IMG/VR virus record: IMGVR_UViG_3300017991_000020
Location: 1-50,294 of that record
From: a virus
Strand: one strand, 5' to 3'
Length of the DNA stretch: 50,294 bases
The position numbers and the translations under genes are program-made. Below are positions 1 through 50,294 of this stretch, one piece after another (within the stretch, counting starts at the first letter, position 1; every line of letters starts with the position of its first letter). The notes below the pieces were generated by a model. The model made no database searches. It saw nothing but the letters and a program-made list of their open reading frames with translations, and had not been told where the DNA came from.

Positions 1-123
1 AGCTCCATGGCCTGACGCTCCACCGCCAGACATTGACCTAGATACTAATGTCATTCCTATGCCAAGTGACCATGACACAAAAAGCTTCACGCAAAATGGC
101 CTGCCTTCAATGAAGTCTGTGTG
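1..123. repeat. Terminal direct repeat, left copy
   Basis: Bases 1-123 are identical to bases 50172-50294. The repeat lies inside a gene that stays in frame across the join (ERF protein). A repeat of this size most likely reflects the overlap left when a circular map was assembled, so it shows the genome is complete. It could instead be a true short terminal repeat, but packaging ends cut through a coding gene by chance would be less expected. Confidence 0.95.
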
Positions 124-277
124 TATGTCATTCAGTGGTATTGGTGTGACACCCAAAGACATTGAGGAGTTCTTAGGCAGACCCATCATGAATGGTCCAC
201 TGACAACTGAGGAGTATGCGCTTTTAATGCGTGCCTATGACAAGATCAAAGAGGACATGAAGAAAGGAAGGGCTTAG
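2..277 (+). CDS. ERF-type single-strand annealing protein, C-terminal part (continues from the window end)
   Basis: This is the 3' part of the gene that begins at 49582 and crosses the circular junction. The frame is continuous: codon positions at 50230 on the right copy correspond to 59 on the left. It encodes the end of a Pro/Gln-rich linker followed by a short acidic and helical tail (GVTPKDIEEFLGRPIMN region). Conserved C-terminal tails of single-strand annealing proteins often contact the partner exonuclease or SSB, but I infer no specific partner here. The stop at 275-277 lies one base before the next start. An ATG at 59 is internal and not the real start. Confidence 0.9.
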   Translation, partial: APWPDAPPPDIDLDTNVIPMPSDHDTKSFTQNGLPSMKSVCMSFSGIGVTPKDIEEFLGRPIMNGPLTTEEYALLMRAYDKIKEDMKKGRA

Positions 278-278
278 A

Positions 279-548
279 ATGCCAACATTCCATTGTTACG
301 ACTTTAAAGATTTTAAGTGCTGCTCTTCCTGCCACAGTGAGTGGGAAGAAGGCCATGATGAGCCAACCCCTTTTGAGTATGATGGTGATACTATTGAGGG
401 GTGTTGTAACTTCTATGCTTGGTTTATGACCGAGATTAAAAAGATGGTGCCATGTGATCAGTGCAGAACAAACTGGGTGCTACAGCCAGGATATGGTTGC
501 TCTGTGTGTGGGACCGTTGGTTATGTGAAGGAAGACAAAGATGGTTGA
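279..548 (+). CDS. Small cysteine-rich putative zinc-binding protein
   Basis: This is an 89-residue protein of unknown function. Cysteines are arranged as CCSSC near residue 14, a CC pair near 42, then CDQC near 59 and CSVC near 74, which suggests one or two structural zinc sites. The start follows the annealing protein stop by one base, with AGGAAGG just upstream, so the two are probably co-translated. The position between the annealing protein and the replication genes suggests an early accessory role, but no family is recognised. Confidence 0.75.
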   Translation: MPTFHCYDFKDFKCCSSCHSEWEEGHDEPTPFEYDGDTIEGCCNFYAWFMTEIKKMVPCDQCRTNWVLQPGYGCSVCGTVGYVKEDKDG

Positions 549-774
549 TAAAATAGGCAAAGACGGGTTTAAGTTTCTTTACGAGCATGACCCAAAAGAT
601 ATTGCAGATGCAACGTCTGCGAATATATTTCGCTTTACCCGTCAAGCCTTTGCAAACTTCGATGATATTTTTGATCACCTTGCCAAGAATGCTGATAAGA
701 AGCCAAGAGAAGAAGGACCCATCAAGATCAAACCTAAAGAGCCCTTGCTTCTCCCCCCAGGAAGAACTGATTGA
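541..774 (+). CDS. Hypothetical protein
   Basis: A 77-residue protein that overlaps the upstream zinc-type gene by 8 bases, consistent with translational coupling. It is charged and helical in its first 55 residues and ends in a Lys/Pro-rich tail. No family is recognised. The 189 bases after it (775-963) hold no gene; they are AT-rich with a GCACAG/CTGTGC inverted repeat at 848-872 and probably carry the promoter of the replication operon, although I could not place convincing -35 and -10 boxes. Confidence 0.65.
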   Translation: MVDKIGKDGFKFLYEHDPKDIADATSANIFRFTRQAFANFDDIFDHLAKNADKKPREEGPIKIKPKEPLLLPPGRTD

Positions 775-963
775 CATAGTTGTTTTGCCAAGTCGATTAG
801 GTATACCATTTTTATCAAAGAATAACAGTTAGATTAATTTCCATAAAGCACAGCAAATAAAAAATACTGTGCCACTTTGTATAAGTTAAGTTTGCTGTTT
901 TTTTCTGATCCGAAATAACTTATAGTTCCTGAGACCCTTACACACCAGCCAAAGGAGCAGACT

Positions 964-1971
964 GTGGAGATTTTTATTGACGGCATATCATTCCCTAAGA
1001 GCACCCAATATGACAACCAATATCTCACTCAACTGTCAGAGGAAGGCATCCTTCTTAAGACCGCACGCAATGCCTATGAGACCACCGATGTTGATGTGTA
1101 CCCAGACCTACTTCCCAGATCCAAGAGGACCATTGATCATGCGCTCGATTGTTACAAGAGTGAATTACTGTACCACTGTGAGACCAAGAGAGAAGCACCG
1201 TTCTCATATGCCATATACCTGTTCTCGACCTTGAAGCGGATATCCGATATGCCAGATCCTAAAAGTGATAACGTTGATGTTTCGAAAAAAAGAAAAACCA
1301 CCAAAAAAGAAAAAAGCAGCGACTGTCCTAACATAGGGCTCGGAGAGACCGTTCCGAATATTACCCGTAGTTCAGATTTAAATAACCATTGCGATGACTG
1401 TAGTAAAGTTAAAACCGGAGAGGTTTTAAATTTGCGGCTAAACGACAAACCCGCACAGAGGGCTTTGGCGCTCAAGAGTTTCGAAGAAACTGCAGTTAAT
1501 GATCAAGATCAAACGGCACCTTGTCAAGGTCAAAATGAAAAGCCTAATGGTTCTAAAAAAGGTTTTACAAAAACACGTCAAAGGACCACTGTGAGTAAAA
1601 AGTATACAGAGGCGGACTTTGCGTTTGCGGAAGACTGGGTTGCTATGGCAAAAAGGAACTCAGTGTGGAGTGAGAAGACAAACATGAGCAGATTCAACGT
1701 TGAGAAGTTTGCAGAAGCCATTGCTAAGATGAGGCGCTTGTATGACCTAAATGACTTAGGTATAGAAGCTCTTATAGATTTTATTGATAACGATGAGTTT
1801 TGGAGAACTAATGCTTTATCACCTGTTAATCTTTTTAAAAGGAGTAATAATGGTTTAACAAAAATTGAAAATATTTTAACAAGAATGAAAAGAGTGTATA
1901 CTAAAAAAGAAAAGTTCTCCAAAGCGGTCCAGGCAGTGGAGAACAAGTCTTGGGACAATCCTTTTGATTGA
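964..1971 (+). CDS. Putative replication initiator (phage O / replisome-organiser like)
   Basis: A 335-residue protein starting with GTG at 964, preceded by AAAGGAG at 951-957. The N-terminal third is mixed charged, residues about 105-215 form a low-complexity Lys/Asn/Ser linker, and the C-terminal domain (about 215-335) ends in a WRTNALSPVNLFK stretch. A W-R-x-N-x-LSP-x-x-L signature near the C terminus is typical of phage replisome organisers and helicase-loader partners that recruit DnaB. The next genes encode a helicase-loader-like protein and nucleases, which fits an origin-binding or loader role. The N-terminal domain shows no motif I recognise, so origin binding is inferred. Confidence 0.65.
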   Translation: MEIFIDGISFPKSTQYDNQYLTQLSEEGILLKTARNAYETTDVDVYPDLLPRSKRTIDHALDCYKSELLYHCETKREAPFSYAIYLFSTLKRISDMPDPKSDNVDVSKKRKTTKKEKSSDCPNIGLGETVPNITRSSDLNNHCDDCSKVKTGEVLNLRLNDKPAQRALALKSFEETAVNDQDQTAPCQGQNEKPNGSKKGFTKTRQRTTVSKKYTEADFAFAEDWVAMAKRNSVWSEKTNMSRFNVEKFAEAIAKMRRLYDLNDLGIEALIDFIDNDEFWRTNALSPVNLFKRSNNGLTKIENILTRMKRVYTKKEKFSKAVQAVENKSWDNPFD

Positions 1972-1990
1972 CATAGAATGGAGTGCTTAG

Positions 1991-2539
1991 ATGAATATCA
2001 CCAAGTTTACTAAAATAATGTTGTACTATCAATCTCTACAACCCTACAGGTCGCCTGACTTTTCCAACCCTGGCGTTATAGACTTTTGGTTTAAGGCTCT
2101 TGGACACGTTGGTGTCGATAGGCTTAAGCATGTCATGGACCATTTTGCTTTGACCAGTGATCACTTCCCAGCGCTTAAGGAGATCAGAGAATCTCTTGGT
2201 GAGGGTGACAAGACTGGCGACGCGATGAGTCGAGACATCTCTGCAAGGATCGTTGGAGCAATCTCAAAGTTTGGTTATGCAAACTCAAAAGATGCTAAGG
2301 ACTACATTGGTCCAGTTGGCTGGCAGGTGGTTAGTATGACAGGTGGTTGGACAAGCATTTGTGAGAGAGCCACTAATGACAACATCTCTTTTCTTGAGAC
2401 TCAGTGGAGACATCTGATTGCTGCTCATGGCATGAGAGAGATCTCCAACTTAAGTCTTGGTGCAGGAGAGGAGAGACTTCAAATTGAAAAAAGCAGCCCA
2501 CTACAAAAAGCCCTCTCAATTGCAGAGAGTGGTGCATAA
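1991..2539 (+). CDS. Putative helicase loader / inhibitor (G39P-like)
   Basis: A 182-residue protein. Its first ~70 residues (helical, with FPALKEIRESLG) resemble the G39P-type N-terminal domain used by phage loaders and inhibitors of DnaB-family helicases. The middle part (about 85-145, IVGAISKFGY ... GPVGWQVVSMTGGW) is a pattern commonly found after such domains in phage proteins. The C-terminal tail is probably disordered, as expected for the helicase-binding arm of G39P. It lies directly after the O-like protein, forming an initiator/loader pair. Assignment is by recalled sequence pattern, not by alignment. Confidence 0.6.
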   Translation: MNITKFTKIMLYYQSLQPYRSPDFSNPGVIDFWFKALGHVGVDRLKHVMDHFALTSDHFPALKEIRESLGEGDKTGDAMSRDISARIVGAISKFGYANSKDAKDYIGPVGWQVVSMTGGWTSICERATNDNISFLETQWRHLIAAHGMREISNLSLGAGEERLQIEKSSPLQKALSIAESGA

Positions 2540-2891
2540 AAAAGAAGCAGAGATCCAAAGAGAAATACTTCATTATTTGAAGTGGAAGAAATACACTCAC
2601 TGGAGAAACTACGTTGGTCCTATAGTTCATGGGTATGGTGCCAAGCGTAGTTATTCTAAGAACCATATGGCTGGCCTTCCTGACATCCTTGGTATTTTCA
2701 AAAATAAACCTGGACAACTTTTCGGTATCGAAATAAAATCCAAGACTGGCAAATTAAGTACAGACCAAAAGTTATGGCTTAAGAGACTTGAAGACTCTGG
2801 CGTTTACGTTATGGTTGTGAGGAGTCTCGACACGGTCATTAAACTCCTAGAGGAGAGAGAGGCTTCCCATGCACGAGATTCTAAGCTTTGA
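2532..2891 (+). CDS. VRR-NUC domain nuclease
   Basis: A stand-alone VRR-NUC (PD-(D/E)XK superfamily) nuclease of about 119 residues. Seen motifs: E7 and E11 in the first helix (EAEIQREIL), D51 in GLPDILGI, E67-x-K69 in GIEIKSKTG and Q79 in STDQ, which are the family's metal and catalytic residues. I start it at the GTG at 2532, overlapping the upstream stop by 8 bases; a GTG at 2529 is equally possible, and reading further upstream to 2457 adds only out-of-family residues. Stand-alone viral VRR-NUC proteins are thought to act on branched DNA. The 3' end overlaps the ParB-like gene by 23 bases. Confidence 0.85.
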   Translation: MHKKEAEIQREILHYLKWKKYTHWRNYVGPIVHGYGAKRSYSKNHMAGLPDILGIFKNKPGQLFGIEIKSKTGKLSTDQKLWLKRLEDSGVYVMVVRSLDTVIKLLEEREASHARDSKL

Positions 2892-3738
2892 TATTGATGC
2901 TATTCAAGTAAGACCTGGTTGGAATATAAGAGGTGATATTAAGTCACAAGACATCACTTCACTTAAAGAGTCCATTGAAAAAATAGGACTTCAACAGCCC
3001 ATCATTGTGAACAGCAATAAAGAGCTCCTTGCTGGTTATCGTCGGTACACTGTATGCAAGGCTCTTGGACACAAGTTTATTCATTGTAAGGTTCTTGACT
3101 TTGAAGAGAACGCCTCAGACATGGAGAGATTAAGTCACCTTGATGAGAATCTTGAGAGCATGACACTGGGGACAAAGCAACTTGAGAAGGCTCTTGCAGA
3201 GAAGAAGGCTATTTATGCAAGGCTGTACCCATCCACTGTTGTGAGAGGACCAAAGAAGAGGAGTGATAAGAACAAGCTCACTAAGGTGTTTGAGAAGGTT
3301 GCTGCAAACCAGACAGGCAAGGATCCTGAGACAATAAGAAGGATGACAAAGCGTGTTGATAACGCCACGCCAGAAGTAAGGGAAGCCTATGAGAGAGATG
3401 AGATAAAGGCTTCTCAGGTTGACGAGATTGTTAAGCTTCCTAAGGAAGACCAGAAGAAGGTTCTCGAAAAAACAAAGGGTTCTTCTGTTGCTGAGACAAG
3501 GCTTGCTGTTGAGGACAGACTTAACAGAGACCTAATGCCAAAGCCCAGCACACAAGAGAGGTTTGTTCGCAAAGTTATAAACCACACAAAGGCTTTGAAC
3601 TTAATCTATGAGGACCTTATAAAGGGTCAGCAATTTAAAGATATCTCAGACCCACTGTACAAAGAGTTTGAGACAACATTCCAAGAAATTCTGGACAATA
3701 CTGACGAGCTTTTAAAACTTATTAATGGTGAGGATTGA
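2869..3738 (+). CDS. ParB-like nuclease / partition-domain protein
   Basis: A 289-residue protein whose N terminus carries the ParB/Srx fold: RPGWNIRGD near residue 17, an IGLQQPIIVN stretch, then the hallmark LLAGYRRYTVCKALG near 54-68. Residues about 150-210 look like a helical HTH region followed by a charged C-terminal domain. Related phage ParB-like proteins may be DNA binders, nucleases or CTP/ATP-dependent clamps; which applies cannot be told from sequence. It sits within the nuclease-rich replication operon, overlapping VRR-NUC at its start and touching the next small gene through TGATG. Confidence 0.85.
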   Translation: MHEILSFDIDAIQVRPGWNIRGDIKSQDITSLKESIEKIGLQQPIIVNSNKELLAGYRRYTVCKALGHKFIHCKVLDFEENASDMERLSHLDENLESMTLGTKQLEKALAEKKAIYARLYPSTVVRGPKKRSDKNKLTKVFEKVAANQTGKDPETIRRMTKRVDNATPEVREAYERDEIKASQVDEIVKLPKEDQKKVLEKTKGSSVAETRLAVEDRLNRDLMPKPSTQERFVRKVINHTKALNLIYEDLIKGQQFKDISDPLYKEFETTFQEILDNTDELLKLINGED

Positions 3739-3890
3739 TGTTATTTAAAACAGCAGCACTGAAGAAAACAAAAGACTACACCTTTTTTGAGTGGCTTCTT
3801 TTGTCTCCTGCACTGATCTGGTGCCTTGTTATGATTGTTGTCATGAGCTTGTTTGGTTTTTATATGACAAGAGACTGGAGCAAACTATGA
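3738..3890 (+). CDS. Small single-pass membrane protein (50 aa)
   Basis: This 50-residue gene begins on the ATG that overlaps the ParB-like stop (TGATG at 3736-3740) and ends on a TGA that overlaps the next start (ATGA at 3887-3890). Both junctions are classic coupled overlaps, which strongly supports translation. The first 18 residues are basic and polar, about residues 19-42 (LLLSPALIWCLVMIVVMSL) form one transmembrane helix, and a short TRDWSKL tail follows. Function is unknown; small phage membrane proteins of this kind include holin accessories and host-takeover peptides. Confidence 0.75.
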   Translation: MLFKTAALKKTKDYTFFEWLLLSPALIWCLVMIVVMSLFGFYMTRDWSKL

Positions 3891-4225
3891 ACAGCATCTG
3901 GTCTTATAAGGGCAAAGTCACAAACGTTGTTGATGGTGACACGGTTGATGTTGATGTTGACCTTGGGTTTTACGTGTCCACACAACTTCGTTTTAGACTG
4001 GCAGGCATAGATGCTCATGAGATCAGAGGAGTTGAAGAGAGCGTCAAGGCTCTTGGCATGGAAGAGAAAAGATTTTTAGAAGAACTAATACTAGATAAAG
4101 ATGTTATCATTCAGAGTGACAAGACAGGGAAGTATGGAAGGTGGATCTGTGAGCTTTGGCTCAACAAAGAGAATGTGAATTTTCTTATGGACAGATACAT
4201 CAAAGACACGAACCGTTTACCGTGA
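3887..4225 (+). CDS. Thermonuclease-like (SNase-fold) endonuclease
   Basis: A 112-residue SNase-fold protein. It shows VVDGDTVDVDVDLG (D16, D18), R37 and RLAGIDAHE (D42, E45), and GKYGRW (R85), matching the calcium-binding aspartates and the Arg-Glu-Arg catalytic set of staphylococcal nuclease. The start is the ATG at 3887, which overlaps the preceding stop; an upstream extension would encode the membrane gene out of frame. There is no signal peptide, so it would act in the cytoplasm, possibly on host DNA or during recombination. Shorter than secreted SNases (about 149 residues), but the core motifs are complete. Confidence 0.85.
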   Translation: MNSIWSYKGKVTNVVDGDTVDVDVDLGFYVSTQLRFRLAGIDAHEIRGVEESVKALGMEEKRFLEELILDKDVIIQSDKTGKYGRWICELWLNKENVNFLMDRYIKDTNRLP

Positions 4226-4232
4226 GGTTGGT

Positions 4233-4580
4233 ATGATCCTTTATCTTTTGATTGCTGCTTTGCTTGGCGCTTGCACTTACAAAGAACCACCTTTGTATTT
4301 AAGGAAGTCAACCATCTATACATGCACTCACGAGCAAACCGAAGAGCTTGACAACTTTGTTGGTGGATGTCTTGAGGGTCCATACAGAGCAGAGCCACTG
4401 CTTGATGCAAGCCTAATGGAGACTTGTGTCACAATAGGACAAAGGCTTTTTTGCAACGAGACAGATGTTATATTTTATAGGGTGTTCATTGACGGGAAGT
4501 TTTTAAAAAGTGAGTACAAGCTTTGTGCAAATGCTTCTGGTCAATTAGAGAAGGATACTTGTGAAGAAGAGCGCTATTAA
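4233..4580 (+). CDS. Putative lipoprotein, cysteine-rich
   Basis: A 115-residue protein with a short hydrophobic N terminus ending in a lipobox (LLGAC, lipidated C14), predicting export and lipidation in the host envelope. The mature part has several cysteines (CTH, GGCLEG, ETCV, FCNE, LCAN, DTCEE), which could form periplasmic disulfides. No family is recognised. Phage lipoproteins sometimes block superinfection or form outer spanins, but the protein is not next to a membrane-anchored spanin partner, so neither role is assigned. The start is preceded by GAGG. Confidence 0.75.
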   Translation: MILYLLIAALLGACTYKEPPLYLRKSTIYTCTHEQTEELDNFVGGCLEGPYRAEPLLDASLMETCVTIGQRLFCNETDVIFYRVFIDGKFLKSEYKLCANASGQLEKDTCEEERY

Positions 4581-4921
4581 TCTTTGCAGTCCTCAATGAG
4601 TTTCTCCAACAACTCAATTGTCTTATTTGTGGTGGGAAGCTTGTGACAAATATATGAAGTTAAACAGCATATAATTGCAAGCTTCTCATCTATTCCATAC
4701 TTCTTATAAAAGGATCTCTCTCCAGTGTTGTGAAGTTCTATATGCCTTCTCGTAAAAAGAGGGATGGTTCTATAGTCAGATGGTTTAAGTCCCATACCAC
4801 CGTTCTGTCCTAGTCTGACATGATGAGCAACAACATTGTAGTCATTCCCCTCAACAAGGCATATTTGCCTTCTGATAAATCTTAAATAGTCCTCATTGCG
4901 ATATGTCCTTTTTTTTTGCAT
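4577..4921 (-). CDS. HNH-type nuclease, Ref / DUF968-like
   Basis: A 114-residue protein on the opposite strand to its neighbours. It shows VAHHVRLGQNGGMGLKPSDY (H33, H34) followed by R59-H60-x3-H64 (RRHIELH) and GERSFYKKYGID. This order, AHH...GGMGLKPSD...HxELH...GExxF, matches the C-terminal HNH domain of the P1 Ref family and DUF968 proteins, RecA-dependent or recombination-associated nucleases. The N-terminal zinc cysteines often present in the family are missing. Its 3' end overlaps the lipoprotein stop by 4 bases in convergent fashion. It starts 44 bases from the HTH gene at 4966, giving a small divergent regulatory gap. Confidence 0.75.
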   Translation of the reverse strand: MQKKRTYRNEDYLRFIRRQICLVEGNDYNVVAHHVRLGQNGGMGLKPSDYRTIPLFTRRHIELHNTGERSFYKKYGIDEKLAIICCLTSYICHKLPTTNKTIELLEKLIEDCKD

Positions 4922-4965
4922 AATGATCCTTGTATAATTTTTCGGTTTATAAAAGGTGTCTCTTT

Positions 4966-5280
4966 ATGAAGACAAAGTCTTTATCAAATATAATAATGGA
5001 GAGTTCAATCTCTGACTATTGCAAAAAGAATGAATGCAATGAATTGAATATCTCTGCTGTTGCCAAACACACTGGGACAAAAATGAGCTCACTATGGTTT
5101 TATGTCAAAGGTGAGAGGAAGTGGTCAGTTGATGCATGGCTCAAGACGCTTGCCTGCCTTGGTTCCCTTAAGTGCTATGGTGATGTGATAACCATAAAGC
5201 TTCCAAAGAATAAAGTTCAGAAGAAGCACCTGAACAAGCTTGGAGAAAAGGAGTACATGTCTAACCGTGTCAATAAGTGA
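4966..5280 (+). CDS. Small HTH (Cro/repressor-like) DNA-binding protein
   Basis: A 104-residue protein with an HTH-like core at about residues 20-60 (LNISAVAKHTG ... SLWFYVKGERKWSVDAWLKTL), similar in pattern to phage XRE/Cro-type regulators. I chose the ATG at 4966 because AAGGTG lies 8 bases upstream; the upstream in-frame ATG at 4930 has no ribosome site. A TATAAT hexamer at 4933-4938 lies just upstream but lacks a good -35. It diverges from the HNH gene, so it may regulate that short intergenic gap. Overlaps the next gene by 14 bases. Confidence 0.6.
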   Translation: MKTKSLSNIIMESSISDYCKKNECNELNISAVAKHTGTKMSSLWFYVKGERKWSVDAWLKTLACLGSLKCYGDVITIKLPKNKVQKKHLNKLGEKEYMSNRVNK

Positions 5281-5584
5281 TTTTGAAAAGAACAGAGAGA
5301 TTGAAAAGTTCTTTAAGGATTCTGAGGAACCTTCAAGCAAAAAGAGAACTATAACTTTGCATAACAAAATCAACAAACTTGGGTCATACTTAGAATCAAA
5401 GATACAGGATGATAAAGCAAAAGAGATAGTCTTTAAGTTGATACAAGTTGCCTTCACTTCAAAAGCATACCTTGAGATAGAAGAGCACAAAGACTCTCCA
5501 ACAAGAGATGTACTTGTTGAAGCCCTCACTAACCTTAGAGACGTTCAACTTAACTATGAAGAAGTTGAGATTGAATTTTACTAA
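5267..5584 (+). CDS. Hypothetical helical protein
   Basis: A protein of about 105 residues if read from the GTG at 5267; AAGGAG lies 13 bases upstream, slightly far, and a TTG at 5240 is an alternative. The sequence is charged and probably all-helical (EKNREIEKFFKDSEE, then LRDVQLNYEEVEIEFY at the C terminus). No family recognised. It meets the leftward gene at 5581 tail to tail with a 4-base overlap. Confidence 0.6.
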   Translation: MSISDFEKNREIEKFFKDSEEPSSKKRTITLHNKINKLGSYLESKIQDDKAKEIVFKLIQVAFTSKAYLEIEEHKDSPTRDVLVEALTNLRDVQLNYEEVEIEFY

Positions 5585-5796
5585 CGCTCAACTTCCTTTA
5601 GATCGACAACCCTCTTGTATCTTTTCATTACCTTCTTAACTAATTCATACTCATGGTCAACAGTGATACAGTCACCATTCTCCATTTCAAGGATTGAATG
5701 GTATCGGTTGTTTTTGGAAGCGTAGTATAGTGAAATCTTTTCAATGTTTATAGCTGCCTCTTTTGCTCCAGTTAGCTTTTTAAATTCGATAAACAT
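5581..5796 (-). CDS. Small hypothetical protein, FlbD-like pattern
   Basis: A 71-residue leftward protein preceded by AAAAAAGGAGATGGT, a strong ribosome site. The layout, a short beta-rich start (MFIEFKKLTGAKEAAIN), a middle ENGDCITVDHEYE and a final helix (VKKVMKRYK), resembles small FlbD-type proteins, many of which are just one-domain beta/alpha folds. I do not claim a flagellar role. It diverges from the gene at 5871 across a 74-base gap that probably carries both promoters. Confidence 0.6.
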   Translation of the reverse strand: MFIEFKKLTGAKEAAINIEKISLYYASKNNRYHSILEMENGDCITVDHEYELVKKVMKRYKRVVDLKEVER

Positions 5797-5870
5797 ACCA
5801 TCTCCTTTTTTACTTTTCGTTTTAGAAATATTAGTTTAACATGCCTTAACAACAACATGGAAGGACAAAC

Positions 5871-6248
5871 ATGAACTTTGAATTTTTAGAAAAGTATCGT
5901 CTAGTTAAAGGACCAATGAAGACAAGTGCTGGTGATGACTATGGGTTCTTCTCAATACCATACAAAGCAAACACACTGAGGGTCATGGCTTCCCCAATGA
6001 GAGACGATAGAGAAAATAATGATCTTACCAAGTGGCAGCATGTCTCTGTTTCTTTGAAGAACCGTTGTCCAAACTGGCAAGAGATGTGCTTTGTCAAAGA
6101 CCTATTTTTTGGGGAAGAAGAAACTGTTGTGCAGTTCCACCCAAAGAGATCAGAGTATGTTAACAACAGTGACTATTGCTTACACCTTTGGAAGAAAAGA
6201 GGAGAAGAGTATGAGTTACCACCGTCTATTGCAGTTGGACTTAAGTAA
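5871..6248 (+). CDS. Conserved phage protein, DUF7694-like
   Basis: A 125-residue protein. The central stretch KWQHVSVSL ... CPNWQEMCFVKDLFF ... EETVVQFHP ... SEYVNN ... CLHLWK is a pattern I recall from a widespread small phage family (DUF7694) often found in replication or lysis regions. The function is not known. The start has AAGGAC upstream, and it is followed 14 bases later by the endolysin gene. Confidence 0.7.
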   Translation: MNFEFLEKYRLVKGPMKTSAGDDYGFFSIPYKANTLRVMASPMRDDRENNDLTKWQHVSVSLKNRCPNWQEMCFVKDLFFGEEETVVQFHPKRSEYVNNSDYCLHLWKKRGEEYELPPSIAVGLK

Positions 6249-6262
6249 GATGGGGGGTCTGT

Positions 6263-6703
6263 ATGAATAAGCCAGCAATGGTTGTGCTTCACTGTTCAGC
6301 AACGCCTGACTTTGATGAGCATGACAGACGCTTTGATAAGTATGGACTGAGAGAGATTGACGCCTGGCACAGAGAGAAGGGATGGGAAGGATGTGGTTAT
6401 CACTATGTCATAAGAAGAACTGGCAGCATTGAAAAGGGAAGACCGCACAATAAAGAGGGTGCCCATTGTCTGGGTCATAACAAGAACTCTATTGGCATTT
6501 GTTTTATCGGGACAAGAATACTTACGGTCAATCAACTAATGGCAATAACGGTCCTATACGACTCTCTCAGGGCACAAGAATCAATCAACTGTGATAACTG
6601 GTTCGGGCACAGTGAGCTCAAGACGAGTACAGATTGTCCAAATATTCACATGCCATTGCTTCGAATAATGTTAGAGGTGATTGACTTTAATAAAAACAAC
6701 TAG
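6263..6703 (+). CDS. N-acetylmuramoyl-L-alanine amidase endolysin (T7 lysozyme-like)
   Basis: A 146-residue amidase_2/PGRP-fold enzyme that cleaves the bond between MurNAc and L-Ala in peptidoglycan. It shows the zinc ligands H10 (LHCSAT), H116 (FGHSEL) and C125 (TDCPN), and the catalytic Tyr in GYHYVI (Y46), in the same order as T7 lysozyme. The T7 lysine two residues before the zinc cysteine is replaced here by T123, which may affect catalysis. There is no signal peptide, so release would need a holin; candidates are the membrane proteins at 12203-12553, 8219-8623 or 3738-3890. Unusually it lies in the early arm rather than the late operon. Confidence 0.9.
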   Translation: MNKPAMVVLHCSATPDFDEHDRRFDKYGLREIDAWHREKGWEGCGYHYVIRRTGSIEKGRPHNKEGAHCLGHNKNSIGICFIGTRILTVNQLMAITVLYDSLRAQESINCDNWFGHSELKTSTDCPNIHMPLLRIMLEVIDFNKNN

Positions 6704-6723
6704 TTACACGACTGGCTTTTCGG

Positions 6724-6752
6724 TTTACAAAGATTGCAAGCCATAGTATACA
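6724..6752 (+). promoter_or_regulatory. Candidate sigma70 promoter
   Basis: TTTACA (6724-6729), a 17-base spacer and TATACA (6747-6752) lie in the 105-base gap after the endolysin. Each box differs from consensus by one base. It would drive the HTH-lipoprotein group starting at 6809. Confidence 0.55.
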
Positions 6753-6808
6753 GACATGACTTAGCTTTACTTTACTTTATTTTGGTTAACAACTAGGGAA
6801 GGAGTATA

Positions 6809-7006
6809 ATGAATGAAGTAAGATACATCTCAGTTCAAGATGCTGCAGACATCATGAATGTTTGTGAAGCAACCGTAAGACGTTGGTTCTCAAAAGGACT
6901 TAAGAAGAAGAAGGTAGGGAACCGATACCGTATAGAGTTCAATCACTTTTTAGACTTTATCAACAACAATGATTTATCAGACAAGAGAGGTATAAAATGC
7001 GTTTAG
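6809..7006 (+). CDS. Small MerR/excisionase-like HTH protein
   Basis: A 65-residue protein made almost entirely of a winged HTH of the MerR/excisionase (HTH_17) type: ISVQDAADIMNVCEATVRRWFSKG, then KKKKVGNRYRIEF and a final helix. Such proteins bind DNA as small regulators or recombination directionality factors. No integrase is seen, so a regulatory role is more likely. GGAAGGAG lies upstream, after the promoter candidate at 6724-6752, and its end overlaps the lipoprotein gene by 10 bases. Confidence 0.75.
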   Translation: MNEVRYISVQDAADIMNVCEATVRRWFSKGLKKKKVGNRYRIEFNHFLDFINNNDLSDKRGIKCV

Positions 7007-7521
7007 TTTTATCAGCAATTGTTTTTAGTTTACTGCTTATTTCTTGTGGGCAAAGAAAAGAGAAGGAGAAGGAGCTTGTTTATAACGACCCAAGGACTGA
7101 AGAGTGTGGCAAGGAGATCTGCTATTGCCAGCCAAACCAGTGCGGTCAATGTCCAAGAGGCTCTTTGATCTCTATCGTAAACAAGAACACTTGTGAGCAA
7201 CAGAATAGCTGTGAGAAGCCAAAGCTTAAGACAGACGATGAGAACAGGACACCAATTATTATTGTTCAGCAGTCTCAGGATCAAGACCAGAACCAAACTG
7301 GAACAAACACAAACGATGTAAGCAACACAAACGACAACTCAAAGCCATTCACTGCAGTGATCAACTACAAAGAATATACATGCTACAGAACAAACACTTG
7401 CAACAAGTATGGAATGTCTTGTGGGTCCTCTGCTCAGACAGTGACACCTTCTGACTTTGGAGCGAAGACAATCACAGATCATAACGGTGAAGAAGCAACA
7501 TGTTACCCCAACAGGAGATAG
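6997..7521 (+). CDS. Cysteine-rich putative lipoprotein
   Basis: A 174-residue protein with a signal ending in a lipobox (LLISC, lipidated C17). The mature part has a cysteine-dense block (ECGKEICYCQPNQCGQCP) at about residues 36-53, a Gln/Asn/Thr-rich linker at about 90-118, and a second cysteine group (YTCYRTNTCNKYGMSC). This suggests two small disulfide-stabilised surface domains on a flexible linker in the host envelope. The function is unknown; surface exclusion is one possibility. It overlaps the HTH gene upstream and is probably co-regulated with it. Confidence 0.75.
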   Translation: MRLVLSAIVFSLLLISCGQRKEKEKELVYNDPRTEECGKEICYCQPNQCGQCPRGSLISIVNKNTCEQQNSCEKPKLKTDDENRTPIIIVQQSQDQDQNQTGTNTNDVSNTNDNSKPFTAVINYKEYTCYRTNTCNKYGMSCGSSAQTVTPSDFGAKTITDHNGEEATCYPNRR

Positions 7522-7524
7522 TCA

Positions 7525-7860
7525 ATGATAGAAGCCGATTTAATAATAGGTCGGTCTTATATAGTCGGGTCGTCGCTTGATGAGTGGCGGCTCGTACTTA
7601 TAAGGTCAAACCAATGGAAGGAAGCAGAGAGGTATGTGTTCACTAATGACTATGAGGAGTTGAAGCTATTCCCTCGATCTGCAATCAAGAAGCTGTTGCC
7701 AGAAAAGATCAACAGAGACGTTTATATTAATCTCTTCCAAGCAACCAAGGATGGGATCATAGGCGCTATATTTGACAACGAAGAGTCTGCTGTGAAGTTT
7801 CAGACAAAGGATCATGAGGTGAGTTTTAAAACCGTCCTAAGTTATAGGATGCCGGAATAG
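7525..7860 (+). CDS. Hypothetical protein
   Basis: A 111-residue protein starting 3 bases after the lipoprotein stop. It has a beta-rich N-terminal half (ADLIIGRSYIVGSS, WRLVLIRSN) and a mixed C-terminal half; the pattern suggests a small globular cytoplasmic protein. No family is recognised. Confidence 0.65.
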   Translation: MIEADLIIGRSYIVGSSLDEWRLVLIRSNQWKEAERYVFTNDYEELKLFPRSAIKKLLPEKINRDVYINLFQATKDGIIGAIFDNEESAVKFQTKDHEVSFKTVLSYRMPE

Positions 7861-7868
7861 GAGATGGA

Positions 7869-8213
7869 ATGGACAAAGAAATGAGACTGGAGTTGTCAAA
7901 CTTTTTATCATCCAAAATATTTAATGAAGCCATGGAGACAAGGAAGGGTGTTCTTAATGTGACTGCCAGAGCTCAAACAACAACTTCTTCTATATGCGCT
8001 CTTCTTATATGCCAAGTGGCAAACAGCTCTTTAATGTCAATGGAAGCTTCTGGATTTAAACGCAAAGACGGTAAAGAGATAACACCGCACACAATAAGAG
8101 AGAACGCCAATGTGATGCTTGAAACAACCAAGGCGATGGTTGCTGAACTGTCAGAGGAGATTGTTAAAGAAGACTTTTTTGAGATTAATAAAATGGAGAT
8201 AGAGAGGGAATAG
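7869..8213 (+). CDS. Hypothetical helical protein
   Basis: A 114-residue, mainly helical protein preceded by AGGAGATGGA. A moderately hydrophobic central helix (SICALLICQVANSSLM, about residues 41-56) is too polar for a confident membrane segment. No family recognised. Five bases separate it from the next gene, consistent with one operon. Confidence 0.65.
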   Translation: MDKEMRLELSNFLSSKIFNEAMETRKGVLNVTARAQTTTSSICALLICQVANSSLMSMEASGFKRKDGKEITPHTIRENANVMLETTKAMVAELSEEIVKEDFFEINKMEIERE

Positions 8214-8218
8214 AAACA

Positions 8219-8623
8219 ATGAAACAGAGCACTAAAGATAAGGTCATTGGTTATGGCATTGTTGCTGCTATTGCTTCAATCATTATTGGTGGGGTTTACA
8301 TAGGCAAGGATCAGAAGATAAAGCCAACAGAACCAATTGAGAACGTGATCATTGAAGACGAGATAGATACGCCAAAGAAACCGGTTGTCCAAAGAAAAAA
8401 GACCACAAAACGGTTGTCTAAAAAACGACACAAGGTTGTCAAAAAAAAGAGCAAACCAAGACGTAAGTATGTGTGGAAGCCAAAGAAGAAGGCACCACTA
8501 AAAGGGTATGTCTACAGTCCTAAAAAAAAAGTCTTACCAGACATAGTCTCATACCCTGCCCACCTAGAGGATTACTATATATACGATTCAAAGACTGGGA
8601 ATTTTGTTTGGAGTGAGAAATGA
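8219..8623 (+). CDS. Membrane-anchored lysine-rich protein
   Basis: A 134-residue protein with one N-terminal transmembrane helix (about residues 10-28, IGYGIVAAIASIIIGGVYI) and then a long, strongly basic Pro/Lys-rich region (KKPVVQRKKTTKRLSKKRH). The layout resembles a TonB- or spanin-like periplasmic arm that could reach across the envelope or bind peptidoglycan. No second lysis gene partner is identified beside it, so a spanin role is only a guess. Its end overlaps the next start by 4 bases (ATGA). Confidence 0.7.
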   Translation: MKQSTKDKVIGYGIVAAIASIIIGGVYIGKDQKIKPTEPIENVIIEDEIDTPKKPVVQRKKTTKRLSKKRHKVVKKKSKPRRKYVWKPKKKAPLKGYVYSPKKKVLPDIVSYPAHLEDYYIYDSKTGNFVWSEK

Positions 8624-8826
8624 CAGACCTTAATGCAGAACACAAAAGATTAAAAGCTCGTGTTGAAGAGAGTTTCAACGTCTTCCTTCAATACTTCAAA
8701 GAGTATGAGGTCTTTGTGTTGAAGCATAGGGACTTCAAGTTTGAACAGGAGGTGATTCAATACCACAAAAGAGTTTTAAGGAAGAAGAAAAAAAGCAATG
8801 AAAAATGGACGAATTTGAGAAGTTAG
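8620..8826 (+). CDS. Small coiled-coil hypothetical protein
   Basis: A 68-residue, highly charged, probably coiled-coil protein, coupled to the upstream membrane protein by an ATGA overlap and to the next gene by a 22-base overlap. No family is recognised. The basic C terminus (KRVLRKKKKSNEK) might bind nucleic acid or membrane phosphates. Confidence 0.65.
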   Translation: MTDLNAEHKRLKARVEESFNVFLQYFKEYEVFVLKHRDFKFEQEVIQYHKRVLRKKKKSNEKWTNLRS

Positions 8827-9281
8827 AAAAAATTTTAACCATATATGAGCGTGTGCAAGAGTCCAATGTTAAGACAGCAAAGATCATGCACAACATGCAC
8901 CTGCACCGCTTAGAATTAGCTGAGAGGGCTTTTAAGATGCAAGGTAATACAGATTTTTTTTCAGAGTTCAATGCAAAGCTAAGAGAGGTCAACATCAATC
9001 CAACAGACCCACCAGTTGACCCCATGCCTGAGCCTACCCCAGAGCCTACCCCAGAACCGCCAAAGGAAGAAGCTCCTAAGCCTACACGAGAGCAGCAGGT
9101 CATAGGCAATATGAAATCATTCCTAGAGGTTGTTCTTCACAGACAGCAGAAGACTGCTGAGATGCACAAGACACTAATGGACGCCACTATGGAGTCCAAC
9201 AAAAAGATCTATGAATTTTACAAGCAAGTACAGGAAGACCTTAAACCACAAGACCTTAATAAGGTACAGAACAAATTTTAA
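8805..9281 (+). CDS. Two-helix protein with PEPTPEP hinge
   Basis: A 158-residue protein: helices at about residues 1-60, a rigid Pro/Glu hinge (DPMPEPTPEPTPEPPKEE, about 72-90), then a second helical block from about 95 to 150. At DNA level the hinge is a short tandem repeat (CCTACCCCAGAG twice, about 9032-9056), so its length could vary by slippage. The function is unknown; long helix-hinge-helix proteins often serve as spacers or adaptors. Confidence 0.65.
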   Translation: MDEFEKLEKILTIYERVQESNVKTAKIMHNMHLHRLELAERAFKMQGNTDFFSEFNAKLREVNINPTDPPVDPMPEPTPEPTPEPPKEEAPKPTREQQVIGNMKSFLEVVLHRQQKTAEMHKTLMDATMESNKKIYEFYKQVQEDLKPQDLNKVQNKF

Positions 9282-9295
9282 AAGGAGACATCCCT

Positions 9296-9517
9296 ATGAG
9301 AGAGATCACAACATTTATAAATCACCACGGTATTGACGTTGAAGAGATGCTCAAGAAGAAGGACAGCTTTGACAGGATCCAGGAGCAGAGATTCGGAGAG
9401 CTTTATCATCTTTGTGCAGAGCTAACCATAGGAGAACTTACCGTTGGGTTTTTTAGCAAACACTATACAGAGAGTCTTAAAGACAAAGAAGAGGAGTATG
9501 GGACAAATGATCAATGA
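9296..9517 (+). CDS. Hypothetical protein
   Basis: A 73-residue acidic protein with AAAGGAGACAT upstream and a probable all-helical fold. It overlaps the next gene by about 11 bases. No family is recognised. Confidence 0.6.
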   Translation: MREITTFINHHGIDVEEMLKKKDSFDRIQEQRFGELYHLCAELTIGELTVGFFSKHYTESLKDKEEEYGTNDQ

Positions 9518-10097
9518 GACGCCAGGCCACAACAACACACCACAGATGCAAACCATGTTTGCAAAGGAGCATGAACAGACAGAGCAGAAGTTCACTAAGA
9601 GAGAGTTCTTGCAGAGGTTTTTTAAAGACCCAGAAAATAGAGCTATGGCTGCTGAGTTTTTAAAAGACGATGAGTTAAAGAAGCAGCCTGAGAAGACAAC
9701 AACGGTTTACGACTTAAAGGTTGGAGACAAGTGTTTTGCAATATCCTATGAGGGTAAGGTGTGGGCAAAGAACTTTGAGAGAGGGCACAAGAAACACCGA
9801 AGGAAGTTCTTCATGACCAAGCTTGAAGCAGAGCTTGAGACCAAACGCTTAGACTCAGAAGAAGCCATAAGGAAGAGAATTGAAGAGCTTAACCAGGGTT
9901 GGGTTCCTGACTGGTTTAACAAAGACGAGAAGAAGTATTGTGTTTCTTATGATCACAACAGACAGGAGTTCACACCGTCCTATACAAGGACAGGTCAGAG
10001 AAAAGAGAACTGGCTTTACCTCAGGGATGTGAGTCTTGCTGAGAGAATCATAGGAGAAATGGAGACACACTTTAGAATCTATTTTGCAATAGTTTAG
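9507..10097 (+). CDS. Hypothetical protein with conserved C-terminal domain
   Basis: A protein of 196 residues from the ATG at 9507, chosen because AGGAG lies 10 bases upstream; the ATG at 9498 is too close to it. The N-terminal part is Gln/Lys-rich and helical. A C-terminal segment (about 95-190: VGDKCFAIS, KKYCVSYDHNRQEF, ENWLYLRDVSLAERII) looks like a small beta-rich globular domain repeated twice in shape. I do not recognise a family. Confidence 0.65.
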   Translation: MINETPGHNNTPQMQTMFAKEHEQTEQKFTKREFLQRFFKDPENRAMAAEFLKDDELKKQPEKTTTVYDLKVGDKCFAISYEGKVWAKNFERGHKKHRRKFFMTKLEAELETKRLDSEEAIRKRIEELNQGWVPDWFNKDEKKYCVSYDHNRQEFTPSYTRTGQRKENWLYLRDVSLAERIIGEMETHFRIYFAIV

Positions 10098-10106
10098 GAG
10101 ACAGAA

Positions 10107-10322
10107 GTGGATATCAAAAAAGTGACAGAAGACTATGAGAGAGTTAAAGAAAAGCTGTTAGAGAACAATAGAGCTCACAGAGAGAGGTTAAAAAAAATGG
10201 CATTAGACATACTATGTGACCTGCCTAATGGCTCAGACACAGCTATTTATTCTTTGGTTATACAAGACATTGTGGATCTTGATATTGCTTATCAGAAAAT
10301 AAAAATCTCCTTAGCACCATAA
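10107..10322 (+). CDS. Small helical hypothetical protein
   Basis: A 71-residue protein starting with GTG at 10107 after GGAG at 10097-10100. It is helical and charged in its first half. It is the last gene of the rightward early arm and is followed by a terminator 27 bases downstream. Confidence 0.6.
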   Translation: MDIKKVTEDYERVKEKLLENNRAHRERLKKMALDILCDLPNGSDTAIYSLVIQDIVDLDIAYQKIKISLAP

Positions 10323-10348
10323 AACCAAGGAGACCTTTTTAAACTAGG

Positions 10349-10377
10349 AGAGTCCTCTCACGAGGGCTCTTTTTTTA
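10349..10377 (+). terminator. Rho-independent terminator of the early arm
   Basis: A 9-base stem (AGAGTCCTC with GAGGGCTCT, one G-T pair) with loop TCAC, followed by seven T. It separates the rightward arm from the leftward RebB-like gene that ends at 10375, so it may also help stop the opposing transcript. Confidence 0.85.
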
Positions 10378-10782
10378 TCTGCCTGTCTCAGGTAAAGTGG
10401 TCTGAGCGCCCTTCATGATCTGCTGAAGAGATGCGACCAACCCACCGAGTTGAGCAAGAGTTTGAGGAAGAACAGAGTTTAACTGTCCTAATGTGTTTGC
10501 AAGGATGTGTCCCTGGCTCTGAGGATCAACACCAGTTAAAGCCTTCACTGAAGAAGAAGCTTCTAGTGGATCGATCTCTGCCAAGCTTTGGACTTGCTTG
10601 CAGATCAAGTTGTCAAGAGCACCATTCAAACGAGCAGAACCTCTGACAAGGTTCTCATTCATTTGCTTTGAGATGATTCGTGCGTCTTCCATTGTGCTTT
10701 GGAAGTACAATGAAGGGAACTCAGCGTTGTTTTTTACATTGCTGATTGACACGGTATCCACAATGGTATCATTTACTGGCAT
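10375..10782 (-). CDS. RebB-like (R-body / killing-trait family) protein
   Basis: A 135-residue protein. The first ~60 residues (MPVNDTIVDTVSISNVKNN ... LYFQSTMEDARIISKQMNENL) fit the RebB family pattern (PVN-x-I-x-D-x-V-x-x-x-NVK, then a long helix with Asn near its end). RebB-type proteins are subunits of R-bodies, coiled ribbons first known from Caedibacter and often linked to phage or plasmid elements. The C-terminal half (about 75-135) is Gln/Leu-rich and helical and not obviously conserved. It ends close to the terminator at 10349 and has its own promoter candidate. I recognise no RebA, RebC or RebD gene nearby, so ribbon formation is not implied. Confidence 0.5.
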   Translation of the reverse strand: MPVNDTIVDTVSISNVKNNAEFPSLYFQSTMEDARIISKQMNENLVRGSARLNGALDNLICKQVQSLAEIDPLEASSSVKALTGVDPQSQGHILANTLGQLNSVLPQTLAQLGGLVASLQQIMKGAQTTLPETGR

Positions 10783-10833
10783 AACTTACTCCATTGGTTA
10801 AATGAACGTTCAAAAATTTATGGTCATGAATTA

Positions 10834-10863
10834 AGCATATTCTTATAAACACGAGATAGTCAA
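10834..10863 (-). promoter_or_regulatory. Candidate sigma70 promoter for the RebB-like gene
   Basis: On the minus strand TTGACT (10863-10858), an 18-base spacer and TATGCT (10839-10834) lie 51 bases upstream of the RebB-like start. The gap of 109 bases between genes, in an otherwise tightly packed operon, supports separate expression. Confidence 0.5.
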
Positions 10864-10891
10864 TTTTATTTTTCTTTACGATCGGAAAAAA

Positions 10892-11251
10892 TCAATCACT
10901 TATCTTTTTATAAAGTTTCATGAGATCCTGGATGTCACTGTAAAGATTCATTGCAAGCTTGAAGCAAGCCTCAGTAAGTTCCTCTGCCTTGTCAAAAGGA
11001 AGGTTAAGCTGTTCTTCAAAAAGAGTAAAAAGCTCTGCCTTCTCCGCTGGACTTAAGTCTTCAAACTCAACCTTTGCGTTCCGAAAATCTATCTCGATAA
11101 AAAGGTAAAGTAGTTTAATAAAATCTGAAGCATGTACCATGTCAGTCCAGGTTAGTTTGCCGTCTTCAAAAGTCTTTGCAGAGAGGTTGGTTAAACCAGT
11201 TACAAAAGTGATAAGCCTCTTAATCTCTTCTATGCCTAAACCCTTATTCAT
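10892..11251 (-). CDS. Hypothetical helical protein
   Basis: A 119-residue, probably all-helical protein. It is coupled to the upstream lipoprotein gene by an ATGA overlap at 11248-11251. Acidic middle (FEDLSPAEKAELFTLFEEQ), no cysteine cluster, no membrane helix. Its neighbours (a lipoprotein and a one-helix membrane protein) suggest a shared envelope-related operon, but its own role is unknown. Confidence 0.65.
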   Translation of the reverse strand: MNKGLGIEEIKRLITFVTGLTNLSAKTFEDGKLTWTDMVHASDFIKLLYLFIEIDFRNAKVEFEDLSPAEKAELFTLFEEQLNLPFDKAEELTEACFKLAMNLYSDIQDLMKLYKKISD

Positions 11252-12201
11252 TCTGATCTCCTAAAGTTGCTGGTTATGACTACATATGAATATAACCATC
11301 CAACAGCAGAATGCACCTTCTTTTCTTCTGGGCATGAGCGCCACTTATATTGATCTCTTTGAAATGGGTAGTCTGTACAATACTCAGCAGATGTTGGAAG
11401 CCTGTCGTTTGGGAAGTATGTGTCATCAACTAATAGCTCAATCGGACCAGTCATATCACCATCTGAGAAGCGCTTGTATACCGCAAAGTAAAGAGCATTA
11501 AGAGGTTCTCTCTCATGGTAGTACTTAAGAATCTCAAGCTCTCTCTCATTGACGTTGTTGGTTATTAGTGCCCTTAAGAATATGTGAAGGATATGAATGT
11601 GGGTTCTATACCCCTTCTCCATGACAGCCAAGAAGAATGGTGTAGGCTTCTGCCAAGCTTGAGGGATCCTTCTCTTATAGCTGTTCTCTCCACCGAGTTG
11701 GAACCTGAGCTCGTAAAACGTTGCCATAAGACCTGGTCTAACATCAATCCTGGTTGGGTCTCCTTCCCCCATGATCCAGTTATTGTCCTCACCATAAGCA
11801 ATGAGGTCGTCAATAACATCAAGCCTCTCATTGACCCAGATCCAATGAAGAAGCCCTATAAGCATGTCTCTTGAGATTGAAGAGCCAGACTGACCCAGAT
11901 CGAAACATTCCCTAGAAGCGTGTCTAAACCATCTGCCTGTCTCATCTCTGGCCTGCATGATGTCAACAGATATGCCAGCAATAGACCACAGAGAGTTAAA
12001 TAGAAGACCATCACACTTGATATTGGAGATCCAGTTATGGCTGTCTCTGTGGCCTGCTGAGGCTTCCCTGTAGAGATCATACTTTGAATTGAGTTTTTGT
12101 AGCAAGGTCGGTGGGTTTGGTTTGTTTGGCTTTTTGTCCTCTCTCTTGTCACCACAGCCTAAGAAGGCCAAAAGAAAAATTAAAAAAAATAGTCTCACCA
12201 T
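11248..12201 (-). CDS. Large putative lipoprotein
   Basis: A 317-residue protein with a signal ending in a lipobox (LAFLGC, lipidated C16) and a short Lys/Pro linker (DKREDKKPNKPNPP). The mature domain has a conserved-looking core with GRWFRHASRECFDLG, SGSSISRDMLIGLLHW and a LGGEN stretch, a helical layout reminiscent of alpha/alpha toroids. Cysteines at CDG, ECF, YCTD and SCPE may form disulfides. It starts one base after the membrane gene's stop, with AAGGGGGAC upstream. It may be a phage-encoded envelope enzyme or exclusion lipoprotein; I cannot assign a substrate. Confidence 0.7.
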   Translation of the reverse strand: MVRLFFLIFLLAFLGCGDKREDKKPNKPNPPTLLQKLNSKYDLYREASAGHRDSHNWISNIKCDGLLFNSLWSIAGISVDIMQARDETGRWFRHASRECFDLGQSGSSISRDMLIGLLHWIWVNERLDVIDDLIAYGEDNNWIMGEGDPTRIDVRPGLMATFYELRFQLGGENSYKRRIPQAWQKPTPFFLAVMEKGYRTHIHILHIFLRALITNNVNERELEILKYYHEREPLNALYFAVYKRFSDGDMTGPIELLVDDTYFPNDRLPTSAEYCTDYPFQRDQYKWRSCPEEKKVHSAVGWLYSYVVITSNFRRSE

Positions 12202-12202
12202 A

Positions 12203-12553
12203 CTAGTCCCCCTTATCTAGTCGAATTAAGATCCTGTCGAGAATGTAAGTTGTCTTCTCTTGATGTACTGCCATTGTCTGAAGTTTGTCCAAGAGCTCCT
12301 TTTGGATGTTGGTTAAAGATCTTGGGATGTACCATCTAGGCACCCCGTCCTCATCCCTCTCGTTGTGGAGCTCATGAAGGTTCTTCAACCACTCATGCTC
12401 TTCCGTTGTGAGCGATGGTTTGACTTGTATCTGACTCTTTTTTGCTTGACCAATCATGGGGATCTTTTGAACAAGAAGTTTGAGAACTCCAATAAGAGCC
12501 ATTAAAACACCAACCATTGCTGCAGTTTCTGCAGACTGTGCAGTTAAACCCAT
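12203..12553 (-). CDS. Single-pass membrane protein (holin candidate)
   Basis: A 116-residue protein with one N-terminal transmembrane segment (about residues 10-31, AAMVGVLMALIGVLKLLV) and a cytoplasmic or periplasmic charged domain containing WYIPRSL and several helices. It lies at the end of the structural operon, where many phages keep lysis or tail-accessory membrane proteins. The amidase at 6263 lacks a signal peptide and needs a release partner, so a holin role is possible but unproved. Confidence 0.6.
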   Translation of the reverse strand: MGLTAQSAETAAMVGVLMALIGVLKLLVQKIPMIGQAKKSQIQVKPSLTTEEHEWLKNLHELHNERDEDGVPRWYIPRSLTNIQKELLDKLQTMAVHQEKTTYILDRILIRLDKGD

Positions 12554-12641
12554 AACGAAAAACCCCTGTAGTAAAATAAAAACTCACTTCTATTATTACA
12601 CAGAGAGATGAGGGATCATATGTATGTCAATGTGGAGTGTG

Positions 12642-12665
12642 AAAAGGGGTGTGAAGTCACCCCTT
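12642..12665 (-). terminator. Candidate leftward terminator after the tail fibre genes
   Basis: An 8-base perfect stem (AAGGGGTG/CACCCCTT) with a 6-base loop; in the leftward direction it is followed by only a short T tract (TTTTC). It lies 4 bases past the stop of the gene at 12670. Partial termination is likely; the 116-base gap would then carry a promoter for 12553, but I could not place one. Confidence 0.45.
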
Positions 12666-12669
12666 GAGA

Positions 12670-13209
12670 TTAGTTATTTGCAATTCTCCAAGATATATGG
12701 ACGTCCTCATCAACACCACCATAGGCACCACCTGAGAAGTTACCACCACCAGAGGTAGGAAAAATTGTAACAGCACCAGCAGACGATATCGCCAGATATC
12801 CAGCTTCACCAGCAGCGTTATTAATAAGTCTTAATGTCTGTTTCATGTTACGGATCGGTTGTAATTTTGATGGCAATGCAGTGTTGAATCTTATCGTGTC
12901 TGTTGCATCAGTTGTCTTTGCTGTAGATGGGAATGTAAAGAATACCCTGTTACCAATAATGGTATACTCATGCACCACACTAGAAACAACCGTTGCTCCT
13001 ACATAGTTGGTTGTAAAAGTTCCCTCTTCATATCTTTTTAAAGTACCTGCAACAGTATCAGTCGCAGCAGGCAAACCACTAATTGTTCCGTTGAATGTAA
13101 CATCTCCACCAATGGTAAGATCACCATCGTGAGCCTGTATTAATTTATCGCCTTGTGCTCCAAGAGAAACTGAAGCAATGAAGGCTAGAAGTAAAAGTAG
13201 TTTTTTCAT
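12670..13209 (-). CDS. Secreted-type tail fibre / surface protein
   Basis: A 179-residue protein with a typical signal peptide (MKKLLLLLAFIASVSLGA) followed by a beta-rich, Gly/Ala/Thr-rich body (DLTIGGDVTFNGTISGLP) like the start of short tail fibres and head-spike proteins. The C-terminal half (RVFFTFPSTA to HISWRIANN) looks like a beta-sandwich. It is the last of three adjacent fibre-type genes with signal peptides. The export signal is unusual for a virion part assembled in the cytoplasm. Confidence 0.65.
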   Translation of the reverse strand: MKKLLLLLAFIASVSLGAQGDKLIQAHDGDLTIGGDVTFNGTISGLPAATDTVAGTLKRYEEGTFTTNYVGATVVSSVVHEYTIIGNRVFFTFPSTAKTTDATDTIRFNTALPSKLQPIRNMKQTLRLINNAAGEAGYLAISSAGAVTIFPTSGGGNFSGGAYGGVDEDVHISWRIANN

Positions 13210-13212
13210 TTC

Positions 13213-13731
13213 TTATCTCCCTATTAAGTTTGCATCTGCCCATGTAGGCTTAGATTCAAGAGCAACATGACATATAACAGAGGCAGCATCATGTGAAGCT
13301 GAAAAATCCCAAAAAAGACTAGATCCATCTTCTTGAGCCGCTGCATATTTTCCAGTATCAAGACCAGACCCCTCATATGGGCCAGAGCATGGATGCCAAA
13401 TACCACTAGATGTCACCTTAAAAGTAACACCATCAATGTCTATACTAGCCGCACCTGTCCTACCTACATATGAAGCACTATAAAAAAACCACATATACCA
13501 ATTGCCGATAGCATCACTATAAGCATAACCATAAGCAATTTGATTGTTTTGTGGTGATGGTGATGGGTTGCTTACTGATAAAGTCACGGTGTTAGTTCTT
13601 TGAGCTTGAGCAACAATAACATTGCCCTTACCAAGAACCTTGTTTGCAATAGCATCATCTTTAGTTCTAACCGTCTGACTCAACGCTATGCTTGTGTATA
13701 AGAGCGTGAGTAAAATTAAAAATAGTTTCAT
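13213..13731 (-). CDS. Secreted-type surface / fibre-associated protein
   Basis: A 172-residue protein with a signal peptide (MKLFLILLTLLYTSIALS) and a beta-rich body; a single cysteine pair (HPCSGPY and SVICHV) could form a disulfide. No family recognised. It lies between a LamG-domain fibre and another secreted-type protein, 3 bases upstream of the latter, so the three are probably one receptor-binding module. A weak GGGC hairpin sits in the gap before it (13747-13762). Confidence 0.6.
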   Translation of the reverse strand: MKLFLILLTLLYTSIALSQTVRTKDDAIANKVLGKGNVIVAQAQRTNTVTLSVSNPSPSPQNNQIAYGYAYSDAIGNWYMWFFYSASYVGRTGAASIDIDGVTFKVTSSGIWHPCSGPYEGSGLDTGKYAAAQEDGSSLFWDFSASHDAASVICHVALESKPTWADANLIGR

Positions 13732-13766
13732 AGTTTTCTCCTTATGAGAAGGGCCGTGAAGCCCTG

Positions 13767-16700
13767 TTAGAATATTTTGTAAACTGTGAAATGAATGTCT
13801 CTTTGTCCTGCACTAGTATTCCTATCACCCATGATATCATTGCCTGTTGGTGTTCCACTAATAAGCTGTTCTCTGTAAAGCCTTATTGTCTTTTTGCCTG
13901 TAGTTGTGAAATTGAATGTGCCACAAATATTAAAAGGATATGCATGTATATCAGCATTATTTGTACCTGTTCCTTGCTGAACTTGTGCCATTACTCTTGA
14001 CTTACCTTCTTCAACTATAGAAGCCCAAGCTGTTGTTGAGTTTGAGGAATGTGCAAGCTGAAATGTTGTTATATTATAATCACCAGCAACAAGCCCTATA
14101 CTCCAAGAGAACTCTACACATGCCTTGTAATGGCCTATACTTGGAGCATCAAAAACAACACCAATGTTCTCACTTCCAGAACTACATGTTAATGTTCCAA
14201 CAGTGTTCTCCATAGATTCACAAGCTATACCAACATTAGCAGAGTTTGTGTTTTTAACTAAATCAAGACCAGCGTCTGCCATAGTTACATAAGTAGCTTG
14301 GTTAGATGATCCTAAATCAATATTTGCCCCACCAATATTAGCATCAATAAACCAAGGTGTTTCATTAACTGTTGATCCTTCTGCTGTAATGGTTCCAGTA
14401 AATGTCTTATCACCTGCAAAGGTTTGAGTTGACGTTGTAACAATCCCGTTATCCGTTGCACTTGCAGCAGGAGCACTTACAGCGCTCGATCCTTTAGATG
14501 CAATCAAATGAACGTTAGTAGATCCACCAACTACACTGGCAAGAGTTGTTCCTGTGCTAATGAGTTGAGTGTCAGAAGCCACAATGTATGAAGCTGGATC
14601 ATGCTGTTCCCATTGTCCTGAGGTCGTTGTCTCAACCCATAGTTCCATGTGAGTAGGTCTTCCACTAACACCGTGAGTTATAGGAAGCGCAGTGTCCAAC
14701 TCGGTTGCTGTCATCCTTCTCTCATACCCTCTCGTTGCTATTGAATAACCAACTGTGGAGTTAGACTTCAGAGAGAAATCAAAAGCACTCATTGAGTTCT
14801 GACCAGATAGATCGAAGTAAAGATCATCCAAGCTCTTGTCTATAACAAAGTCGTTGAATGGTCTTATCATTCCATCGTAAGAAACCTGTCCTTCCCAAGC
14901 TTGGAGATCTGTTTGAAGGTTCTTAGAGTGTGTCAGCTTACGTGAGTAAAGCTTGTCAATGTCTGACTGGGTGAATGCATAGCCGTTATTAAAAATGAAC
15001 TCGTCTATAGATCCGTCAAATGTAGCGCCTCCATTATAACCACCAAGATTAAAGTTATTGCTTGGAGTGTTTAATGTACCAGAAGGAGCAAGAGTAAAAG
15101 AAGGAACACCGTTTATATAAATTTTATAACTACCAGCATCGTATATCATCGCTATATGATACCAACCGTTCCAACCATCAACAGGATGCAAGTAAGAAGT
15201 AGTTCCACCAGAACCGGCTATATCAAGATGTAAATATGAATCATCTAAATACATTGCATAACCAGCAGTCGCTCCACCCCAGTTTGCAAACAACGTTCTC
15301 TGTGTAGTAGTAAACCAGTCATTAGCACTAAACCAACCTGCTATTGAATGAGGTTTATCACCTGGAGAAAAATGAGAGCTTGTAGTGTTGTTTAGATATT
15401 CAGAACTAGCGTTGTCTAAATACACAGCTTCATTGTCTGACCCCAAAATTCCCTTTGCTGTAAAGTCTGGGGTGTTCTGAGGAGTAAGATCATAAGCCGC
15501 TGTACCTTCCCCATTGTCACCATCTGACACAAGATTAAAGAATGCAGTAGTGCCGTGAGTAGGGTAACTACTAGAATCAATAATATGACCAGCTTGATAC
15601 TGCTCACCGTTGAATCTACGAGAGTATAAACCTAATAACTGATCAGATGTATAAGCCGTTCCACTTACAGCAAAAAGCTCATCAAGCTCACCCTTGAAAA
15701 ATTGCTCCTCTGTTGCATACCTTGCTCCTAATGTGAATAGGTCTGCACTAAGGTTTGCGGTATTTGATATAGAAGTGTTCTCAGCAACTAAATGTCCATC
15801 TACATATAGACGTTGTGTAGTAGCAGAGAAGTCATAAGTCATTGCAACAAAATACCACTTGTCAGAATCAAAACCAGAGCAATCTATTTGTACATAAGTA
15901 TTCCATGATGTACCGTTGGTTGATATTTTAGAAGCTAAATTACCGCTTGCTTCAATCCATATCCCATAAGCTCTATCTGTTGCGCTTGTAGCACCAGCAA
16001 ATATAGTGACATCGCTTCCAGCATCCCACTGGTTTGTTTTAACCCAAACTCCAACAGTAAAATCTGTGTTGTTCCCAAAGTCATAAAACGAATTGTTGCT
16101 TTGCAAGTATTGAGTTGAGCCATCGAACACAGCAGCCTTGTTGTCTATTTTAAAGATACCTTGCCCAGTAAAGTCAGGGTCAACTGTTCCGTTTGATAAA
16201 TGTCTTCCGTTCCCACTGTCGTCTTGATCATCCTCAAGATTGAAGAAGGAGTAAGTACCTGTTAAGAAACTTGCTTCAAGATCTCCTTGAGTGTTATCAA
16301 CTATACCTACCTCACCAATGGTAGGAGCGTTCTCTGTAAACACAACACTTGAGTTTGTGCCTACTAAAGTATCATGCCTTCTTACTGCAAGAGTCGCTTG
16401 ATTCTGCCATGTGCCTGCTGACCTTTGGATTGTTCCTATTGGGACATACCGAAATAGATCAATGACTGTTGGCAGCGTTGCATCAAGGATGATCATCCCT
16501 GAAGTTAAATCATAAACCTCTCTTCCGTTCACACTGGTTGTTGAAGCAGGAAGGAGCGTTGTGTCAATGTACACATAGTAGTCATCGTTTGTTGTATACC
16601 CAGACAGATCATAAGTAAGATCTGCTGAGAGCCTTAATTCTCGACCGTCTGATAAGATGATGTGACCAGCCTTGATAGTAAGGTCTGTGCCTGAAACGTC

Positions 16701-17282
16701 CTGGAGCTTGAGACTGGAGTCACCAGAAGCGCCTGGAATAAACTCACTTCCACCAGAGTCCCAGACAAGTGCTTGCCCTTCCTCAGGAGCAGTGGTGCTT
16801 ATGTCAACATCATCAAGGTCATCTATACTCTCAACCGCACTACCGTTTATTACAACGACAGCAAAGGTGTGTGGTCCGCCAGAGCTTGGAGTGTCAACCT
16901 CAAGGATTGTCTTCTCACTTCCGACCTTGGCATTGTATGCCCAGCCAGCAGCAACAGGATCTTGTACCCTTGTAAGGTTTGAGCCTGACCCAGTATAGAT
17001 AAGGACGGTCAACTCAGTTAGAGCCATACCAAAGTTATGGTCATGCTCAACAGTTGTTGAGTCTGCTATTGCAGAGAACTCTTCATATCTTGAGTTTAGG
17101 TTGTCTGCAATCTTTTCAATTGCTGCAGTGTGTTTGTTGAAAAGAGTAGTCCCACCTTCATGACCTTGATCTGGCCACGTTATCTTGAGCCTACTTCTTA
17201 CAGTGTCGTCAGTGTGTGCTATCACGATCCCTGCTGTAATAGTCAGGAAGACAGCAAACGCTATTCCTACTTTTTTTAACAT
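13767..17282 (-). CDS. Large tail fibre with two LamG-like domains and a signal peptide
   Basis: A 1171-residue fibre. It opens with a hydrophobic signal-like segment (MLKKVGIAFAVFLTITAGIVIA), then a conserved tail-locus N-terminal region with LTELTVLIYTGSGSNLTRV. Two concanavalin/LamG-type sandwiches follow (about 345-560 and 580-790), each with an FFNL start, a YVDG or YING strand and a GELDELF or GSIDEFIF strand. The C-terminal part (about 975-1171) is another beta-sandwich ending in RDIHFTVYKIF. LamG domains bind glycans, so this is the likely receptor-binding protein. The domain pair looks like an internal duplication. Confidence 0.8.
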   Translation of the reverse strand: MLKKVGIAFAVFLTITAGIVIAHTDDTVRSRLKITWPDQGHEGGTTLFNKHTAAIEKIADNLNSRYEEFSAIADSTTVEHDHNFGMALTELTVLIYTGSGSNLTRVQDPVAAGWAYNAKVGSEKTILEVDTPSSGGPHTFAVVVINGSAVESIDDLDDVDISTTAPEEGQALVWDSGGSEFIPGASGDSSLKLQDVSGTDLTIKAGHIILSDGRELRLSADLTYDLSGYTTNDDYYVYIDTTLLPASTTSVNGREVYDLTSGMIILDATLPTVIDLFRYVPIGTIQRSAGTWQNQATLAVRRHDTLVGTNSSVVFTENAPTIGEVGIVDNTQGDLEASFLTGTYSFFNLEDDQDDSGNGRHLSNGTVDPDFTGQGIFKIDNKAAVFDGSTQYLQSNNSFYDFGNNTDFTVGVWVKTNQWDAGSDVTIFAGATSATDRAYGIWIEASGNLASKISTNGTSWNTYVQIDCSGFDSDKWYFVAMTYDFSATTQRLYVDGHLVAENTSISNTANLSADLFTLGARYATEEQFFKGELDELFAVSGTAYTSDQLLGLYSRRFNGEQYQAGHIIDSSSYPTHGTTAFFNLVSDGDNGEGTAAYDLTPQNTPDFTAKGILGSDNEAVYLDNASSEYLNNTTSSHFSPGDKPHSIAGWFSANDWFTTTQRTLFANWGGATAGYAMYLDDSYLHLDIAGSGGTTSYLHPVDGWNGWYHIAMIYDAGSYKIYINGVPSFTLAPSGTLNTPSNNFNLGGYNGGATFDGSIDEFIFNNGYAFTQSDIDKLYSRKLTHSKNLQTDLQAWEGQVSYDGMIRPFNDFVIDKSLDDLYFDLSGQNSMSAFDFSLKSNSTVGYSIATRGYERRMTATELDTALPITHGVSGRPTHMELWVETTTSGQWEQHDPASYIVASDTQLISTGTTLASVVGGSTNVHLIASKGSSAVSAPAASATDNGIVTTSTQTFAGDKTFTGTITAEGSTVNETPWFIDANIGGANIDLGSSNQATYVTMADAGLDLVKNTNSANVGIACESMENTVGTLTCSSGSENIGVVFDAPSIGHYKACVEFSWSIGLVAGDYNITTFQLAHSSNSTTAWASIVEEGKSRVMAQVQQGTGTNNADIHAYPFNICGTFNFTTTGKKTIRLYREQLISGTPTGNDIMGDRNTSAGQRDIHFTVYKIF

Positions 17283-17299
17283 GATCTCTCCTTTAAAAT

Positions 17300-17728
17300 T
17301 TAACGTCCAAACCCTGCTAAGTGCTGAGACTTCTCACCCTCAGTTCTCTCTCGAACCCTTCTGGTCCCATCAATTAATATCTCTATGCGCTTCTCCCTGG
17401 TCACAAGGACAAGCCCTTGAATAGATCCCTCAACACTGATCCCTTTACCGATACCACCCAAAGGAATAGGCGCTGCTGCTGTCCACTCGAAATTGACAAA
17501 GTCCCAACCATCACATTTTGCCATGAACACAACCTGCCTTGTCTCCTTGTGCTTGCCCTCAATAGATGCCATTGACAGCATCTCTTTTGTTTGGCACCAC
17601 GCCTGAAGTTCTCTGGTGTTGCCTGGGTTAGACCAAGCACCATACTTGCAGGGCTTGTCATGATAGTCGAATCTCCACCTTAGGAGATAGTTCTCTGGGA
17701 CGTATTTATTTCGACAAACTAACTTCAT
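17300..17728 (-). CDS. Conserved tail-locus protein of unknown function
   Basis: A 142-residue protein with a Trp/Cys-containing N-terminal half (LRWRFDYHDKPC, LQAWCQTKEML) and a Gly/Val-rich middle (GGIGKGISVEGSIQGLVLV). There is no signal peptide or membrane helix. It lies between the fibre and a virion-type protein, so a tail or fibre accessory role is likely. No family recognised. Confidence 0.6.
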   Translation of the reverse strand: MKLVCRNKYVPENYLLRWRFDYHDKPCKYGAWSNPGNTRELQAWCQTKEMLSMASIEGKHKETRQVVFMAKCDGWDFVNFEWTAAAPIPLGGIGKGISVEGSIQGLVLVTREKRIEILIDGTRRVRERTEGEKSQHLAGFGR

Positions 17729-17780
17729 AAATCTCTCTTAATTAATCATTAAACTAACATGTAACATGCTGTTTTTACTT

Positions 17781-18452
17781 TTAGGCTGTGAAGCTATAAG
17801 CAATCACCCATTCCCATTGAATGATCCCACCTTGGGTGTGGCTGTTTGGCAAATAGATTCTAAGCTTGATATGAGCGTTGTCACCCAAAGCCGTGTCTGC
17901 ACTCTTGCCTATTTGTCCTGCTACAGGAGCAGTTGCATCTGTCTCACCAGGAGCGTTGTAGACCATTGCGTCTGCACCGATAACAACAGCGCTTGCAAGA
18001 TCAATCCCTTGAGTTCCACCATCCCCATAGATATAAACAACGGTAGGTCTTCCTGCTTGATCAAAGCGGTTTGAGTCGTTTGAGAATGCATCATGGTCAA
18101 TCCACAATCCACCACTGAGACCGTCAGCATTGTTCTTGCTTCCACCTGAGGCGTTGCCAAGACTTGTCATCAAAGCATAGTCGTTTGCTGCTGAGTCTGC
18201 ACCACCGTAAGTAAAACCAGTTCCAGTTCCATAGGTCTGAATAAAGGTCTTTGTGTCTGTGATGGGATCAACAGTTGCATCATGCACAATGTATAAATCT
18301 TGAGCACCCTGGTTTAAAGTCTTATCGACGATAGGGGCAAAGCTGTTATTGCTTACAGACCCTAGGTCTACACCAGTTCCCCCACCTTCTAATGCGTCCG
18401 CAATACTAGAAGAAGGATCAATTGTTTCATTGACTGTCAGTGTTACTGCCAT
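17781..18452 (-). CDS. Probable virion structural protein
   Basis: A 223-residue Gly/Ala/Asp-rich protein without signal peptide; beta-rich, ends in IIQWEWVIAYSFTA, as many virion capping or tail-tip proteins do. It follows the tail hub gene by 19 bases. I infer a tail-tip or decoration role from composition and position only. Confidence 0.6.
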   Translation of the reverse strand: MAVTLTVNETIDPSSSIADALEGGGTGVDLGSVSNNSFAPIVDKTLNQGAQDLYIVHDATVDPITDTKTFIQTYGTGTGFTYGGADSAANDYALMTSLGNASGGSKNNADGLSGGLWIDHDAFSNDSNRFDQAGRPTVVYIYGDGGTQGIDLASAVVIGADAMVYNAPGETDATAPVAGQIGKSADTALGDNAHIKLRIYLPNSHTQGGIIQWEWVIAYSFTA

Positions 18453-18471
18453 ATTGGTATACCCCCAAAAA

Positions 18472-20178
18472 TTACTCTTCTGTTATAGTTGCTGTGCTTC
18501 CACCAACAATTCCCGAATAACCAGGAGAATATCCTGAGAAGGGAACCATCTGGAAGCTAAACATCCTTGCTATAATTTTGAGCCCTACAGGATCCACGCC
18601 AATGTCTCGAATCATTGCAGGGCTCTCATCAAACTCTGTACTCTCTATCTTAACATCAAGCTTCACAAAGTCCCCAATGTCAAGCAACATTGATCTCCAG
18701 GTGAGTTGGACGTCCACAATCTCAAAGGACGCACTTGCCAGCTTTATGATCTCCTTAAGCTGTGCAATGACAGTCGCTTCTTCATAAAGATGAGGGAAGA
18801 CTATCAACTTGGATATAGCTCTTGACTGATTGATTGCTGCTTGATTTCTCCAGATACCTGTTTGAAAAGCTTCCTCTCCAAGATCTGGTAATTTATTGTA
18901 GGCTGCTTGAGCTCTGTTGAAGTTGTTTAATGTGTCGATATTCAACGAGAATGAGTCCTTTACTACATCCCAGTTTCTAACGGTAAAGGAAGGGCTTGCT
19001 ACATAGTCATCAAAGTGCAATGAGTTTATTTTTATAAGTTGGTCCCTGCTGATAAAAGCCTCAAGCCTCACCTCTTCCAGTAGAGACAGAGCAAAGGTCA
19101 TTGCCTCAACAGACTCCTGTTGATAGACACGGCTCTTGAATGTGGAGATTGCACTCTCTGAAGGAGTGGCTTTATCTCTGAACGTGTCCCAGTTTGAATC
19201 AAAGTCACCAGCAACAGCGTTGCCATAAGTAAGGAGAATGTCTCTTGCCTGCTCAACTATGTTGTCGTCGTAAGTTCCACCACCAAGGGTCTTCCCTTTT
19301 ACCTTCACAAAATACTCGTCACCCTGTTCAAACAGATAGTTAGATCCTTCAATGGTTGTTGATCCACTGTTCTGAACAATCTCAAATTGGTTGTTGTTTG
19401 CGTTGATATTGACAATGTCTACTGCTGCAAAGTTGTACCACTTGCTTGCTCTTAGAACAAAGACGTCAGCAGCATTAAAAGACGAGTTTGCGTTCTGGCT
19501 TATAACGACTTGGACATTGTTCCTTGTTCCACCAATGACATTAGTGTCTGCACCATTCACAACAAAGACTCTTGCTGAGGCACCGTTTGCTGTTATTGCT
19601 GTGGTCCAGTCCCCATATATTACTGGGACATATTGCCCTTTTTTGTTCTCTTCTATATTGGGGAATGTTGTGTCATCAAAAACAGTTTGTGGGAATGAGT
19701 CATTGAGCTTTTGGAACTTGTCACGAGCAATGATTTTTATTGCCTTAACACTCCTGCCAACACCCCCAACTTCGGTTATTATTCCCTCAAAGATTTTTTT
19801 ATAAGTAGAAGAAACATCCCTTAAACCTAAAGAAACTTCGACGGTTTTATCAATCCAACCACCATAGTTTGCTCCAGAAGGAAGGAACTCATTAAAGCGA
19901 CCGTCAACATTGGAGAGCTCAAGCTCAAGAGAAGAGAACTGAAGCTCACCAGATAACCACTGACCAACTGTCCTTGTCACTGTTGGGACATTGAGCAGAG
20001 CTTCATAGAAGGTTGACCCTACATACTTATTCCTGTTGGATGCATAAATGTACCCTGTTGGTGTTTCTATGGTGACAGCAAGCTCAAGATTGTTGGTAAG
20101 GTTGTCATGACAATTGTCCAAAAAATCCTGAGTTATTGCTGTTGCTGTAAGATAAGGGAACCTATCTCTACTGCTCAT
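18472..20178 (-). CDS. Tail hub / baseplate protein
   Basis: A 568-residue protein starting with a beta-rich domain (LAVTIETPTGYIYASN, then LSGELQFSSLELELSN and DKTVEVSLGLRD), the order seen in siphophage tail-hub and lambda J N-terminal-like proteins, which form the base of the tail tube. The middle part (VPVIYGDW) and a final all-beta domain (DVQLTWRSMLLDIGDFVKLDV) fit the same class. Its place just downstream of the tape measure and the GMQA-repeat protein supports this assignment. Confidence 0.7.
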   Translation of the reverse strand: MSSRDRFPYLTATAITQDFLDNCHDNLTNNLELAVTIETPTGYIYASNRNKYVGSTFYEALLNVPTVTRTVGQWLSGELQFSSLELELSNVDGRFNEFLPSGANYGGWIDKTVEVSLGLRDVSSTYKKIFEGIITEVGGVGRSVKAIKIIARDKFQKLNDSFPQTVFDDTTFPNIEENKKGQYVPVIYGDWTTAITANGASARVFVVNGADTNVIGGTRNNVQVVISQNANSSFNAADVFVLRASKWYNFAAVDIVNINANNNQFEIVQNSGSTTIEGSNYLFEQGDEYFVKVKGKTLGGGTYDDNIVEQARDILLTYGNAVAGDFDSNWDTFRDKATPSESAISTFKSRVYQQESVEAMTFALSLLEEVRLEAFISRDQLIKINSLHFDDYVASPSFTVRNWDVVKDSFSLNIDTLNNFNRAQAAYNKLPDLGEEAFQTGIWRNQAAINQSRAISKLIVFPHLYEEATVIAQLKEIIKLASASFEIVDVQLTWRSMLLDIGDFVKLDVKIESTEFDESPAMIRDIGVDPVGLKIIARMFSFQMVPFSGYSPGYSGIVGGSTATITEE

Positions 20179-20189
20179 TTTACAATCCT

Positions 20190-21758
20190 TTACATTGACT
20201 CATCTATCTCTATATCAAACGATGCATAGTCCTTGTCTGGTCCTAATGACTTATGTCTCTCTCTTGGAAGCACCGTCAACTTGCCAAAGACTGCATACCT
20301 GTCTGTCACTTCCATGTCTGTTGCTGAGGGTGTCGGGATCCAGAGACATTTGTGTGTTGTCCTGTGGACCTTAAAGACGTCTCTCAGTAATTCGAAGTTA
20401 CCAAGCAGTGTTCTCAGCAGTCTGAACTGGAGAGCAACAACACGCTTGAGCGCCAGTGAATTAGACACGTTAGTATGACCTTGTGTTAAGACCTTGTCTG
20501 AGAAGTCCTTATGCTCAAACTCAATCTCATCAACAAAGCACTCACCACTGAACAGCCTGGTTGCTCCAAAGAGAACTGTTCCAAGACTGACAAAGCCGTC
20601 AGAGTTTGTGCCGTCGTCTATTGCAATTCTCCAATACCTGTAGCCTGTCAGAGGCAGATCTGGAGAGATGTAATAAAGATTGTCATCTGTCACCTGTATA
20701 GGAATGATGATGCCTGTAGGAGCGTGTGAGGCGTTGTTAGAGCCTATCAAGAATACCTGAGCAGAACTTGTCAGGTTGTGATTGATGATTGCAAAGGTGT
20801 CAAGGAATACACCCTGAGGGATCTCTGTATCACAATCAACAGTAAGACCAGTTGTCACTCCAGTTGCCGAGCGCCAGATCTCTTCAGTTATATCTGTGTT
20901 GACGTTGTTCACATCAAAGTCACCAGGCTCTGTTGAGTTTGCTGTCCAGTTAAGACCTGTTGTTCCTCTTGATGGGAAGTCACAAAGTATTCTCAGGTTG
21001 GTTGTGTTGTATATTGCTGAAGTGGCCTGCATACCAAAAGACCTGGTTGTGACCATGTCAGCTTGCATACCTGCTGGGTGCAGATAGTCAACGATAGACA
21101 TTGCTGCCTGCATACCGTGAGTCTCAATGGTGTCGAGAATAATGCCGAGAGCCTGCATTCCCATCTCGTCAGTGAACTCACCAACATTCATTAGAGCTCT
21201 CATTGCCATGATTGCCTTCATACATGAGGCATCAAATGGTGTCTCACCAAACGGACCTTCTGCCCAGACGGGACATGTGAGGTGCTGCAAGAAGTCACTC
21301 TTTGCTTCAAACGCTACAGGCTTTAAGAACTCAAGCACGTTCATTTCTGCCTGCATACCTACAGGATTGTTGAAGCCTACGTTGCTTCCTTCTGCCTGCA
21401 TTCCATAAGCAACAACTGGATTGACTTGCCCTTCTGCTTGCATTCCATAGGGCTTTTCAAAATCGTTTATTTGTCCTTCTGCTTGCTGGCCTATGGGTGT
21501 TTCAAAGTCATTTATCTGACCTTCTGCCTGCACACCAAGAGGAGTCTCTTCACTTATGACTCCTTCCCCTTGCATTCCATAGGGCTTCTCAAAGTCAACC
21601 GTTCCAAGTAAAGCCTGCATTCCGAGTGGTGTTTCAGAATCAATGATAACCATCTCAGCTTGCATTCCGAGATTGCCTGCATTGACACCACTGTCAAACG
21701 GCTCCTCTCCAAAATCAGTCTCACCAAAGCCCTTTAAAACGGTTGTAACTACTGTCAT
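20190..21758 (-). CDS. Distal-tail-type protein with 15-residue GMQA repeats
   Basis: A 522-residue protein. Residues about 31-246 contain 12 copies of a repeat starting GMQA(E) and spaced mostly 14-15 residues (starts at 31, 46, 61, 75, 90, 105, 119, 134, 200, 215, 230 and 242), with a degenerate copy at 149. An FGE-x-PFD segment precedes each block (about 15-22 and 170-176), so the block itself looks duplicated. The C-terminal half (about 250-522) is a globular beta domain. Being next to the tape measure it should be part of the distal tail. Its start overlaps the tape measure stop by one base. Confidence 0.7.
   Translation of the reverse strand: MTVVTTVLKGFGETDFGEEPFDSGVNAGNLGMQAEMVIIDSETPLGMQALLGTVDFEKPYGMQGEGVISEETPLGVQAEGQINDFETPIGQQAEGQINDFEKPYGMQAEGQVNPVVAYGMQAEGSNVGFNNPVGMQAEMNVLEFLKPVAFEAKSDFLQHLTCPVWAEGPFGETPFDASCMKAIMAMRALMNVGEFTDEMGMQALGIILDTIETHGMQAAMSIVDYLHPAGMQADMVTTRSFGMQATSAIYNTTNLRILCDFPSRGTTGLNWTANSTEPGDFDVNNVNTDITEEIWRSATGVTTGLTVDCDTEIPQGVFLDTFAIINHNLTSSAQVFLIGSNNASHAPTGIIIPIQVTDDNLYYISPDLPLTGYRYWRIAIDDGTNSDGFVSLGTVLFGATRLFSGECFVDEIEFEHKDFSDKVLTQGHTNVSNSLALKRVVALQFRLLRTLLGNFELLRDVFKVHRTTHKCLWIPTPSATDMEVTDRYAVFGKLTVLPRERHKSLGPDKDYASFDIEIDESM
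20990..21670 (-). repeat. Coding tandem repeat (about 45 bp unit) of the GMQA protein
   Basis: On the plus strand the word TGCAT[A/T]CC, the reverse complement of codons for Gly-Met-Gln, recurs about every 42-45 bases, with one ~200 bp interruption. The unit size matches the 14-15 residue protein repeat, so it arose by in-frame duplication and could change copy number by recombination. Confidence 0.8.
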
Positions 21759-24700
21759 TATCTTATTCCTTTACTACTAAGGACAAACTCACCATTAAGA
21801 GACGCCTTCTTAAGCTCTTCTTTAAACGTTGGCATGAGTCTACTTCTGACAAAAGATTCATTGACTGGATTAGTGGTATTCACTGTCATGCTGACGTTGA
21901 CGGTTGTGTCACCTGCTGTGATCTCACCCTTGTTGACAGCATCAAGAAACTCTGTTCCAACACCATCCACACCACTCTTCCTTATGACAAACTCACCAGC
22001 TTCTACGGTTCCACCAGAAGGACCAACAAACCCACCCATTGCAAATTTGTTTTGGTGGAGCATTGCTGGGATCATTGATTTAAGAACCCTCTCTCCAACC
22101 TCTGACCAGAGTTGATCTAAACCAAGACCGCTTATAAATGTGTCCACATTCTCAGCAGCATTGCTAAATGCCTTAGCAATAGACTCAACACTTATTGTTG
22201 GCATTGAAACATTAGGGCTCTGAACAGAGACACCCTTAGTGCTTATAGATACACCTGTTGCTTGCGAGATTGCTCCACCTAAAGAACCACCAAGACCAAA
22301 ACCTAGAATGTTACCAGAGAATATTGCTTCCACTACTCTTTTAACAACGGGGTTTGCCATGAGAGACCGAGGTATGACAACCTCTTCTGGAGACAATAGC
22401 GCTGGGACAACATCATTTCTCACACTGTCGCCAGCAACAGACGCTGCACCTGGTACACCTTGAGGACCTGTACCCTTAGCAAAATTCATAAAAGGAACGT
22501 CAATTCCAAGTATTCCCTCGACCTTGCCAGTGCCTTTGTTGTCAACCTTGAATATCTTTTCGAATAGGTTTGCTGGGTTAAGTGTGTCGAATATTTTTTG
22601 AATCATTGGTCCTATGCCAGACAGCCCTTCTTTAAGACCTTCCCATATAGCAGTACCAAGCTTCTTGAATGTCTCTGGAGCTTTGTCGATCCCTTCCTTA
22701 AGACCCTCGAAAATCTTACCGCCAATATCTTTGAGAAACTCGAATATCTTTTGATAACTCTCAAGCCATGGCTTTATGATTTTTTCTAAAACAAAATCCC
22801 ATACAGATTTTAAAGCATCAACAAGACCACTGAACACTTCCTTAGCAAATTCCCAAACATCTGACAGAGCCTTCACTGCAGCTTGCACAACATTGTCAAA
22901 AGCAAGAAGTATGTTGTGGAATGCATCAACAAAGAAGTCGAGTATTGGTCTTACTGTGTTGTCCCAGATGTCCACAAGCTTTTGCCACAACCTGGCGAGA
23001 ATGTTTGCTGCTTTGTCTGTAGCCGAGTTGATTGCATTGCCTATCCTATCTGCAAGGTCAAACCCTCTGGCTGCCTGCTCAAGTTCCAATACTTTAAACA
23101 GGTCTTCAGCAACTCCTGTTGCACCGTCCATTAAGTTATTGAGACCCTCTTCTATCTTACGAGTCCCAACGTCAAAGATGTCTTCAAACCCAAGAGCATT
23201 GGCAAGCTCGTTTGCAAACTCCTTCAGTCCCAATATGACACCATCAACAAAAGCTTTTGCAATCTCTGGTATCATCTTTATCAGTTCAATCTGGAGCTTT
23301 GGGAATGCTCTTATCATTGCCAGGACAAAGTTAAGCCCGATAGGAAGAGCCATTCTTATGAGAGCCTTGCCAAACATTAGAGCCATTTCTGGTAGGCGTT
23401 CTATGAGCTTTTCGAGAACACCAGGAAGAGACTCTGCAAGCTTTGCAATAGCATCTGGAAGACCCTCAGCAAAGAAGGTGAGAGCTTCCATTATAATATC
23501 GAACAACCCGTTTAGAAGGTTCGGGATGAGATTCTTTATCATGTCAGATATGGAAGTGAAGACGTTCTTCAGTCCTTCCAAAATAGCCTGAGGCAGTGCG
23601 GTTATGGAGTTGAATATATCTGCCACTTTATTGAGCACCCCAGGAATGAAGTCGATGACCTGCTTTATACCGTCAAGAACACCATTGACTGCACCCATGA
23701 GAGCGCTTGCTCCACCAAGCAACATTGATGCAGCGCCTGCTGTAGCAGCAAACCCTTGAGTTGCAATGTCAGCAGCCTTGGCAAGACCGCTTATATTCTC
23801 ACCAAAAGCAGCCCTTATCTGGTCCATTGATGCTTTATCAAACAGGGCTTTTACCTTTAACCTTGGAGCTTTTCTCTCGTCATCATCACCCTGACCTGCT
23901 CCTGGTTTTTCCAACTCATCCTTCTTGTCAATTGTCCCATCCAATGACTTGTTAAATGCATCAAGACTTTTCTTCGCTTGATCCCATATAGCACCAGGCT
24001 TCCAACCTGTAGTTGCTCCTTTAAAGTTCTCTCCAGTTGTCTTTAAGTCCTTGTTTAAATTCTTAAGCTCGTCTCTCATAGCCTCAACATTGCCTGAGCC
24101 TATGCGTCCAACCTCTCCGAATATCTTTTGAAAAGCTCCTCTGAATGGTGCAATACCTTCCGTAAACATGATCTGGAACTCCTTCCAGAATATCTGCACC
24201 TTTGTTGCCATCCACTTCAGACCAGAGCCAAACAGAGTGACGACCTTGTCCCAGTTTTTAACCAAGAGATCGAGGGCAAGAATACCACCCATGACAGCGC
24301 CAGCAATCAGAGCCCATTTGCCCACAAGAATTATTGTTGCTTTTTTTGCGGCTATTGTAGCAGCAGCATAGTTCCACATAGCTGTTGCCATGAGCCCGAT
24401 CCCACTTGCTATTGCCTTAAAATTAATCACCGCCAGTGATCCTGCAAGAGTGAGCATCACCACCTGAAGTTCTTTTGTATCCTTAAGAAGCCTGCTGAAA
24501 TTAAGCTGGTCTATTGCCTTGCCTGTTGCGACAAAGATTGCACTCGTCTTGTCCATGAACGAATTGAACTCTTGAATAGCAGGAAGGAGAACAGCTTTTA
24601 TGAGCATTCCCAAACGAGTGAAGAACGCAATGGACTTGCCTACCATTCTCTCTATTTCTTTGTCTGCAGTCTTTGCCATTTTCTGATAGGCGTCTTCTGT

Positions 24701-25729
24701 GGCTGCTCCAGAATTTATTGCAGCCTTTGCCATATCGTCCATGATCTTTACAAACTTGTCCCCGATGGTGTCACCCAAAAGGGTTGTTGCTACAGCTATA
24801 GCTTCTTGAGATCCGAAGAGCTCGTTGAGAGCCTCAGTTGACCCATCTGTCTGAGCAACCACTCTCTTTAAAGTTCCAACTAAACCGTCTTGTTGAACTG
24901 CTGCTTTTATAGACGTGATGCCCAGTTCTGAATAAATATCTGCAAGGCCAGCACCACCCCTTGATAGTTCTGACATTAATGACCTAAGTTGTGTCACTAC
25001 TTGTGAGGTTGAGACACCGCCAGTTGTTACTGCAGCAGTGGCAGCAATCAATTCTTGGAAGCTCATACCCATGCCTTGTGCTGTACTCGACGCCTGACCA
25101 AGCTGGGATGCAAGCTGTTCTATCGTTGTCTTACCAGCCTTCATACCAATGAAGAGAGCATCTGAAATATCAACAGCACCGTCTGCCTCAACACCAAAGG
25201 CGTTCATTAAGTTTGTCAAACCATCGACAGCAACTGACAAAGTTGTGACACCACCAGTTGCCAGTTTTTGTGAAGTGACTAAAAGTTCTGTGGCGTTTGT
25301 TGCATTGACTGCACCAGAAGAGAGGGCTTGATAAAATGCTTTTGCTAAGTCTTCTTGACCTGTCCCGAACTGTGATTGGAGTCTCAGGATCTCCTCAGTA
25401 AACATAGCCTGAGCGCCAGTGGCATCATCAAGAAGAGTGGTGATCTCAGCAACACCCTTCTCAAGTTTTACTGCCTGACCAAACGTTGCATTGAAACCTC
25501 TCGAAACTTTTTGAAGAGCAGAGCCTAGGAGAGCAAAGCCTTGATTCATAACGACAACAGAAGCACCGATCTTTGAAAAGGAAGAGCTCAATTTAGAGGC
25601 TTCCTTGCTCGTCTTCTTCATGTCCTTACCAACGTCTTCCACGGTTTTACCGAGAAGCTTGACCCCCTTGACCGCACCTTTACTATCAACGGTGATGTTT
25701 ATTTGTAGGTCGTCGGTTGTTACTGCCAT
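21758..25729 (-). CDS. Tail tape measure protein
   Basis: A 1323-residue protein of the TP901/PhageMin_Tail type: an N-terminal region with FGQAVKLEKGVAEITTL, LAKAFYQALSSGAVN and LTNLMNAFGV, two or three hydrophobic segments at about 420-500 (AIASGIGLMATAMWNY, WALIAGAVMGGILAL), and a long helical C-terminal body. It sets tail length and is injected with DNA. A siphovirus rule of thumb of about 0.15 nm per residue gives a tail near 200 nm. It begins 44 bases inside the end of the frameshifted chaperone gene, after AGGGAC. Confidence 0.95.
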   Translation of the reverse strand: MAVTTDDLQINITVDSKGAVKGVKLLGKTVEDVGKDMKKTSKEASKLSSSFSKIGASVVVMNQGFALLGSALQKVSRGFNATFGQAVKLEKGVAEITTLLDDATGAQAMFTEEILRLQSQFGTGQEDLAKAFYQALSSGAVNATNATELLVTSQKLATGGVTTLSVAVDGLTNLMNAFGVEADGAVDISDALFIGMKAGKTTIEQLASQLGQASSTAQGMGMSFQELIAATAAVTTGGVSTSQVVTQLRSLMSELSRGGAGLADIYSELGITSIKAAVQQDGLVGTLKRVVAQTDGSTEALNELFGSQEAIAVATTLLGDTIGDKFVKIMDDMAKAAINSGAATEDAYQKMAKTADKEIERMVGKSIAFFTRLGMLIKAVLLPAIQEFNSFMDKTSAIFVATGKAIDQLNFSRLLKDTKELQVVMLTLAGSLAVINFKAIASGIGLMATAMWNYAAATIAAKKATIILVGKWALIAGAVMGGILALDLLVKNWDKVVTLFGSGLKWMATKVQIFWKEFQIMFTEGIAPFRGAFQKIFGEVGRIGSGNVEAMRDELKNLNKDLKTTGENFKGATTGWKPGAIWDQAKKSLDAFNKSLDGTIDKKDELEKPGAGQGDDDERKAPRLKVKALFDKASMDQIRAAFGENISGLAKAADIATQGFAATAGAASMLLGGASALMGAVNGVLDGIKQVIDFIPGVLNKVADIFNSITALPQAILEGLKNVFTSISDMIKNLIPNLLNGLFDIIMEALTFFAEGLPDAIAKLAESLPGVLEKLIERLPEMALMFGKALIRMALPIGLNFVLAMIRAFPKLQIELIKMIPEIAKAFVDGVILGLKEFANELANALGFEDIFDVGTRKIEEGLNNLMDGATGVAEDLFKVLELEQAARGFDLADRIGNAINSATDKAANILARLWQKLVDIWDNTVRPILDFFVDAFHNILLAFDNVVQAAVKALSDVWEFAKEVFSGLVDALKSVWDFVLEKIIKPWLESYQKIFEFLKDIGGKIFEGLKEGIDKAPETFKKLGTAIWEGLKEGLSGIGPMIQKIFDTLNPANLFEKIFKVDNKGTGKVEGILGIDVPFMNFAKGTGPQGVPGAASVAGDSVRNDVVPALLSPEEVVIPRSLMANPVVKRVVEAIFSGNILGFGLGGSLGGAISQATGVSISTKGVSVQSPNVSMPTISVESIAKAFSNAAENVDTFISGLGLDQLWSEVGERVLKSMIPAMLHQNKFAMGGFVGPSGGTVEAGEFVIRKSGVDGVGTEFLDAVNKGEITAGDTTVNVSMTVNTTNPVNESFVRSRLMPTFKEELKKASLNGEFVLSSKGIR

Positions 25730-26165
25730 TTTTCTGTCCCTTCATTAAGTCTTTGGCTTCTGGCATGATCTGTTTAATATTGGACATTAGTTTTACTTGT
25801 TTATAAAAAACAACGAACCAACTTAGTATCTCAATAAACCATCCAGGTTGTTCCAATAAGGGACCTTCATATGGCAACGTATTAAGCTCTGAGGAGACAA
25901 CAAGAATTCTGTATAGTCCACAAGTTTCGAGATCGTCTCTTGACACCTTAGAAGGGCAGAACCCAAAAGGAGTCCCACCCTTCTGAAGCTGAATAGGGAA
26001 CAGTGTGACATCGTCTTCAGCAGTAAAATCCCAACGGTCCTCAAAGCACCGTCGTCTTTTCTTGGTTGCCTTGTCACACTTGGAGCAATCAAAATTGCGT
26101 CCTTCCCTGCTTAACTTCCCACTGTCAACAAACGATAACTCAACAAGAGCCGTTAATTTTTTTTT
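25686..26165 (-). CDS. Tail assembly chaperone T extension, expressed by -1 frameshift
   Basis: This -1 frame is open for 159 codons from the A9 tract to the stop at 25686. It has no usable start: a TGA lies two codons upstream of the tract and no ATG, GTG or TTG follows until residue ~70. It must therefore be read as a fusion to the upstream chaperone (about 311 residues in total), as with lambda gpGT. The first part contains a cysteine cluster (FDCSKC, RRRCFED, FGFCPSK, LETCG) that suggests a zinc site. The GT form recruits tail tube protein to the tape measure. Ends 44 bases inside the tape measure gene. Confidence 0.85.
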   Translation of the reverse strand, partial: KKKLTALVELSFVDSGKLSREGRNFDCSKCDKATKKRRRCFEDRWDFTAEDDVTLFPIQLQKGGTPFGFCPSKVSRDDLETCGLYRILVVSSELNTLPYEGPLLEQPGWFIEILSWFVVFYKQVKLMSNIKQIMPEAKDLMKGQKNGSNNRRPTNKHHR

Positions 26166-26620
26166 ACTAAGTCAGTGTCTTCTTCTGTCATGTTACCCTG
26201 AATAGCAAAGAACAAGAATGTTAGTTGTCCTATGTTGTCCAGAGCGTTGACAAGTTCCTTACTGGCATAACCGTCTGAGTCTCGTTTAAAGGTGATCTGC
26301 TTCTCCTTTGGAACTGATTCAGGGTTCTCAACACCGATAAGAGAGAATCTCACCAGGTCGGTCATGTACGTGATGTCCATGTCCATTTGACCTTCAGATG
26401 GGTTGTACCTAATGTTTCTCTTCCTGAGCATCTCCTTGGCATTCCAAGTGAGTGTGCTTCTTAAGACAAACCTTGTAGGCTCACCTTTGAGATCAAGCAT
26501 CTCTTCATTAAGCGTCTTGAGATATGACATGTAATTGTCATCGTCTTTGTTCCCAACTGCATCATCTGCAAGCAAGACAACCTTTAAATTTTTCTTCTCC
26601 GATACGAGGGTTAGTGCCAT
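26153..26620 (-). CDS. Tail assembly chaperone G
   Basis: A 155-residue acidic protein between the tail tube gene and the tape measure gene, the position of lambda gpG. The last codons (TDLVKKN) lie on the A9 slippery tract, so most ribosomes stop at 26153 and some shift into the T frame. Motifs are not family-diagnostic, but position, size and the frameshift together are. It coats the tape measure and keeps it soluble before tail assembly. Confidence 0.85.
   Translation of the reverse strand: MALTLVSEKKNLKVVLLADDAVGNKDDDNYMSYLKTLNEEMLDLKGEPTRFVLRSTLTWNAKEMLRKRNIRYNPSEGQMDMDITYMTDLVRFSLIGVENPESVPKEKQITFKRDSDGYASKELVNALDNIGQLTFLFFAIQGNMTEEDTDLVKKN
26157..26165 (-). promoter_or_regulatory. Programmed -1 frameshift slippery site (A9)
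   Basis: On the minus strand the codons read GTA AAA AAA AAT TAA, so A-AAA-AAA or A-AAA-AAT can slip back one base and avoid the stop. Position, frame and direction all match the tail-chaperone frameshift of siphophages. I have not identified a downstream pseudoknot. Confidence 0.85.
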
Positions 26621-26637
26621 GTATGACTCCTAAAAAA

Positions 26638-27864
26638 TTACAAGAACTCTATTTGTACCTCATCACCCTGGTCTAAAGCAGACTGGAGTGCAGTCCCATC
26701 AAACGTGACAGGAATGGTGCCCGTCTCAGGCACAGAGATAGGTGGTATATTAAACATTGCTTTTGGAAGCGTGACCTTGAGGTGTCTTCCAGTTGCGTCT
26801 CCAAGAATAAGGACAACATTGTCACCAGCAAATTGATCAAGCTGGTTGTAATATTGTATCAAGTTGTGACCAAGGTTTAACTCCATAGAGGCTTCTGCTG
26901 TGAGCCTGTCTGCAGGAGCAAAGATCTGGCCGCTAAGAGAATCAGATCCCCAACAGAAGTTCTGAGGCTCATGATTGTTTGTAAGATTGAGAGAGAAGGA
27001 TCTCATGCAAGCAACTGTGCCGAGTCCTGTTGTTTCGAAACTACCAACGAGACCTGTCTGAATATCGTCAATAGCTGTGGGTGATTCTGGCTCCCAATAA
27101 ACAAGATAGATGTCAGCACTAGAGCCGTCTGCATCTGCAAGGACCGCACCGTCAACAGTGATGACATCGCCAGTCACGTCTGTGATTTTTCTTGCTGTTG
27201 CTGTATCTGCAGATCTTGTTGTCCCGTCTGCTTCAATGATCATGACAAGACCGTCTTCCTTAAAGCGCTTGCCCTCATCTGTTTGAACAGTGATGGTGTT
27301 GCCAGCATTGTTGTCTGTGGTTGATTTTCCGATACCAATAAGAATGGCTTTTTTACCAAGGCCACTCATTTCATAGTTTGCATTGCCGTCGCCTGGGAAG
27401 TTCATGGTTGCCGAATCAACAAACCCACCACCCATTTGCTTGGACCACTTGTCTCCAACTTCATGAATTGTGAATGTGATTGAGGGATCGTCTTCTGCAG
27501 TGTACTTGATGCCTGTTCCACTTGTGTCTTCTTTACCAAGAGCAGACTTGAACAGAGTTCTTACAGCAAGGTCAATCTCTGTTGTTCCTGCAGCAACTGC
27601 AGTGTCGATGTTGAAAAGAGCAGCAATATTCCAATTGGCTTCAAACTTCTGCTCAATGATGCTTGTGTTGTGCCGTCCAGTCTTATGAGGAGAAGTCTCA
27701 AAAGGCTGTGTTGACTCAATAGATCCGCCAGTGTGGAGCATAAAATCAGTTGCTAAAGGAGCAACCATTGTTCCGCGAGTGGCTTCTTCTTTGACGTACA
27801 TACGGTGATTTAAAGCAACCGATGGGTTTGCTGACGCATAAATAGTCGCATAGTTCTTTGCCAT
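26638..27864 (-). CDS. Major tail (tube) protein
   Basis: A 408-residue protein in the expected tube position: downstream of the tail terminator and upstream of the chaperones. The N terminus (NHRMYVKEEATRGTMVAP) and the pattern of TSPHKTGRH and FEANWNIAALFNID match tube proteins with a phi-type beta-barrel. It is longer than lambda V, with an inserted domain at about 170-265 (KKAILIGIGKSTT ... ITVDGAVLADADG) of immunoglobulin-like or decoration type. It forms the hexameric rings of the tail tube. Confidence 0.85.
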   Translation of the reverse strand: MAKNYATIYASANPSVALNHRMYVKEEATRGTMVAPLATDFMLHTGGSIESTQPFETSPHKTGRHNTSIIEQKFEANWNIAALFNIDTAVAAGTTEIDLAVRTLFKSALGKEDTSGTGIKYTAEDDPSITFTIHEVGDKWSKQMGGGFVDSATMNFPGDGNANYEMSGLGKKAILIGIGKSTTDNNAGNTITVQTDEGKRFKEDGLVMIIEADGTTRSADTATARKITDVTGDVITVDGAVLADADGSSADIYLVYWEPESPTAIDDIQTGLVGSFETTGLGTVACMRSFSLNLTNNHEPQNFCWGSDSLSGQIFAPADRLTAEASMELNLGHNLIQYYNQLDQFAGDNVVLILGDATGRHLKVTLPKAMFNIPPISVPETGTIPVTFDGTALQSALDQGDEVQIEFL

Positions 27865-27880
27865 TTAAAAATCCTCCTAA

Positions 27881-28321
27881 TTAGCAAACGTCAACCAACG
27901 CCTGGTAAAAGCTTGCTGTTAACTCAATAGTATGAATCAAAAGCGGATCGGTTAACTGCAAAGTCGTAAAACCACCGCCATGTAATAAATGAATCATGTT
28001 ACTAGTGAGACCTATTTGGGGGTCTTCCCACAGCTTCCGTTCTATCAAATACTGCAGGTCCCATAGATCTCGTTGGGTCTTCACACCACCAGAAGAGGTT
28101 GACCTTAGAACGATCTCAAGATTAATTCTCCAGTCTACAACTCTTCTTCTGTTTTCATGTCTGCTGGCTTCTCTTACTCCATACAACTGGACTGCTGGGA
28201 ATTCACTGTCTCTAAATTCTTCTGACGATAACCGCACCTTATCAAAAGCAACATAGTTAAGCTCTGGCATAGAACTCAAGATTGTCACGAGAGCATTTGC
28301 AACGTCAGTCTTTTCTGCCAC
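27881..28321 (-). CDS. Tail terminator / completion protein
   Basis: A 146-residue protein between the gp10-like gene and the tube gene, the usual place for a tail terminator. It shows a VANALVTILSSMPEL start and an alpha-beta layout with RINLEIVLRSTS and YLIERKLWED typical of minor-tail/terminator folds. It would cap the tube and join it to the head connector. It overlaps the gp10-like gene by 17 bases. Confidence 0.75.
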   Translation of the reverse strand: MAEKTDVANALVTILSSMPELNYVAFDKVRLSSEEFRDSEFPAVQLYGVREASRHENRRRVVDWRINLEIVLRSTSSGGVKTQRDLWDLQYLIERKLWEDPQIGLTSNMIHLLHGGGFTTLQLTDPLLIHTIELTASFYQALVDVC

Positions 28322-28802
28322 TTTTTACTCCAAACGCCTTGTCAATAATTGCAAGGATCTTTTTTCGGTTATCATTCAAAGCAGGTCTTAGGTATGGCCT
28401 TGGCAACCACCTATCACCAACTATGACTCCTTTGCCAGCTTTTACTTTATCTAGTCTACCAGCAGCACTCAGGCTTGCAAACATTGCCCTTCTTTGATGA
28501 GGAAGAAAAGGTCCACCATACTCATTCATACGAGCATAGACCACCCCTTCCGTTCCAACCTTTACAGTTGCCTCACCGCGTCCTTGTGACATCACCTCAT
28601 GCTTCAAAGAGTTCATGAGCCTGCCACTGTCAACCATACCGTGAGCTCTGATATTTGCCTTAGCAGTGTTCTCGACAATAAGCCCGATAGTTGTTAGAGC
28701 CCTCAACTGTTCAGGGTTGCCAAGAGGGTCAGCAAAGTCTTTTGCCCTTTGCATCATTCTCTTAACAAGAATCTCTATGCTTCTGTCTCCACTCTTAGGC
28801 AT
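28305..28802 (-). CDS. HK97 gp10-like neck / tail-completion protein
   Basis: A 165-residue protein from the ATG at 28802; an upstream ATG at 28853 would extend it 17 residues into the connector gene and I think it is not used. The pattern IVENTAKANIRAHGMVDSGRLMNSLKHEV and YARMNEYGGPFLP is the HK97 gp10 signature (alkaline helix, then DSGxLxxS, then YA..xExG). It probably joins the head connector to the tail tube. The extended start cannot be excluded. Confidence 0.8.
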   Translation of the reverse strand: MPKSGDRSIEILVKRMMQRAKDFADPLGNPEQLRALTTIGLIVENTAKANIRAHGMVDSGRLMNSLKHEVMSQGRGEATVKVGTEGVVYARMNEYGGPFLPHQRRAMFASLSAAGRLDKVKAGKGVIVGDRWLPRPYLRPALNDNRKKILAIIDKAFGVKSGRKD

Positions 28803-29394
28803 TCCTGTTCGGTACCTCTGCTTGTGGGAACTCAATCCTTCGATAAGAATCAAGCATGGTTGCTATAGTCTCAGGTATTCCCTCAATCAATGTTGTGGTC
28901 TCACCTGCTTTACCTTTTGTTTTTCTGCCTATGTTTCTATTAGTTCTGACTCCTTCCAAAAAATCAACAAGGAATAGACAAGCGCTTTGAATATCAGCAG
29001 GAACTGTTGCAAAGCCTGCATCGTAAACAACTTTGATATTCTGATAACCAATAGGCCACTTGCCTGGTCTGTATATAAGTTCTTGTTGGTTTGTTGATAG
29101 TCGATAGTCGTCTGAATCAACCAAGGTCTCTGCATCCACAAACAGAGACTCAGTGTCAAACCGAATCTCCGTTATGGACGTGACAGGCCACTGTCCTAAG
29201 ATAAGCCTGTTGTCTCTACGACCATCATAGATCTCAGTGAATGTCTGCTCTTTAATGATTCTTTTTGTGTATTTCTCAATCATCTGAGAAGCCACTTCAA
29301 TCTGGAAGCCAAGCTGTGTGGCGTCTCCAGTTCCTGTTGGTATACCAAAGTGAGCCTCTACTTGTGCAACTGTCACTAGATCGTTTGCAGCCAT
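28795..29394 (-). CDS. Head-tail connector (HK97 gp6-like)
   Basis: A 199-residue protein with the gp6 pattern: LVTVAQVEAHFGIP, then a helix QIEVASQMIEKYTKR, then beta strands (LILGQWPVTSITEIRFD, VVYDAGFATVPADIQSACLFLVDFL). It forms the ring under the portal. The gene lies between the small 29407 gene and the gp10-like gene, in the normal head-to-tail order. Confidence 0.8.
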   Translation of the reverse strand: MAANDLVTVAQVEAHFGIPTGTGDATQLGFQIEVASQMIEKYTKRIIKEQTFTEIYDGRRDNRLILGQWPVTSITEIRFDTESLFVDAETLVDSDDYRLSTNQQELIYRPGKWPIGYQNIKVVYDAGFATVPADIQSACLFLVDFLEGVRTNRNIGRKTKGKAGETTTLIEGIPETIATMLDSYRRIEFPQAEVPNRNA

Positions 29395-29406
29395 ATCTTT
29401 TTACCT

Positions 29407-29658
29407 TTACTTGTTGACTATCTCGTCAGCAGAGATACTTTTGTCTTTTCTTGTTCTCATGAGCTTTTCTTTTTTAGGTGCTGGCTTCTCCTCAACCACT
29501 TTTACCTCACCTGGATATTTACCTAAAATTTCATACCCGATATCATCGGGCACTTCTACTTCCACTCCGAGGGGAAGCTTTACACATCTCTCTTTAACCT
29601 TAGGTGTAAGAAATGTGATGGGTTGACCTTCTCTTCCAATAACTTTTTTAATTTTCAT
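29407..29658 (-). CDS. Small head-neck region protein
   Basis: An 83-residue protein with a short beta-type N-terminal domain (MKIKKVIGREGQPITFLTPK, LGVEVEVPDDIGYEIL) and a basic tail (KPAPKKEKLMRTRKDK). Small proteins of this kind often precede head-tail connector genes in siphophages, but the role is not established. It starts after AAGAGAGGCTTTT. Confidence 0.6.
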   Translation of the reverse strand: MKIKKVIGREGQPITFLTPKVKERCVKLPLGVEVEVPDDIGYEILGKYPGEVKVVEEKPAPKKEKLMRTRKDKSISADEIVNK

Positions 29659-29675
29659 AAAAGCCTCTCTTAATA

Positions 29676-30200
29676 TTAAAACAAAGTTTTAAACGTACTT
29701 TTTACAAGAATCTTAAGTATACCCATTTTTGTCAACAACTCTATTCTCTCTTTTTGTGGCTGACCAACATTCTCCTTGACATCCAGATAACCGTCGTAAA
29801 GCACGATGGGATCACCATAACCATAGTACTTCTGGAGATTCTTCTTCCTGCTCTCATAGGCATAGATAAAATACTTCTTCCTGTTTTTTAAACACTGCCA
29901 AAAGAATCTTACCTTTAATCTTAATCGACCCTTTTTGCTTCTAATAAAATAACCAGTTAGCTCCGTAACTCTGTTTAAATATAAAACCCTCAACTCTCTG
30001 ATAGGCAACTGCTCAAGAGTTCTTGGGAATACCTTGTCTATGATTGCAAACCCACCGAGCATAACTCCTTTATCATCCTTGAGAACCCAGACCTCTTGCC
30101 CTTCAAAGTAGTCGTCAGGTATTGGATACCTCTGACTACTGTTAAAAGCATGAGCATAAGTCACATAATCGACTTCATGTTTTAATCTGACAACCTTCAT
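29676..30200 (-). CDS. Possible GNAT-like protein
   Basis: A 174-residue protein with an alpha-beta layout: VWVLKDDKGVMLGGFAIID, ELRVLYLNRVTELTGYFIRSK, and FIYAYESRKKNLQKYYGYGDPIVLYDG. The last resembles the acceptor strand and Y-x-x-x-G end of N-acetyltransferase-like folds. I do not see a clean acetyl-CoA loop, so the call is weak. It is coupled to the papain-like gene by a 4-base overlap (ATGA at 30197-30200), and the pair is inserted among head and neck genes. Confidence 0.4.
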   Translation of the reverse strand: MKVVRLKHEVDYVTYAHAFNSSQRYPIPDDYFEGQEVWVLKDDKGVMLGGFAIIDKVFPRTLEQLPIRELRVLYLNRVTELTGYFIRSKKGRLRLKVRFFWQCLKNRKKYFIYAYESRKKNLQKYYGYGDPIVLYDGYLDVKENVGQPQKERIELLTKMGILKILVKSTFKTLF

Positions 30201-30721
30201 AACTCTTTAATATTCTCAAACTTCTTAAGTTCTTGATAAACCATGTGAGGGCTTAGTGTTTCAAAGTCGAGATGACTGACGTCAACACCGTTGCATCCAA
30301 GGATACCTTCAATTGGGTCAATGATCTCAGAGCACCACATCCCGTCTGTAGACCATTTGTTCTCTTTTGGTATGGGGGTCTTGAAGAGGAAGTGTCCTAG
30401 AAGGACAATCCAAGCGTAGTAGTATGCACCCCAGTCATAGGGTGTCAATACGCACTGGTCAATCAATCTGTCGTAAGCAAGAAGCTCATCCGAGATTGAG
30501 AGCTTAAGCTCAAGGGTATTGACTATTTGATATTTCTCAGGACTTGTCCAGTGCTTCATGTGATAGAGTTTGCCGTGAGGCTTTGTGCAATCAATGACAA
30601 GATCCAACCCATCATGCTCGTCAGTAAAAAGCCCGATCCCAATGTGAGAGACGGGCTCATCTAACATTTTCATTAAGGCTTTGGAATACCACTTGTCATT
30701 TTTTACAAAATAAAACCGCAT
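30197..30721 (-). CDS. Permuted papain-like (NlpC/P60-type) cysteine hydrolase
   Basis: A 174-residue protein starting at 30721 (AGG 4 bases upstream; an ATG at 30745 lacks a site). It shows PVSHIGIGL (H26) near the N terminus and MWCSEII (C130) near the C terminus, plus YDWGAYY. In circularly permuted NlpC/P60 enzymes (YiiX group) the His precedes the Cys, as here. These enzymes hydrolyse amide or ester bonds of peptides or acyl groups. A hydrophobic segment (YYAWIVLLGHFLF) lies between them. Inside the head gene region it could be a virion-borne enzyme or a host-directed factor. Confidence 0.7.
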   Translation of the reverse strand: MRFYFVKNDKWYSKALMKMLDEPVSHIGIGLFTDEHDGLDLVIDCTKPHGKLYHMKHWTSPEKYQIVNTLELKLSISDELLAYDRLIDQCVLTPYDWGAYYYAWIVLLGHFLFKTPIPKENKWSTDGMWCSEIIDPIEGILGCNGVDVSHLDFETLSPHMVYQELKKFENIKEL

Positions 30722-30725
30722 AGAC

Positions 30726-31529
30726 CTACTCTTTATAGTGTTCATAAATCATCTGGATGCCTATCTCGTCACCAGCATTGTGCTTAACATAGAGCCCGAT
30801 TCTATGGCTGTAGTATGTTGTGTCTTTATTAATAACAAAGGTTGTTTGGCCGTCCATTGTTATATAGGACTTGGCAGGGAAGAAGCTCAGGTTGTATCCA
30901 CCAGCAAGGAACGGTGCCTGTCCACCAATGGCTGCTGGGATGTGCGGTGCTAATATGCACCAAAAATAAGCATCATAGTCAACCTCTTCTCTCAACATAA
31001 ATGTGCCAGACCTAATGGCATAGTCAAAGTCTGGAGTGTACTCAAGAAAAGTCTTAACACAACCAGAGGTAAGTCTTGCCTGGAACTCAGACTCTGTCTC
31101 ACTCTCATAGCCTGTCTGCTGATAAGAGAGCTCGTTGTCAGATGAGTCATAGAACTTTAATACACCATCTCCATAGTCTGTCCCATCATTGATGCCAGCA
31201 CCGTCGTGCTTCCTGTTATAAAGGGACTTGTATTTTGATGTAACAAAATCCAGAGACCTTGGCTCATAGTGCATGGAGTCAAGAGCAATCACCTGCTTAA
31301 CCTGCTCGTGCCCTTCAGAGTCTCTCTCTATCAATGGCTTGTTGCCGTCTGCCTTGTAGTTTGTTTCAAAGTCAGTTGCATCTGTTGACGGTCTTGTCAG
31401 ATCACATTTAAACCCATGGGGACCATCATAAGCACTAAGATCATAAGTGTCTGTGGTCTGCTCATATTGAATGGACAAGCTTCTATCATCCACAAAATCT
31501 TTAAAGTCTGACCATGATATTTTTTTCAT
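30726..31529 (-). CDS. Virion structural protein
   Basis: A 267-residue acidic, beta-rich protein; a Tyr-rich body with YAIRSGTFMLREEVDYDAYFWCIL and a hydrophobic PFLAGGYNLSFFPAKS segment. No signal peptide. It is coupled to the upstream gene by an ATGA overlap at 31526-31529. Such pairs in head regions are usually head decoration or spike proteins. No family recognised. Confidence 0.6.
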   Translation of the reverse strand: MKKISWSDFKDFVDDRSLSIQYEQTTDTYDLSAYDGPHGFKCDLTRPSTDATDFETNYKADGNKPLIERDSEGHEQVKQVIALDSMHYEPRSLDFVTSKYKSLYNRKHDGAGINDGTDYGDGVLKFYDSSDNELSYQQTGYESETESEFQARLTSGCVKTFLEYTPDFDYAIRSGTFMLREEVDYDAYFWCILAPHIPAAIGGQAPFLAGGYNLSFFPAKSYITMDGQTTFVINKDTTYYSHRIGLYVKHNAGDEIGIQMIYEHYKE

Positions 31530-32158
31530 GAGCCGTTTCCTTCTTCAGTACAATACCCAGAGATTTCAATTGATATGATGTTGTTGTTTGACTTTGATTT
31601 AAATTGGAGAACATAATTTTTACTTATCGACAAAACCTGTTCTGTTTCTCTTTTAGATCCAGAGGGTATGTTTGATTTAGCTGGAATAAATTCTTTGTGT
31701 AGTTGTGTTCCACCAGACACAGAGCTTGCCTCAAAAAAACCACAGTTTGTCAACCCATCTGGATAGTTCCTGTTATTGTTCCTTGCTGTTAAAGCCGTTC
31801 CTTTTGTGTAAGAAGGGGCTTCATAAAGATAAACCTCTACCTCTTCCTGGACATTAAGACCCCAAGCTAAGTGAGGTACCTCGTCACCAGACCCAACCTC
31901 AAATAAATAATATTGTGATTTGTTGTTGTTGAGAGTGAAGAAGTCTGTATACGTGAAGTGCTTGCCTTCATGTATCTGCTCGTGCTCCCAATCTATTGTT
32001 GTCACATGGTCATCGTCATTTATCTGTTTTATAATAGCGTCAACAGCAAGACGTTCTATTCCATCCTTGTCTGTGACAGCATCAATTTTGACACCCTCAT
32101 CTGTACCGTCGTTGCCTTTGACAATGGTGTCATCACCATCATAGTGACCTTGTCCCAT
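31526..32158 (-). CDS. Virion structural protein
   Basis: A 210-residue protein with an acidic Gly-rich N terminus (MGQGHYDGDDTIVKGNDGTD) that resembles the peptide arms which attach decoration proteins, followed by a beta-rich domain (FLF-like YYLFEVGSGDEVPHLAWGLN, VEVYLYEAPSYTKG). Likely a head or neck surface protein. It starts on the last base of the upstream gene's stop codon and overlaps the next gene by 4 bases. Confidence 0.6.
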   Translation of the reverse strand: MGQGHYDGDDTIVKGNDGTDEGVKIDAVTDKDGIERLAVDAIIKQINDDDHVTTIDWEHEQIHEGKHFTYTDFFTLNNNKSQYYLFEVGSGDEVPHLAWGLNVQEEVEVYLYEAPSYTKGTALTARNNNRNYPDGLTNCGFFEASSVSGGTQLHKEFIPAKSNIPSGSKRETEQVLSISKNYVLQFKSKSNNNIISIEISGYCTEEGNGS

Positions 32159-32412
32159 TATTCTTTACCTTCTTTTTGAGGTCTGTGAACAACCCTTTTA
32201 ACTTCAAGGATGTGGTCATATATTTTCTTTTCAAGCTGTAAAGCAGCAACATAAAGCCTTGAATACTCGTGAGAGTCCCTTGTTGTAAAAGTAAAAGAAG
32301 CCTTTGATGCTACAACATTAAGGAACGCCTTGAAGTCTTCAAACTCCTTCTCAGTAAACGTCAGTTGAGGAGCAACAACTTGTTCTTCTTTTTTCTGTTC
32401 TGGTTTTTTCAT
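32158..32412 (-). CDS. Small helical protein, head region
   Basis: An 84-residue protein with a Lys/Glu-rich N terminus and two long helices (TEKEFEDFKAFLNVVAS, YVAALQLEKKIYDHILEVKRVV). The function is unknown. It lies after a terminator at 32429-32456, so it is either read through or expressed from a nearby promoter I did not identify. Confidence 0.55.
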   Translation of the reverse strand: MKKPEQKKEEQVVAPQLTFTEKEFEDFKAFLNVVASKASFTFTTRDSHEYSRLYVAALQLEKKIYDHILEVKRVVHRPQKEGKE

Positions 32413-32428
32413 TGCTGTTTTACACCTT

Positions 32429-32456
32429 AAAAAACAGGAGAGTCGTTAGACTCCCC
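32429..32456 (-). terminator. Leftward terminator within the head region
   Basis: In the leftward direction GGGGAGTC and GACTCTCC form an 8-position stem with one mismatch, loop TAAC, then TG and a six-T run. It follows the gene at 32478 by 21 bases and could lower downstream expression of neck and tail genes relative to the capsid group. Confidence 0.75.
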
Positions 32457-32477
32457 CAAAGTCATACAGATTGGCTT

Positions 32478-33299
32478 TTAAGATAGTTCCATAACCCTTA
32501 GGTCTTCCCCAGAAGCGCCTGTTCCACCGATGATCTGTGGTGCAACAGATGGTCCTACGCGAAGTTCCATGCTTGTGTCTCGATACATTGGGAAGCCGTT
32601 TGCAACAGTCACTCCACTCTTACCGAAGTAAAGAACCTTGTTCCCGTTGTTGTAGAGATACAACCATTTTCGATCTGCAAGAGCAGAAGCAACAACGTTT
32701 ATAGCAGTTGTTGAAACAGGAGTGGCTGTGTTCTCAATAGCCGTGTCTGCCAAGTCATCGTCGATGTCTCCACCGATGATATTGACATCAAGACCGTGGT
32801 CAGCACCAACAGTTGTTCCACTGAAGAGAGTTGTGCCGTCACCAATTTGAACGCTGTCTTTACCAGCAAGGTGTGAGAGATCTCGAATATCAAGATCTGT
32901 TGCACTAACTACCCAAGGATCTGTACCTTGTGTGACATTGACATCACCACTTATTCCAACAGTGCCGTCAACCGTCCAAGGGCTTGTCCCTTGAGTCACT
33001 TCAATGTTGTCATTTATGATGTTGACATCTAAACCATGATCAGCGCCGTTGGTTGTTCCGGTGTAGAGCGTGGTCCCGTCACCCAATTTGACAGAGTCAC
33101 TTACGTGAGTTAAATCTCTAATGTCAATGTCAGTGGCACTTAAGCCAGCAACGTTGACGTCCAAGGATTCTTTACCACCAAGAAGCGTACTGGTGACAAC
33201 GTCCCCATCCTTACCTAATACATAACCACCAATTGTTGATGATGCAGCAATGGTGTTTGCATCTGTAGGATCAAATACTAATCGATTAGTTAAGCCCAT
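32478..33299 (-). CDS. Virion protein with internal sequence duplication
   Basis: A 273-residue protein with two copies (about residues 55-96 and 133-176) of a segment with D-I-R-D-L, DSV-x-x-GDGTTL, GTT-x-GADHGLDVNII, joined by VTQGTSPW and VTQGTDPW strands. The repeats suggest stacked beta domains in a head fibre or decoration protein. The C-terminal domain (WLYLYNNGNKVLYFGKSG) looks like a short fibre tip. Confidence 0.65.
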   Translation of the reverse strand: MGLTNRLVFDPTDANTIAASSTIGGYVLGKDGDVVTSTLLGGKESLDVNVAGLSATDIDIRDLTHVSDSVKLGDGTTLYTGTTNGADHGLDVNIINDNIEVTQGTSPWTVDGTVGISGDVNVTQGTDPWVVSATDLDIRDLSHLAGKDSVQIGDGTTLFSGTTVGADHGLDVNIIGGDIDDDLADTAIENTATPVSTTAINVVASALADRKWLYLYNNGNKVLYFGKSGVTVANGFPMYRDTSMELRVGPSVAPQIIGGTGASGEDLRVMELS

Positions 33300-33323
33300 T
33301 TTTTTCTCCTTTACGAATAAACC

Positions 33324-34118
33324 CTACTTCCAGGATAACAGTTCTAACAGTTGGTTTGGAAGTGGGGACTCAAAATAAATAGTTAAAGAATCCTTTGTGA
33401 TATTAAGCTCATCATGAACTTGACCAGGGAATAGACTTATGTACTTGGTGCCAGTTTCTCCTGTTGTAAAACAGAACTTCACTAAGCCGTTTTTTCTATT
33501 CTGGATTGTGTATCTTTTTGTGTTATCTGGGAATGTGTAAGAGTATTCAGTATTGGCAGATGCCATTGTGACATTGGCAACAGTTGGTGTGCCAACCCCC
33601 TCAAAAGCAAACTGCAGATTGCCATTGGCGTCAACCGACAAGAACCTTAACACGTCGTTTGTACGGTCCAAACCAGCAACCACCATACCCTTATCAATGA
33701 GAGCCTGGAAGGCTGTAGCATCCAAGACGAGGGCACTATCAATGTCACTTGCAAAGTCTGTGACCACAGTCACATAAATACCAAACTTAACAGAACCGCC
33801 TGAAACTATTACTTCAACATTAGGTTTGTTGTGTATTTTTGTAACAAGGACTCGGTCTGTTATTGGAGCACCAGTCGATACTAGGTTGTGCCCGTTGAGC
33901 TCATATCTCTCTGTAGCATCGCTGCCTGCTGAGGTGTCCCAGTAGTTGACTTTGATTGACGCTCCTGGGTCCATTGATTCAATGAAGAGAGAAGACAAAA
34001 TTGAGTTGCCCTCAATCAGCATTTTTCTCTCATAAGTATCTGCAGGTCTATTCTCAAGAGGAATAAGAGTCTGTGTTTGGAACGTGTCAAGATTGATGAG
34101 TTTGCCAATGCTAGTCAT
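33324..34118 (-). CDS. Virion structural protein, decoration type
   Basis: A 264-residue beta-rich protein without signal peptide, between capsid and the repeat protein. It has two similar-looking halves of beta-sandwich type (SIKVNYWDTSAG, YSYTFPDNTKRYTIQNRKNG). Position immediately downstream of the major capsid gene suggests a head decoration or fibre protein. Confidence 0.65.
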   Translation of the reverse strand: MTSIGKLINLDTFQTQTLIPLENRPADTYERKMLIEGNSILSSLFIESMDPGASIKVNYWDTSAGSDATERYELNGHNLVSTGAPITDRVLVTKIHNKPNVEVIVSGGSVKFGIYVTVVTDFASDIDSALVLDATAFQALIDKGMVVAGLDRTNDVLRFLSVDANGNLQFAFEGVGTPTVANVTMASANTEYSYTFPDNTKRYTIQNRKNGLVKFCFTTGETGTKYISLFPGQVHDELNITKDSLTIYFESPLPNQLLELLSWK

Positions 34119-34129
34119 AAAACAACTCT

Positions 34130-34167
34130 AAAAATTAAAAGGGTGGCAAGCTAAGTTGCCCACCACC
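34130..34167 (-). terminator. Leftward terminator after the capsid gene
   Basis: In the leftward direction a GTGGGCAA/TTGCCAC stem with one bulge, loop CTTAGC, then CCTTTTAATTTTT. It lies 27-64 bases past the major capsid stop, the typical place for a terminator that raises capsid mRNA relative to downstream genes. Confidence 0.7.
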
Positions 34168-34193
34168 CCTTTAGGATTTAATGAAACGACACT

Positions 34194-35573
34194 TTAGACC
34201 TGAATGTTGATACCCAAAACAGTTGATCTCTCAGAAGCTCCTTGTGCAAGCCCTTTAAAATCCCATCGTGAGTAAGAGCTCATCAACCATCTGTCTTGAT
34301 CTGGAAGGTCCATCATGATTCTGACCCTAATAGGTCTTCTCATGCCGATCCAGAATCGACGGATATTGATAAGGTGTAAGACAGCCTTGTCAGTTGTGGC
34401 ACCGTCTTCTACACCAGAAGCGTTTAAGACTTCTCGTACATACTCAGAAGTTACAATTGGAATGCCTCTTAATGCAGCCAATGCACCAGAGAGGATTGTT
34501 GCTTGTGGTCCAAACTTCTCAACGGTTGTTACCTCGTCAAGCTTGAGCAACTGAACTCTTCCTTGTGGTCCACAGAACCAGCCAAGGTCTCTTGGGTTTG
34601 TTCCGAACTTACCCATAAGAGCAAGCATCTCGTCACACTTGGCAAGAGTGATTGCAGCGCCTGCAAAGTCAACTGTTGAAGAAGCGTCAAGAGCCAAACG
34701 TCTGTGGCCTTTGAGTGCCTTTGCAGCCAATGTTGCTGCACCAGCGTTGATGTCAGCGTCCATGTGAGTTGCTGTATCATCACCGTTTAGAAGTGCTTGC
34801 TCACGAGCTCGGATCTGAGCTTCACTTACATTAAAGCGAGATCTGCTTAAAATGTCAGGAGCAGAGTCTTCATTCAATTCTTCAGGCAGTCTTGTGAACT
34901 GAGCAAACTTTGTTGCATTGAATGCAATCTTTGATGTCCCTGCATTGCTTTGAGTTGCTGCTGTATCTTCAGCAACAATCTGTGCTTCTGGAACGTCAGT
35001 TTCAACTGGTAGTTCATAAGGGTTGGATGTCATTGTGAGCTCTTGGTGGGCTGCTGCCACTTTTTTCTCAAGCTCAAATTCCTCGATAAACTGAGCACTT
35101 AAATTTGTTGGGACCCACTCATCACCCTCACCAGGCGTGGTTGACCCAAAAGCCTTCATATATGGAGCAATAACATTCTTGCCATAGTTGCTCTCAAGGA
35201 TGCCCTTTACATGAGCAGGCTTGTTCTTGTCCAATGGCTCACCATTAAACATCTGCTGAAGAAACCGTCCTGTATCAAAAGAAGACTTGATATTCCTTAC
35301 AAGACCACGAATCTCTCTAGGAACAAAAGCTCGTGCCTTTTCTGATTCTGTGTTTACTTCCATTAGGTCTTTGAGACTCGAACAACCAAAATAGCTCAGA
35401 GCCTTTTGCTCTTGAGAATCATACCGCATACCAACATGGTCTGCTTTTGGAAGAGATGTGATAAGCGCTGCCTTCTCCTTTTCGAGAGAAGCGTTCTTGT
35501 CTGCCAAGGACTTCAACTGAGAATCCTGGTCTTCAACTTTTTTCTTGATTGCTTCTAATTCTTTCTGGTCCAT
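34194..35573 (-). CDS. Major capsid protein (HK97 fold)
   Basis: A 459-residue capsid protein. The first ~40 residues are coiled coil (LEAIKKKVEDQDSQLKSL ... LEKEKAALI), matching the delta/scaffold domain removed by the protease; the body shows HK97-type features: STTPGEGDEWVPTNLSAQFIEEF, FAQFTRLPEELNEDSAP, EQALLNGD, GWFCGPQGRVQLLKL and LRGIPIVTSEYV. The gene follows the protease gene. A cleavage site between delta and body is expected but cannot be placed with certainty. Confidence 0.9.
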   Translation of the reverse strand: MDQKELEAIKKKVEDQDSQLKSLADKNASLEKEKAALITSLPKADHVGMRYDSQEQKALSYFGCSSLKDLMEVNTESEKARAFVPREIRGLVRNIKSSFDTGRFLQQMFNGEPLDKNKPAHVKGILESNYGKNVIAPYMKAFGSTTPGEGDEWVPTNLSAQFIEEFELEKKVAAAHQELTMTSNPYELPVETDVPEAQIVAEDTAATQSNAGTSKIAFNATKFAQFTRLPEELNEDSAPDILSRSRFNVSEAQIRAREQALLNGDDTATHMDADINAGAATLAAKALKGHRRLALDASSTVDFAGAAITLAKCDEMLALMGKFGTNPRDLGWFCGPQGRVQLLKLDEVTTVEKFGPQATILSGALAALRGIPIVTSEYVREVLNASGVEDGATTDKAVLHLINIRRFWIGMRRPIRVRIMMDLPDQDRWLMSSYSRWDFKGLAQGASERSTVLGINIQV

Positions 35574-35603
35574 TAGTAGCTCCTCTAAAATAGGTCTTAA
35601 TCT

Positions 35604-37337
35604 TTAATTATTTGTGTTGATGTACTTTGCTAACCTTCTTCCTATATCATCCTGATGTTTCTTAACAATGTCAAGCGTGCGCTTTTCTGCCTCACTGTTA
35701 TCATCATCTGGGTTATTAATAGTTGTATCTGTTTCTTTATTAGTTTGTCCAGACGTATTAAGTTCTTCCATATCGTCTTCAGGCTTTGATGGTTTAGACC
35801 TTACTTCATTAATAAGTTCATTAAGAAGTAGGTTTGTCTTTTGTTGTTCTGCAATGAGTTGTCCCAAAAAGACGTTTGCTTGCTTTGCCTGGTCCATTTG
35901 TGGGCTGCCAAAGTCAGAGTCATCATTCTGCTGGTTAACAGACACAGAGGGCTCTTCCTGCTTCTCACCTTCAGCATTATAGTTATCAGCAAAATCAAAA
36001 GCAAAAGCCAATGCTTCTGGTGTCAAGGAGCACTTACTTTTCTCTTTGCAAAGAGCCACAGCCTGAGCAACTGCCTCATCTCTCTCTTTACCCTCTGACA
36101 TAAGGACAGGGATTTTTTTCTTAACACAATCCTGGAAGGCATCCCCCTCAAGCTTCTCACCTTCTGGCTCTTCAACCTGCTGCTCTTCACATTTTATGAA
36201 TGACTTAAGTCTCTCTATGTCTGTCTTAAGGACCACAGACAATGCCTCAAGCCTCTTCTCCTTTGGCTTCCTTATCTTGCCTCGGATCAACTGACTGACG
36301 GCAGAGAGTGATACACCCATACATTTTGCAAGGTCGTCGTTTGAAACACCGACTGTGGCAGATCTTGCCTTAACAAAATCTCCGAGGGTGAGAGCCTTTG
36401 CTTCCTCACCTTCCTCTGGGCTCGTCTCTTCTTCCTTTTCTTCTTCAGGTTTTTCTTCTGGCTCAGAGTCTTCCTTTGCTTCTGGGTCTTCTGTTTTTTC
36501 TTCTCCCTCATCATTCTTCTCTTCCACCTTGAGTCTCTCCACATCACCCTCGTTGAGCTTCTCCAAGATCTCCTTGTCCATACCGAGAACTTCAGAGAAG
36601 GCTTCTAGGATCTTTTCTGGGACTGGTGTGACGTTGCCTGCAAGAATATCCTTGATTGTGTCCTCATCGACTTCTGCCATTGCAGAGACAGCAGCCAGTG
36701 CCTCATCTCTATCAAAGTCACTCTCGTTTGTTTGGAGATCATAAATCTTGGAGTGAACACCTGTAGCAAACCACGCTCCTTTGGCGGCTATTGTAGAGAT
36801 GTAGTCCTTGATTTTTTCTTTGCCCTTATTAGATCGGTAGTCCTTAGCGGCTATAGTGAATGTTGAATCTTGATTCATTGGGATGTTAACAACAGAGACT
36901 TCCAAGAGCTCTGCCTTGCTTATGACTGTGACCCCATCGTCTTCTCTCGTGTCCATTTCAATTGGGTTGAAGCCAACTGAGAATGTCTTAAGGATCCCTG
37001 ACTTGATGAGCTTTGCCAAGAACTTGAAGTCCTCATTCTCAGACTCCATGATCTCACCTCGGATTGTGAGCCCGTCTTCGTTTGTCTTTATGCCAGTGAC
37101 CTTACCAATAGGCATGGACCCTATACGCATATCACGTCCATGTTGAAACAATAAAACTGGGTTCTTCTTGAAGTTGTCAAGATCCCAAGCGTTGCCAGGT
37201 ATGAGCTCGTTGCCTCTGTCAATAACAGCCCTGTTTGCAAGACCCTCAACAATAATAGGCTTATCACCTTGAGCTTTTACTGAGAATGAATTGACAGCAT
37301 TCTTCTCAACGCTGCCAGCTATTTTTTTTTGTTTCAT
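35604..37337 (-). CDS. Prohead protease with two HTH-like modules
   Basis: A 577-residue protein. The first ~165 residues are an HK97-type prohead serine protease: H66 (LFQHGRD), S120 (KTFSVGF) and E146 (LLEVSVVNIPMN). They are followed by an HTH-like segment at about 210-262 (VSAMAEVDEDTIKDILAGN, then a helix pair), a Glu-rich linker (about 270-312), a clear XRE-type HTH at about 318-382 (DDLAKCMGVSLSAVSQLIRGKIRKP), a CVKKKIPVLMSEGK region, and a charged C-terminal tail. The HTH modules inside a head maturation enzyme are unusual; either DNA binding or a scaffold role could explain them. Confidence 0.85.
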   Translation of the reverse strand: MKQKKIAGSVEKNAVNSFSVKAQGDKPIIVEGLANRAVIDRGNELIPGNAWDLDNFKKNPVLLFQHGRDMRIGSMPIGKVTGIKTNEDGLTIRGEIMESENEDFKFLAKLIKSGILKTFSVGFNPIEMDTREDDGVTVISKAELLEVSVVNIPMNQDSTFTIAAKDYRSNKGKEKIKDYISTIAAKGAWFATGVHSKIYDLQTNESDFDRDEALAAVSAMAEVDEDTIKDILAGNVTPVPEKILEAFSEVLGMDKEILEKLNEGDVERLKVEEKNDEGEEKTEDPEAKEDSEPEEKPEEEKEEETSPEEGEEAKALTLGDFVKARSATVGVSNDDLAKCMGVSLSAVSQLIRGKIRKPKEKRLEALSVVLKTDIERLKSFIKCEEQQVEEPEGEKLEGDAFQDCVKKKIPVLMSEGKERDEAVAQAVALCKEKSKCSLTPEALAFAFDFADNYNAEGEKQEEPSVSVNQQNDDSDFGSPQMDQAKQANVFLGQLIAEQQKTNLLLNELINEVRSKPSKPEDDMEELNTSGQTNKETDTTINNPDDDNSEAEKRTLDIVKKHQDDIGRRLAKYINTNN

Positions 37338-37355
37338 ATCAAACCTTCCTTAGAG

Positions 37356-39572
37356 TTAAAGAATCTTGCCTTTTGCCTGTTCAGGTGGAAGCATCAAAAT
37401 ATCACACCTACAGTTGATAGTTTCTTCTGGCGCACCACTTGGATCCCTTGGGAACTTAAGCCCGTTAGAAAATTTCTCTTCCATATCTAATGGACCCATC
37501 TCTTCGTTATCAACGTGAGTGTCTCTTACTCTCTCGTCATTGGCGGTGATCCACTGCTTCTTGACGTCTGGTAAGATCTCCTTCACGTTCCTCATTGCTG
37601 CTGCTTTGCCCACACTAACAGCAGTAAGTGTCTCAGTTCTGGCAATAGTTCTTGCCCTTCTTAATGCCTCATCCTCATCAACACTTACAAGTTTTTCTGC
37701 AATCATTGGGGTTATCTTATCTATTGTCAACCCTTTGGCTATTCCCTTTTCTATGATTTTCATGACCTTCTCGGTTGTCGTTTTAGAAACATTCTCAAAG
37801 GTGTCAATAGATCTCATTTGAAGTATACCACGTCTCTTCTCGTTGTCTCTCTCTCTAATTGCTTCCAAAGCTTCATGATCTACTTCATTGAATACTGGCT
37901 TTAGTTGGATGTCATAGAACTGATCAACCGTGTTCATAAGAAGGTTAACCTGGAAGTCTATCCACTCGTTGGTCATATCTGAATGAGCCTTGATAAGAGC
38001 AGATCTAATTCTCTGCATCGCCTTCTTGTCACGAGGCTTTGCTGCCTTCTCAACTGGGTCTTCCTCTGTCTCGTCTTCCAGTTCCTTAGAAACAACTTCC
38101 ATTGTCTTCTCTGCAATGTCAGCAAACATGGCAAGGATCTTATCAACAAACTTCAACTCAAGACCCTCAACGTGATCCTGAGCTTCCTTCATGGAGTATT
38201 CAATCCACCCAATATATTGAGACTTAATGTCCTTACTTGTGTTGTTCTCAACCATCTTTGTTTCTTCTTCTTCTGGCTCTTCCTCTTCTTCCACGTTTGG
38301 TGGTGGAACCTGAGTGGTTGCGGAGACTGAAGCAGTAACACCTGGAGTCTTGTCTCCACCATCAACTGGCTCCATGTCATAGACCTTGGCTCTAACTTCA
38401 TTGAGTGTATGAGTAGACAAAAGCTTGTCCGCCAATTCAGCTTGCTTGAACTCGTCTTCCTTAAGAATGCTCACACCATGTATGTCAAACTTAAAGACGT
38501 GATCCTCACCAAGCTCCTTTGCAAAGAAGGTTGTGTAACTCTCCTCAATAGCTGACATGGTCGGTATAAGCGTTGTAGACCAGAAATTTTTGAGAGCAAC
38601 CTTATGCTCCTCAGACCCAAGAGAGCCAGATTCTGCAAGAGAGAGCTCGTGCTTAGGAACCTTGAGAAGGTTGATGATGTCTTCCCTGTTGAGCCCGATA
38701 AGTTCGATGAGGCTCTGATCAGCAATCTTTTGCTCAACCGACTCACCCTTAACACCCTTAGGAATAACAATGGTTCTTCTCTGGTTTCTTCTTCCAGTGT
38801 ACGCCTTTTCAAATGACCTGAGCAGTCTCAGCATAACGTCTTCATTGGCGTGTTTCTCCATAGTGAGAGAGAACCCAGGAAGAGCGTTCTTGAGATAGAA
38901 GTTGTTGAGATAGTCAGATGTATACCTGTTGAACAATACGCCTTTGCGTCCAGGCACAAACGGACTGAGACCCCAATAGACAGAGTTTGGGTTAGGCTTC
39001 CTAACATGTATGATCTCTTCTGCTGGGAACTCCATTGATGAGACCACAGGAGCGTCCATACCAGAATACCCTGACCTTATAATAAATTGGTATTTGTCTA
39101 ATTCAGACTTGTTGTTGAACTTAAGAAGGACTTGTTCTGTAGGCAGAATCATTAATTGCCCAGATCCTTTAGAAGCCCAGACCATGTCATTGCCCATTAG
39201 GATGTACTCGACTATTTGGTTATACATCCAGGTATAATAGCTCTGATATTGGTTTGGGGTTCTCATGAGATCATTGAGTGGATGATCATCTGCAGGAGTA
39301 AAGATTTCTTTACCGTCTTCAACCGTCCTCTGGACAACCTTCATTTGTTGGTTGGCAATCTTTGTCGCAATAACGTCAACAACGATAAAGACCCAGTTCT
39401 CACTGAAGAACAAACTCTTCAAAGTGACTGAGTCCATAAAGGCTTTTACTTCTGAGTCCCACCCACTAGAACTGTCCCCACTTAAATCTCTTATCGGATC
39501 GAAGGACTTCCCAACAACTTCCCCTATTCTCTCAGCAACCCTTATCTGTTTATCGATGTCATTTTTCATCAT
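37356..39572 (-). CDS. Portal protein fused to a MuF/SPP1 gp7-like domain
   Basis: A 738-residue protein. The first ~420 residues have the portal pattern: IVVDVIATKIANQ, YILMGNDMVW, LPTEQVLL, IIHVRKPNPNS-VYWGLSP, and IIGLNREDIINLLKVPKH. A Glu-rich linker (NVEEEEEPEEEETK, about 425) joins it to helices and then a MuF-type domain (about 600-738) with ARTIARTETLTA, KQWITANDERVRDTH and TINCRCDILMLP. The fusion is seen in some siphophages, where the MuF part helps package or eject proteins. MuF domains can also carry toxins, but no toxin domain is seen here. Confidence 0.85.
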   Translation of the reverse strand: MMKNDIDKQIRVAERIGEVVGKSFDPIRDLSGDSSSGWDSEVKAFMDSVTLKSLFFSENWVFIVVDVIATKIANQQMKVVQRTVEDGKEIFTPADDHPLNDLMRTPNQYQSYYTWMYNQIVEYILMGNDMVWASKGSGQLMILPTEQVLLKFNNKSELDKYQFIIRSGYSGMDAPVVSSMEFPAEEIIHVRKPNPNSVYWGLSPFVPGRKGVLFNRYTSDYLNNFYLKNALPGFSLTMEKHANEDVMLRLLRSFEKAYTGRRNQRRTIVIPKGVKGESVEQKIADQSLIELIGLNREDIINLLKVPKHELSLAESGSLGSEEHKVALKNFWSTTLIPTMSAIEESYTTFFAKELGEDHVFKFDIHGVSILKEDEFKQAELADKLLSTHTLNEVRAKVYDMEPVDGGDKTPGVTASVSATTQVPPPNVEEEEEPEEEETKMVENNTSKDIKSQYIGWIEYSMKEAQDHVEGLELKFVDKILAMFADIAEKTMEVVSKELEDETEEDPVEKAAKPRDKKAMQRIRSALIKAHSDMTNEWIDFQVNLLMNTVDQFYDIQLKPVFNEVDHEALEAIRERDNEKRRGILQMRSIDTFENVSKTTTEKVMKIIEKGIAKGLTIDKITPMIAEKLVSVDEDEALRRARTIARTETLTAVSVGKAAAMRNVKEILPDVKKQWITANDERVRDTHVDNEEMGPLDMEEKFSNGLKFPRDPSGAPEETINCRCDILMLPPEQAKGKIL

Positions 39573-39584
39573 GTTAACAACCTT

Positions 39585-40985
39585 TTAGAAAAGTTTTATT
39601 TCGTTATCGAAATCATCATCGTCGTCTTCAATAAGTTTGTTGAAGTAACTACTAAAGTCCACAATGTCAGATTCTTTTTTTGAAGTGTTCTCCTTCTCTT
39701 CTATCACTTTAACACTTAAACTTGAACTTGAATACTCTTCAGCAGCAGCGTTAGCTAACATGAGAGAGCTCACACAGTCATCATGCAATCCTTCAGGAGC
39801 ACCATAGCTCATGTTCCCAATAGCAGAGAACTTTACTTCATAAGCGTCAAGCTCACCAAGCATGGTCCCCCAGTTTGGAGTCCTAATATTGCCCTGTTCA
39901 TAGGTCATGATAAGTAGGTTAACCATCTCCGCTTTTGTTGCATTTGTAAAAGTGATCCCCTCGAATGATAGATAGGTCTCTGCCAGCATGTCATCGAGAG
40001 CCTCACCAACTCCAGTCTTGTCATGGTATACAACCTCGACTTGCTTGAACTTCCTGCAGAATCTTATCAGTTCTCCAACTTGTGTTGTGTACGGTTGCTG
40101 GTGGAACCTAAGGAACCCAACAATTTTTCTTGGTGTCTCTGTATAGTCAATGGCAACAAATACCGTGTAGTCTCTTTTCTTTGCCCAGTCCACACCAATG
40201 ACAACAGCCTTCTCCTCTGGGTTCTCATCAAACCAAAATTCTCTATGACCAGTGAACTCTAAGAGCTCACCATAGACTGTGTTCTTAACACCAACGAAGA
40301 CGCTTGCATCATCCAAAAACTCAGCAAGATAGAACTGCCTATAGAGGCGCTCAGGCATTCTCTCCTTAGCTTCCTTGATTCTCTCTTTTGAGATGTAGGG
40401 GTTTGCAGATGTTGGTGCGGTTATGAAAAGTTTCTTTGGAACCTTGCCTCTCTTAAGAGCCCACTCCATTTCTTCTTTTGCTTCCATGCACTTCTTATAG
40501 AAGAAGCCCTTGCCAAGAGGAGTGGAGATAACAACAAACCCACCGAGCGTTCTTGTGGTTGTTGTGAAGGCAGACTCGTAGACCTCACCCTTCATTTTTG
40601 CAAACTCATCCAGGACATACCCATCTATTGCAGCACCCTCAAGAGAGGTTGGCTTTTGCCCATGCCAGAATTCAAAGACCGTTCCTTTGGCTGTAGTAAT
40701 TCTAGGTCCAGCCAAGTTGACATCAACATAGGGCTTCTTAGGAAGGACTGACTGCATCTCTGTGAAGCCTAATTTTGCCTGCTCATAGATAGGACCTACC
40801 CATCTCCACTTAGATCCAGGTCTAAGCAATCCTGCAGTAGCAAGTGCAGTTGACGCTCCAAGAGTCTTGCCGAATTTAGTTCCACATGGCATCCACAATT
40901 CTTGACTCTCACCTTTGATAAAAAACTCCATAAGAGTATTCTGCTCAACACTGTGAGGCTTTGGCGGCTCAATTGTTACGTACAC
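39585..40985 (-). CDS. Terminase large subunit
   Basis: A 466-residue packaging motor. The ATPase has a Walker A-like GTKFGKT (about 35-41), Walker B with VLDEF (about 129-133), and a TTTRTLGGFVVISTP coupling motif. The RNase H-fold nuclease has D in GVDWAKKRDYT, D in VYHDKTGVGE and the HDD pair in LHDDCVSSL. The C terminus is acidic (EDDDDDFD). The start lies close to the small subunit stop. Confidence 0.9.
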   Translation of the reverse strand: MYVTIEPPKPHSVEQNTLMEFFIKGESQELWMPCGTKFGKTLGASTALATAGLLRPGSKWRWVGPIYEQAKLGFTEMQSVLPKKPYVDVNLAGPRITTAKGTVFEFWHGQKPTSLEGAAIDGYVLDEFAKMKGEVYESAFTTTTRTLGGFVVISTPLGKGFFYKKCMEAKEEMEWALKRGKVPKKLFITAPTSANPYISKERIKEAKERMPERLYRQFYLAEFLDDASVFVGVKNTVYGELLEFTGHREFWFDENPEEKAVVIGVDWAKKRDYTVFVAIDYTETPRKIVGFLRFHQQPYTTQVGELIRFCRKFKQVEVVYHDKTGVGEALDDMLAETYLSFEGITFTNATKAEMVNLLIMTYEQGNIRTPNWGTMLGELDAYEVKFSAIGNMSYGAPEGLHDDCVSSLMLANAAAEEYSSSSLSVKVIEEKENTSKKESDIVDFSSYFNKLIEDDDDDFDNEIKLF

Positions 40986-40987
40986 AG

Positions 40988-41545
40988 TTAACCTTCTATT
41001 AGCTTAGGTTTGTTTGGGTCTTCTGCTTCAACTTCAATGACTTCCTGTAGGACTGTTCCACTTGCTCCTACCTTGGCTCTAAATATGACTTCCTGCTTTT
41101 CATTGATGTCGAGTGTACCCTTATTAAGGATGGGTGCCATAACTGTTTTAATGAGGTCAACCTTGATCTTTAATAGATCTCTGTCCATGCCTTGAGCATC
41201 GAGAATCTTTATAGCCTCTCTCATCGCCTTTTCTTGAGCCTTCTTTACAAGGTTCTTTGTAGACATGAAGAGGTTGTCAAGATGCCTTTTGAATACAGGA
41301 CGGGTCATTCTTTTGTGGACTTGCTGTCTTGTCATTCCAACAGCTTCTGCTATTTGTGGGGTTCTTGCTGAGGGGAAGCGTGCGATGTGTTCGAGTATTC
41401 TTCTATCAACAGCATCTGCAATATACTTGGAATACTCTAGGTCTTTGTCTGCTATTTGTTCGTTGTTAACATGAGGAAGCTCTTTGATCATCTCGGCATG
41501 TTGCTCTCCTCGTGTCAGTTTTTTCTTTTTTATTTTGCGACTCAT
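40988..41545 (-). CDS. Terminase small subunit
   Basis: A 185-residue protein from the ATG at 41545, chosen because GAGAGAGGC lies just upstream; the TTG at 41572 is not needed. It has a strongly basic N terminus (KIKKKKLTRGEQ) and a clear HTH (ARTPQIAEAVGMTRQQVHKRM), as expected for the DNA-recognition domain of small terminases, then an oligomerisation helix region. It lies one gap upstream of the large subunit. It would recognise the pac or cos site, whose location I cannot tell. Confidence 0.8.
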   Translation of the reverse strand: MSRKIKKKKLTRGEQHAEMIKELPHVNNEQIADKDLEYSKYIADAVDRRILEHIARFPSARTPQIAEAVGMTRQQVHKRMTRPVFKRHLDNLFMSTKNLVKKAQEKAMREAIKILDAQGMDRDLLKIKVDLIKTVMAPILNKGTLDINEKQEVIFRAKVGASGTVLQEVIEVEAEDPNKPKLIEG

Positions 41546-41729
41546 CAAGCCTCTCTCTCTTCGAACCAACAATCTTAAGCGCCTTCTCTGTTGATTGTCT
41601 GATTTTTAGGCAGTTTTTACAAGTGGCTTCTGTCTTGCCTTCTGTGAAGAGTCTGCTTGATGACCCACAGATTGCAATCTCATTCCATGATCTGTGTGAC
41701 TTATAGTGTGTCTTTATTGCTTTGGTCAT
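41466..41729 (-). CDS. Small zinc-ribbon type protein overlapping terminase small subunit
   Basis: An 87-residue protein; the first ~55 residues contain C21 and C37-x-x-C40 with the pattern seen in small phage zinc-type proteins (HRSWNEIAICGSSS, EATCKNCLKIRQ). The last ~25 residues overlap the terminase start in another frame and look compositionally odd, so the true reading may end functionally before them. It starts with an ATGA-type link to the gene at 41726. Confidence 0.5.
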   Translation of the reverse strand: MTKAIKTHYKSHRSWNEIAICGSSSRLFTEGKTEATCKNCLKIRQSTEKALKIVGSKRERLDESQNKKEKTDTRRATCRDDQRASSC

Positions 41730-42022
41730 GTGTCAACCTTGTGAAGCGTATGAACGTTACTGTCTTTTTCTTCTTCATTGCCATACATTGACTTCATGAT
41801 GTCTTCATAAGAAATCAAACGAACAGCTTCGCCTTGGACATCATGAAGCTTGCTGTATAATAGCCTTAGCGCATAGCTAAACCCCCTATTAAAACCACCA
41901 GCATGAATAACTTTAAAGGTCTCGAAACACGCTGCTTTGTCTCTACCAATACAAATAGTCATTGTATCATATGCTGTACTAAACACCCTGTTTAATGCTT
42001 CTTCTTCCGATTGCCTATTCAT
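41726..42022 (-). CDS. Hypothetical protein
   Basis: A 98-residue protein from the ATG at 42022, chosen because GGAGACAGGGA lies just upstream and an upstream in-frame ATG at 42040 lies within the previous gene. It is mostly helical, with a cysteine at TICIGR and a second at AACFE. No family recognised. It overlaps the previous gene by 8 bases and the next by 4. Confidence 0.6.
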   Translation of the reverse strand: MNRQSEEEALNRVFSTAYDTMTICIGRDKAACFETFKVIHAGGFNRGFSYALRLLYSKLHDVQGEAVRLISYEDIMKSMYGNEEEKDSNVHTLHKVDT

Positions 42023-42260
42023 TCCCTGTCTCCACATCACTTAATAGTTTAATGTCTGGCTTTGGTTTACCTGGCTTCTTATCTGTGTCAAGCTCCATAA
42101 ACTTCTCTGCCTCTTCTCTAGTTACTTCCTTAGGGAACGCTGCATATCTTGTTCCATTTGCAGGCATACATTGAATGTTGATCCTGTCCTGAGGAGACAA
42201 GATAACCATGATGGGCTCATCGTTTGGGTTGTATATTTTGTTGCCTATCTTTACTAACAT
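42015..42260 (-). CDS. Small hypothetical protein
   Basis: An 81-residue protein with a beta-type N-terminal domain (MLVKIGNKIYNPNDEPIMVIL, PQDRINIQCMPANGTRY) and a charged C-terminal tail. The pattern is one I recall from small phage proteins next to anti-defence or terminase genes; no function is known. Confidence 0.6.
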   Translation of the reverse strand: MLVKIGNKIYNPNDEPIMVILSPQDRINIQCMPANGTRYAAFPKEVTREEAEKFMELDTDKKPGKPKPDIKLLSDVETGNE

Positions 42261-42268
42261 CTTAGCTC

Positions 42269-42637
42269 CTATTGTTTGCTTGTCCCTTCAACACCACGTT
42301 TTTCTCTGTCTTCTTTTCTTGCTCTTAGATGTATCAGTGCTTCCTCTAAACATACTATTGCTCTGACGTTCTCTGTACACGGGAACTTGGAATTAAGATT
42401 GGCAAGAATGATTGATGCAGTTTTAATAATAGTATCAACCTGACACCCATTTACTCCTGTTTCTTTTATTGGTCCGCTCTGAAGTTTAAAAGAGATTGAG
42501 TTAATCTTATCGCAAATATGAATAGGATACTTAGGACGCAATGCATCATACTCATCCCACGTCATGCCTTCTGGCTTGCCTCTAGTTATGCCAAAGCCAT
42601 CTATTTGCTTTAATTCTTTTAATGTCTCTAAAGCCAT
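42269..42637 (-). CDS. Acb2/Tad1-like candidate cyclic-nucleotide sponge
   Basis: A 122-residue protein. Residues 54-64 (SGPIKETGVNG) are followed by two helices with C87-T-E-N, LEEAL (97-101) and an Arg-rich end (RARKEDREKRGVEGTSK, 105-121). I recall the GPIKE-x-GVNG ... ENxxAI-x-xLEEAL-x-x-L-x-x-R-x-x-R-x-x-RGVEGT pattern from phage proteins annotated as Acb2/Tad1 hairpin-type. Those proteins bind and sequester cyclic oligonucleotides or gcADPR signals of CBASS and Thoeris immunity. Function here is inferred from pattern and should not be taken as shown. It lies 2 bases downstream of a DHH phosphoesterase gene, which may share a role. Confidence 0.6.
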   Translation of the reverse strand: MALETLKELKQIDGFGITRGKPEGMTWDEYDALRPKYPIHICDKINSISFKLQSGPIKETGVNGCQVDTIIKTASIILANLNSKFPCTENVRAIVCLEEALIHLRARKEDREKRGVEGTSKQ

Positions 42638-42639
42638 TG

Positions 42640-43515
42640 TTATCTCCTCTCGAATATAAGTTCTTCAGTCACACAGCCTGCTGCTCCTTTGTGCCCACCA
42701 CCATTAAACTGCTTTGCCAGTGAGCCAGCATCTCTGTCTTCTCTTGTTGAGTAAAACGACCATGACCATTGCTTGTGTTTGTTCATACTAAAGCACACCA
42801 TGAAGTCATGTCTCTTTGGATCCCACTTTGTTTTAAATACCTGGCTGTTTCTCAACCCACCATTCAAGCATAAGCATGTGTAGTCTTTTATCTTTGCTTC
42901 AAACGAGCTCTTCATTCCAAAGGCATTTTGGTTGTCTTGGTATTTAAGAATTGTTCTTCCAGTCACTATTGTTCTTTGAACAAAAGATTGATCATCAAGG
43001 ACGTCTATAAATTTATCAAAATCAAACTCATCAAGCCTCATACCAAACTGGAATGGCATGACCTCTTTGTCCCAGTCATAGTCTCCATGGCATTGTTTTT
43101 CTTTTGTATCTCTCCATGAATCATACTGACCCAGAAGTCTTATAGGCAATGGAATGCTGCGGAGAGATAGGGCTTCCCATGTTAGTTCGCAGCCAGCAAC
43201 ATAAGTATCACAATGTATATTGTCTGGTATTCTCTCTTTAAGGGTCCTATAAGCCTCAGACTCAAGAAAAGTCTTGTGGTGATCAAACACATAGAGCTTC
43301 TCATCAACATGGTCACACAGCTTTACCATGTCACTATATGGCTGCAGAGCAAGATCAACAAAGTACACAGTATCATCGTGCTTGATGTCTTCCCAAGGGA
43401 ACTGCTCGTTGTAATTAAATGGCATGAGCACAACGTCAGGAACAAACTTCTTGACTATTGCTGCAGATGCTTGCCCGTCTAAATCAACCTTGTGATAGAA
43501 ACAATATGTAGTCAC
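42640..43515 (-). CDS. DHH-family phosphoesterase (NrnA/B or GdpP-like)
   Basis: A 291-residue DHH/DHHA1 enzyme. Metal-site residues: H8, D11, D13 (HKVDLDG), D54 (YFVDLALQ), D78-H79-H80 (VFDHHKT) and D132 (QYDSWRD), then DHHA1 GGGHKGAAG (272-280). Such enzymes cut short RNAs (nanoRNase), pAp or cyclic dinucleotide products such as pApA. No PAS or membrane domain is present, so it is a free cytoplasmic enzyme. It lies directly upstream of the Tad1-like gene in the same operon. Roles in nucleotide salvage or in clearing defence signals are both possible. Confidence 0.85.
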   Translation of the reverse strand: MTTYCFYHKVDLDGQASAAIVKKFVPDVVLMPFNYNEQFPWEDIKHDDTVYFVDLALQPYSDMVKLCDHVDEKLYVFDHHKTFLESEAYRTLKERIPDNIHCDTYVAGCELTWEALSLRSIPLPIRLLGQYDSWRDTKEKQCHGDYDWDKEVMPFQFGMRLDEFDFDKFIDVLDDQSFVQRTIVTGRTILKYQDNQNAFGMKSSFEAKIKDYTCLCLNGGLRNSQVFKTKWDPKRHDFMVCFSMNKHKQWSWSFYSTREDRDAGSLAKQFNGGGHKGAAGCVTEELIFERR

Positions 43516-43890
43516 TTACTTCTCCTTCTCTTTACATGCAGCACAAACACCTAATGTAACTTCTTTATCTGCTGACATACACCTGCACTGAGCCAAGACC
43601 ACGTCGCAATGCTTGCACTTCAGTATAAAGTGCTTACCAACAACGTCCTTACATTTCTCATCAGAAAATATATCCTTCGGTGTTTCTTTAAATATCTCTT
43701 CCGGCTCATAAAACAAAGGCTCTACATTCTTAATCCTTACAAAGCTCGCATTAAGAACACTCTCAACATAAACAGTAAGAGAATCAATCTCATCCTCATC
43801 ATGCAGGGTTGGGAATGTCAGTGTTTCTCTGTGCCCACGCCTGTCAACTAAAACAGTCCACATCCTTGCTGCTGGTTCTTGCACTGTCAC
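43516..43890 (-). CDS. Two-part protein with C-terminal zinc ribbon
   Basis: A 124-residue protein starting with GTG at 43890 (GTGA overlap with the upstream stop); an ATG at 43863 is an alternative. The N-terminal ~75 residues are acidic and alpha-beta; the C-terminal part carries C80, C91-x-x-C94, C101-x-C103 and C116-x-x-C119, a likely zinc-binding pair of knuckles. It ends next to the DHH gene start. Function unknown. Confidence 0.65.
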   Translation of the reverse strand: MTVQEPAARMWTVLVDRRGHRETLTFPTLHDEDEIDSLTVYVESVLNASFVRIKNVEPLFYEPEEIFKETPKDIFSDEKCKDVVGKHFILKCKHCDVVLAQCRCMSADKEVTLGVCAACKEKEK

Positions 43891-44132
43891 TTCTCCTCAT
43901 AAACAAAAGTATATCCGTCGTCTTCTCTCGTGCCTCTGAACTCAAACTCTCTATGGTGTATTACCATTTTGGTTCGATCATAGTCACCATCTGGAACTGC
44001 AGGAACCTTTGGTGTCATTGGAACCTTAAGCTCAGAACCATAGATTGTGTATGGTGTTTTATCAAACGGTCCAATAATTCTCTCTGCACCGCACCTTGTT
44101 CTTGTTTTTATGTTGAACTGCCTACCCATCAT
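43887..44132 (-). CDS. Small hypothetical protein
   Basis: An 81-residue protein. ATG-ATG at 44132-44127 follows GGAG at 44138-44135; the second ATG (44129) has better spacing. It has a strand-rich N terminus (RQFNIKTRTRCGAERIIG) and a charged end. Its Shine-Dalgarno lies directly after a strong terminator (44139-44209), so it and everything downstream depend on read-through. Confidence 0.6.
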   Translation of the reverse strand: MMGRQFNIKTRTRCGAERIIGPFDKTPYTIYGSELKVPMTPKVPAVPDGDYDRTKMVIHHREFEFRGTREDDGYTFVYEEK

Positions 44133-44138
44133 TACTCC

Positions 44139-44209
44139 AAAAAAATAAAGGTCCCCGACCGCACACCTGTCTTAATCATCGCTGTTAAAAAAAGCAGCCA
44201 GGGACCTTT
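44139..44209 (-). terminator. Terminator or attenuator directly before the Shine-Dalgarno of the gene at 44132
   Basis: In the leftward direction AAAGGTCCC and GGGACCTTT form a perfect 9-base stem around a 45-base loop that itself contains a GCTG/CAGC hairpin; the 3' flank is A plus seven T. The T run ends one base from GGAG, the ribosome site of the next gene, which is an unusually tight arrangement for attenuation or antitermination. Confidence 0.75.
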
Positions 44210-44234
44210 TCTTAAACTTGTTATTCTTTATCAT

Positions 44235-44522
44235 TCAAATGCCCTTATCTCTATAGTCCCTTGTTCTATATATGACCCACCCACAAAGGTGACATTCAAT
44301 CTGGTCTCTCTTTACTTTGATCTCGCATACGCTTCCAACGGTTGGCACAACGAGTCTCTCTTTTCTATTCCATTTATTTGATGACTCACAATACACGTTG
44401 GAACAAAAAGCTTTGACAGGCTTCTTATCAACCCTTGAAGCCCATGACTCTCTAGTGATCAAGTCGCCGAGATAACTAAAATGACTCACTGTACGAGGGT
44501 ACACCGTGTAAGTGCATTCCAT
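44235..44522 (-). CDS. Zinc-finger-like hypothetical protein
   Basis: A 95-residue protein with cysteines at AFCSNVYC (C40, C45) and IECHLC (C77, C80), which could bind one zinc ion. N-terminal part is beta-type. Its AGGGG ribosome site can pair with an upstream CCCCT (see hairpin 44530-44570), so translation may be regulated. It is followed by the attenuator-like structure. No family recognised. Confidence 0.6.
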   Translation of the reverse strand: MECTYTVYPRTVSHFSYLGDLITRESWASRVDKKPVKAFCSNVYCESSNKWNRKERLVVPTVGSVCEIKVKRDQIECHLCGWVIYRTRDYRDKGI

Positions 44523-44529
44523 AACGACA

Positions 44530-44570
44530 CCCCTATTATTTTTGTTGTTGCTCTCTATCTATAATAGGGG
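44530..44570 (-). promoter_or_regulatory. Candidate hairpin that sequesters the Shine-Dalgarno of the gene at 44522
   Basis: On the minus strand CCCCTATTAT (44570-44561) pairs perfectly with ATAATAGGGG (44539-44530), 21-base loop. AGGGG in the second arm lies 7 bases before the ATG at 44522 and is the only good ribosome site, so the stem would hide it. No T run follows, so it is not a terminator. It could be opened by translation, a protein, a small RNA or temperature. Confidence 0.6.
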
Positions 44571-44611
44571 ACTTTTAAACTTAATTCTCTTCAATATTTT
44601 TGTCGGCAACA

Positions 44612-44911
44612 TCACGCCTGTCTAGTCTTTGCCTTCTTGAGCATCCTTCCAAGAGAAGAATCATCAGAGGGTGCTGCTTCCTCGTGCATCTTTGCATTTT
44701 GATCCTGCTCAAATAGCTCCTCATCATGACACTCTTCAGCATCTATGACTTGCTCTAGTTGTAGATCCTTTGGTCCCATATGTTTCTCCTGCTCTTCCTC
44801 GAACGATCTATCAGAGACCCACTGCAAGATTCTCTTCTGAGTTGAGTATGGGAACGGTTGTAGGGTTCTCTTCATAGCAAGCATTGCTTTTATTTCATTG
44901 TCCATTGCCAT
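44612..44911 (-). CDS. Acidic hypothetical protein
   Basis: A 99-residue protein from the ATG at 44911, with AAAAGGATTAAG upstream. Residues about 1-45 form helices (MKRTLQPFPYSTQKRILQWVSD), the middle is very acidic (EQVIDAEECHDEELFEQDQ), and the C terminus is basic (KKAKTRQA). It is the first gene of the leftward arm. The FPYSTQKRILQWVSDR stretch resembles a short helical motif common in small phage proteins. Function unknown. Confidence 0.6.
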   Translation of the reverse strand: MAMDNEIKAMLAMKRTLQPFPYSTQKRILQWVSDRSFEEEQEKHMGPKDLQLEQVIDAEECHDEELFEQDQNAKMHEEAAPSDDSSLGRMLKKAKTRQA

Positions 44912-44951
44912 AACTTAATCCTTTTCGCTTTGTAAAAATTTGTTTGCCTTT

Positions 44952-44985
44952 TCTGTATAACTCATCTAAAACCTCTGTGTAACTC
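44952..44985. repeat. Short direct repeat in the divergent control region
   Basis: TCTGTATAACTC (44952-44963) and TCTGTGTAACTC (44974-44985) differ by one base and start 22 bases apart, just upstream of the leftward gene at 44911. Spacing of about two helical turns is typical of operator half-sites for a dimeric or tetrameric regulator. Confidence 0.5.
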
Positions 44986-45021
44986 GATTAGGGATGGTTT
45001 CACACCATACAGCTCTGTTGG

Positions 45022-45045
45022 CGGACTGTTTTAATAGACAGTCCG
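45022..45045. repeat. Inverted repeat in the divergent control region
   Basis: CGGACTGT (45022-45029) and ACAGTCCG (45038-45045) form a perfect 8-base stem with an 8-base loop; rightward it is followed by TTTT (45046-45049). It may be a weak rightward terminator, an end of the small gene at 45048-45167, or an operator. Confidence 0.5.
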
Positions 45046-45047
45046 TT

Positions 45048-45167
45048 TTACTTTATAAAGACCAATACAATCACACCGCCACTAATAACCCCTGTTAAGT
45101 ATATTAATAGCACTAATAAAAACGCTCTGGTAATAAACCTGTTGTAAGCTCTGATATAGTAACCCAT
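45048..45167 (-). CDS. Small single-pass membrane protein (39 aa)
   Basis: A 39-residue leftward frame, ATG at 45167, stop at 45048, in an otherwise gene-free 337-base gap. The sequence is a basic start (YYIRAYNRFITRAF) followed by one transmembrane helix of about 22 residues (LLVLLIYLTGVISGGVIVLVF). The clean signal-anchor composition argues for a real gene, but the ribosome site is weak, so confidence is moderate. Tiny membrane proteins in phage control regions are often toxins or lysis modulators; nothing here proves that. Confidence 0.5.
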   Translation of the reverse strand: MGYYIRAYNRFITRAFLLVLLIYLTGVISGGVIVLVFIK

Positions 45168-45204
45168 AGTTGGCTCTGTCTTTTATGCGTGTTTACCACT
45201 TCAC

Positions 45205-45236
45205 TTAAGTATGTTAAGTCTGCTCTATATACTCAA
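45205..45236. promoter_or_regulatory. Overlapping divergent promoter candidates
   Basis: Rightward: TTAAGT (45205-45210), 17 bases, TATACT (45228-45233). Leftward: TTGAGT (45236-45231), 17 bases, CATACT (45213-45208). The boxes overlap, so the two directions would exclude each other. An ACTTAAGT palindrome (45203-45210) within the region is a possible operator for the RHH protein at 45249. The rightward leader would be very short. Confidence 0.4.
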
Positions 45237-45248
45237 AGGATATCAATC

Positions 45249-45449
45249 ATGACTAGCACAATTATTCCTGACACAAAACGAAAAACTTTTCTATTGCGGA
45301 TAAAATTTAAGGACTATGCAAGGATAGTCGAAAAGGCGTATGAGTATGCAGATGGGAATGTTTCGGAGTGGTTTAGATATGCTGCTATGAATCACATTCC
45401 CTCAGAGGAAGATCTATATAGGAAGGTTGACAATGAATATATTTCTTAG
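45249..45449 (+). CDS. Small ribbon-helix-helix-type regulator
   Basis: A 66-residue protein from the ATG at 45249 (AAAGGA upstream; an in-frame start at 45189 is unlikely). It has a strand-like KRKTFLLRIKF followed by two helices (DYARIVEKAYEYADGNVSEWFRYAAMNHI), the size and layout of Arc/MetJ RHH repressors. As first gene of the rightward arm it may autoregulate the overlapping divergent promoters upstream. It overlaps QueE by 17 bases. Confidence 0.6.
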   Translation: MTSTIIPDTKRKTFLLRIKFKDYARIVEKAYEYADGNVSEWFRYAAMNHIPSEEDLYRKVDNEYIS

Positions 45450-46023
45450 AGATGCTTACTGGTCTGTCCAAGGCGAGGGTTATAACACGGGTCGTTGGGG
45501 TCTTTTCTTAAAGTTTCATGGTTGCAATTTGAAGTGTGAGTGGTGTGATACAGATCACAAGAGAGCAGAGTATAAGTATAATGCAGAGCAGTTGGTTGGT
45601 TTATTCAATGTTAACGATTCTAGGTATTCTTTTCTTACAGGTGGAGAGCCTAGTGTTAGTGTTCACGTTGGTGATGTTATTAATCTGCTTAGAATGAATG
45701 ACTTCATAGTGTGCCTTGAGAGCAATGGAGTAGAGAAGTGTCCTCAGGGTGTTGACTTCCTTACGGTGTCTCCTAAGAGAGATAACCGTTATAAGATACA
45801 TCCTTACAATTTAGTACATGCCAATGAGTTTAAGTATGTTGTTGATCAGAACTTTGAGTGGGAAGTATTGAGCAGGCATAAGGGCGCCAGTGGTCAGCTT
45901 CTTTATTTGAGTCCTGAGTATACTGATATGGAGAGCAACGTTATAGATATTTTATCGTTTATAGAGACGAGACCAGAGTGGCGATTGTCTTTACAAACAC
46001 AGAAGTGGATTGATGTGAGATGA
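45433..46023 (+). CDS. queE: 7-carboxy-7-deazaguanine synthase (radical SAM)
   Basis: A 196-residue QueE homologue starting at the ATG at 45433 after GGAAGG. Visible hallmarks: SVQGEG (11-16), the radical SAM cluster C31-x3-C35-x2-C38 (GCNLKCEWCDT), TGGEP (69-73), ESNG (96-99) and TVSPK (111-115). It converts CPH4 to 7-carboxy-7-deazaguanine in the preQ0 pathway. No QueC, QueD, FolE, Tgt or DpdA gene is recognised in the genome, so it would have to work with host enzymes. Length and motifs are normal for the family. Confidence 0.9.
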   Translation: MNIFLRDAYWSVQGEGYNTGRWGLFLKFHGCNLKCEWCDTDHKRAEYKYNAEQLVGLFNVNDSRYSFLTGGEPSVSVHVGDVINLLRMNDFIVCLESNGVEKCPQGVDFLTVSPKRDNRYKIHPYNLVHANEFKYVVDQNFEWEVLSRHKGASGQLLYLSPEYTDMESNVIDILSFIETRPEWRLSLQTQKWIDVR

Positions 46024-46259
46024 CTGACGAGGAACTTTTAAAACACAAAGAAGAAAATAATTTATGGGACCACATACATTCCTTCTTATCGGTATTTAAG
46101 AAAATGAAGGAAGGCAAGTGGAACTGGACCAAGAACGCCAAGTGTAAGTATGTTGTGCTTAGGGTTGATATGAGAGACGGTGGTTGCATTATAAGCGACA
46201 GGAACGGAAGGAGAATATCACCAAAGATGCTTGCTTACCAATGTGATGAGGACAAATGA
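46020..46259 (+). CDS. Hypothetical protein
   Basis: A 79-residue protein coupled to QueE by an ATGA overlap at 46020-46023. It has a helical first part and a beta-type end (KCKYVVLRVDMRDGGCIIS). No family recognised. Its tight coupling to QueE makes it a candidate partner, but nothing else supports that. The following gene starts one base after its stop. Confidence 0.6.
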   Translation: MTDEELLKHKEENNLWDHIHSFLSVFKKMKEGKWNWTKNAKCKYVVLRVDMRDGGCIISDRNGRRISPKMLAYQCDEDK

Positions 46260-46260
46260 G

Positions 46261-46932
46261 ATGACAAGAAAAGGCTTTTGCGAACTACCATTAATCAAGA
46301 TCAAAGAATGTGCTTGGAACTACAAGCTTGATGACAAAGAGCTTGAGTCAAAGCTGAAGGCAAACATTGAGAAGAACGGCCAGATAGAGAATCTTATAGT
46401 TCGTTCTATCAAAGATGGTTTGTATGAGTGTGTAAACGGGAACCATAGATTAAAGGTTCTTAGAGATCTTGGTGTTGATAAGGTGAGGGTGTTTAATCTT
46501 GGCACCATTTCTCAAGCAAAGGCAAAGAGAATTGCGGTTGAGACCAATGAGACAAAGTTCAGGTCAGATCCTTTGAAGCTTTGCGATGTTGTTAGAGAAG
46601 TTCATGATGAGTTTGGTATGGTTGATATTTCTGAGACACTTCCATATACAGGTGATGAGATTGAGACGCTTATATCCTTGGATGATCCCCCCAAAGAGGA
46701 AGAGAAGGATGAGCCTAAGTACACCAACCAGGAGACAAAGACAAAGTTTATTGTTGATGGTTCTTTGGGTGTTTTAATGAGGGGTCAAGTTGATAGGATC
46801 AAGCACTTCATATACCCAGACCGAGCTCCTGAGAATGTACCAGACTCTGCTGCTTTTGATTTCATGTGTGGTTATTTTTCTACTATGTCAGACAATGAAC
46901 TTAAAGCAGAGGTCTACTCGTCACTTGAATGA
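46261..46932 (+). CDS. ParB-like partition/nuclease domain protein
   Basis: A 223-residue protein from the ATG at 46261 (GAGG 11 bases upstream). The N-terminal domain shows the ParB fold: CELPLIKIKECAWNYK, GQIENLIVRSIKDGLYECVNGNHRLKVLRDLG (G-N-H-R at about residues 61-64) and the helix AKRIAVETNET. The C-terminal region is unrelated to classical ParB and has no clear HTH. A second ParB-like gene lies at 2869. It ends the rightward control operon before the terminator at 47024. Confidence 0.8.
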   Translation: MTRKGFCELPLIKIKECAWNYKLDDKELESKLKANIEKNGQIENLIVRSIKDGLYECVNGNHRLKVLRDLGVDKVRVFNLGTISQAKAKRIAVETNETKFRSDPLKLCDVVREVHDEFGMVDISETLPYTGDEIETLISLDDPPKEEEKDEPKYTNQETKTKFIVDGSLGVLMRGQVDRIKHFIYPDRAPENVPDSAAFDFMCGYFSTMSDNELKAEVYSSLE

Positions 46933-47023
46933 TGACAATTGATACCAGATGGTGGTATTGTTTGTTGTGGCTTAGAACTCAGTATTCATCATCTAGTGCT
47001 TGTAAAAAATTATTCCCTTATTA

Positions 47024-47052
47024 AGAGAGCTTGTTGTGGGCTCTCTTTTTTT
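47024..47052 (+). terminator. Rho-independent terminator of the RHH-QueE operon
   Basis: AGAGAGC and GCTCTCT form a 7-base stem with a 9-base loop, followed by TTTTTT. It lies 92 bases past the ParB-like stop and meets the terminator of the leftward operon head on. A weaker GATACCA/TGGTATT hairpin lies at about 46940-46960. Confidence 0.85.
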
Positions 47053-47058
47053 ATAAAG

Positions 47059-47087
47059 AAAAACCCCAGGTGAGTGCTGACCTGGGG
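47059..47087 (-). terminator. Rho-independent terminator of the small leftward operon
   Basis: In the leftward direction CCCCAGGT and ACCTGGGG form a perfect 8-base stem, 8-base loop, then five T. It lies just past the gene at 47143, back to back with the terminator at 47024-47052, insulating the two converging transcripts. Confidence 0.85.
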
Positions 47088-47142
47088 ACGTATTGAACCA
47101 ATCAAAAGCCAAGAGGCTGGCTTCCGAAGACTACATACAATG

Positions 47143-47334
47143 CTATGCACTCTTTTTCAATTCTCTTAAAAGTTTGTGAAGTTCAATATCAATCATGAGC
47201 ATCTCATCATAAGTCTCTTGAACTTCCTGGCGCTGAATAAACGGGTTGCTTATCAACTTAATATACTTGCTGTGCAGAAGCTCGCGCCTCTGTTTCATTG
47301 ATTCAATCTTTTGTTTGAAGTCGTACATATTCAT
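47143..47334 (-). CDS. Small helical protein
   Basis: A 63-residue, highly charged, probably two-helix protein (KQKIESMKQRRELLHSK, EVQETYDEMLMIDIELHK). The ribosome site AGGAAGGAG is strong and lies inside the upstream membrane gene, whose stop overlaps this start (ATGA). No family recognised. Confidence 0.65.
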   Translation of the reverse strand: MNMYDFKQKIESMKQRRELLHSKYIKLISNPFIQRQEVQETYDEMLMIDIELHKLLRELKKSA

Positions 47335-47504
47335 GAGTTTTTCTCCTTCCTCTTAAATTGCTTGACTTGCCCATAGCCCATTCTTGAGCGTTCTTGATCT
47401 TTGAATCTTGCCCATGCAACGAGCAGCAAGAAACAAAGTATAACGTTTATACTTAAAGCTATTCCGATCCACTTAAGGACCTCAATAAAGAGGTCCGTGG
47501 TCAT
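47331..47504 (-). CDS. Small single-pass membrane protein (57 aa)
   Basis: A 57-residue protein with one transmembrane helix at about residues 11-32 (WIGIALSINVILCFLLLVAW) and a basic tail (RFKDQERSR ... QFKRKEKNS). Both ends use 4-base overlaps: its ATG overlaps the upstream stop at 47501-47504 and its stop overlaps the next start at 47331-47334, strong evidence of translation. Function unknown. Confidence 0.75.
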   Translation of the reverse strand: MTTDLFIEVLKWIGIALSINVILCFLLLVAWARFKDQERSRMGYGQVKQFKRKEKNS

Positions 47505-47809
47505 TTCTTTTCTCCTATGTTTTTGAGTTCAAACTCAAGGTAGTGTGCTTCCTTCTCATAGTCCTTGAGGTCTTCAACACCGAGATCCTTCTTGATCTTG
47601 TCTCTGTCTGGGTAGGAGTTTTTTCTGTTGCTTGCAACAATGAGAATGTCCCCAGCAATGATTGACTTGTCTTTGTCCATGAGAGATTCGAAGTGTTCCT
47701 TGAGCGCCTTCTCTCTCTTCTTAAGAGCGTTGAGTTTTTTGAGTTGGGATTTAACTCTCATGAACTCAATCGCCAGCATGATGTCTTCTTTTCTTCTTGT
47801 TCTTTTCAT
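47501..47809 (-). CDS. Coiled-coil protein, possible recombination accessory
   Basis: A 102-residue protein with a long basic coiled coil (about 1-45, LKKLNALKKREKALKEHF) and a second part (IIAGDILIVASNRKNSYPDRDKI) that resembles the end of small proteins found beside phage exonucleases (Gp157- or YqaJ-associated type). It is the first gene of the leftward small operon; GGAAGG lies upstream. Confidence 0.55.
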   Translation of the reverse strand: MKRTRRKEDIMLAIEFMRVKSQLKKLNALKKREKALKEHFESLMDKDKSIIAGDILIVASNRKNSYPDRDKIKKDLGVEDLKDYEKEAHYLEFELKNIGEKK

Positions 47810-48181
47810 GTATGTAGTCCTTCCGTTTTTTTGGTGGGCACCAATTGCCCTTCATGCCTTTATTAGATGCAACGAACGTGCCATATTGTATCTGGTTGTA
47901 ATCATTAAGACGCACCAGTGCGACGGCACACAGACTGTTGATTTTTTATACAACTTTTCTGTAACTAACTAATATTATTACTGACCAAATGTTAGTCGGT
48001 GCTTAATCCTTAGGCACCCATAAGTCCCTGTATTCCTTTGGTTGGGTCAGACAGAGACCTCTCTGGTGAGATAAGAAGCAAGAGTCATGCCAAAGTTACT
48101 GACATGTTACTAACAGTGAGGGGTGAGATAACAAGTAAGATATCTTTATTATTAGTTCCTTACATTTTTTTGTTGCAAAGT
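47810..48181. other. 372-base non-coding region with repeats and hairpin
   Basis: No credible gene on either strand. It contains an 18-base direct repeat (48065-48082 and 48122-48139), a hairpin GGTGCTTAA/TTAGGCACC with a 3-base loop (47998-48018), AT-rich tracts and stretches of T/A-rich sequence near 47943-47980. On the leftward strand TGGCAT-N5-TTGCT (48092-48077) resembles a sigma54 -24/-12 pair with one mismatch. It is a plausible origin or control region. Confidence 0.5.
48065..48139. repeat. 18-base direct repeat pair, 57 bases apart
   Basis: GGTGAGATAAGAAGCAAG (48065-48082) and GGTGAGATAACAAGTAAG (48122-48139) differ at two positions. In a region without genes, repeats of this size suggest binding sites (iterons or operators) for a phage regulator or initiator. 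Confidence 0.55.
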
Positions 48182-48391
48182 TTATAGTTTTAACTTCTGT
48201 TTCGGCTTCTTATTTTCTTCTGCTTCGATCCTGTAAGTTGCTACTCTCACAGTAAAAACAACGTCGGCAATGCATTCAAGCTCACACTCAGGGCACTGCC
48301 ACAGTTCTCTCTTTTGAAACTTGGAATCATCGATAGGCATGGTCTCAACATATTGGCAATAGGGACACTCATATTTTGCATCATAAGACAT
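48182..48391 (-). CDS. Small zinc-ribbon protein
   Basis: A 69-residue protein with C9-x-x-C12 (YECPYCQ) and C33-x-x-C36 plus C40 (WQCPECELEC), a typical zinc ribbon in the first 45 residues, followed by a basic tail (KKPKQKLKL). Zinc ribbons of this size are often DNA-, RNA- or RNAP-binding adaptors. Its start is in a 140-base divergent gap shared with the RecE-like gene. Confidence 0.7.
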   Translation of the reverse strand: MSYDAKYECPYCQYVETMPIDDSKFQKRELWQCPECELECIADVVFTVRVATYRIEAEENKKPKQKLKL

Positions 48392-48446
48392 GGTTTTTCT
48401 CCTTTTGTTGTCGCTTAAATATAGTTGTTTTTGTGGCGTTTATCTA

Positions 48447-48475
48447 TTGCTTTTTTCGGAATAGAAATTTATAAA
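48447..48475 (+). promoter_or_regulatory. Candidate sigma70 promoter of the recombination operon
   Basis: TTGCTT (48447-48452), 17 bases, TATAAA (48470-48475). The -10 differs from consensus by one base, the -35 by three. It sits 57 bases upstream of the RecE-like start with GAAGGAGAGCT as ribosome site. Confidence 0.5.
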
Positions 48476-48531
48476 CCGAGTGACAATGAACGGCACCTGC
48501 ATACACATTGAATAGCAACTGAAGGAGAGCT

Positions 48532-49407
48532 ATGGACATAAAAACTATAGGAAGCAAGGAAGAACTTAACAAGCTTCATGAGGAAGGTAAGCTCATTGGT
48601 TTTTTCTATATCGAGAACGATCTCTATCATGAGGGACCTGGGTTAAATCACTCGACACTTAAAAATATATTCCCACCCAATACCCCACTTGATTTTAAGT
48701 TTAAGTCTCAATTTAAGTACAAGTCTAAAGCAAAGGACTTTGGGAACGCTTGTCACATTGCAGCCTTTGAGCCTGAGATCCTTGACGAGAGCATTGTTGT
48801 GATGCCTGAGATCAACAGAAGAACCAAGGTTGGTAAGGAAGAGTATGCTGAGTTTATGGAAGCCAGCAAGGGCAAGATAGTGCTCACAGAGCAGGAAGTG
48901 AAGACCCTTGAGAACTTAAAGGAGAGCATGAGCAATCACCCTGTTGTCGGTGGACTCATAACTAACAGCATTGGGTGCCCAGAGATTGCTGGTTATTTTA
49001 AATACGGCAAACACCTTTGTAAGTTTAAGTGTGACTATCTGCTTTTCGAAGAGAGGGTTGTGCTTGATCTTAAGACAACGAGACATGACTCACCATACTT
49101 GTTTGAACAGGACTGCAGGAAGCTGAACTATGATACAGCAGCAGCCTTCTACTGTTTAGGTCTCAACATTCTTACTGGGTATGATTTTGACTTTGTGTGG
49201 GTTGTTGTTGAGAAGAACCCACCGCACAAGACCTACTTAACAATGCCTGGTCCAGACTGGTTTGAGAGAGCCGATGAGACAGTTGAGAGAGCTCTTGCTC
49301 TTTACGATGAGTGTACGATCTCAGGAGAGTGGCCTGGACAGACGACTGACATCATAACTCTTGACGGTCCTAAATGGTTTGTTGAGGGGGGACTGAGGTG
49401 GAGCTAA
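48532..49407 (+). CDS. RecE-like 5'-3' exonuclease (PD-(D/E)XK)
   Basis: A 291-residue exonuclease VIII/RecE C-terminal type protein (DUF3799 group). Seen motifs: H75 in FGNACHIAAF, E151 in CPEIAG, D168 in CKFKCDYL, D179-x-K181 in VVLDLKTT and a helix CRKLNYDTAAAFY (family consensus Y-x-x-Q-A-A-F-Y; here the Gln is Ala). It resects dsDNA ends and pairs with the ERF annealing protein two genes downstream. The ribosome site GAAGGAGAG is good. Confidence 0.85.
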   Translation: MDIKTIGSKEELNKLHEEGKLIGFFYIENDLYHEGPGLNHSTLKNIFPPNTPLDFKFKSQFKYKSKAKDFGNACHIAAFEPEILDESIVVMPEINRRTKVGKEEYAEFMEASKGKIVLTEQEVKTLENLKESMSNHPVVGGLITNSIGCPEIAGYFKYGKHLCKFKCDYLLFEERVVLDLKTTRHDSPYLFEQDCRKLNYDTAAAFYCLGLNILTGYDFDFVWVVVEKNPPHKTYLTMPGPDWFERADETVERALALYDECTISGEWPGQTTDIITLDGPKWFVEGGLRWS

Positions 49408-49685
49408 TACCAGAATTGATTGAGGTGCAGACAATGACTTTTGATGAGGTTTGCACAGCGTTGAGGTTAAGCAAGAGAACAGTGGTAAGGATCATGGACA
49501 AAGATGAGACCTTCCCTAAACCTAAAAAAATTTCAAGACAGACGGTGCGGTTTTTTAAAAAAGAGATAAAGGAGTGGATAGATGACAGACACGAACAATG
49601 CAAAGATTTACGCAGCAATTGCAGCGGTCATGAAGGAAGTGAACGCTATAACCAAGGACCAGAAAAACGAGATTCAGAGATATAA
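49398..49685 (+). CDS. AlpA-like HTH protein
   Basis: A 95-residue protein with a winged HTH (MTFDEVCTALRLSKRTVVRIMDKDETFPKP, then SRQTVRFFKKEIKEWI) of the AlpA/excisionase type. Start GTG at 49398 (GAGGGGG upstream) overlaps the exonuclease stop; ATG at 49434 is also possible. The last ~35 codons overlap the ERF start at 49582 by 104 bases and look non-conserved (CKDLRSNCSGHEG), so the functional domain may end near residue 62. It probably regulates the recombination operon. Confidence 0.65.
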   Translation: MELIPELIEVQTMTFDEVCTALRLSKRTVVRIMDKDETFPKPKKISRQTVRFFKKEIKEWIDDRHEQCKDLRSNCSGHEGSERYNQGPEKRDSEI

Positions 49686-50294
49686 CTACCGATCGATTGA
49701 TGATGTCTACAATGAACTACATGACATCATGGCAAAGCATGAGGTATTCACAACAGCAAAAGTTATTGAGAGCAAGTCCAATACGTTTGCAAACAACAAT
49801 GGCAAGAGGGCTGTTCACGTACAGAACAGATATGAGTTTACCTTCCATACCACTGACGGTTCTTCTTTATCGACAGAGGCAATTGGTGAGTCCATAGACA
49901 CGAGTGACAAGGCTTGCAATAAAGCTTCCTCAATGGCTCATAAGACAGCCCTTCTTCAGACGTTCCTCATCCCAACCAAAGAGGACAAGGACCCAGACAA
50001 GCACTCTCACGAGATCCCAATGGACCAGAGCCAACCACAGAATGCCAACCAGAGATTAAGGCAAGCTCAACAAAGAGCTCCACAGCAGAGTCCTGCTCCT
50101 CAGAGAGCACCTCGTCAGCAACCAAGACCACAACAACCCAGGCAGCAGGCTGTCCCAGATATGCCGCCACAAGCTCCATGGCCTGACGCTCCACCGCCAG
50201 ACATTGACCTAGATACTAATGTCATTCCTATGCCAAGTGACCATGACACAAAAAGCTTCACGCAAAATGGCCTGCCTTCAATGAAGTCTGTGTG
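49582..50294 (+). CDS. ERF-type single-strand annealing protein, N-terminal part (continues at window start)
   Basis: This gene runs off the window end and finishes at 277; together 288 residues. The N-terminal ~135 residues form the ERF annealing domain: KIYAAIAAVMKEVNAITKDQ, NYRSIDDVYNELHDIM, an AHKTALLQTFLIP end, followed by a long Gln/Pro/Arg-rich linker (about 150-200). The start ATG at 49582 (AAGGAG) gives the usual family N terminus; a later ATG at 49630 would cut it. ERF proteins anneal complementary single strands and pair with a RecE/exonuclease, here at 48532. The partial end is only an effect of where the circle was opened. Confidence 0.9.
   Translation, partial: MTDTNNAKIYAAIAAVMKEVNAITKDQKNEIQRYNYRSIDDVYNELHDIMAKHEVFTTAKVIESKSNTFANNNGKRAVHVQNRYEFTFHTTDGSSLSTEAIGESIDTSDKACNKASSMAHKTALLQTFLIPTKEDKDPDKHSHEIPMDQSQPQNANQRLRQAQQRAPQQSPAPQRAPRQQPRPQQPRQQAVPDMPPQAPWPDAPPPDIDLDTNVIPMPSDHDTKSFTQNGLPSMKSV
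50172..50294. repeat. Terminal direct repeat, right copy
   Basis: Identical to bases 1-123. The duplicated stretch encodes the same part of the ERF linker, in frame, confirming the contig closes on itself. Confidence 0.95.

Follow-up and report, generated by a model that had tools for sequence, protein, structure and literature searches.

The question raised by this locus is whether a virus carries its own member of the RebB family (PF11747), to which the subunits of R-bodies, spring-like ribbons produced by certain bacteria, belong, and what such a protein would do there. The window, meaning the whole stretch of 50,294 nucleotides analyzed, had been annotated as encoding a RebB-like protein with its own promoter, located at the end of the structural arm beside a lipoprotein and a membrane protein, and possibly linked to lysis. 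Bases 1–123 and 50172–50294 of the window are identical (123 bp), indicating that it is probably a complete phage genome, either circularly closed or terminally redundant.

The gene and its setting in the phage genome

The open reading frame is real: it has an ATG start, a GGAG ribosome-binding site, 135 codons and relatives at 60% identity, the closest of which aligns over 127 aa and is found in another virus. The N-terminus quoted in the initial annotation, MPVNDTIVDTVSISNVKNNAEFP, matches the translated protein, and the true Reb proteins that were retrieved begin with VNSQITDSVTQANVKVLGDAP. The pattern [IV]xDxVxxxN[VF]Kxxx[ED]xP, picked after the sequence had been viewed, occurred 0 times in 200,000 shuffles of the window protein. 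The maximum hydropathy over 19 residues was 1.03, and no membrane helix was seen. The LPETG at the C-terminus was assessed as a possible sortase signal; this was rejected because relatives carry PPVT, PPET or RPET instead and no membrane anchor was seen. A Pfam match to DUF6583 (E 0.0046) was likewise set aside, being far under the cut-off of that family and unseen in the relatives.

Table 1. Positions of the Reb-like gene, its parts and the surrounding features in the window
Feature	Position	Strand	Basis
Phage Reb-like gene, 135 aa	10375..10782	−	ORF, ATG start; ~36 other viral records homologous
GGAG ribosome-binding site of the Reb-like gene	10789..10792	−	Sequence
IVDTVSISNVKNNAEFP signature and helical region, residues 2–73	10564..10779	−	hhalign, family against true Reb proteins (Reb residues 4–74)
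C-terminal tail QQIMKGAQTTLPET, residues 119–133	10384..10428	−	Alignment A5; in most family members, absent from Reb proteins examined
Sigma-70-like site TTGACT-18-TATGCT	10834..10863	−	At chance level
119-aa ORF, first gene upstream of the Reb-like gene	10892..11251	−	Family search: none
Lipoprotein-like ORF, lipobox FLGC	11248..12201	−	Family search: none
Small membrane protein; N-terminal hydrophobic stretch, rest charged and helical-looking	12203..12553	−	Family search: none
Amidase_2 endolysin candidate, opposite arm	6263..6703	+	PF01510, E 8.4e-14
Terminator-like hairpin closing the rightward arm; converges with the Reb-like gene	10346..10373	+	
Terminator-like hairpin directly downstream of the Reb-like gene, same strand	10301..10338	−	

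As had been claimed, the structural arm, which runs leftward (−) and encodes terminase, portal, a head protein and protease, and tape measure, ends with the Reb-like gene. The rightward arm and the Reb-like gene converge over the two terminator-like hairpins (Table 1). The lipoprotein-like and membrane proteins lie upstream on the same strand, beyond the 119-aa ORF. No Rfam match or tRNA was found in the window. Elsewhere on the (+) strand, we observed two different ParB-like proteins (2869–3738 and 46231–46932) and a QueE-like radical SAM protein (45427–46023), the latter of which suggests that guanine is modified in the phage DNA or that the protein takes part in host tRNA modification.

The other two parts of the annotation fared less well. 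The sigma-70-like site is present exactly at 10863–10834; however, the scan found 4 sites of this kind when shuffled sequence would be expected to give 4.5, and comparison of the DNA upstream of the gene with that of its nearest relative did not reveal convincing conservation. A promoter belonging to the Reb-like gene itself was therefore rejected. The link to lysis is weak in the window phage, whose sole recognized endolysin, Amidase_2, is encoded ~3.7 kb away. The location of this amidase in the other arm and the chance level of the supposed separating promoter both speak against a role in lysis in this phage.

Homology to RebB through a viral family

An HMM search with the RebB family, by which the initial annotation proposed to check its reading, gave no match for the window protein. 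PF11747, whose curated cut-off is 24 bits, did not match it at E≤1 when it was searched alone or at E≤10 when the family alignment was scanned, and a six-frame search of the whole record with the same model was also negative. No alignment was obtained when it was compared with a single Reb protein by BLAST, and with a profile built from true Reb proteins the score of the window protein alone (20.7) was exceeded by 1 of 100 shuffles. Sequence searching does not connect the window protein to RebB directly.

By profile comparison, the window protein clearly belongs to a viral family, against which it scored 105 bits, and 110 when the window clade was left out of the profile. The family consists of ~37 IMG/VR records including the window, together with one 3.2-kb gammaproteobacterial MAG contig from the genome collection. 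The viral members were drawn from the four IMG/VR scans that gave relatives (alignments A3 and A5); several scans were seeded on the C-terminal tail and one on the N-terminus alone. INPHARED phages, for which seven proteins of the family and a single true Reb served as queries, contained no relative, nor did the PDB sequences, and the plasmid search returned weak lactobacillus noise alone. Neither IMG/VR nor INPHARED phages yielded canonical Reb proteins. The family is apparently virus-restricted and undescribed, and since a single MAG contig was recovered from the genome collection, it seems not to be frequent in prophages. In a FastTree phylogeny, the window protein joined both copies of L008 with a support of 0.94. 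Nevertheless, no window protein other than the Reb-like one was found in the 54-kb L008 record at E≤1e-4, indicating from protein content that the gene moves among phages that are unrelated in other respects.

The resemblance to RebB was then assessed for the family. PF11747 matched at E≤1 in 16 of the first 26 viral records, and in four of the 26 the curated cut-off was exceeded (26.5, 26.4, 24.8 and 24.2 bits). In an all-Pfam scan, RebB matched 13 of 29 aligned family members with a best E of 2.1e-6, and any other Pfam family matched three at most. Alignment of the family with true Reb proteins by hhalign covered 60 columns at 91–95% probability with scores of 39–45; the score was 42.1 for the full family and 45.3 without the window clade. 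As controls, 100 column-shuffled versions of the full-family alignment scored 18.6 at most, and the reversed one scored 9.2. We therefore regard homology of the phage family to RebB as very probable. The alternative, that short alanine-rich helical proteins have converged on a similar appearance, is in keeping with the near-chance score of the window protein alone, but is highly improbable given the four relatives above the curated cut-off, the failure of the shuffled and reversed controls, and the signature, whose N-terminal position and register coincide in both groups. The chain from window to family to RebB holds because the window protein fits the family and the family fits the RebB profile. 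What stands of the RebB-like label is thus a remote homology at the family level, whereas the window protein itself falls below the curated RebB threshold.

The Reb signature IxDxVxxxNxKxxxE is kept in the phage family, in which N15 and K17 of the NxK element are invariant and KxxxD/E, one of the diagnostic Reb motifs (PMC13430693), is found in 25 of 29 members. The window protein reads TIVD, with the Q of QITD replaced, and KNNAE followed by FP; the QITD plus KxxxD/E feature was judged to be present. Many relatives also carry a NAV/QQ(Q) motif in forms such as NAVAHQ and NAVAFQQ; this motif is missing from the window protein, which has ENLVRGSARLN. The best conserved stretch of the family is QQxMKGAQTTPPxTG, the C-terminus of most members, which is absent from the Reb proteins examined. 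Matches to this tail pattern on viral contigs were Reb-like ORFs, the remainder being short out-of-context frames, although the frequency of the tail is biased because several scans were seeded on it. The N-terminus-only scan yielded the tail-less members L107, L110 and L112, of which L112 was missed by the family model and is of doubtful membership. Charged residues make up 11–20% of the phage cores (~16%; 15% in the window) compared to 4–8% (~7%) in seven true Reb proteins, a more than two-fold difference.

Compared with the PF11747 R-body subunits of Caedibacter taeniospiralis, Pseudomonas aeruginosa PA14 and others, the phage proteins thus have (Q)ITDxVxxxNxKxxxD/E in common and in register. 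They are likewise small and lack a membrane segment (none was detected by hydropathy in the A5 members), many have a NAV/QQ-like motif, and some viruses encode tandem paralogues. They differ in their higher charge, in the extra tail and in being encoded in phage late regions, and the window protein additionally lies under the curated cut-off and is encoded by a single copy. Reb group S2 resembles the phage family in combining a Reb-like N-terminal part with a proline-containing extension. However, S2 genes, with their proline-rich C-terminal extension, belong to bacterial reb clusters that also contain primary reb genes (PMC13430693), unlike those of the phage family, and the S2-like example L035 has a long PPAPSPPP region without the KGAQTT tail.

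Gene copies and neighbors in related viruses

The Reb-like gene occurs once in the window, twice in L008, L021, L045 and L048, and as three tandem genes in L108 (2552–3803) and L109 (2157–3339), the L108 set being located directly downstream of the large terminase. Large terminase or portal genes adjoin the Reb-like gene, or are one gene off, in at least seven viruses (L016, L019, L020, L022, L105, L107 and L108). As read from sequence, L050 encodes major-tail-like and tape-measure-like proteins on either side of it and L023 a head protein upstream; a collagen-like fiber is encoded upstream in L014. Holin, transglycosylase or lysozyme genes were found nearby in L011, L024, L057, L040 and L039. 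These candidates were chosen by eye, so no enrichment of lysis genes is claimed, and packaging or tail genes are neighbors in the relatives as frequently as holin or endolysin genes. Flanking genes were on the same strand as the Reb-like gene in 40 of 46 cases.

A short coiled-coil gene adjoining the Reb-like gene is a recurrent partner in many relatives. An HMM derived from the coiled-coil genes of the loci found first identified the exact next gene in 5 of 10 later loci (E 1.9e-6 to 0.0017), and the enrichment of coil-like neighbors by composition alone was borderline (p = 0.056). Searching the window with the partner HMM did not detect such a gene. A small conserved gene with the motif KxxFxxTNDDGSPFSS..W was also observed after the Reb-like gene in L099 (3708–3890) and L105 (3546–3740), where it follows the coiled-coil gene, and a similar one is present in L039 and L040; it is possibly a third member of the module. 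Features of a trypsin-like serine protease were observed upstream of tandem pairs, in L021 at 8596–9867 (with a collagen-like tail) and in L045 ~1 kb upstream. In L015 (8788–12204) and L017 (10374–13805), radical SAM and other enzyme-like genes come after the Reb-like gene and are conserved between both.

Proposed role and relation to R-bodies

On sequence grounds, the gene product is a divergent protein with a Reb domain, from a family restricted to phages. Most likely, this helical protein is made late, associates with itself and docks through its tail. From the position of the gene and the co-oriented flanking genes, we infer that it would be made late, alongside the virion genes. The N-terminal 70 residues, which at the family level share ancestry with RebA/RebB, probably form a self-associating helical unit, as homologous Reb proteins polymerize. 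The conserved C-terminal tail probably docks to a phage partner, either a head or tail component or the coiled-coil neighbor. Most likely, then, the protein would form a small polymer with an accessory function or be a factor associated with the virion, and would not be a classical contractile R-body. We put this combination of self-association and docking forward tentatively, with slightly less than even confidence. A classical R-body in the window phage is unlikely because the genome looks complete and has one copy, and known R-bodies are built by several Reb proteins: their loci contain several reb genes per cluster, often three or more, and the main components are RebA plus RebB or RebP1 plus RebP2 (PMC8322103).

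Two other roles were weighed against this proposal. The protein could be a minor virion component or a head or tail assembly factor, in which the Reb-like helices serve as a packing unit and polymerization has been lost. The location of the gene beside terminase and portal or amid tail and fiber genes in many unrelated phages argues for this, as do the higher charge and the conserved tail, which is typical of a docking peptide. However, the gene moves apart from structural genes, the record of the nearest relative sharing no other protein with the window, and such independent movement is unusual for a part fitted to a particular virion; we consider this role somewhat unlikely. A little less probable still is a true R-body-like polymer, that is, an extendable ribbon or sheet in the infected cell that aids cell breakage or harms a grazing protist. 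The Reb homology of the family is consistent with it, the triple and double genes resemble bacterial reb clusters with paralogues, and holin or endolysin genes lie near the gene in the five viruses named above. Such a polymer is, in contrast, hard to reconcile with a lone gene in a genome that is probably complete when known R-bodies have two main components (PMC8322103), with a core more than twice as charged as that of true Reb proteins, with an added tail unmatched in any of the Reb proteins examined, and with a window endolysin that is located elsewhere.

In 1974, phage-like particles were observed alongside R-bodies, and whether R-bodies originated from phages has been argued over ever since. 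Such an origin was proposed from phage-like particles and plasmid-borne phage genes, but a 2013 survey did not find Reb homologues in phages (PMC3583457). On the pKAP plasmids of Caedibacter, reb genes similarly lie beside phage genes (PMC7297999, PMC3583457), but there a canonical reb operon is carried on a plasmid, whereas the window has a divergent gene inside an apparently intact tailed-phage genome. In a 2026 survey of 151,976 Reb sequences, the word "phage" is absent (PMC13430693), and we found no description of phage Reb proteins in the open-access literature, most subscription journals and preprints lying beyond this search. We therefore count the family as a phage branch of the RebB superfamily, as judged by homology and with a predicted function. 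It is conceivable, though improbable, that lytic phages encode late R-body-like polymers of their own, comprising Reb loci of 1–3 copies with a coiled-coil partner, from which bacterial R-bodies could descend. The phage-borne Reb family reopens the question of whether R-bodies came from viruses, and the phage Reb genes, triple loci included, provide concrete material for testing whether they have a common function with R-bodies besides a common ancestry.

Follow-up and report, generated by a model that had tools for sequence, protein, structure and literature searches.

The 122-residue open reading frame (ORF) described here encodes, as judged from sequence comparison and structure prediction, a divergent Tad1-family protein with a predicted function as a nucleotide sponge, and its gene lies directly downstream of one for a standalone DHH–DHHA1 phosphoesterase. 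In the reading that we favor, and regard as fairly likely, the locus combines a Tad1-family sponge with an independent, NrnB-like DHH housekeeping enzyme, the two being neighbors because the operon is compact.

Gene layout of the sponge and DHH region

The window, meaning the whole stretch of DNA that was analyzed, is a linear IMG/VR virus record of 50,294 bases. The features that bear on the argument are as follows.

39585..40985, minus strand: large terminase (Pfam Terminase_6C, E = 6.5e-8)
40988..41572, minus strand: probable small terminase, an HTH protein whose gene immediately precedes that of the large terminase (Pfam HTH_AsnC-type and HTH_24; position)
41726..42040, minus strand: function-unannotated gene of 104 aa in the sponge–terminase interval (ORF list; Pfam and PHROG searches)
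42015..42260, minus strand: function-unannotated gene of 81 aa, 8 nt downstream of the sponge gene (ORF list; Pfam and PHROG searches)
42269..42637, minus strand: predicted Tad1-family sponge gene, 122 aa (PDB sequence match, PHROG 2428, AlphaFold2 model, Foldseek, conservation)
Within the 122-aa protein: predicted β-strands 15-19, 39-42 and 47-50; QxGPIKExGVNG loop 53-64; helical hairpin 67-84 and 88-114; C-terminal RGVEGT tail
42640..43515, minus strand: standalone DHH–DHHA1 phosphoesterase, probably NrnB-like, 291 aa, catalytic motifs intact (PHROG 4771, Pfam, profile, AlphaFold2, motifs)
43516..43890, minus strand: function-unannotated gene of 124 aa that abuts the DHH gene (ORF list; no Pfam or PHROG match)

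Both ORFs are present where an initial annotation had placed them, and the 122-aa product carries the GPIKETGVNG and LEEAL...RGVEGT segments on which that annotation had drawn. The DHH gene lies upstream of the sponge gene on the same strand, with 2 nt between its stop and the sponge start, and each of the two has its own Shine-Dalgarno-like, purine-rich sequence (AGAGGAG and AGAAGGAG). The gap is unremarkable, because the flanking genes are packed just as tightly, head to tail, with spacings of -4, 0, +2, +8, -26 and -4 in a string that continues to the terminase and portal genes. Adjacency within such a string therefore means little. The sponge gene sits at the head of the packaging and structural part of this string.

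A search of 50,697 phage records at the nucleotide level returned no near relative of the 9.3-kb stretch around the two genes, and the terminase and capsid of this phage have distant matches only. Elsewhere the window carries a QueE-like radical SAM gene at 45427-46023 (PHROG 2076, E = 7.8e-22) with a ParB-like gene nearby at 46231-46932, a phage-encoded staphylococcal-nuclease-like protein at 3791-4225, and an ERF recombinase gene at 49582-50294 that is interrupted by the contig end.

The 122-residue protein belongs with Tad1

Tad1 proteins are a family of sponges, including for gcADPR and cyclic oligonucleotides (PMC12043709, PMC12657218). When the PDB was searched with phmmer, CmTad1 (8kbb) matched residues 51-121 of the window protein with E = 8e-11, followed by phiKZ gp184 (8y6v, E = 1e-4) and CbTad1 (7uav, E = 0.04), and the founding member of the family, SBSphiJ7 Tad1, is 42.5% identical to it over 79 aa. 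A profile built from 73 relatives found the Tad1 PDB entries 8kbb (7e-42) and 7uav (8e-21) together with phiKZ gp184 8y6v (1e-19), and nothing else. The protein also matches PHROG 2428 (E = 1.9e-20), an unannotated family, listed as of unknown function, to which a likely function can now be assigned. The E-values for 8kbb and PHROG 2428 put the similarity well outside what chance would produce. PHROG 23843 and 22140, also listed with function unknown, match the protein as well and could be re-annotated along with PHROG 2428. Searches of NCBIfam and PADLOC yielded no useful match to the sponge or the DHH gene.

The AlphaFold2 model of the protein (pLDDT 90, pTM 0.81) runs from strands through the loop to a two-helix hairpin. 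Its best nine PDB matches in Foldseek are all Tad1, with probability 1.00 and rmsd of about 2-3 Å over 73-78 columns; the alignment to Tad1 spans only ~77 columns, with a TM of 0.55. In Tad1, antiparallel β-strands at the N terminus precede the hairpin (PMC12043709). AlphaFold2 predicts the three strands listed above ahead of the hairpin in the window protein, but in a comparison restricted to distant relatives residues 1-43 show no detectable sequence relation to the Tad1 N-terminal strands.

The initial annotation had suggested a sponge of Tad1 or Acb2 type whose model would match solved structures of these proteins. The Tad1 part holds up in sequence (8kbb, PHROG 2428) and in fold, and the Acb2 part was abandoned. 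That the protein is an Acb2-type sponge is extremely unlikely: although the hairpin is common to both families, and Pfam PF24729 (Acb2_Tad1_hairpin) joins them in one hairpin model, the window protein is 122 aa long with predicted N-terminal strands, PF24729 itself does not match it while matching SBSphiJ7 Tad1 above cutoff, and not one Acb2 chain appeared among the sequence and fold matches, in which all Tad1 entries were recovered. The relative of the protein is Tad1, not Acb2.

Conserved positions and a distinct clade

Family members were gathered with the DNA pattern GP[IV]KExG[VI]NG, which favors GPIKE-type members; at least 120 viral stretches matched it, and every one listed encodes a family member. 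Across 96 representatives among the matches listed, Q53, G55, G61, N63, G64, R111 and G118 are invariant and N90, R107, R114, V116 and E117 are nearly so. The loop columns formed part of the search pattern, and N90, R107, R111, R114, E117 and G118 lay outside it. The window sponge retains every invariant and near-invariant position, among them the arginines R107, R111 and R114.

The sponge falls in a clade of about 23 proteins from uncultivated phages (support 100/96) that stands apart from CbTad1, CmTad1 and SBSphiJ7 and contains no characterized member. Typical of this clade are CQVD after the loop, a leucine at the position of CbTad1 F82 (L81 in the window sponge), a helix–helix loop one residue shorter, and an N-terminal sequence of its own. 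We take F82, N92, R109 and R113 of CbTad1 to be ligand contacts, and N90, R107 and R111 are kept in the window sponge. Because F82 is replaced by leucine and the α1–α2 loop is one residue shorter, the ligand preference of this sponge, or of its clade, may differ. A Tad1 clade with changed pocket residues and no characterized member is thus a good place to seek new ligand specificities.

As a member of this family, the 122-aa protein would bind and sequester host alarm nucleotides, namely gcADPR (Thoeris) and/or cyclic di- and trinucleotides (CBASS). With these signals sequestered, the effectors would stay off and the phage could replicate. Late production of the sponge, or its packaging in the particle, is plausible, since its gene heads the packaging and structural string and its phiKZ homologue, gp184, is virion-borne. 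Indeed, phiKZ Tad1 is carried in the virion, injected, and a working sponge (PMC13282480). Tad1 homologues at L007:3866-4219 (Lactococcus phage 1706) and in Bacillus phage P59 (MT151604.1) are annotated as structural, which fits the virion-borne phiKZ protein.

It is quite unlikely that the window protein is a Tad1-like protein whose sponge function has been lost or changed and whose main role now lies in the virion or in packaging. The structural annotations of the Lactococcus phage 1706 and Bacillus phage P59 homologues, the occurrence of phiKZ gp184 in a solved structure, the position of the gene near the terminase, which is also the commonest neighbor in relatives, and the change at pocket position F82 all speak for such a role. 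However, the loop and N90, R107, R111 and VEGT are near-invariant in the family and kept here, as expected of a retained binding site, and phiKZ Tad1 is virion-borne and a working sponge at once (PMC13282480).

The DHH–DHHA1 enzyme is probably NrnB-like

The gene directly upstream does encode an intact DHH/DHHA1 phosphoesterase, as the initial annotation had stated. The 291-aa protein matches PHROG 4771 (DHH phosphoesterase) with E = 1.6e-36 and the Pfam DHH and DHHA1 models below cutoff, and its catalytic motifs, HxDxDG, VD, DHH and GGGH, are all intact. Relatives were collected with an alignment-based scan, which returned 51, where a single-protein scan returned 0. A profile of 34 DHH sequences has as its best match the H. 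pylori structure 6mtz, nearly over the full length (E = 5e-10), followed by weaker matches, mostly via DHHA1, to DhhP, NrnA, TmPDE and c-di-AMP phosphodiesterases. The AlphaFold2 model (pLDDT 93) has DHH/DHHA1 folds and again returns 6mtz as its first fold match, with comparable matches to c-di-AMP phosphodiesterases of the GdpP/CnpB/DhhP type. Thus, fold and sequence alone leave the substrate class open between NrnB and the c-di-AMP/pApA phosphodiesterases (GdpP, DhhP, CnpB-type).

Short RNA is the substrate of NrnB proteins (COG2404), and the tested homologues degrade it from the 3' end; three members that were tested on c-di-AMP, among them H. pylori NrnB, left it uncut (PMC12709177). H. 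pylori NrnB is presumably the protein in 6mtz. The window protein shares with NrnB its standalone DHH and DHHA1 domains and the DHH and GGGH motifs, and we consider it probably NrnB-like, an enzyme predicted to trim short RNA. It would act as an exonuclease on RNA of 2-5 nt or on linear dinucleotides in the nucleotide metabolism of the phage, separately from the sponge. DHH genes elsewhere often lie among those for RNase H, DNA ligase, SbcCD, RecA, helicases, ThyX, DHFR and polynucleotide kinase. Phage DHH enzymes were earlier proposed as a counter to CBASS-like or CRISPR signals (Iyer et al. 2021, PMC7824862).

The closest "phage" DHH match by E-value, MT835680, "Bacteriophage sp." (L010), resembles a bacterial chromosome fragment in which ORFs for thymidylate kinase, a DNA polymerase III subunit, TatD and an LpxB-like protein surround the DHH gene. 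This record was left out as evidence of phage context for DHH.

Sponge and DHH genes do not co-occur in the other records examined

The adjacency of the two genes is probably coincidental. Near relatives of the sponge adjoin terminase, lysis or function-unannotated genes and no DHH gene, and in the neighbor tally terminase genes are their commonest recognizable neighbors. Among the matches listed, the DHH gene was found in 0 of 128 other sponge loci (58 of them flanked on each side by 2 kb or more), and the sponge in 0 of 54 DHH loci. Searches of whole records were equally negative from both sides: DHH was absent from 24 sponge contigs and 14 sponge phages, and the sponge from about 42 other DHH records (41-42; contigs and one phage) and from nine DHH phages, one phage being common to these last two sets. 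A genome scan added three relatives of the sponge, all on short MAG contigs that likewise carry no DHH gene. The window itself, as positive control, was recovered in the DHH-record, DHH-phage and sponge-phage checks, that of the 24 sponge contigs being run without a control. Many or most of the contigs compared are fragments, so this lack of co-occurrence is not absolute.

Co-occurrence in other phages had been named beforehand as the test that could overturn a joint role, and none was found in the records examined from either query. The initial annotation had read the pair as a two-step anti-immunity module, in which the sponge binds a cyclic signal and DHH hydrolyzes that signal, or the linear dinucleotide left by another enzyme, so that depletion becomes irreversible. 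We now consider this unlikely. The genes are 2 nt apart in the same direction with active-site motifs intact, c-di-AMP or the cyclic oligonucleotides of CRISPR are substrates of some DHH–DHHA1 enzymes (PMC7824862), and phages offer precedents for a sponge plus a hydrolase, in T4 Acb1/Acb2 and in the adjoining Tad1 and Acb1 genes of 17 or more jumbo phages. However, the pairing is absent from all other records examined, the closest enzymes are NrnB-like and the tested ones do not cleave c-di-AMP, the neighboring genes are packed just as tightly, and the DHH relatives are found among replication and nucleotide genes. DHH was therefore rejected as a conserved partner of the sponge. In compact phage genomes, the fact that two genes lie side by side is in itself weak evidence of an anti-immunity module. 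It is likewise distinctly improbable that the window holds a new sponge–hydrolase pair, with a DHH enzyme to break down the signal captured by a Tad1 clade of changed ligand specificity, or the linear product of that signal; such a pair would be an independent counterpart of Tad1–Acb1 in the jumbo phages.

Tad1 adjoins Acb1 in jumbo phages

The broader idea of a sponge acting with a signal hydrolase fared better than DHH as the hydrolase. Phage T4 encodes a nuclease, Acb1, as well as a sponge, Acb2 (PMC11722364). A Tad1 homologue lies directly upstream of the Acb1 gene (PF23474) in SXP01, N1M2 and Yubaba, and coordinates matched between two tblastn searches bring the number of distinct jumbo phages in which the two genes adjoin to at least 17. 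Their hosts belong to five genera (Klebsiella, Serratia, Pseudomonas, Shewanella and Aeromonas), and in every case the order is Tad1-Acb1 with both genes on one strand. Annotation confirmed the pair in OBP, D3 and AerS_266. Loci with the pair are as follows.

L195:1806-2729: Tad1–Acb1
L196:1941-2738: Tad1–Acb1
L197:1827-2720: Tad1–Acb1
L203:1600-2397: Tad1–Acb1
L204:1510-2329: Tad1–Acb1
L205:1432-2291: Tad1–Acb1

The two genes are usually annotated "hypothetical", "ABC transporter ATPase" or "RNA ligase", and the depositors of AerS_266 already label them anti-Thoeris and anti-CBASS. No description of the pair was found in the literature searched, though such a paper may still exist. These genomic comparisons indicate that the conserved sponge-plus-hydrolase pair is Tad1–Acb1, not Tad1–DHH, and its adjacency is both conserved and testable.

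Tandem sponges also occur: a small gene for an Acb2-like hairpin adjoins a Tad1-like gene at L104:1482-2211 and L070:1415-2028. The Acb2-like gene of L104 matches PF24729 above cutoff, and that of L070 is 46% identical to it and has no Pfam match.

Comparison with known systems

The window sponge resembles Tad1 (CmTad1 8kbb, SBSphiJ7, CbTad1 7uav), whose family forms a hexamer of three dimers that binds gcADPR and cyclic oligonucleotides, in its QxGPIKExGVNG loop, helical hairpin, N/R/R and VEGT positions, and fold. It differs in its identity of about 32-42% and separate clade, and in having CQVD behind the loop, leucine in place of F82, histidine where Trp103 is usual, one residue fewer in the helix–helix loop, and a different set of 43 N-terminal residues. 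It has the same C-terminal domain as phiKZ gp184, which, in contrast, is a 230-aa protein of a jumbo phage with a long N-terminal extension. With Acb2 it shares the hairpin and the sponge principle, but Acb2 has about 94 aa, with one short and two long helices and no β-strands, and was recovered by neither sequence nor fold. The DHH protein resembles the NrnB nanoRNases (COG2404; B. subtilis, H. pylori) as a standalone DHH–DHHA1 enzyme with the DHH and GGGH motifs; it differs from them in being phage-encoded, in its identity of about 15%, and in its short C terminus, and is therefore not of the NrnB-A class. Finally, the jumbo-phage Tad1–Acb1 pair (AerS_266, OBP, N1M2) resembles the window locus in that a Tad1-family sponge adjoins a phosphodiesterase gene, but there the hydrolase is the 2H-fold Acb1, the order is Tad1 then Acb1, and the arrangement is conserved across many phages.
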